Source: a virus. From it: a stretch of DNA of 24,448 nucleotides. A model generated the notes under the pieces. That model was not told the origin of the DNA and did no database searches. It saw nothing but the letters and a program-made list of their open reading frames with translations. The stretch spans positions 1 through 24,448 of IMG/VR virus record IMGVR_UViG_3300009008_000241; one strand, 5' to 3'. Positions within the stretch are counted from its first letter, which is position 1. Each line of letters begins with the position of its first letter. The position numbers and the translations under genes are program-made. Of this stretch, positions 1 to 24,448 are shown one piece after another.

Positions 1-200
1 TGCTCAAGATGCCAAAGCCCTTTCGTAGCATTCTCATCCTCTGGTGCCGCTTGGGTCGCGGTTCGTATCTGATCATACACTCTATCAAGCGTGGCAATCT
101 CTTCCTTGATACTATCCGGTCCAGTATAGGGCATGGCACTATCCACCCCTTCAATCTCTTTTTTGATAATCTTTCTAAGTTGTCGTTTTGTGATTTTCAT
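1..200 (-). CDS. Small phage protein with ITK..L..IIK leader (partial, 3' end cut by window)
   Basis: The frame opens at an ATG at 200 preceded by TAGGA about nine bases upstream, and stays open to base 1, so the C-terminus lies outside the window. The visible 66 residues begin MKITKRQLRKIIKKEI, a basic amphipathic helix, then turn acidic and helical (around DSIKEEIATLDRVYDQ) with a Gln/Ala/Glu-rich stretch. I cannot name the family. The first 16 residues match the start of the protein encoded at 8319-8666 (MLITKTRLKEIIKEEI) while the rest does not, so the leader looks like a transferable N-terminal signal. Short proteins with this leader are, from memory, common in marine phage genomes. It lies 103 bases downstream of the methyltransferase and the half tRNA. 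The reading frame is confident, the function is not known. Confidence 0.75.
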   Translation of the reverse strand, partial: MKITKRQLRKIIKKEIEGVDSAMPYTGPDSIKEEIATLDRVYDQIRTATQAAPEDENATKGLWHLE

Positions 201-287
201 TTTGTGTTTTCCTATAAAATGATGGTATTCATAAATAGGTTGAGTGGTTACTTTTTGTATCTTTATTCATTCTTCACTCTTTTCCTC

Positions 288-326
288 ATATGAACCGCAT
301 GCTCTATCCAACTGAGCTACGAGGGC
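288..326 (-). pseudogene. 5' half of a tRNA, anticodon CAU; 3' half missing
   Basis: On the minus strand, bases 326 to 288 read as tRNA positions 1-38: acceptor strand GCCCTCG, TA at 8-9, D-stem GCTC/GAGC closing the loop AGTTGGATA, A26, anticodon strand TGCGG, and loop TTCATAT with U33, anticodon CAU and A37. The next bases (GAGGA) do not pair with TGCGG, and no T-arm or acceptor partner (CGAGGGC) follows in the 90 bases before the next gene. The tRNA therefore ends exactly at the 3' edge of the anticodon loop. CAU would be elongator Met or the Ile2 type; the G1 start argues against initiator. The first 23 bases double as the last codons and TAG stop of the methyltransferase. It may be a recombination scar, an interrupted tRNA whose other half lies outside the window, or a stand-alone half. 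Confidence 0.7.
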
Positions 327-1053
327 ATTGTAATTCACGAATACGGGCATTCGCTACATCAACATATTCTGGATTGATCTCTATCCCAATAAAATTTCTA
401 TTTGTTTTTATTGCGGCGAGTGCCGTTGTGCCGGATCCAATGCAATTATCTAATACAACATCTCCCTCATTTGTATATGTTTTAATCAGATATTCAAACA
501 GGGCCAGTGGCTTTTGTGTCGGATGGTATACCTTCCCCTCGCTTTCAGCAGTTTTAAAATATTGCACAGTGCGAGGATAGCGCATTCCAGTATCATTCTT
601 CACAAGAACCGACTTTTGCTTTCCATAGACTTCGGTTGGCCGGTGAGCCTTGCCCTTGTTATATGGAGTGCTCTGCCACATTTGTGGATTATACACCGGT
701 GGCTTTTTATAAAACACACACACGTCTTCATGAGCCCTCATCGGCATTTTTTTCGCATTCAAGTAACCGGTGGCCTTTGATTTTTCCCAAATCCAATTAT
801 ATTTAAATTCTTTAATGTTCGAACTAATCAATACGCTAGTAAATGGCTGTGCGGACGTTAATACCACAGCTGCATTCTGTTTGATTACTCTCTTATACTC
901 TTTCCACAATTCTTCAAGTGGGATGATTGTATCCCACTTGCATTGTGTGGTGCCGTATGGTAAATCACACAATATCATGTCAATTGAATCATCAGGAATC
1001 TCTCTCATCGTTTCCAGACATTCACCTGTATATATTTTATTCAGAGACTTCAC
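304..1053 (-). CDS. Beta-class DNA methyltransferase (N6-adenine or N4-cytosine)
   Basis: A 249-residue amino-methyltransferase using S-adenosylmethionine. Motif IV comes first (D30-L-P-Y-G-T-T, a DPPY variant with Leu in the second place), the conserved HPTQKP box is at 177-182, and the AdoMet-binding motif D-N-C-I-G-S-G-T-T is at 202-210. The order catalytic region, then AdoMet region, is that of the beta class, and about 250 residues is normal for phage members. The start is GTG at 1053, which keeps the typical opening (N-K-I-Y-T-G-E-C-L-E). Its first 17 bases overlap the end of the putative endonuclease upstream, so the two are translationally coupled and probably form a restriction-modification pair. 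The last seven residues (CPRSSVG) and the TAG stop are encoded by a tRNA 5' half, so the natural C-terminus may have been replaced. Target sequence cannot be deduced. Confidence 0.9.
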   Translation of the reverse strand: MKSLNKIYTGECLETMREIPDDSIDMILCDLPYGTTQCKWDTIIPLEELWKEYKRVIKQNAAVVLTSAQPFTSVLISSNIKEFKYNWIWEKSKATGYLNAKKMPMRAHEDVCVFYKKPPVYNPQMWQSTPYNKGKAHRPTEVYGKQKSVLVKNDTGMRYPRTVQYFKTAESEGKVYHPTQKPLALFEYLIKTYTNEGDVVLDNCIGSGTTALAAIKTNRNFIGIEINPEYVDVANARIRELQCPRSSVG

Positions 1054-1678
1054 TACCCTTCAACCTCTCTTCAAAAACATCCATAATGCTCTGAACATAT
1101 TCCTTCAACTTTTTGTGATTTAACGGCTTATGGTTTTCTTTCTTCCAGATTGGCTTTGTACTGCTTCGCTTTCCATCGGTTAAAAAACTAACACTACCGA
1201 TGTGCCCCTCGTCCATGATAAAATCATATGACTCTTTTTTAACAGAATTTTCAATAGCCAAGACAGAACTAGAAATATTACTTTTAGTATACTTTCTGAT
1301 CATCCTACAGTCATCAGAGGCTCTAATAAGATAGCATCGATCCAAATAGGCCTTGCACTCTTCAATGTGAATCAAATCTCCGTCAATATATTGATGGCGG
1401 TCAACTTGCATCTGAATGGCATTGCCATTTTCATTAGTGCATTCAATCTTTCTTTCATCTCCCTTGAGGGTTTCGAATTTGAAACCATAAAGATTGGCAT
1501 AGTGACTGCCCACCGCAGCCCATGCTGTCTCTGATAGTTTTTCACCCAGAGCGCCATTCATGTATCGAATTCGGCCGCCAACGTTGGGGGCGTGCGAGAT
1601 TGAATCAATCTCTTTCATTGTTTTAGTATAAAGATTATTTACTTTTTTACAAACACTATTAAACATTTCTTTTTGCAT
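1037..1678 (-). CDS. Putative type II restriction endonuclease, PD-(D/E)XK-like
   Basis: A 213-residue protein I do not recognise by overall sequence. The case for a nuclease is the arrangement D93, then fourteen residues on E107-C-K109, inside a region of short strands (QMQVDRHQYIDGDLIHIEECK), which fits the PD-(D/E)XK active site D...ExK; the spacing resembles that of small EcoRI/MunI-type enzymes. The second line of evidence is position: the stop overlaps the start of a DNA methyltransferase by 17 bases, the usual layout of a type II pair. Start ATG at 1678 follows AGGATGAG. Six cysteines do not form an obvious zinc site. The gene could instead be a nuclease acting only on unmodified competitor or host DNA, or an unrelated accessory protein. 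Nuclease assignment is inference, and the methyltransferase link is seen. Confidence 0.55.
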   Translation of the reverse strand: MQKEMFNSVCKKVNNLYTKTMKEIDSISHAPNVGGRIRYMNGALGEKLSETAWAAVGSHYANLYGFKFETLKGDERKIECTNENGNAIQMQVDRHQYIDGDLIHIEECKAYLDRCYLIRASDDCRMIRKYTKSNISSSVLAIENSVKKESYDFIMDEGHIGSVSFLTDGKRSSTKPIWKKENHKPLNHKKLKEYVQSIMDVFEERLKGSEVSE

Positions 1679-1686
1679 ATCTCATC

Positions 1687-1908
1687 CTATAATTTTTTTG
1701 TTTTTCCTCTAAATATTTGATAGAACACTGGTTTTTCTTTTGCATAGCAAACCGTTACATAGAAAGCATATCTATTGTTTGTCTGCATTGAAATTCCCAT
1801 TTGTACGTTCCCACAAGAACAAGTATCAGCAGCGTTCCCTTCGTGAAAGTCGCTATGAAAAAACACGTCCTTGCACAAAGGGCACTCTATCTTTACTTTT
1901 TCTGCCAT
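1687..1908 (-). CDS. Small zinc-ribbon protein
   Basis: A 73-residue protein if started at the ATG at 1908; an in-frame GTG at 1917 would add three residues. I prefer the ATG because a TATAAT box at 1920-1925 would place transcription start near 1913, downstream of the GTG. There is no clear Shine-Dalgarno site, which fits a nearly leaderless message. The N-terminal half carries C-P-L-C and, 17 residues later, C-S-C-G, a four-cysteine zinc knuckle like those of small zinc-ribbon proteins; the C-terminal half is aromatic and basic (Y-Q-I-F-R-G-K-T-K-K-L). It precedes the endonuclease gene by only eight bases, so it is probably cotranscribed with the restriction-modification pair. It lacks the helix-turn-helix expected of a restriction controller protein. 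Function unknown. Confidence 0.65.
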   Translation of the reverse strand: MAEKVKIECPLCKDVFFHSDFHEGNAADTCSCGNVQMGISMQTNNRYAFYVTVCYAKEKPVFYQIFRGKTKKL

Positions 1909-1919
1909 ATAATACACCC

Positions 1920-1948
1920 ATTATACAATGTTTTAGTTTAAAAAGCAA
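1920..1948 (-). promoter_or_regulatory. Sigma70-like promoter before the zinc-ribbon and restriction-modification genes
   Basis: A perfect -10 box TATAAT lies at 1925-1920 on the minus strand, with TTGCTT (three of six bases of TTGACA) at 1948-1943 and a spacer of exactly 17 bases. It sits at the junction between the 5' nuclease gene, whose stop codon it overlaps, and the zinc-ribbon gene. The predicted start point near 1913 would yield a very short leader. It would let the distal accessory genes be expressed separately from the replication transcript. The -35 match is weak, so moderate confidence only. Confidence 0.42.
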
Positions 1949-2900
1949 GAGATATTCTTTTAAAATTTGCAAACATATCTGACCAATCATATGAGCCAAA
2001 GCCGTCCTCCAACATCGCCTTAAGAACTTCGGTTTTGTTAAATTCAGGATTAAAGTTTTTTATCACATGATTGATGCGTTGTTTCCCCTGTATGCTAATT
2101 AAAGGCGAATATAACTGCATCAGTTTATAATTTTCTTTAATAAGTTCAACGTTATCAACAATATTTCTGTAAGCTTTAAGATTCGAATCTGTAAGCTCAC
2201 AAAACTCACTGACTTCCGGAATGGAATAAGTCTTTTCTTCTTTTAAAAAAGGTAGTCTTTTCGCCACTGTGGGCATGCCAATCGCTGGAACCCCGGGAAG
2301 ATTGTCTGATTTATCACCAGCAATGGCCCGGGCTAAGGCAAAATTAGTCGGATGTATGCCATACATATCAACAATTCTGTTAGTGTTTAAAACTTGCTTT
2401 TGAATTGGCCTTAAGACAACGGTTGTATCGTCACAAAGTTGAAAAAAATCTTTATCACTAGAGACTATAACCTTTTGCCATTCACTGTAATGTTTATGTC
2501 GAACAACATAAGAAATAATATCGTCGGCCTCGACTGAATCTAGCATCAGCTGCATGACCGGCATGCTGTTAAGAACTTCCACCAATCTGGTCTGCTGCCA
2601 GATTTTATTTTTGATTTCCTCTTCCTCTCCCAAGGTTCTAATATCTCTATTCAGTCGCAGTGGTTTTCGACCAGCTTTATAGTTTTTGTTTGTTGATTTT
2701 CTCTTTTTTGACCCGCCGGGGCCGTCCCAGCAGATCACAACCCCATCGGGTTTTATTTCTCTGATTAATTTTTGTAGGATCTTTAAAAAGCCCTTTAACC
2801 CACCGATTGGATCGCCATTGGTTGATAGACTAGGGTCAACAATATATGCCCTGAAATACATATTGAGGGCGTCGATGATGAGCAATCTTTTAGTTTTCAT
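1938..2900 (-). CDS. 5'-3' exonuclease / flap endonuclease (T4 RNase H, FEN family)
   Basis: A 320-residue metal-dependent nuclease, close in size to T4 RNase H (305). The acid residues of the family are all visible: D10 in I-I-D-A-L-N, D59 in C-W-D-G, E124-A-D-D127, S-S-D149-K-D151, and D196-K-S-D199-N-L-P-G, followed by a helix-hairpin-helix with G-V-P-A-I-G-M-P-T-V-A-K at about 203-214 that contacts duplex DNA. A basic stretch K65-K-R-K with further Lys/Arg to 79 corresponds to the helical arch region. The role is removal of RNA primers and flaps during lagging-strand synthesis, complementing the polymerase at 8728-9909, which has no nuclease domain. The start ATG at 2900 lies within the end of thyX (11-base overlap) with GGAAG as ribosome site, so it is translationally coupled to it. 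Confidence 0.93.
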   Translation of the reverse strand: MKTKRLLIIDALNMYFRAYIVDPSLSTNGDPIGGLKGFLKILQKLIREIKPDGVVICWDGPGGSKKRKSTNKNYKAGRKPLRLNRDIRTLGEEEEIKNKIWQQTRLVEVLNSMPVMQLMLDSVEADDIISYVVRHKHYSEWQKVIVSSDKDFFQLCDDTTVVLRPIQKQVLNTNRIVDMYGIHPTNFALARAIAGDKSDNLPGVPAIGMPTVAKRLPFLKEEKTYSIPEVSEFCELTDSNLKAYRNIVDNVELIKENYKLMQLYSPLISIQGKQRINHVIKNFNPEFNKTEVLKAMLEDGFGSYDWSDMFANFKRISLAF

Positions 2901-3600
2901 TTTTAACTTCCATGTAGGCCTTTATTGTTTCCGGAAACAGGCCTTCTGCGATCCGCAAGCATGCACTAGCCACTAATTGTATTTCCCACTGTGCGCCCTC
3001 GTGATTTCTCAAGTCAATAAACTTAAGAAAGTTATTTAAATTAACAGTGCCGTAATACTCTGTATATAAATTTTGTGGCAACACACCTCGGGCTTGTTCT
3101 CGACACACGCCGTGTTCCATTAGAATATTATAAAGCGCTAGCGCCTCTTTGTGAAAGCTCTTTATTCGACGAGATGCAACATGGTGAATGTTGCCTACCC
3201 CTTTCATTGCCGGAAATACAGGATTTATATACTCTGGTACCGAAGCTTGCCGGTTCGAGTCGCTCTGTTTCCTAAAGGTTTCTGGCTCATAGAACTCTAA
3301 ATTAAAATCCGTATAGCGTCTTGAAATTTCGTTATATGACCAAGTTCGATGTCTGTGGTGTTGTGAGCGGATAAACAAGGGCACCTTAAACCTAAACGTC
3401 ATGACGTTGTGTTCCAGCGTTGACGTGTGTTTGTTTTTAATAAGATATTTAATTAACTTAATATCGCGCTCATTAAGACTTGTGACACGCTTACCGAAAC
3501 TGACACGAGCGGAATTAACAACTGTAGTATCACTACCCATATGGGAAACATACTCAACAAAACCAATGCCATCTGAATATAATTCAATTCTTTTCTCCAT
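2890..3600 (-). CDS. thyX: Flavin-dependent thymidylate synthase ThyX
   Basis: Makes dTMP from dUMP using methylenetetrahydrofolate, NADPH and FAD, giving the phage its own thymidine supply. The 236 residues are the normal length. The signature RHRxxSxNExSxRY is intact at residues 83-96 (RHRTWSYNEISRRY), including Ser88 that corresponds to the reactive serine near dUMP. The C-terminal region with L-K-F-I-D-L-R-N-H-E-G-A-Q-W-E-I-Q (about 191-207) matches the conserved FAD and substrate site, where the second basic residue of the usual W-E-I-R is Gln. ATG at 3600 is preceded by GAGGAAG; the first 17 bases overlap the end of the membrane protein gene and the last 11 overlap the 5' nuclease gene, so the three are read as one coupled unit. 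Confidence 0.95.
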   Translation of the reverse strand: MEKRIELYSDGIGFVEYVSHMGSDTTVVNSARVSFGKRVTSLNERDIKLIKYLIKNKHTSTLEHNVMTFRFKVPLFIRSQHHRHRTWSYNEISRRYTDFNLEFYEPETFRKQSDSNRQASVPEYINPVFPAMKGVGNIHHVASRRIKSFHKEALALYNILMEHGVCREQARGVLPQNLYTEYYGTVNLNNFLKFIDLRNHEGAQWEIQLVASACLRIAEGLFPETIKAYMEVKNEN

Positions 3601-3988
3601 TTTTTTCTTCCTCGAATTGTGGCCCTACTTTAAATTTAAGGGCGCGCCACTGTGGACAATTTTCATCTTCTAGTGCCAAGTTGTTATAAACCAAGCTATA
3701 GTCTGCCAAGCACATAGTTGTGCACACACAAGTTGCATATCGTGGTTCAAAGGATTCGCCACAATCTACAAACATGGGCGTGCCTTGATGCTCGCCAAAT
3801 CTACATACATTTTCGCTGATTTTCGACAGAATGTCAAGCTTTTTTTTCAAATTAATTTTATCTTTTTTTATTTTTTGATTCTCTTGTCTTAAACTAACAA
3901 CTTCCATAGAGATATCGTAGACTGCATATGAGGCGAGGCCAACAGCAAGAAGTAAAAAGATATTTAATGTTATTTTTTTAACACTCAT
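3584..3988 (-). CDS. Membrane-anchored, Cys-rich protein with coiled coil, unknown function
   Basis: A 134-residue protein not recognised as a family. It starts with a short basic tip and one hydrophobic segment (about 7-24, FLLLAVGLASYAV), so it is probably a signal anchor with the rest outside the cytoplasm. Residues 29-58 are a charged Lys/Glu-rich coiled coil, and 60-115 carry six cysteines (62, 76, 87, 89, 93, 111) that could form disulphides; the tail is acidic. The topology is reminiscent of inner-membrane spanins, but the Cys-rich domain is not typical and no holin or endolysin is next to it. No ribosome site precedes the ATG at 3988; a short frame starting inside the 33-bp repeat (3999-4031) ends over this start, so translation may depend on coupling. 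Overlaps thyX. Confidence 0.72.
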   Translation of the reverse strand: MSVKKITLNIFLLLAVGLASYAVYDISMEVVSLRQENQKIKKDKINLKKKLDILSKISENVCRFGEHQGTPMFVDCGESFEPRYATCVCTTMCLADYSLVYNNLALEDENCPQWRALKFKVGPQFEEEKNGEKN

Positions 3989-3998
3989 GAATAAAAAG

Positions 3999-4031
3999 TT
4001 GAGACATCTGTAAACCCATGCCTCCCTGCGG
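3999..4031. repeat. 33-bp direct repeat, copy 1 (pairs with 5027-5059)
   Basis: An exact 33-base copy of the sequence at 5027-5059, beginning TTGAGACATCTG and ending CCTCCCTGCGG on the plus strand. Flanking bases differ on both sides, so the identity stops sharply. This copy starts seven bases beyond the stop codon of the ParB-like gene and ends 11 bases before the start of the membrane-protein gene. On the minus strand it contains GGGAGG directly followed by ATG, the start of a 13-codon frame that ends over the start of the next gene. Confidence 0.9.
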
Positions 4032-4037
4032 TTTAAA

Positions 4038-4949
4038 CTAATTTAATAGATTAGAAGTTTTATTTAGCTTAACAATTTTCTGCTTATGTTTAAGAGAACA
4101 ACCATTAGGCACAGTAACCCTTCGATAATCCACAATTAATCCATGAGCGATAGATTCTCCATGCTTATGATGGACTCGACCTCCCTTGGTCTTATAATCA
4201 GAAGCAGCATTATACTGAGTATGAATTGCCACATAATTACTAAACCAAAGCTTAAAATCTTTGTCGACCGCAGAACCATCATTAAAAGACGGATGCAACT
4301 TGAATAAGAGCGTAGTGCCCTCCAAAAGTTCACCCTGAATCTTTTCATCGCTCGGCCACGCTTTGTGCAAAAGTTCAGAAGCTAGTTTTACGTTATCTAA
4401 ACCGTGCTTTGCACATCGGTTAAACGCCCCAACAGAGATTCGCTTTGAGTTTGGTGCACCAACGGTGCCAAACGTATCAGGAGAGCCATAAACACTCAAA
4501 CCAGCATAAACAAGCTGATTTTTAGTCTCTAGTGCTTTCTGGTCTTGTGCAAGAACTTGGTGCACAAAAACTTCATCTTTGTTTGCACTCTTGCGGTTCG
4601 ACCAGTTAACTTCATAGAAAAGTTTATGATATTCCTGTTCGTCTCCAACATCGATACGATAACAAGGCATCTTAGTACGATTTGGAAACACGACTCTGTA
4701 CATTCCTCGGCGGTGATCACCATCTAAAAGATATTCATCACCACTAGGAAAGACAGCAATTGTGGGGGGAGTGAACTTTGACCAATCAAAACCATCCTTA
4801 AGATATTTCTTAAGTTGGCTGGCCTTTGTTTCACGATTAACCAGACTCAACACATCCACACTTACTTGGCCCGGTTTACCGGGCTTTCCGAAAATATCGA
4901 CGTCATTGATTTTTAGAGATTTTACATCTCCAACTAAAAAATTACTCAT
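4038..4949 (-). CDS. ParB/sulfiredoxin-fold protein
   Basis: A 303-residue protein with the ParB N-terminal (sulfiredoxin-fold) signature: a strand and loop A-V-F-P-S-G-D-E-Y-L-L then D76-G-D-H-R-R81-G-M-Y-R, equivalent to the DGxHR nucleotide-binding box of ParB and its phage relatives. The segment before it (A-S-Q-L-K-K-Y-L...P-P-T-I) is also usual in the family. The C-terminal two thirds is mixed helical and not recognised; there is no clear helix-turn-helix. Phage single-copy members have been linked to nuclease, CTPase or ATPase activities, and none can be chosen here. No ParA partner is in the window, so plasmid-style partition is unlikely. ATG at 4949 follows AAGGAGGAATAATT, a strong ribosome site. 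The gene is bracketed by exact 33-bp direct repeats, suggesting it came as a cassette. Confidence 0.78.
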   Translation of the reverse strand: MSNFLVGDVKSLKINDVDIFGKPGKPGQVSVDVLSLVNRETKASQLKKYLKDGFDWSKFTPPTIAVFPSGDEYLLDGDHRRGMYRVVFPNRTKMPCYRIDVGDEQEYHKLFYEVNWSNRKSANKDEVFVHQVLAQDQKALETKNQLVYAGLSVYGSPDTFGTVGAPNSKRISVGAFNRCAKHGLDNVKLASELLHKAWPSDEKIQGELLEGTTLLFKLHPSFNDGSAVDKDFKLWFSNYVAIHTQYNAASDYKTKGGRVHHKHGESIAHGLIVDYRRVTVPNGCSLKHKQKIVKLNKTSNLLN

Positions 4950-4951
4950 AA

Positions 4952-5047
4952 TTATTCCTCCTTATGAGCAGCATCTAAGGTTTTGAGGCCAATTGGACTT
5001 ACACTAGGTACCTTATCACCTAAAATTTGAGACATCTGTAAACCCAT
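4952..5047 (-). CDS. Possible 31-residue leader peptide or gene remnant
   Basis: A short frame begins at ATG 5047 inside the second 33-bp repeat and ends with TAA at 4954-4952, two bases before the ParB-like start; its last codons (AAG GAG GAA) are that gene's ribosome site. The product begins MGLQMSQILGDKVPSV and ends DAAHKEE. The same frame is open a further 29 codons upstream, across the end of the His/Arg-rich gene, but contains no ATG, GTG or TTG there. GGGAGG lies only one base from the ATG, which is too close for efficient initiation; the ATG at 5035 would be 13 bases away. It may be a small coupled leader peptide or the surviving C-terminus of a displaced gene. Confidence 0.3.
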   Translation of the reverse strand: MGLQMSQILGDKVPSVSPIGLKTLDAAHKEE

Positions 5048-5059
5048 GCCTCCCTGCGG
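5027..5059. repeat. 33-bp direct repeat, copy 2 (pairs with 3999-4031)
   Basis: Identical over 33 bases to 3999-4031 in the same orientation, 1,028 bases apart. It begins 13 bases after the stop codon of the His/Arg-rich gene and precedes the ParB-like gene. On the minus strand the shared bases can be read as P-Q-G-G-M-G-L-Q-M-S-Q in a frame that stays open in both copies but ends differently. The pair delimits a unit consisting of about 77 bases of leader plus the ParB-like gene. Confidence 0.9.
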
Positions 5060-5072
5060 CTCTATAAAGAAT

Positions 5073-5432
5073 TTAATAATAGTATCTGCGTGTAACTCTT
5101 CTTTTAAGATTGCCTTTTCTATTATATCGTCTCGTTACAATTCGCTTTCGCACACGATGGTTGTGCCTGTGGTGGCGCACACGATGGTTGTGCTTGTGAT
5201 ATCGTACGCGCTGTCGATGATGGCGACGGACACGATGATATCTTTTGTTAACTTGGCCCATATAACGCCTGTAGGTGTTGCTGTGGGTTCTTACCCGAAT
5301 CACAGATGCCGGAGCGTGTGAAGTATATACAACTTCGTGTGGCATATACGCCTCACCCTCATATGCAAACCCTGCAAAGCAGCCCGGGGTGACAAAAAGC
5401 GTAGTACCTAGCACTACATATAAAATACACAT
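5073..5432 (-). CDS. Secreted His/Arg-rich basic protein
   Basis: I place the start at the ATG at 5432, because AGGAGG lies nine bases before it; a longer in-frame start at 5534 would overlap the recombinase gene by 77 bases and lacks a ribosome site. The 119-residue product opens with a hydrophobic segment (about 3-22) that looks like a signal peptide, with a possible signal peptidase I cut after A-G-F-A (residue 23). From residue 46 to the end it is almost entirely Arg, His, Tyr, Lys, Val and Asn, with a nine-residue tandem repeat around H-N-H-R-V-R-H-H-R. Such a basic tail could bind nucleic acid, metal or envelope polymers outside the membrane. No family recognised. It follows the recombinase gene by 25 bases. 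Confidence 0.68.
   Translation of the reverse strand: MCILYVVLGTTLFVTPGCFAGFAYEGEAYMPHEVVYTSHAPASVIRVRTHSNTYRRYMGQVNKRYHRVRRHHRQRVRYHKHNHRVRHHRHNHRVRKRIVTRRYNRKGNLKRRVTRRYYY
5149..5193. repeat. Tandem repeat, 18-bp core, 27-bp period, inside the His/Arg-rich gene
   Basis: Two exact copies of the 18-base core CGCACACGATGGTTGTGC lie at 5149-5166 and 5176-5193, 27 bases apart. The period is nine codons, so the repeat stays in frame and encodes H-N-H-R-V-R units. Near-identity at silent positions points to recent duplication rather than convergent codons. Related but decayed units extend towards 5240. Confidence 0.85.
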
Positions 5433-5457
5433 TGTAGTTTTCCTCCTAGAAATATTA

Positions 5458-6591
5458 TTATATATTTGTTGCAATTTGCGTGCCATTTTCTTCATCCTCG
5501 TAAAATGCTTCCGCGGAGCCAATTCGTTTATCAAATTTCATGATAATTTCTTCATCCATAATAGTTAAAACCCGATTTCGAAACTTTTCTTTCGAAAGCT
5601 TCTCTTTCCATTTGGATGCTTGAAACTTTTCTCGTGTGTCGTCCTCGTAACAAAGCTCATACCATGCACCAGCCTGTTTTAACGAGTCTGAGCCCTTAAT
5701 CGCATCCAGCCAGCTTTCCTCATCTTGTACACCAATCTCGTCACCCCACAAGATTTTAAAATTGCATTGTCTTCCTTGGGTACCAAAGCGACTCTTCTCA
5801 AGTTTTACCTTGACTTCTGATCCCACCCTAAAGCCTTTATCATCCAGTACGAAAGAAGCCTTTGCCTTGCGCCCAGTGAGCCACACACGCAATGAATAGG
5901 CATAAATCATAGCTTTGCCGCCCGGGGTCATATAGGGCGTTGTAAGAGCCTCTGAAGGGCTCCTAGTGATATTAGACTTAAGCTGGTTTAGGACCAAAAA
6001 TGTCGACTGACTATTAGCTATTGGTACCGTTAATTTTGACATCCCTTTTGCTAAAATTCTAGCCTTTACTGCCATGGATGAAAGTGGATTAAAATCACCC
6101 TCAACATCAGAAACTGCTGGCGTTAAAGCTAGCGAGTCCCAAATAAATAACATTCTATTTTCATTCGCGCCTAGAAGCTCTTCGATTGTCTCTAATACAA
6201 ATTCAACATTTTGTGCTTGAATATATAGAATATTATCGACGTTGCAACCAGCCTTCTCTAGAAAGCCGGGATCAATAGCAGATTCCGAATCAAAATAAAT
6301 CACATCGATGCCCATTTTTTGAGCGTTGGCAGCAACTTGGGCGGCCATGTAAGATTTTCCCGTAGATTCTAATCCTGCGATTTCAGTAATTTTTCCAACT
6401 GGTATGCCCGCTGCTCTTCCTCGACATATAATTGAATCTAGCCAACGTGAGCCAGTAGGAATCCACTCTTTGACAATCGTTGGGCTGTCTTCATTTAGAT
6501 TATGAGCCACGTTCATTCCAGCTTTTTTATTAATAAGCTGTCGCATATCTGCGACCGATAGGCTCCCAACTTTTTGTTTTTTTCTTGCCAT
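5458..6591 (-). CDS. recA: RecA/UvsX-like recombinase
   Basis: A 377-residue ATP-dependent strand-exchange protein for homologous recombination, repair and recombination-primed replication. Visible features in order: the I-P-T-G-S-R-W-L-D lead-in at 44-52, Walker A G-L-E-S-T-G-K-S at 73-80, the glutamate E103 in F-D-S-E (equivalent to RecA E96), Walker B M-L-F-I-W-D152-S, and the L2/monomer region with L-N-Q-L-K-S-N and T-P-G-G-K. The tail is acidic, as in RecA and UvsX. It is nearer to bacterial RecA than to T4 UvsX in the Walker A region, though its length resembles UvsX (391). ATG at 6591 follows GAGGTAAATT. It stands directly downstream of the single-strand DNA-binding gene, its functional partner in filament formation, separated by a strong hairpin. 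Confidence 0.93.
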   Translation of the reverse strand: MARKKQKVGSLSVADMRQLINKKAGMNVAHNLNEDSPTIVKEWIPTGSRWLDSIICRGRAAGIPVGKITEIAGLESTGKSYMAAQVAANAQKMGIDVIYFDSESAIDPGFLEKAGCNVDNILYIQAQNVEFVLETIEELLGANENRMLFIWDSLALTPAVSDVEGDFNPLSSMAVKARILAKGMSKLTVPIANSQSTFLVLNQLKSNITRSPSEALTTPYMTPGGKAMIYAYSLRVWLTGRKAKASFVLDDKGFRVGSEVKVKLEKSRFGTQGRQCNFKILWGDEIGVQDEESWLDAIKGSDSLKQAGAWYELCYEDDTREKFQASKWKEKLSKEKFRNRVLTIMDEEIIMKFDKRIGSAEAFYEDEENGTQIATNI

Positions 6592-6608
6592 AATTTACCT
6601 CGATTGAA

Positions 6609-6635
6609 ATTGAGAGGGGCAATGCCCCTCTCAAT
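6609..6635 (-). terminator. Strong hairpin between ssb and recA genes
   Basis: A perfect 12-bp stem (ATTGAGAGGGGC paired with GCCCCTCTCAAT) closes a three-base loop at 6621-6623. It begins nine bases after the stop codon of the single-strand DNA-binding gene. On the minus strand it is followed by TTCAATCG, only a weak T tract, so it may be a partial terminator or a 3' stabiliser that lets the upstream mRNA accumulate to high level while part of the transcription continues into the recombinase gene. Confidence 0.6.
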
Positions 6636-6643
6636 ATTAAACT

Positions 6644-7408
6644 TTAAGCATTAATTAATTCATTAAAAGCAGCTTCAACTGAACTTTCTTTTGTTCCTTT
6701 GTTGTTGCTTTTATTATAAGCTTGAAGCTCGGAGGAGACTTCTTCTGCGTCGGTGTCATTCAGGATGAACTCATTGAGCAGAGCAGAAACCTCTTGGGGG
6801 GATTTTCTATCGAATAAAGATTCAAAATCCGGAATGCTCTCAAGCAATTCTGCACAACGCTTGGGATCCATCTCATCGCATAGCGAAGAACTTTTTCTGC
6901 GAGGAGTGATCTTTGTTTGTGGGAATGATGCGCCCGGAGGCTTTCCATACCCAATTGTAAGATCCGTTCCTGCCTCGACATCTGTAATGTCTCCATATTC
7001 AGGATTCAACACTAGACTAAGAAGGTTTTCATATGCCATCTTGCCGAAGCCCCAAACTTTAACGCCCTCATCCTCTTCGCCGCGCACTAGCACCGGTGTA
7101 AAAAACCGTTGGCGCACAAAAAGGTTTTTGGCCTCTTTGATACTTTCGGTTGTACCGTCTTTATATAGCTTTGTTGCAAAATCGCAGACTGCACAGTCTT
7201 CGCCATAATTGCGCTTTGGGCAGAGAAAGCCCGGGTTTTTGCCAACGTTATAATGGAAATAATAATCCTTAAAAGGATCTCCATCTGCCGTAGGAACAAT
7301 TCTCACCTTGGTTTCGCCCTCTTGTGGGCGCCAAAATTGACTACTTTTGCCGCCATTGGACTTTAGGTTAGTCAATCTTTCCCGAATTTTATTTAAATCT
7401 AAACTCAT
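6644..7408 (-). CDS. Single-stranded DNA-binding protein, T4 gp32-like
   Basis: A 254-residue single-strand DNA-binding protein that coats replication intermediates and works with the polymerase and recombinase. The core has the gp32 layout: an N-terminal basic segment (1-25) of the kind used for cooperative binding, F-W-R-P at 25-28 entering the OB fold, and a zinc site H52-x10-C63-x8-C72-x2-C75, closely like the H-C-C-C site of T4 gp32. Aromatic and basic residues follow to about 170. The C-terminus is acidic and low in complexity (about 205-250), as needed for recruiting partner proteins. It is shorter than T4 gp32 (301). ATG at 7408 follows AAGGAAAA. The position between the tubulin-like gene and the recombinase places it in the replication cluster. 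Confidence 0.88.
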   Translation of the reverse strand: MSLDLNKIRERLTNLKSNGGKSSQFWRPQEGETKVRIVPTADGDPFKDYYFHYNVGKNPGFLCPKRNYGEDCAVCDFATKLYKDGTTESIKEAKNLFVRQRFFTPVLVRGEEDEGVKVWGFGKMAYENLLSLVLNPEYGDITDVEAGTDLTIGYGKPPGASFPQTKITPRRKSSSLCDEMDPKRCAELLESIPDFESLFDRKSPQEVSALLNEFILNDTDAEEVSSELQAYNKSNNKGTKESSVEAAFNELINA

Positions 7409-7435
7409 AATATTTTTCCTTTTTTTTTGTAAAAG

Positions 7436-8305
7436 TCAAGACGGCAAATCTTCCGTCCTGCTGTTTTGTTGTACATAAGAGCACTTTGCTACACAGTAAG
7501 AATAAGACACATCATATTGCGTAGAATATATACCATATGTTATTTTCATTTTATCATGTTCTGCTCTGCTTTTCACTTGTTTTTTTATTTTATTTAGCAA
7601 GCCGCCATCATTGTCAACCACATCATCAGGTATAGCATAATAATACCTTTTATCTCTAACTTTGTCAAGAGAAAAAAACATTTTTTCTTTTCCGCTTTCA
7701 AAGTCAACGATTCCAAAGGTTTGAATGCGTACTGAAGGGGGCGAATTTGAAAAGGTATCAATGATGGAATCAGAATTTTCAAAGACATTTATCATGTGAT
7801 AGGTTGAAACAACTACCTCATTAATTCTATTGTAATATTCTTTTATGGGCACATCGCCTATTATTTCAGAAACGGTCGCGTTCGAAACAAGATTTATTCT
7901 CTCAAAAACACCAGAACGAGCATATTCTTGCATTACGCCAAACATAAGATTTTCTTGCAGACTTTTCTTCTCGTTTAACAGGCCAAGATCCGGCTTTATA
8001 TAAAGAATGCTTATTTTATTTTTTTTCTTTTTTTTAAGTATTTCCAGAGCGCGCAAACAAAGACCAGATATATCGCCACAACTACTTATAAACAAAATAT
8101 CGCCTTCTATCTTTTTTAAAAAGGGGCGCATTTTAAGGATGGAACAATTTTTTTCATATTCTTCGGGGCCGTCATGAGGCAGAACATTAAGGCAATTCTT
8201 TCCCTTAATTCCTACATCTATCTTATATATTTTATATTGAGAATATTGACTAAATTGGTCCGCCAGATTACACCCGGCGTTTCCTAGTCCTATAATCGAT
8301 TGCAT
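7436..8305 (-). CDS. Divergent FtsZ/tubulin-superfamily protein
   Basis: A 289-residue protein whose landmarks follow the FtsZ/tubulin GTPase fold. Residues 3-13 give strand S1 and loop T1 (I-I-G-L-G-N-A-G-C-N), 25-31 a strand ending in I-D-V like the N-V-D-T region, and 98-106 a strand I-S-I-L-Y-I-K-P-D matching the V-V-T-K-P segment of FtsZ. Then come a long helix (115-130), I-N-L-V-S-N-A-T-V-S-E at 137-147 matching L-I-x-I-P-N-D-x-L-L, and a core-helix-like segment to 175. The phosphate-binding G-box, normally G-G-G-T-G-T-G, reads S74-S-C-G-D-I-S-G81, so GTP hydrolysis may be altered or lost. Phage tubulins such as PhuZ position DNA in infected cells. Start ATG 8305, AGGCGG five bases upstream. 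It lies between the polymerase region and ssb. Fold likely; activity uncertain. Confidence 0.62.
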   Translation of the reverse strand: MQSIIGLGNAGCNLADQFSQYSQYKIYKIDVGIKGKNCLNVLPHDGPEEYEKNCSILKMRPFLKKIEGDILFISSCGDISGLCLRALEILKKKKKNKISILYIKPDLGLLNEKKSLQENLMFGVMQEYARSGVFERINLVSNATVSEIIGDVPIKEYYNRINEVVVSTYHMINVFENSDSIIDTFSNSPPSVRIQTFGIVDFESGKEKMFFSLDKVRDKRYYYAIPDDVVDNDGGLLNKIKKQVKSRAEHDKMKITYGIYSTQYDVSYSYCVAKCSYVQQNSRTEDLPS

Positions 8306-8318
8306 CTAACCGCCTATT

Positions 8319-8666
8319 TTATACTTGTTCTGGTGGTGTACCTTGTTGTGTTGCGTCGGGGGCCGGTTCAGCATCCGGTGTGGCCGTTGGCTGTTTTTCT
8401 TTTTGTTGCATGTCTCGAACCACTGTCGACATCGCAGATCTTACATGGCTGGCTTTAAATTTTTCTGGCAAAAAGCTCACAATTAACTCCAGCATTTCTA
8501 CAAGCTCTTGTGGTGTGTCAACTCTACTAAAATAATTTGCAAGGCCGGGCACCTTCCCCAGCTTATCACCGACACGCTGGACATCTTTTTGCGTGGCGTC
8601 TTCCTCCAGCCCTCTAGAGATTTCTTCTTTTATGATTTCTTTTAGTCTTGTTTTTGTAATGAGCAT
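8319..8666 (-). CDS. Small protein with ITK..L..IIKEE leader, unknown function
   Basis: A 115-residue protein started at ATG 8666 after GAGGAAAG. It opens with MLITKTRLKEIIKEEI, the same type of leader as the partial protein at 1-200, then has a helical middle (about 25-90) with L-G-K-V-P-G-L-A-N-Y-F and P-E-K-F-K-A-S-H-V, and ends in a disordered Pro/Ala/Glu/Gln-rich tail. No family can be named. It sits 61 bases from the polymerase stop and 13 bases before the tubulin-like gene. The leader contains I-I-K-E-E, compatible with the I/L-x-x-E type of sites cut by T4 prohead protease, so packaging into the capsid is a possibility, but this is inference only. Confidence 0.72.
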   Translation of the reverse strand: MLITKTRLKEIIKEEISRGLEEDATQKDVQRVGDKLGKVPGLANYFSRVDTPQELVEMLELIVSFLPEKFKASHVRSAMSTVVRDMQQKEKQPTATPDAEPAPDATQQGTPPEQV

Positions 8667-8727
8667 GATACTTTCCTCTTCTATAATAAACTAACTAATA
8701 TAAATAGCGTTTTTAAAAACAAAATGC

Positions 8728-9909
8728 CTATATTGCTAATTTTTTCATATCTCCAAAATTTTTTCCCACATTCACATTGACAAGAAAGTTGCCAGTATCA
8801 GTTTCAGAAAAAGATTTCTTCAATTTTAACAAAATATCCATGTCTTTTTCAGACAAATCTATAACAAGCGAATCGTGTATACAAAACGCAAGATGAGATA
8901 ACCTACCTTCAAGTAGATTATGAATTTTCACAAATTGACGGAGAAAAATTTCTGCGGCGGTGGCTTGTATGATATAGTTTACTGCATGGTATTCGTCAGA
9001 CTCAATTTCCTTTCCAAACATGGTAGTAATCTTTTTTCCATCCCAATATTTTTGTTTAATTACGTCCCTCTTGTACATTCTGTCTGAAAGGTGATCCTTG
9101 GCAGCGGGATTATATAGCCAAGCAAATATTCGTTCTTTGGCCTTCTCTCTAGTCAGTGAGTTTTTGTATACGTTTTTAATGTTCCACGCATGCAGATCTT
9201 CCTTTGGCTGTTTCTGTCCCAACAGGGCTAGCGCCGTTCGAAGTTCCATGGCGTTATAATCAAACTCCACAAACCAATCGTTTTTGGGGCTTAAGATTGC
9301 CCTGTGTTCTTTAGCCAGTGTTAATATTGGAAAATAGTCTTTTTTACCCGTCAGCCTCCCAGTTTTACTACCAAATACATTATAAGAAACGCGGGGTTTT
9401 ATTTCTTTTAGTTTCTTGACAAATCTTCTTGTTTTAAGCCTGTGTAGTTCGCCGGCCAGTGAGGATGCGTCGATATTTAAATCTTGCTGTTCGATATCCG
9501 AAACCACCCTTGCGAGCGAAAGCAAGAATTCATAATTTGATGGCCGATTATAATTTGTTATAACGTAGTTTGTTAATTTATTTTTAATCTCACAATAATC
9601 TTTTACAAAATCTTTGGGCACCAAATCATAAAAGCAATGCTCTTTTAAATCTAGACCAACCTCCCTCATTGAACGATAGTAAGCCTTAAGGCGATTATTA
9701 ATGTTCTCCCACTCTTCTTGCAGGCCCGGAGGGCACACTTTGTCTAAGGTTTGCCCTCCACAATATAACTTTGCACACTCAACATTTACATTTTTTAAGG
9801 CCGGTGAGTAACTCCACGTCTGATTAAAGTGGGGCTGTAGGTTTTTATAAAATTTTGAATTATGATATATTAAAGGACAGTCTCTGTCTATAATTTGAAA
9901 TATGGCCAT
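8728..9909 (-). CDS. Family A DNA polymerase, polymerase domain only
   Basis: A 393-residue replicative-type polymerase with the family A motifs: T-G-R-L-T at 183-187, motif A F-D217-Y-N-A-M-E-L-R, D-L-H-A-W at 238-242, motif B R254-x3-K258-x3-F262-x3-Y266, N-Y-I-I-Q-A-T-A-A-E at 311-320, and motif C I-H345-D346-S. The position equivalent to E. coli Phe762 is Phe. Departures are Ala and Asn for the two glycines of motif B and Ser for the usual Glu after the motif C aspartate. Both metal-binding aspartates are kept. There is no 3'-5' exonuclease domain; the first 170 residues are too short and lack its motifs. Start ATG 9909 has only a weak ribosome site (GTGAG) but is fixed by an upstream in-frame stop. 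It follows structural genes by 12 bases. Confidence 0.88.
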   Translation of the reverse strand: MAIFQIIDRDCPLIYHNSKFYKNLQPHFNQTWSYSPALKNVNVECAKLYCGGQTLDKVCPPGLQEEWENINNRLKAYYRSMREVGLDLKEHCFYDLVPKDFVKDYCEIKNKLTNYVITNYNRPSNYEFLLSLARVVSDIEQQDLNIDASSLAGELHRLKTRRFVKKLKEIKPRVSYNVFGSKTGRLTGKKDYFPILTLAKEHRAILSPKNDWFVEFDYNAMELRTALALLGQKQPKEDLHAWNIKNVYKNSLTREKAKERIFAWLYNPAAKDHLSDRMYKRDVIKQKYWDGKKITTMFGKEIESDEYHAVNYIIQATAAEIFLRQFVKIHNLLEGRLSHLAFCIHDSLVIDLSEKDMDILLKLKKSFSETDTGNFLVNVNVGKNFGDMKKLAI

Positions 9910-9921
9910 ATGCGCTCACTA

Positions 9922-11250
9922 TTAATAACCAGAAGTAGTTTCATAACTCATTGGACCGGTAGTATATACAAACTCTTCCGATTCCGCAGCAACAGATAGT
10001 GCCTCTGCTGCAGCTGCAATCTCCCCTGCCGAAGATATATCTGCCACTTTTGTCCTATCGATTTCAACTTGTCTTCTGTATTTTGAAACTTTATTTCTTA
10101 TACTGTCGTCAATATATAACATTATCGTCCTGTTGTCAATTGTTTTTTTGGCCAAAAGTGATTCAATGTCTTGTAGCGTTTTTTTGTAGTCCTGACGCGT
10201 CATGTAACCTTGTAAGCCTTCTTCCATAATCCTTAGCTTAAAATAAAAACCACACCAAAACCGAAAACTTAACTTTTCTTCAATTTCATTCTCGGTAATT
10301 TTCTTTCGTTCAACCCTGCAAATGACCGTAGGTTCCCACAATTTACCTTGGGATTTAATTTTTGTCACGTGAGTATTCCTAGAAGAAATATAAGAATCAT
10401 AAAACAAAAAAGGCATTTCTTTTAAAAGGGGCAAGTCCTGAATACATGTTTCTTCATAGTAGTTTTCATAAATTTGTTTTACCGTATACGAACCAAAATT
10501 TTGTGCCTTTGCGCGGAGGCGCGGGTGTTTTAAATTTGCTACCAGACGCCACGGGGCATTTTTATCAAGGACAAATCCATGTCTTTTGGCCGCATTTTTG
10601 AAAGCATTAAAATTTTTAGATTGCATTTTTTTCCATTTGACGAGATCGTCTCCATGTTTTGCTCGATCCGAGAAGCCCAAAACCAAGCCGCTGGAGCGCG
10701 GATCACAATATTTACTTTTCATTAATGCGCTCTTTGTGATGGGCACTCCGCTGGCGGCCATGCCGAGCAAAAAGTTCCCAAAGATGTCGAAAAAAATATC
10801 AAAATTTGTTATTTTCCCTAAAAGATTTAATCTGTCTGCATATACTCCAAAGAAATTTTCATATATCTCTTCAACCAGATCATTATAAATTTTGGTGGGA
10901 TGGCTGGGTGGCTTGAGTCCGTTTATTGGAACGACAGCGCCAAAGACATCCAAAGCAGTTAGGCCCGGGGTTTGTCGGTGAAACTCAACAAAGTCTTTAT
11001 AAGCCGCGGCAACAAAATCTAGTGTATATATCTTTCCCGGGGGTATGGGCGCAATGATATTGTCCCTATCTTGCAAAGCAATGGTGTGACCGGAAGGGCT
11101 GGTTCTGCCATACCATGGGCGATCATACCAATAGTCCATAAGTCGAGTTGGTAGTTCATCTTCGGGCTTTAGGACCTCCTCTTTATAATATTTTCTCTCT
11201 TCAAACAGGCGCCTAGTTCCTAATTTATTTTCTCCTTCCGGTCTTGCCAT
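9922..11250 (-). CDS. Unassigned 442-residue protein, probably virion or tail assembly
   Basis: Not recognised. The start ATG at 11250 follows AGGAGG. The N-terminal 130 residues are rich in Tyr, Trp, Pro and Arg (Y-W-Y-D-R-P-W-Y-G-R at about 41-50) like many baseplate or neck components. The middle has hydrophobic patches (F-D-I-F-F-D-I-F-G-N-F-L-L-G-M at about 150-164) that look like a buried helix rather than a membrane span, then basic and aromatic segments. The C-terminus is helical and ends in an Ala-rich stretch (A-A-A-A-E-A-L-S-V-A-A) and an S-Y-E-T-T-S-G-Y tail. It follows the hub gene by 39 bases and precedes the polymerase by 12, the border between the tail and replication modules. 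A structural role is inferred from the neighbours upstream only. Confidence 0.75.
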   Translation of the reverse strand: MARPEGENKLGTRRLFEERKYYKEEVLKPEDELPTRLMDYWYDRPWYGRTSPSGHTIALQDRDNIIAPIPPGKIYTLDFVAAAYKDFVEFHRQTPGLTALDVFGAVVPINGLKPPSHPTKIYNDLVEEIYENFFGVYADRLNLLGKITNFDIFFDIFGNFLLGMAASGVPITKSALMKSKYCDPRSSGLVLGFSDRAKHGDDLVKWKKMQSKNFNAFKNAAKRHGFVLDKNAPWRLVANLKHPRLRAKAQNFGSYTVKQIYENYYEETCIQDLPLLKEMPFLFYDSYISSRNTHVTKIKSQGKLWEPTVICRVERKKITENEIEEKLSFRFWCGFYFKLRIMEEGLQGYMTRQDYKKTLQDIESLLAKKTIDNRTIMLYIDDSIRNKVSKYRRQVEIDRTKVADISSAGEIAAAAEALSVAAESEEFVYTTGPMSYETTSGY

Positions 11251-11289
11251 AAAATTTAAGTTTCCTCCTAGGATTTATTAAGTAATTAT

Positions 11290-14157
11290 TTACTTACAAC
11301 CAGTTTTGCCTATACTTCTTGGAGCACGCTGTCGTTTTCCTTCTCTCGCACCAAAAGATTCCCACTTACAATTTAATTTTGTAAAATAGCTCCCGGGCTT
11401 CAACTCATGCTCAACCTTTGTAACTAAAAAATAGCCGCCTAGGCCTAGTCTTCTAGAAGCACTCCGGGCTCTCTTGGGATCTCCAAATGTCGACGGGTTA
11501 ATAAATATATATTGTCCGGGCAGAAACAAAGGATTGCCAAAGAGTTCAACGTCAGCGTCATATATTTCTCTAAACATTTCTGGTTCAACATTGTTGACGA
11601 TTCTGTGAGATCTTAAAAATGGTTGATCATTTCTTTTAAATTTAATATTTTTTAACAGGCCCCGGGGACTTCCAATGTGAAAATGATAAACACCTCTCTC
11701 AAAATCTCCCTGTTTGTCCCCCGTTAAGACACTAGGAGAGAAAGAACTGGCATACAAATAATAATATAATTTTGGCACATTTTTCGGAGGCTTTCCACTT
11801 GGATGAGTACTGTATCTTCCCCAACCTCTTGAAGAACTATAATTAAATTTAACATTTTCCACACAATACCTTTTCCCGCGAAATATATTTGAAGAATCTG
11901 CCCATATTTCGGCCGTGTGCACTCTAGCCGTGGACTTTTGGCCGCCGGCGGTAGCATCGATACACAACGGACCTATACTGCTGGCAACCAAATCTGATAT
12001 TATATCTTGCAAGAATTCCTTCAGTGGATATTCTTCACGCAGGGGACGAATAACTTTGTCGATAAACCATATGTGAAAAGCATGAAGAGATATTGGTATA
12101 TCTGCCAAGTTTACGTAATACGGAGTGCCAGTAAATGGATCTGTCCAAGTGTAGGGGCCAAGTATAAAATTGACCGTATCGGTTTTGCTGTTGTGGAACC
12201 CAACAGCATCATTGTTGTTCGCTAGCGTCATAAGGGCGGCGTTTATAATATCCCCCAAATATACAAAATGAAACACAGTTTTGCCATCAGAAAGAAACGG
12301 CGCCGAAGAGGCAATTGCTTCGCTGCCTGCTTGTTCGATGCTCGCCTTGCTCATACCATTCGCGGCCGTCTTCACTTTCTTCGCAACATCGGCCGAGGCG
12401 CCCTGTACGGCCTTTTTGGCGGCTGCAGCCTTTTTGCTCCCGGCCTGCTGGACGATGCGCTCTAGTTCCCATGCTCCGGCCATGGCGGGAGTGGTGGCCG
12501 TTTTTTTAGCAAGCGTTTTTTTAGCATCAGAGTCGCCAGCTTTTGCTCTTTTATTTAATTCCGCAGCTGTGCTGTCGGGTAGTTTATCTTTCCTTCCCCC
12601 TCTGGCCACAAGGCCCTCGGAACTAAGCTGCAGTTCAGAGTTGGGCACCTTCATCCTCCATATACCACCAAAGTTTTGTAACTGCTGCAAGAACGTTTCA
12701 TATTTTTTTCCGCGTTCTTTTTGTGCCTCCATTCGCATAAAGGAGTGGAAGCTAGCTATGTGTGCCTGCTGGCCCTTTATTTGGCCTTCAAGCTTTTTGC
12801 TCTTTGCATTATCTGCTTGATTTGCTGAAGCGGCCGGCGCGGTGCCCTTGTTACCAGATGTTTTGTTTGATTTGCGGACTTCAGAATCATGATCGCGCTT
12901 TGTGCCTTGAACTTTTTTAAGTCGACTTTGTGCAGCTGCCATGTCTTGCTTCCACTTTGATAGCTTGGTAGAATATTCTTGTGACATTTTAAAAATATCA
13001 GTTTCGCCGCGTTTAAGTGCGCCCTCAATCCAGCCAGTATAATTTACAGTAAGCTCTATTGCGCCATTTTCTTTAAATTCTAAATCGTGTTTGTGAAGCT
13101 CCAGCGCTACTCTTATTTTTGTATCTGCTATGGCCTTTCTTAAATTATTATCGATAATATATTTTTCATTGATGTTTTTGTGTGGGACTGTCCATCCAAT
13201 TTCTGCAAGTATGCGAAAATACCTCTCCGTGCTCAAGCCACTGGTTGCAGGACTGGCCGATATTCCTCGCGACCAAGCTGTTGAACTCGGCGCCATAATC
13301 AAATCTGAATAAGCTATCGTCTGCGCTTCAGAGGGAGAGTTAAGAGTGGCCCCGGGGGCGATGCCAGCGCGAAGGAAGGTTTCAGCATTTTGAAAAACAA
13401 ATTTAAGCTCTGCTGATAGAGTCTTGTCGACCGGCTTTGTTTGCCCTTCGTTGGTAAATTTAAAGCTTAATAGACCGGCGCCATCCCCTCTCATTTTGCG
13501 ATCCGAATATACACTCTCAAAGTCTCCACCTGTATATCTGTTCTTTTTGTGTTTAGGGTCTGGAAAATGATTACTAAAATGAAATTCCACTGGGGTACCT
13601 TTCTTATCGACTGGGCTTGAGTACGCCACCTTGTACAAACGAATCTTTGGCTGCAACAAAGAAAAAACCCATGGCTCTATTTCTAGAAAATGTTTAAACT
13701 CTTTGCTGTGTAGAATTTTGTTATATATGAGCGCGCTGTTCCCAGAAAGAGTTGCATAGAAAACAGGATCTGCGACACGGCCGCGGCCAACTTTCGAAAT
13801 GCACTGGCTTAGGACTTTTTGCATGTTCATATACAAAAAGCACTGCTCTTGTACTGCTAGGTTTCTGGCTCTTTCGGCGGTTTTAGCTTCTTCGGCGGCC
13901 TTTTGCGCTAGTTCTTCTTCTTTGGATAGTTTTCCCTTGCCAACCAACACGGTGCGCCCTTCCATTCTTTCATCTACTGCGCTCTTGTCGTGACCAACAA
14001 CGCTTGCGGCGCCGCGGGTGACATATTCCATCCCCTTGACCGCTTCATTGGTCACACTATTGCTTGTAACTGTATCGGTCCAAGAATATAATTTATTACC
14101 AATGCCAGCAACTAGCTTGTTCCACTTATGAGACCATGGTACATTTTTGTCTGCCAT
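11290..14157 (-). CDS. Large baseplate hub protein (gp27/GpD-like)
   Basis: A 955-residue protein that I place as the central baseplate hub, below the tail tube. Evidence: position after tape measure, tube-like and LysM baseplate genes; and the C-terminal region with G-Y-F-L-V-T-K-V-E-H-E-L, then G-S-Y-F-T-K-L-N-C-K-W-E-S, the closing hub-domain pattern of phage D-type and VgrG-like hubs. Earlier segments with F-I-L-G-P-Y-T-W (about 660) and Q-Y-I-F-I-N-P (about 885) fit beta-barrel parts. Residues about 390-480 are Lys/Gln-rich helical, and about 525-620 are a low-complexity Ala/Lys linker, suggesting two globular halves. The length is near that of T4 gp27 plus gp5 together, but I see no lysozyme motif. 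ATG at 14157 follows GGATAAG. Hub role is likely, exact equivalence uncertain. Confidence 0.7.
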   Translation of the reverse strand: MADKNVPWSHKWNKLVAGIGNKLYSWTDTVTSNSVTNEAVKGMEYVTRGAASVVGHDKSAVDERMEGRTVLVGKGKLSKEEELAQKAAEEAKTAERARNLAVQEQCFLYMNMQKVLSQCISKVGRGRVADPVFYATLSGNSALIYNKILHSKEFKHFLEIEPWVFSLLQPKIRLYKVAYSSPVDKKGTPVEFHFSNHFPDPKHKKNRYTGGDFESVYSDRKMRGDGAGLLSFKFTNEGQTKPVDKTLSAELKFVFQNAETFLRAGIAPGATLNSPSEAQTIAYSDLIMAPSSTAWSRGISASPATSGLSTERYFRILAEIGWTVPHKNINEKYIIDNNLRKAIADTKIRVALELHKHDLEFKENGAIELTVNYTGWIEGALKRGETDIFKMSQEYSTKLSKWKQDMAAAQSRLKKVQGTKRDHDSEVRKSNKTSGNKGTAPAASANQADNAKSKKLEGQIKGQQAHIASFHSFMRMEAQKERGKKYETFLQQLQNFGGIWRMKVPNSELQLSSEGLVARGGRKDKLPDSTAAELNKRAKAGDSDAKKTLAKKTATTPAMAGAWELERIVQQAGSKKAAAAKKAVQGASADVAKKVKTAANGMSKASIEQAGSEAIASSAPFLSDGKTVFHFVYLGDIINAALMTLANNNDAVGFHNSKTDTVNFILGPYTWTDPFTGTPYYVNLADIPISLHAFHIWFIDKVIRPLREEYPLKEFLQDIISDLVASSIGPLCIDATAGGQKSTARVHTAEIWADSSNIFRGKRYCVENVKFNYSSSRGWGRYSTHPSGKPPKNVPKLYYYLYASSFSPSVLTGDKQGDFERGVYHFHIGSPRGLLKNIKFKRNDQPFLRSHRIVNNVEPEMFREIYDADVELFGNPLFLPGQYIFINPSTFGDPKRARSASRRLGLGGYFLVTKVEHELKPGSYFTKLNCKWESFGAREGKRQRAPRSIGKTGCK

Positions 14158-14176
14158 AACTTATCCTATTCTCCCC

Positions 14177-14518
14177 CTACACATCGAACATGTCAATTAT
14201 TCGTTCCAAGGGCGCGGGTACGTATACTGTATCTCCGAGTTCCACGTGGGCCTCGGTCGGAGTTTGATTATACCACGCAATCACCCACCAATATTCCTCA
14301 AAACCATAATAAGTGCTAGCTAGCTTATAAAAACGATCTCCAGTTGACCACGTGTGGCCAATCAATGTCAATGAATTAATTTCTTCGTCAGTTGGATATC
14401 TCATTTCTGGCGTGTCATAATACGTAATAAAGGCCTTTCCCCGCTCCTTAAGGAAAGTTTTATATTGTTCCTGATCTAGTTCTCGAATATTTCTTCCGTC
14501 GTATCTACTAATAGGCAT
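14177..14518 (-). CDS. LysM-domain baseplate protein, T4 gp53-like
   Basis: A 113-residue protein with a C-terminal LysM domain (about 52-104): H-T-W-S-T-G-D-R-F-Y-K-L-A, then Y-Y-G-F-E-E-Y-W-W-V-I-A-W-Y-N, and the closing L-G-D-T-V-Y-V-P-A-P. In contractile-tailed phages such proteins (T4 gp53, P2 gpX) are baseplate parts that tie wedges to the hub; LysM domains may also touch peptidoglycan. The N-terminal 50 residues are helical and charged (R-E-L-D-Q-E-Q-Y-K-T-F-L-K). ATG at 14518 follows AGGAGGT. It sits 19 bases before the hub gene and 39 after the baseplate tube-like gene, the order expected for a baseplate cluster. Confidence 0.85.
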   Translation of the reverse strand: MPISRYDGRNIRELDQEQYKTFLKERGKAFITYYDTPEMRYPTDEEINSLTLIGHTWSTGDRFYKLASTYYGFEEYWWVIAWYNQTPTEAHVELGDTVYVPAPLERIIDMFDV

Positions 14519-14557
14519 TTATTTTGATAACCTCCTAATTAATCATTCTGAAGGGCC

Positions 14558-15490
14558 CTACGCTAGCGCAGACCCATCCACCACGATCCCCGTGAACGGA
14601 TCGTTGCCGGGTTTTGTCGTGGCCGCGGCGCCTTTGCTATCCGCTTTCTTCGCGGCATCTTTCTTCTTCTTCCTTTTTGGCTTATCGGGATTTTTCGGAT
14701 TGCCCTGTTTGGAAGACTCTTCTTTTTTACTTAAAACATTTGTTAACCCATATGGAAAGCCCGGTGACAAAGTTGTGCCATTTGCATCAAAGCCTAGGTC
14801 ATGTTGGTGGTGGACAGTAAGTTCGCAACTTAGTTGCACCGACTGCGGAAAAATAAAACCTTCCACAATAAAATAACCGTCTTCTTCAATGGGCTCATAG
14901 GTAAGGCCCGAAAGGCGCGCCATTAAACCACTGGAGCTGGCCTTGGAAAAGTTCTTTTTTTGTGCTTTCATCCACTTTTTGTGTTGCTCCTTAAGTGCCG
15001 CATCGTTGGTACCGGCCGCAATTTTGGGCGGTGCTTTGCCCGTGGCACTGTTTGCTATTAAGTTCATGAATTTCACTTTAAACATTGGGGGTGAGCTTAT
15101 TTGGGTTGACGATATGTCGTTGTAGCTGGCTTCGCCGGCCAAGGTTTCATATGCAGGATAAAGCATGTTCGCCAGTATAGAGCATTTTTTCATATTAGTC
15201 TGTGCCTCAACCATATTGGCCGAAACACATTTCCAACCCAAAGAAATTGTTCTTGTTGTCTGTGTAAATATTTCAATAGGGTCCATGCGGCCATATACGT
15301 TATAGGTTTCCCATTTGGAATCATACTTATCAGAAAATTGTGTCAAGAAAGCGGGAAAACTAACAGTGTGGCCACTGACCATGTGATAAAATTGAATCTT
15401 AACACCTTCTTTTTCGTGCGATTTAACAACATCTGTGTATCGAGCCGCGGCGCGCGGCCTGTGTGGAAATTGTCCCGGTTTTTTCGCCAT
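14558..15490 (-). CDS. Baseplate or tail-tube-like structural protein
   Basis: A 310-residue protein following the tape measure gene by 11 bases. The segment Y-N-V-Y-G-R-M-D-P-I-E-I-F-T-Q-T-T-R-T-I-S-L-G-W (about 62-85), then N-M-V-E-A-Q-T-N-M-K-K, then M-L-Y-P-A-Y-E, is a pattern I associate with phage proteins that prolong the tail-tube fold into the baseplate (comparable in place to T4 gp48/gp54), though I cannot prove the family. The C-terminus is disordered, with a Lys-rich block at about 260-290. The start ATG at 15490 follows AGGAGG. The neighbours (tape measure before, LysM and hub after) support a baseplate tube or tube-initiator role. Confidence 0.68.
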   Translation of the reverse strand: MAKKPGQFPHRPRAAARYTDVVKSHEKEGVKIQFYHMVSGHTVSFPAFLTQFSDKYDSKWETYNVYGRMDPIEIFTQTTRTISLGWKCVSANMVEAQTNMKKCSILANMLYPAYETLAGEASYNDISSTQISSPPMFKVKFMNLIANSATGKAPPKIAAGTNDAALKEQHKKWMKAQKKNFSKASSSGLMARLSGLTYEPIEEDGYFIVEGFIFPQSVQLSCELTVHHQHDLGFDANGTTLSPGFPYGLTNVLSKKEESSKQGNPKNPDKPKRKKKKDAAKKADSKGAAATTKPGNDPFTGIVVDGSALA

Positions 15491-15501
15491 CCTATCCCCT
15501 C

Positions 15502-18500
15502 CTAGGTTAATAACCTGTATTTGTTTTCTAAATATATTTCTGCTGTTTGGCCTACCACATCACCATCAAGCGTGACCTGTACTATGACCGGCGAGCCCTT
15601 TTTGCCGGCATCGCTGCCTTTGGCGGCGGCGCCTGTGGCACCCAAAACTTTAGCCAGTTTATCAACCAGTCTTTCGAAAGCAGGATTTTCCGCGGCTGCA
15701 ACCTTATTCTCTTGTATAAACTCTGTATAGCGCACCGCCTGATCAACCAATCCTTTGGTGTTTTCGACAACCTCTGGACGAATTGTTTCGGCAGCTTGTG
15801 CTGTTTTTTCCAACGCGAGGCCGGCCTCAACCATTGCAGCAGAGGGCATGTTCTCAAAACCAGTAAAAACACCGGTGAGGGCTGCCATCTTTGCCTCTGG
15901 TATATCCTCCATTTTTGCCAGAACCTCTAGAGTTGTTGACGACGGTAGTTTTTCTATGGCGCCGCCAAGTCGTGTTATCGCGCCGATTATTAAAGTTATG
16001 CTGCTAGCAATTGCGAAGCCTTTATCTCCTATATCCAATATTGTATCAAAGGCTGTTTTTGTACCGGTAGATAAATTTGTACTAGCTGTTCCCAAACCTG
16101 TAAAGATTTTTCCAAGAGACTCTAGTTCTGGACTAATCCATTTTATAGCAGCACCCACGCCAAAGATCGGTATCAGCATTGCCGTTAGGCCAATTGCCAG
16201 TGCGCCTAGGCCAATGGACAGTTTGGCAGAAACAAATGCCATAAGGGCCATGGAACCCGCCAGTGCCCCAACCACAATAGCTGCCTGCCAAGCGTTCGGA
16301 CCCATCTCTGCCAGTCCTCTGGACATTTCACCAACACCCAGCGCAGCGAGAGCAATGGCGCTGCCTATCATGAGAGCAGTTGCACCTATGGCCAATAAGA
16401 TGGGTGCGGCTGGAGTGCCTGCAGCTGCGAGCCCAGCAAGGGCAGTGGCGGCTGCCGTTAAGGCTGGTACCAAAAAGTAAAAAGTGCCAGCCAATATCGC
16501 CACGTTAATGCTCAACGCTAACGCCTCCCAGCCTAGACCTTTCATACCTTCTGCCATTACTCCTATGCCCCATGCGGCAAGTGCGATCCCCGTGCCTATA
16601 CCAATGGCCGCTAATGCTATGCCTGCACCCAGTGCAATGATTTGTACCGCCGACAATGCCGCAACAGCGCCCAGTACGCCAATGGCACCTGATTGGGCGG
16701 TTATAGAGCCGGTAACGGCTGGCCCTTGGGCTATCAGCGCGGTGTTTGCTTTAACCTCTGCACCTTTGCCCATCACAACGCCTTTTTCTGCGCCTGCCAG
16801 TGTAGTGCTTGCACCTGCTTCTGCCATTTTCTCTGCTGTGAGCGTAGCCTCTTGGCCTATCAGCACAGTGTTTTGGCCCATCGCGGTGGCGCTAGCTGCG
16901 TTTTCAGCCAATTGGGCTATAAGTGCAAGTTTTTTACGGGCCAATACAAAGCCCATCACTGCATTAAATGCCCACCACACACCAACAAGGCCGATCATGA
17001 GGGGTATAAAATAGCCACCGGTGGCCTTGTTTATTTCGAATATGGCATCAAAAAAGCCATGGAGAAGATCTAATACCGGTGCTAATGAAACAGCAAACAA
17101 GGTCCACACCTCTTTAAGTTTTTCTGTCATCGTGGTTAAAGACCTTGATGCATCTTCTAATTCTTTTTGGCCGGCTGCGTTTGCTTCTGATTTTGCCAGC
17201 ATCTGATCATAGCCGACAAGGCCTTTGCCAAATAATTTATTCGCCTCATTCATGTCTTGAATTCCAGCAGCTGCAGCTATGGCCTTTCTTTCAAATTTGC
17301 CCATAGATTCCCAGCTTTTTCCGGAAGCTTCAATGCCCTGCAACATTAAACGGATTCTCTCTTCTTCATCAGCTGCCATCATTTCAACGCTGTTTAAATA
17401 GGAGCCGCCCAATATTGCGTTTAGTTTGCCAACCTTGTCGGCAGCATCTTCAAACGTATCAAATTGCGAAAATATACTTAACAGTCTTTGGGTTTCAACG
17501 CCCGTTGCTCTTGCAGCTGCAGCTACTCTTTTAAATATTTGTGGAGCCCTTGAACCGTAAGCAGCGAGAACCGGCATGGCGGCTTTCATCCCCTTGATCA
17601 TTTCGTCAAATGGCATTTTAATCGCCTTTGCGGTACCGAGCAACTCTTTATAAATCTGCTTGGACCTTGTAACGCCCAAGCCTAGACTTTTGGTAAAGTC
17701 GTCGAAAAGCTCACCTGATTCGCCAGTTGCAACCCCTAACTTATCCATCATGGATGTAAAATTAACCAACTCTGTTTGTTGCTCTTTGTTAAGATCATTA
17801 AAATCTTTCATGTTTTTGGATAAATCTATAGTAGCATCTCTTACTGACTCCATCCCGATTATCATGTGGCGTTGAGACTGAAAGCTTTCCATTACTTGAT
17901 TGTCGAATTTACCAAATTGGCTGGTAGCTCTGTCGACGGCGACCGTTGTCTCGTCGAAAGCCTTCATCAAGGCAATGGATTCCTCCTTCACCGCCATGAG
18001 CACTGTACCCATGACATTTGCAGGCGACATTAGCTCCATAAAGCCTGCGGCCATGGCATGCATTGATTTCTTTATGTCTTTTGTTAAAATAATACTACCG
18101 GCAAGAGTATCTTTCCACCTCTCACTAACACCAGTGACCGACTGAAGCCAATCTTGAGTTATTTCATTTGTTTTTTGTGTGGCGGTAATTTGTTCTTTTT
18201 TTGTCGCCAAAATATCATATTCTACTTCTAGTTCAGACTGAAGAACCGTAAGCTGATCGTGTTCTGATTGAAGAATTTCACGTGCTATCTCTGCAGAGTG
18301 ACCCTCTGCAACCAATTTCCTTTCTTCGTTTAATAAGGCGCGTTCGCGAATGTCCAACTCTTCCAATCTGGCGTTGGCCATTTTTTGCTCTTGATCCAGT
18401 CGGCGCGCATCGTGTTCTTGCTCAATTTTAAAAGTCTCTACAATATCGTTTATAAAGCGATATCTTTCCTTTACCATTTCGAGTCTTTGTATTTCATCGC

Positions 18501-18669
18501 TAGCTTCTGTTTGTGCAATTTTAAGCGAATCTGTGCGATTGCGAAGACTATCTTCAAACAGCTGCTTTCTTTCGGTCCAAAGTTTGTTGCCGCGTTCTAT
18601 TTCTTCGTTGTATTCGCGTTGGCGCGCCAGTTCCTCTTCGGTGGGCGGATTATTGTTGTTGTCGGCCAT
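15502..18669 (-). CDS. Tail tape measure protein
   Basis: A 1,055-residue tape measure, which sets tail length and is expelled before DNA during infection. Residues about 30-180 form a long charged coiled coil; 180-550 are mostly helical; there are hydrophobic segments at about 548-585 and a long Ala/Gly/Ile-rich region at about 655-850 typical of the membrane-inserting part; and the C-terminus ends in the short strand motif V-I-V-Q-V-T-L-D-G-D-V-V-G, common to tape measures. By the rule of about 0.15 nm per residue the tail would be about 160 nm long. Start ATG 18669 has AAGGAAAT upstream. It follows the small 112-residue gene by 14 bases and precedes baseplate genes, the standard order. Length, composition and place make this firm. 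Confidence 0.93.
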   Translation of the reverse strand: MADNNNNPPTEEELARQREYNEEIERGNKLWTERKQLFEDSLRNRTDSLKIAQTEASDEIQRLEMVKERYRFINDIVETFKIEQEHDARRLDQEQKMANARLEELDIRERALLNEERKLVAEGHSAEIAREILQSEHDQLTVLQSELEVEYDILATKKEQITATQKTNEITQDWLQSVTGVSERWKDTLAGSIILTKDIKKSMHAMAAGFMELMSPANVMGTVLMAVKEESIALMKAFDETTVAVDRATSQFGKFDNQVMESFQSQRHMIIGMESVRDATIDLSKNMKDFNDLNKEQQTELVNFTSMMDKLGVATGESGELFDDFTKSLGLGVTRSKQIYKELLGTAKAIKMPFDEMIKGMKAAMPVLAAYGSRAPQIFKRVAAAARATGVETQRLLSIFSQFDTFEDAADKVGKLNAILGGSYLNSVEMMAADEEERIRLMLQGIEASGKSWESMGKFERKAIAAAAGIQDMNEANKLFGKGLVGYDQMLAKSEANAAGQKELEDASRSLTTMTEKLKEVWTLFAVSLAPVLDLLHGFFDAIFEINKATGGYFIPLMIGLVGVWWAFNAVMGFVLARKKLALIAQLAENAASATAMGQNTVLIGQEATLTAEKMAEAGASTTLAGAEKGVVMGKGAEVKANTALIAQGPAVTGSITAQSGAIGVLGAVAALSAVQIIALGAGIALAAIGIGTGIALAAWGIGVMAEGMKGLGWEALALSINVAILAGTFYFLVPALTAAATALAGLAAAGTPAAPILLAIGATALMIGSAIALAALGVGEMSRGLAEMGPNAWQAAIVVGALAGSMALMAFVSAKLSIGLGALAIGLTAMLIPIFGVGAAIKWISPELESLGKIFTGLGTASTNLSTGTKTAFDTILDIGDKGFAIASSITLIIGAITRLGGAIEKLPSSTTLEVLAKMEDIPEAKMAALTGVFTGFENMPSAAMVEAGLALEKTAQAAETIRPEVVENTKGLVDQAVRYTEFIQENKVAAAENPAFERLVDKLAKVLGATGAAAKGSDAGKKGSPVIVQVTLDGDVVGQTAEIYLENKYRLLT

Positions 18670-18683
18670 GCATTATAATTTCC

Positions 18684-19022
18684 TTATTTAAATGGCCACT
18701 TAAGGCCAGTTTCTTTTTCGAAATTTTTGACCGCTTTATCTAAATTATATTTAGACTGATATGTTCTGTCGTCTCCGAGTCCATATCTTCTAAAACTCTG
18801 CATGTAACTTTTTTCACCATTCATGGCGTTTGCAAAAGATTTAATTTCCGAAGGGGTGCCACGAACCGAAACAGGCAAGCCGCTTGGTACATCGCCAAGA
18901 AGCCTTCTCATAAGAAGCTTAACTTGGCCAGCGAACATATCGATCCAGCCTTCGTTTAATTCATTTTTTCGGTGTATCCCTAAATCAACGACCATGGGAA
19001 CTAAATCATTATTATCTTCCAT
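18684..19022 (-). CDS. Small conserved tail-region protein, unknown function
   Basis: A 112-residue soluble protein between the tail chaperone frames and the tape measure. It starts at ATG 19022 after AGGAGG. The N-terminal half has basic helices (Q-V-K-L-L-M-R-R-L-L-G) and a P-S-G-L-P-V-S-V-R-G-T-P-S-E-I segment; the second half has E-K-S-Y-M-Q-S-F-R-R-Y-G-L and a C-terminal helix ending in E-T-G-L-K-W-P-F-K. I have no family name for it. The compact aromatic C-terminus and the invariable-looking position suggest a factor bound to the tape measure or used in tail assembly. Confidence 0.8.
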   Translation of the reverse strand: MEDNNDLVPMVVDLGIHRKNELNEGWIDMFAGQVKLLMRRLLGDVPSGLPVSVRGTPSEIKSFANAMNGEKSYMQSFRRYGLGDDRTYQSKYNLDKAVKNFEKETGLKWPFK

Positions 19023-19092
19023 AATGAAAACTCCTCCTTTTTATAATTAGTAGTGTAATGAAAATAGATAGAGGAAGGCATGCTTAAAAAAC

Positions 19093-19323
19093 TTATCTCG
19101 ATTTCTTTTTCGCCTTTTCATATTCTTTGCGCTCATCTTCAAACTGCTTAATCAATCTTCTGACAAACCATTCTCTTATTAAAATGGGAAGGTTGTATGC
19201 CTCGATAAAGCTCCAGCCGCCATGGTGTTTTAAGACAAAAAATTGTTCATAAACGCTTTCAATATATTGATCATCTAGGCCAAAAAAAGTCCGTCGTAAA
19301 CGGCACCTCCATTTCTTGTTCAT
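19093..19323 (-). CDS. Downstream frame of tail assembly chaperone, probably read by frameshift
   Basis: This frame overlaps the end of the gp26-type chaperone. Its only possible starts are an ATG at 19323 and a TTG at 19362, both without a ribosome site and both in the upstream coding region. Past the overlap it encodes 62 residues (from G-L-D-D-Q-Y-I-E-S) with G-G-W-S-F-I-E-A-Y-N-L-P and a Lys/Glu-rich C-terminal helix. The likely way to express it is a +1 or -2 ribosomal shift on the seven-T run at 19282-19288, giving a fusion of about 346 residues. Position between tube and tape measure is that of the lambda G-GT and Mu-type chaperone pairs, where the shifted product binds the tape measure. 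If translated alone it would be 76 residues. Confidence 0.72.
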   Translation of the reverse strand: MNKKWRCRLRRTFFGLDDQYIESVYEQFFVLKHHGGWSFIEAYNLPILIREWFVRRLIKQFEDERKEYEKAKKKSR

Positions 19324-20134
19324 AGCCGCAATTTTCACAATCAAATGTTTGGCTAAGATCAATGTTTGGGGCTGATTTTGAATAAAATTCTCTAAGGTAT
19401 TTTGAGTCTAGTGCTGGCATGTTTGCTACCAACGTGTTGACTGCTTGCCGGTCTGAATCGCCATTGACAGACTGAATTAAATACCTGCATTGGTCTGTCA
19501 CGTTGCTATCGGGGAGATTATTTTTTGTTCTCTTTTCCATGGATTTCACGATTGCTTTTTCGTCAGCGCTGGTCAGCAGTCTAATTCCAACTTCAGCTTT
19601 GGTTTTCGGCAGCGTGACATAAAATAGGCCATCTCTTTCTTCCGCATCATATTCATCAGAAAAATCTTCGCCATGATTTAGCTCTGCCTCATCTAGATCA
19701 AATTCAAACTGAACCGATTTTGCGCATGCTGGGCACTGGACTCTTGTTTTATAGTCTGCCCCATATCCACTTACTCTAGCTGCTACAACAAGAGCGTTTT
19801 TGTCTCCAACAAGCAAGTCGGCAATTTTAACATTTTTATCGATAATTATATTTTGCAAAAGCCTATCTATTGCAATTCCCTTTCTTAAAAGGGATTTCGA
19901 TGTCAAAATATCTTCATCTTTTGCGGTCATAAACCTAATTTCTATGCTCTCTGCATTGTGCAGTGGATGGCCTTCGGGATAAAACCTGCCCTTGCTTGGC
20001 AATTCAACAAATTCCGTGGGAGTTGCAAAAGAAAAAGATGCAGTGGGATCACTATTTGTTTTATTATTGTCCTGTTCTGTAAAGGCTGTAGGTGGTGGGT
20101 CAGAGTTTATTCTTTTCTCATTTCTTGATGTCAT
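19271..20134 (-). CDS. T4 gp26-type baseplate hub / tail assembly chaperone
   Basis: A 287-residue protein with the family hallmark E-F-V-E-L-P-S-K-G-R-F-Y-P-E-G-H-P-L at about 41-58, as in the T4 baseplate (gp26/gp51) group. It is followed by I-E-I-R-F-M-T-A-K-D-E-D-I-L-T and a hydrophobic helix around 91-110. Cysteine pairs C134-P-A-C137 and C266-E-N-C269 would form a zinc ribbon. The first 35 residues are polar and disordered. T4 members help assemble the hub and are not always in the virion. ATG at 20134 follows AGAGGT. The gene lies between the tube gene (23 bases upstream) and the tape measure, the locus of tail assembly chaperones. The last codons contain the seven-T run, and GGAGG lies 17 bases before it. 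The in-frame TGA stop is reached three codons after the run. Confidence 0.82.
   Translation of the reverse strand: MTSRNEKRINSDPPPTAFTEQDNNKTNSDPTASFSFATPTEFVELPSKGRFYPEGHPLHNAESIEIRFMTAKDEDILTSKSLLRKGIAIDRLLQNIIIDKNVKIADLLVGDKNALVVAARVSGYGADYKTRVQCPACAKSVQFEFDLDEAELNHGEDFSDEYDAEERDGLFYVTLPKTKAEVGIRLLTSADEKAIVKSMEKRTKNNLPDSNVTDQCRYLIQSVNGDSDRQAVNTLVANMPALDSKYLREFYSKSAPNIDLSQTFDCENCGYEQEMEVPFTTDFFWPR
19282..19288 (-). promoter_or_regulatory. Candidate ribosomal frameshift site (seven T)
   Basis: On the minus strand the zero frame reads GAC TTT TTT TGG then CCT AGA TGA. The downstream frame reads ACT TTT TTT GGC. Skipping one base, or slipping back two with Phe tRNA re-pairing on T, joins the two frames just before the stop. 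GGAGG at 19310-19306 could act as an upstream stimulator; the AGA codon after the run is rare in many hosts. No obvious hairpin follows. Confidence 0.65.
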
Positions 20135-20157
20135 TGTTACCTCTTAATTTATTGTAA

Positions 20158-20706
20158 TTAGGCTAATTCGAACAATCCTGCTCCAGATGATGAAATTAGC
20201 TCTGCCCAGTCATATCTCACGGTCAACTCTAGATCGGTAAGTGCATCCTCTTCATAAGAAAGCTCACTAAATGTAACCTTTCGAAGCCATGCGTTCTTAA
20301 ATGTCCACGTTTCAAGTGCGCCTTCACCGGTTGCGTCAATAATTTCAACGCTAAGTTCTCCCAGTTCTGATATGGCGCTAGCCTTGTCCATTGTAGATAG
20401 GCTGTTCATATCTTTTGGGGGACTATATCCTGCATTTTGAATAATGGTCGACATAACCTCCGCGGCATCAGGGGTGATGGGATCAACCAGTGTGAAGTTC
20501 ACCTCTGACCATTTGACTCGGCCGGGATAATAAAAAGTATGATTAAGATAAGCATGTTCTGCTTCTTGAACCTCTATTTCCGGTCGTGATACTTTTTTAA
20601 CCAACCATTGAATGTTATCAAAGCTGCCTAGCGTCAACACAAATCTAAACGCACGTTTAGGGTCTTGAAGTGGTGCCGACCAAAAATTCGTATTCTTATC
20701 TGCCAT
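20158..20706 (-). CDS. Tail tube protein, T4 gp19-like
   Basis: A 182-residue tail tube monomer that polymerises into hexameric rings inside the sheath; T4 gp19 has 163. Features are the start with N-T-N-F-W-S-A-P-L, the strand pattern F-R-F-V-L-T-L, the segment V-K-K-V-S-R-P-E-I-E-V-Q-E-A-E-H (about 37-52), then Y-Y-P-G-R-V-K-W-S-E-V-N-F-T-L-V-D-P, a helix D-A-A-E-V-M-S-T-I-I, and the closing strand L-E-L-T-V-R-Y-D-W-A. This is the classic layout of the tube/Hcp-like family in T4-type phages. ATG at 20706 follows GAGGAG. It is 53 bases downstream of the sheath gene; sheath-tube pairs are always adjacent in contractile phages. Confidence 0.92.
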   Translation of the reverse strand: MADKNTNFWSAPLQDPKRAFRFVLTLGSFDNIQWLVKKVSRPEIEVQEAEHAYLNHTFYYPGRVKWSEVNFTLVDPITPDAAEVMSTIIQNAGYSPPKDMNSLSTMDKASAISELGELSVEIIDATGEGALETWTFKNAWLRKVTFSELSYEEDALTDLELTVRYDWAELISSSGAGLFELA

Positions 20707-20759
20707 TATCTTTTATTCTCCTCATAATATATAGTAGTTAATTAGCTTTTTAATATCGC

Positions 20760-23720
20760 CTAGTCCTCAAACGCCGCTCCATCGTTTGTAATTACAAAAT
20801 CAATTGCAATAAATTCAATAGCTTTAGCCGGTTTCAAGAAAATCTTTGCATACATAATATTTCTGTCAACAAGATCCGGTGTAGTGGTTGTTTCATCCAA
20901 CACTATTTTATAATTTTCCAAACCTTGATTGGCTTTAATATTTGCCAAGAATGGCTCCACTTGACCTCTAAATCTTGCCCACGTTGTTCGCGTATTCTGC
21001 GCGAACAATAATCTAGATGCAATTCTAGAAATTTCTTTTTTCACAAGTACCATCAGGCGGCGAACATTAATTCTGTCGAGCGCCGACAATGATGCCTGTA
21101 AAGTTTTCTGGCCAAAAATAACAACTCCTTCCGCCGGGAAAGTGGCAATAGGATTGATATTGTTTTCATATAATTTGTCTCTTTCGCTGGACTTTAGCTT
21201 CTCTCGCGTCTGTACAACCGGCAACCCTGCCGCGCCTTCAGACAAGCCACCTCTGGTGAAGCCGGCGGGTGCGAACCACGCTGCTGAATTGGCCTCGGCA
21301 CTGCCCATGACACCAAGCGCCACAACTGATGGCGGTACCCAAACAAGCGCATTATTCAGTGAGTCGCGAATCTGCACCCACGGATAGTAACAACAGCCAT
21401 AGCTGTTATTCAGCTTTCTCGCTTTAATGTTGGTGACCGCGGTGGAAACGCTACCAAGCCTGTTTTCAGGATCCGATGAGGATTCTGCAGCTGTCTGATA
21501 TCCCGTGTCCAAGTCAATAATCGCTAGTGCGTCCGCTCTGTCCTCGCACGTATCGAGCAATCTAGAGGTTAAGGACTCGTTGTATATACCGGGCATGGCA
21601 GCCAAGTTATATTCAACATCTTCGGGATTTGATATCGTATCAATTGCCCTCTTAATCGTATAATAAGCGTAGCTAGAAAGCTCATTGGAGGCCGCTTTTG
21701 TGGTTGTGTTATTAAAGGGATCTGCCTCTTTAATATTAACACCTTGCGAGCCGCCATGGAACACCGTAGTGAATTGATCAAAACCGGCATCTATAATGTT
21801 TTGATAGCCGCCGCCTGCAGCGTTCTTCGATGTACCATCGTGGTAAGAACCAGAAATGTACCATGCTTTCGCCGGCGAAGAACCTGTGGTGCTACCGCTA
21901 ACATCATCAAGCGTGAAATACCACGATGATTCTACACACGATGTTGAGTCCGTGATGCTTGATGGTAGCGTTCGAACGATATCCTGAACGCTGCGCGCAT
22001 ATCTAGTCTTATTTGCATTCGGAGATGAACCATGTATCGACAAGTCCACACCAAAGAATGTTTTTGTCTCGTCGCCCAGATCCAAATCGGCACTGTTTGA
22101 GCGAAGAGGAATTGTCGGGAAAACAAATGAAGCTGTAACATTTCTATTGTCCCCCCATGTGCCAGAGATGAAGCCATATTGACTTGCTCCTTCGGACACA
22201 CCATATCCACCAACATTTGGTATGTCATCGTGGCCAACCACGAACGTTTGTGCGCTAGCGGAAGTGGCATGCTCCGAGCCAAGAAGAAGGGCAGTTGTTG
22301 AGCCTGTCTGATCGTTAACAGTCACCTGACTACCAGAGCCGATTGATGTAAAGCCTTTAAATCTTGGAGGACCATATACGCCAAATGGTAAACACTCTGC
22401 ATTTATTTTACCGTCAGCAACATCGCCGTTAACTTCGACCCTGACTCTCTTGGATACATTGGGCCAGTCGCCAAACTCGCGTAATCTTTGTTCTGTATCG
22501 TCCCACGTAGTATATTTTGTACCAATTTTTCTTCCAACATAATTAATTGAATTCGGGTTCAAATTACACTGCGTATATCGCTCAATGTTTCGTGGGCGTT
22601 TGTCCGTATCTGACATGCGCCGGATAGATAAAGTGAACGTACCATACGCGTCCACATCTTGATTGGGAGAGGGCTTGATGTCCGAAATGGAAACCTTAAC
22701 ATTGTTTTGGTCCCACGTGCCCGGGCTCAAACACACCAACCTGAAGAGTTTTTGCATGTTTTGTGGATTATATGATGCCGTATCGTTGGTGAGATCCTGT
22801 GAAAAGAACCAACCGGTTCTTGCTTCCTCTGCATCTTTTTGTACAATACCCTTGTTAGCGCTGCCACTCTGCAGGGCCAAAATAACACCGAATTGTTGGC
22901 CGGCACTGGAGCCGGTTACGGTGGCGTTAACATAGTCTTCATACGTCTCGCCAAGCCAATAAGTTTTAGCGGTGCCCTTGGTCACAGTGCTGTTAGTGAG
23001 CGTAGGGTTGGTGTTAAAAACTTTACGAATAAATTTATCAGAATTTATATTAAAGTTAAAGGAGTGATCGACAAAATTTGTTACAGTTCCGTTCGCACCA
23101 CCCGTATCAATTTGAAGTTTGAATTCTTTATCTGCGCCTTGGGTTTGAACCCACGTGGCGGCGCGAGCGGCAGAAACTGCAGCGGCGTTGCCAAATGATT
23201 CGCCGGTTGTACCAGATAGTCTGATGCTTCCGGTTTCCAGATACCACACGGCTGCAAGGGTGCCTGTTAAATTTGATGTTGCGCTGCCGCTATCAATAAT
23301 AAACAAGCCGTATGCACCACCATTAGAGCCAGAGGTGGTGGTGGCGGTGGAATTCGCTGTCTCCCAACCGGCCTCACCTTGATCTGCTGTATAATTTGTG
23401 TGTGCATAACCCAACAATCTCACTATAGTTACTGGGTTGTTGTTTTTTAAGTAGGCTTGTGCAGCATAAGATGCATAAGTGGGCGCTAGTGATTGTCCGT
23501 TTCTCCAAATATCAGTTCCGCCGAGCCCTGCTTCTGGTTCTCCAAAAATTTCTACAAATTCTGAAAACGACTGTACGGTAATCGGCTTCATAGCTGGGCC
23601 GCGGGTTGTGCGTCCGATGATTACTGGACCCATTCGCGCGGGTGCAGATTCGATCTGTGATTGATCGATTTCATCGATGAAAACTCCGGGCGAAACAAAC
23701 TTAAATTTTTTAACAGACAT
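20760..23720 (-). CDS. Tail sheath protein
   Basis: A 986-residue contractile sheath subunit. The N-terminus has the sheath opening (F-V-S-P-G-V-F-I-D-E-I-D at 7-18, then P-V-I-I-G-R-T-T-R-G-P), which forms the strand handed to the neighbouring subunit, then V-Q-S-F-S-E-F-V-E-I-F-G. The C-terminus has the conserved core: R-I-N-V-R-R-L-M-V-L-V-K-K-E-I and A-R-F-R-G-Q-V-E-P-F-L, then the closing I-E-F-I-A-I-D-F-V-I-T. T4 gp18 has 659, so over 300 extra residues fall in the middle (about 110-600), rich in Ser, Thr, Gly and Asn, forming surface domains of the extended tail. ATG at 23720 follows AAGGAG. The 87-base gap upstream holds no recognised promoter. Confidence 0.95.
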   Translation of the reverse strand: MSVKKFKFVSPGVFIDEIDQSQIESAPARMGPVIIGRTTRGPAMKPITVQSFSEFVEIFGEPEAGLGGTDIWRNGQSLAPTYASYAAQAYLKNNNPVTIVRLLGYAHTNYTADQGEAGWETANSTATTTSGSNGGAYGLFIIDSGSATSNLTGTLAAVWYLETGSIRLSGTTGESFGNAAAVSAARAATWVQTQGADKEFKLQIDTGGANGTVTNFVDHSFNFNINSDKFIRKVFNTNPTLTNSTVTKGTAKTYWLGETYEDYVNATVTGSSAGQQFGVILALQSGSANKGIVQKDAEEARTGWFFSQDLTNDTASYNPQNMQKLFRLVCLSPGTWDQNNVKVSISDIKPSPNQDVDAYGTFTLSIRRMSDTDKRPRNIERYTQCNLNPNSINYVGRKIGTKYTTWDDTEQRLREFGDWPNVSKRVRVEVNGDVADGKINAECLPFGVYGPPRFKGFTSIGSGSQVTVNDQTGSTTALLLGSEHATSASAQTFVVGHDDIPNVGGYGVSEGASQYGFISGTWGDNRNVTASFVFPTIPLRSNSADLDLGDETKTFFGVDLSIHGSSPNANKTRYARSVQDIVRTLPSSITDSTSCVESSWYFTLDDVSGSTTGSSPAKAWYISGSYHDGTSKNAAGGGYQNIIDAGFDQFTTVFHGGSQGVNIKEADPFNNTTTKAASNELSSYAYYTIKRAIDTISNPEDVEYNLAAMPGIYNESLTSRLLDTCEDRADALAIIDLDTGYQTAAESSSDPENRLGSVSTAVTNIKARKLNNSYGCCYYPWVQIRDSLNNALVWVPPSVVALGVMGSAEANSAAWFAPAGFTRGGLSEGAAGLPVVQTREKLKSSERDKLYENNINPIATFPAEGVVIFGQKTLQASLSALDRINVRRLMVLVKKEISRIASRLLFAQNTRTTWARFRGQVEPFLANIKANQGLENYKIVLDETTTTPDLVDRNIMYAKIFLKPAKAIEFIAIDFVITNDGAAFED

Positions 23721-23807
23721 CCTTTATTTCTCCTTGCATATTCTAGGGGGTAAAAATGCTTTGTCTTTACTTTAATAAATAGTAATTAAAATATTGAAAA
23801 TCCATAT

Positions 23808-24448
23808 TTAAGATCTATAAAATGTTTTAGTTAGGTCTCCGTGCTCCGGGGAGTCACTCAATACGACCCTTTCTCTCGGCATACGAACTTCCACTTTGTT
23901 TTCCCTAACCACTACCTTGGGGGTCTCCTGATTTTTATCTTCCCCTATTAAATAGCCTAAAATCTTAATATCTATCTTCGTCTTGTACTGTCTTTGCTCT
24001 TGTTCCATGGAGGCAACATTGTTGTCAAGCGAAAAATCTTGCTGTATAAATCCCGGATATTGATGGCTATTTTTATAAATTGTAAAATAATTTATTCCGC
24101 CAGTACGAGTTATAAACGGTGTAACAGCCTCGTTCATTTGCTGTTGATACTCTGTCATCATCGTGATCGAATATGTGACCTCAATATATGCCGGCATGGG
24201 GATCGATATCATTTGATATACAACTTTTTCATTTTCTTTTTTATTTCCGAACCCATCCTTCAATGGAAAATTATCTTGTTTAACGCTACTCTTCTTCCTG
24301 TCGGCGTTTGCAAATTCTGATGTTTTTTGTTGTTGTAGTTTTCTCGTCACCTGTATTGAACCACCCTTGTGATCTCCATTGGCTGGGATATTTCCCCAGA
24401 ACATCCCCTTTCTAGCAGGATCTTTAACCATAGCTGTTCGTTCGACTG
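23808..24448 (-). CDS. Tail or neck structural protein (partial, 5' end cut by window)
   Basis: An ATG at 24431 opens a 207-residue frame, but the codons before it (V-E-R-T-A) are open to the window edge and there is no ribosome site before that ATG, so the gene probably starts outside. The visible part has a Lys/Gln-rich segment, a core with V-V-Y-Q-M-I-S-I-P-M-P-A-Y-I-E-V-T-Y-S-I at about 70-89, a helix E-Y-Q-Q-Q-M-N-E-A-V-T-P-F, then strands K-T-K-I-D-I-K-I-L-G-Y-L-I-G and a tail with V-V-R-E-N-K-V-E-V-R-M-P-R-E-R-V. It looks like a tail completion or neck protein placed before the sheath, comparable in place to T4 gp3/gp15, but the family is not proven. Confidence 0.72.
   Translation of the reverse strand, partial: VERTAMVKDPARKGMFWGNIPANGDHKGGSIQVTRKLQQQKTSEFANADRKKSSVKQDNFPLKDGFGNKKENEKVVYQMISIPMPAYIEVTYSITMMTEYQQQMNEAVTPFITRTGGINYFTIYKNSHQYPGFIQQDFSLDNNVASMEQEQRQYKTKIDIKILGYLIGEDKNQETPKVVVRENKVEVRMPRERVVLSDSPEHGDLTKTFYRS

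Follow-up and report, generated by a model that had tools for sequence, protein, structure and literature searches.

Tail assembly chaperones of the G/GT type were reportedly treated for phage lambda and its relatives by Xu, Hendrix and Duda in 2004. For T4-like phages, the tail assembly chaperones are said to have been identified by Vladimirov, Gautam and Davidson in 2022, with frameshifting reportedly kept in several T4-like groups and with T4 itself using genes 26 and 51. In the lambda type, as described in PMC5009743, a small gene lies ahead of the tape measure gene and a C-terminal domain is added to its product through low-level frameshifting near the end of this first gene. The same source gives G-T frameshifting as widely conserved in long-tailed phages ‘except T4’ (PMC5009743), and PMC3004832 cites genetic studies that assign gp26 to the hub of T4. 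A −1 slip at GTTTTT is described for Vandenendeviridae in PMC12846349, where poly-T sites of T4-like phages are also cited. The +1 frameshifts listed in PMC5009743 include those of Listeria phage PSA and the haloarchaeal virus HSTV-2, and UUU and CCC are named in the PRFect paper as the next most slippery codons at prfB-type sites (PMC10885494). The latter paper makes no mention of gp26, gp51, baseplate or cyanophage. No report of a +1 slip in the PF12322 family was found by title or abstract opening, in a search from which subscription journals were mostly absent.

Here we describe a phage locus at which, judging from the sequences, a programmed +1 frameshift very probably gives a tail assembly chaperone in two forms, one short and one long. 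The locus resembles lambda G/GT in that a short form and a C-terminal domain would be linked by frameshift, but it differs in direction (+1 in the window, −1 in lambda) and in its proteins, which are of another family (PF12322). With the +1 slip of prfB it shares a slip codon YUU followed by U, whereas the sense codon UGG and not a stop codon occupies the A site, and no Shine-Dalgarno (SD) sequence lies 3 nt upstream. PSA and HSTV-2 resemble it in that a structural or tail gene of a phage slips by +1, but PSA slips on a proline codon in its capsid and tail shaft genes and HSTV-2 is an archaeal virus. T4 gp26 and gp51 are in the same gene family (PF12322, phrog_150), with the difference that T4 has two genes in place of a slip. 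In cyanophages (S-PM2) and jumbo phages (CBB, RaK2, PBECO4, Atu_ph07 and others) a second ORF overlaps the first at the same Phe-Phe, and we propose a fusion there as well; in contrast to the +1 set, where there was no sign of a prfB-like SD element or of RNA structure, that set has a −1 relation, in most representatives an SD-like element and, mainly in the cyanophage type, folded RNA downstream.

Gene neighbourhood and junction

The window, i.e. the whole stretch of 24,448 bases that was analysed, is IMG/VR virus record IMGVR_UViG_3300009008_000241. Its minus strand encodes, in this order, the sheath, the tube, the gp26-type protein, the second frame, a 112-residue ORF and a 1055-residue ORF (Table 1), with the tube gene directly upstream of the gp26-type gene and the long ORF following downstream after the one small ORF. 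The gp26-type protein belongs to PF12322 (T4_baseplate; E 3.6e-17, 63.2 bits with a cut-off of 24.5, residues 44-285), matches phrog_150 ‘baseplate hub’ (E 2.6e-19) and has a zinc-ribbon-like C-terminus. An identical protein is encoded by two IMG/VR contigs (L011, L012). The score of the tube protein against PF06841 was slightly under the Pfam cut-off. For the long ORF no Pfam family was found at E 1 and a single weak PHROG match of unknown function was obtained (E 0.22); by length and place, it is probably the tape measure gene.

Table 1. Features of the tail gene cluster in the window
Feature	Position	Strand	Family match or remark
Tail sheath protein	20760..23720	-	PF17482 E 5e-11; phrog_23 E 6.9e-63
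Tail tube protein, upstream neighbour of the gp26-type gene	20158..20706	-	phrog_4542 E 1.9e-22; phrog_45 E 4.4e-5
gp26-type protein (frame 0), 287 aa, proposed short chaperone (TAC-N, like lambda gpG)	19271..20134	-	PF12322, phrog_150
Slip site TTT TTT T(GG), the T7 run	19282..19288	-	Kept as TTY (TTT/CTT, rarely CTA) TGG in relatives
+1 frame, 62-residue domain GLDDQYIES...KKKSR and stop; proposed TAC-C (like lambda T, T4 gp51 tail, DUF6760)	19093..19281	-	
Frame-0 stop TGA, two codons past TGG	19271..19273	-	
ORF, 112 aa, between chaperone and long ORF; AAAAAGGAGGAG stands before it	18684..19022	-	Without family match
Long ORF, 1055 aa, probable tape measure protein	15502..18669	-	Inferred from length and position

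Some further features of the window were noted. The tail sheath protein is long (986 aa), and the Pfam sheath domains cover its C-terminal part (692-978) only. Between 304 and 9909, the minus strand encodes a DNA methylase (PF01555), RecA (PF00154) and a gp32-like protein (PF08804), and also a family A DNA polymerase (PF00476), represented by its C-terminal part. A 289-aa ORF at 7436-8305 (minus strand), starting MQSIIGLGNAGCNLADQF, has by eye a tubulin/FtsZ-type N-terminus, with no Pfam match at E 0.001.

The first-pass annotation had described a gp26-type frame ending at a T7 run and an overlapping frame of 62 residues, and both were seen on the minus strand. The gp26-type ORF ends with GAC TTT TTT TGG CCT AGA TGA; shifted by one base, the same DNA reads ACT TTT TTT GGC CTA GAT. 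This second frame is open through the T run and then continues for 62 residues (GLDDQYIESVYEQFFVLKHHGGWSFIEAYNLPILIREWFVRRLIKQFEDERKEYEKAKKKSR) to a stop at 19095-19093. Upstream of the run it contains four start-like codons, TTG 19362, TTG 19344, GTG 19338 and ATG 19323, and by eye no SD sequence or ribosome site precedes any of them. On this reading the annotation was right about the missing ribosome sites, but not in giving ATG 19323 and TTG 19362 as the sole starts. T7 runs occur 4 times on the window’s minus strand and 20 times on its plus strand, so that a run alone is unremarkable; the signal lies in conservation.

Conservation of the +1 arrangement

Related virus loci were obtained from scans with the gp26-type protein (P0001; 80 loci, the best 80 of 288), profile A1 (80 loci, the best 80 of at least 600), a Flavobacterium phage protein (80 loci, the best 80 of at least 599) and LR756508 (20 loci). 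Profile A1 consisted of the window and six phage records, and the six phage records in the set were Mel-JY01, LR756508, immuto, GXN1, SP-15 and LIS04. With SP-15 as query only SP-15 itself was matched (L275, left out of the counts); alignment A2 held no stretch that was conserved enough, and profile A3 retrieved only 4 relatives from contigs of bacterial genome assemblies. After the partial matches L384 and L385 had been set aside, 269 loci entered the count, among them the window and the six phage records. L298 was dropped for having no stop in its contig; the remaining 268 loci had 231 distinct junctions, and clustering at 90% identity left 189 representatives. All locus counts were taken over related sequences, uncorrected for phylogeny.

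The second ORF was in the +1 frame in 187 of the 189 representatives and at 229 of the 231 distinct junctions. The two misses, L376 and L381, were excluded from the subsequent +1 tests, and three second ORFs (L152, L337, L383) are incomplete because they end at the sequence edge. Only in L376 and L381 did the second frame have its own start past the first stop, the pattern named beforehand as speaking against a frameshift if the slippery run was also lacking, and one of the two still carries CTT TGG. The second domain of both is out of the +1 frame, carries an N-terminal extension and begins at an ATG that lies 2-5 nt past the stop; the slip codon of L376 is lost (TTC TTG TAT).

The ratio pN/pS was 0.23 in the second frame vs. 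1.07 and 1.84 in the other two frames (7504 of 16653 pairs, those of 60-95% DNA identity, from 183 loci; L002, L004, L006, L007 and L376, which mismatched the pattern, and L381 were outside this set). It was 0.21 and 0.18 in the second frame at stricter identity. These ratios indicate purifying selection in the second frame only, of the three. A sequencing error or a pseudogene, for which nothing speaks beyond the out-of-frame arrangement itself, is practically refuted by this selection and by the recurrence of the arrangement at the 229 junctions.

The junction itself took few forms. Among the 187 representatives we found TTT TTT TGG in 145, TTT CTT TGG in 23, TTC TTT TGG in 11 and TTT CTA TGG in 3, besides five single forms, so that 182 of 187 have TTY (TTT/CTT/CTA) TGG, a conserved slippery sequence. 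A Phe codon ahead of TGG was TTT in all 156 cases, vs. 72.5% TTT among Phe codons elsewhere in these ORFs (p 1.6e-22 by a naive test on sequences that are related); the non-Phe codons at this place were CTT (24) and CTA (3 of 183). In-frame YTT TGG had no other occurrence in the 42,456 codons of these ORFs. The earlier question whether the +1 relation and the T run are conserved can be answered with yes for the former; across the junctions, the conserved element is TTY-(TTT/CTT)-TGG and not the T7 run. The second domain is conserved but has no conserved start, and its frame stays open where the first gene ends, which is the pattern of a frameshifted chaperone pair.

Direction and mechanism of the proposed slip

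The overlap had been put down to a slip of either +1 or −2. When slip pairing was scored at codon 1 or codon 2 with standard anticodons, a mismatch-free +1 slip was possible at 187 of 187 sites and a mismatch-free −2 slip at 171, and we favour +1. At TTT CTT TGG, the slip could occur on TTT (to TTC) or, as in prfB, on CTT (to TTT). A −2 slip as in phage Mu would reach the same frame and give a fusion one residue longer, and the window’s own T7 run is among the 171 sites that allow it. Re-pairing two bases back would nevertheless leave a mismatch at 16 of the 187 sites (11 TTC TTT TGG, 3 TTT CTA TGG, 1 TTT CTA TTC and 1 TTC TTT CGT), and CTT ahead of TGG resembles the slip codon of prfB, which is +1; we consider the −2 slip unlikely. 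Slippage of RNA polymerase on the T7 run would produce mixed mRNAs with no ribosomal slip at all. In its favour, the run has at least 7 T in 145 of 187 representatives, but it has at most 4 T in 40 of 187, which keep the same frame relation, and such slippage is very improbable. As general mechanisms, both were rejected on these 16 mismatched sites and 40 short runs. The site is also not of the prfB type: TGG is in the A site in 182 of 183 cases, and only 4 of 184 +1 loci have an SD-like element 3 nt upstream, as prfB does.

A +1 slip by the ribosome would proceed as follows. Most ribosomes would end at the frame-0 TGA and release the gp26-type protein. A minority would have Phe-tRNA on UUU in the P site (19285-19283), UGG in the A site and T 19282 as the next base. 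In a forward slip by one base, UUU U would become U UUU, the tRNA would re-pair with UUU and GGC would enter the A site. The product would be a fusion of 346 residues ending in the second domain.

Start codons, SD-like elements and RNA structure

Alternatively, the second ORF could be a separate gene, translated by coupling or by reinitiation near the first stop. Some start codon is within reach in 141 of 182 +1 loci, and the exceptions L376 and L381 have an ATG just past the stop, with no SD sequence seen by eye. Moreover, DUF6760 ORFs of bacterial genomes (phyla of an actinobacterial and a Flavobacteriales contig) overlap the preceding ORF as GTGA or ATGA in 15 of 17 readable loci out of 22 analysed by script. 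On the other hand, the conserved core lacks any upstream ATG, GTG or TTG in 34 of 187 representatives, and no start position is common to the group, the commonest being present in 50 of 183 only. Slip codon and frame are conserved, no stop closes the frame at the slip site, and natural fusions of the two domains exist, which makes a separate gene distinctly unlikely. Against the frameshift, a start of the second ORF with an SD-like 4-mer upstream was found in 47 of 187 representatives over the whole open frame and in 45 of 182 within 60 nt of the site; the chance level for start-like codons inside the gene is 11.7% each. For the gp26-type ORF itself, an SD-like 4-mer precedes the most upstream ATG in only 86 of 183 relatives.

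For the +1 slip, possible stimulators were considered. The GGAGG previously noted 17 bases 5′ of the T7 run does lie there, and the motif is common in relatives too: an SD-like 4-mer ends 20-21 nt ahead of the slip codon in about 100 of 184. It codes for a conserved Glu-Val-Pro, and SD sequences are not known to affect frameshifting from so far away. As a frameshift stimulator, GGAGG was rejected on these two grounds. There was no sign of a stimulatory RNA structure downstream in the +1 set, where folding hardly differs from that of shuffled sequences (mean z −0.3 over 184 loci).

The same gene with a proposed −1 site

The −1 set consisted of ten jumbo or large T4-like records, S-PM2, 80 cyanophage-type virus loci (the best 80 of 276) and 10 CBB-type loci, in total 101 loci, 74 of them distinct, with 51 representatives. 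Because the search looked for TTT TTY within the last 40 codons, the first TTT is given in advance; TTT TTY was found in all 101 loci, and a T precedes it in all of them too. All 51 representatives carry a −1 heptamer at the Phe-Phe position of the +1 set (T TTT TTC in 49, T TTT TTT in 2), and their second ORF is in the −1 frame. The codon ahead of the site ends in T in 51 of 51, through eight different codons, with a background of 42%. No start was present within 45 nt in 15 of 51, and an SD-like element lies 8-11 nt upstream in 33 of 51. Downstream folding had a mean z of −2.1 (51 representatives), mainly from the cyanophage type, while the CBB-type was near 0.

The gp51 annotated in S-PM2 is this second ORF. 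Cyanophage gp51 is given as about 20% of the usual length in PMC3037559, which a −1 fusion would explain. In the S-PM2 locus (L180, ~1165-1240), the −1 heptamer is preceded by GGAGGG and followed on its 3′ side by a near-perfect hairpin, with z −4.7 in the IMG/VR copy L211. Hairpin and GGAGGG together look like a complete −1 element.

T4 gp26/gp51, natural fusions and the second domain

Both T4 gp26 and gp51 match PF12322 (8.8e-64 and 3.9e-52) and phrog_150. T4 gp26 ends in GLKEFFELL at the Phe-Phe position, and gp51 runs on past it. No second domain was found behind T4 gene 26, where gene 25 begins. In profile comparisons with hhalign, whose values are probabilities, 11 gp51 sequences (including L189, with only 120 aa) aligned over the length of gp51 and across the junction with 36 in-silico cyanophage fusions (99.0%); against the second domain of the cyanophages by itself the value was 95%. 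The second domain of the window clade (180 sequences) aligned with that of the cyanophages at 82% and with that of the jumbo phages (15 sequences) at 83%; cyanophage and jumbo second domains did not match each other (4.7%). For gp51 and the jumbo phages the values were 31% with the fusion and 1.3% with the domain. Because gp51 compared directly with the window clade gave nothing (0.04% with the fusion, 0.09% with the domain), the link of the window’s second domain to T4 is, on these profiles, indirect. Whole fusions aligned at 99.0% (window-cyanophage), 100% (window-jumbo) and 99.4% (cyanophage-jumbo).

Against family databases, the window’s second domain (P0002) gave phrog_634 at E 0.038, and neither PF20546 (DUF6760) nor phrog_20255 at E 0.01. 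Among 35 relatives, 10 matched PF20546 at E ≤0.01 (best 5.9e-5) and 13 matched phrog_20255. The first-pass annotation had asked whether the two frames are fused in some homologues, and two such cases were found: L388 and L389 have PF12322 (2.5e-9 and 1.4e-8) and DUF6760 (1.5e-6 and 5.5e-5, the latter under the family cut-off) in one ORF, joined in frame at SFF. They came from a search of the phylum of a Flavobacteriales genome, in which 3 of 395 genomes matched; a class-level search for DUF6760 returned 1 of 36 genomes, the starting one. No match was obtained in 14 control genomes.

In the loci L386-L410 (e.g. L395, 1501-2069), DUF6760 ORFs stand behind a zinc-ribbon ORF, and by eye these loci resemble contractile injection systems, with a tube-like ORF upstream. 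The second ORF was in the −1 frame in 17 of 17 readable loci (5 of 22 were unreadable), and the GTGA or ATGA overlap often comes after GGGGGAATC. L400 and L387 have no start at the overlap and contain a G run, which makes a −1 slip possible there. The ORF ahead of the DUF6760 ORF in L395 had no PF12322 match.

As judged from comparison of the relatives, both frames of the window encode conserved proteins, the +1 relation and the slip codon are conserved, the second ORFs have no common start, and fused homologues exist. The original proposal that the pair is made by frameshift is thus supported by the conserved frame, the slip codon, the second protein and the natural fusions. Slippage of the ribosome at the site, its frequency and the chaperone role are inferred.

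Fold and proposed role

The AlphaFold2 model of the frame-0 protein had a pLDDT of 85.2 (24 alignment rows). A Foldseek search with this model gave no significant match (best E 0.76). When Foldseek’s own matches (622 chains) were re-scored by VIA-align, which keeps other folds outside its reach, the best two were YqbN (3klu; Z 4.9, rmsd 3.7, 82 residues), which we take to be linked to tail chaperones, and the HK97 tail assembly chaperone (2ob9; Z 4.8, rmsd 4.0, 94 residues), followed by a next chain at Z 3.5. With Z below 5 these similarities are weak, and the modelled fold offers support for a chaperone and not proof. By sequence, no solved structure was found for gp51, and the gp26-type profile had only three matches (E 0.2-0.4). 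By analogy with lambda gpG/gpGT (PMC5009743), many copies of the short form would coat the tape measure protein, and a rare long copy would bring the tail tube subunit.

Implications for contractile-tail phages

The results support the view that gp26 and gp51, hub proteins of T4, are its tail assembly chaperones, the former short and the latter long; the genetic placement of gp26 in the hub speaks against it. The first-pass annotation had expected the chaperone rule to be newly extended to T4-type phages, but the general rule was reportedly known since 2022. What looks new is the +1 variant, together with the change of slip direction.

Frameshifts of +1 without a stop codon or a stimulatory element are unusual. 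On balance, and with some reserve, we favour a broader reading, in which a +1 slip on sense codons (YUU-UGG, with no stop, SD or RNA structure seen) is kept across a large group of contractile-tail phages. Homologous genes would have moved among a +1 slip, a −1 slip, fusion in frame, duplication as in T4 gp26/gp51, and starts of their own, while in phage genes and fusions the two domains would still meet at the one Phe-Phe position. A PF12322-like protein together with DUF6760 may serve bacterial contractile injection systems. The site would then be a +1 slip site that apparently needs neither a stop codon nor a stimulatory element, and slip direction would vary inside one gene family with the protein layout unchanged. 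For annotation, this means that in some records the second domain appears as a separate gene (S-PM2) or is missing or partial (GXN1, LIS04, immuto).
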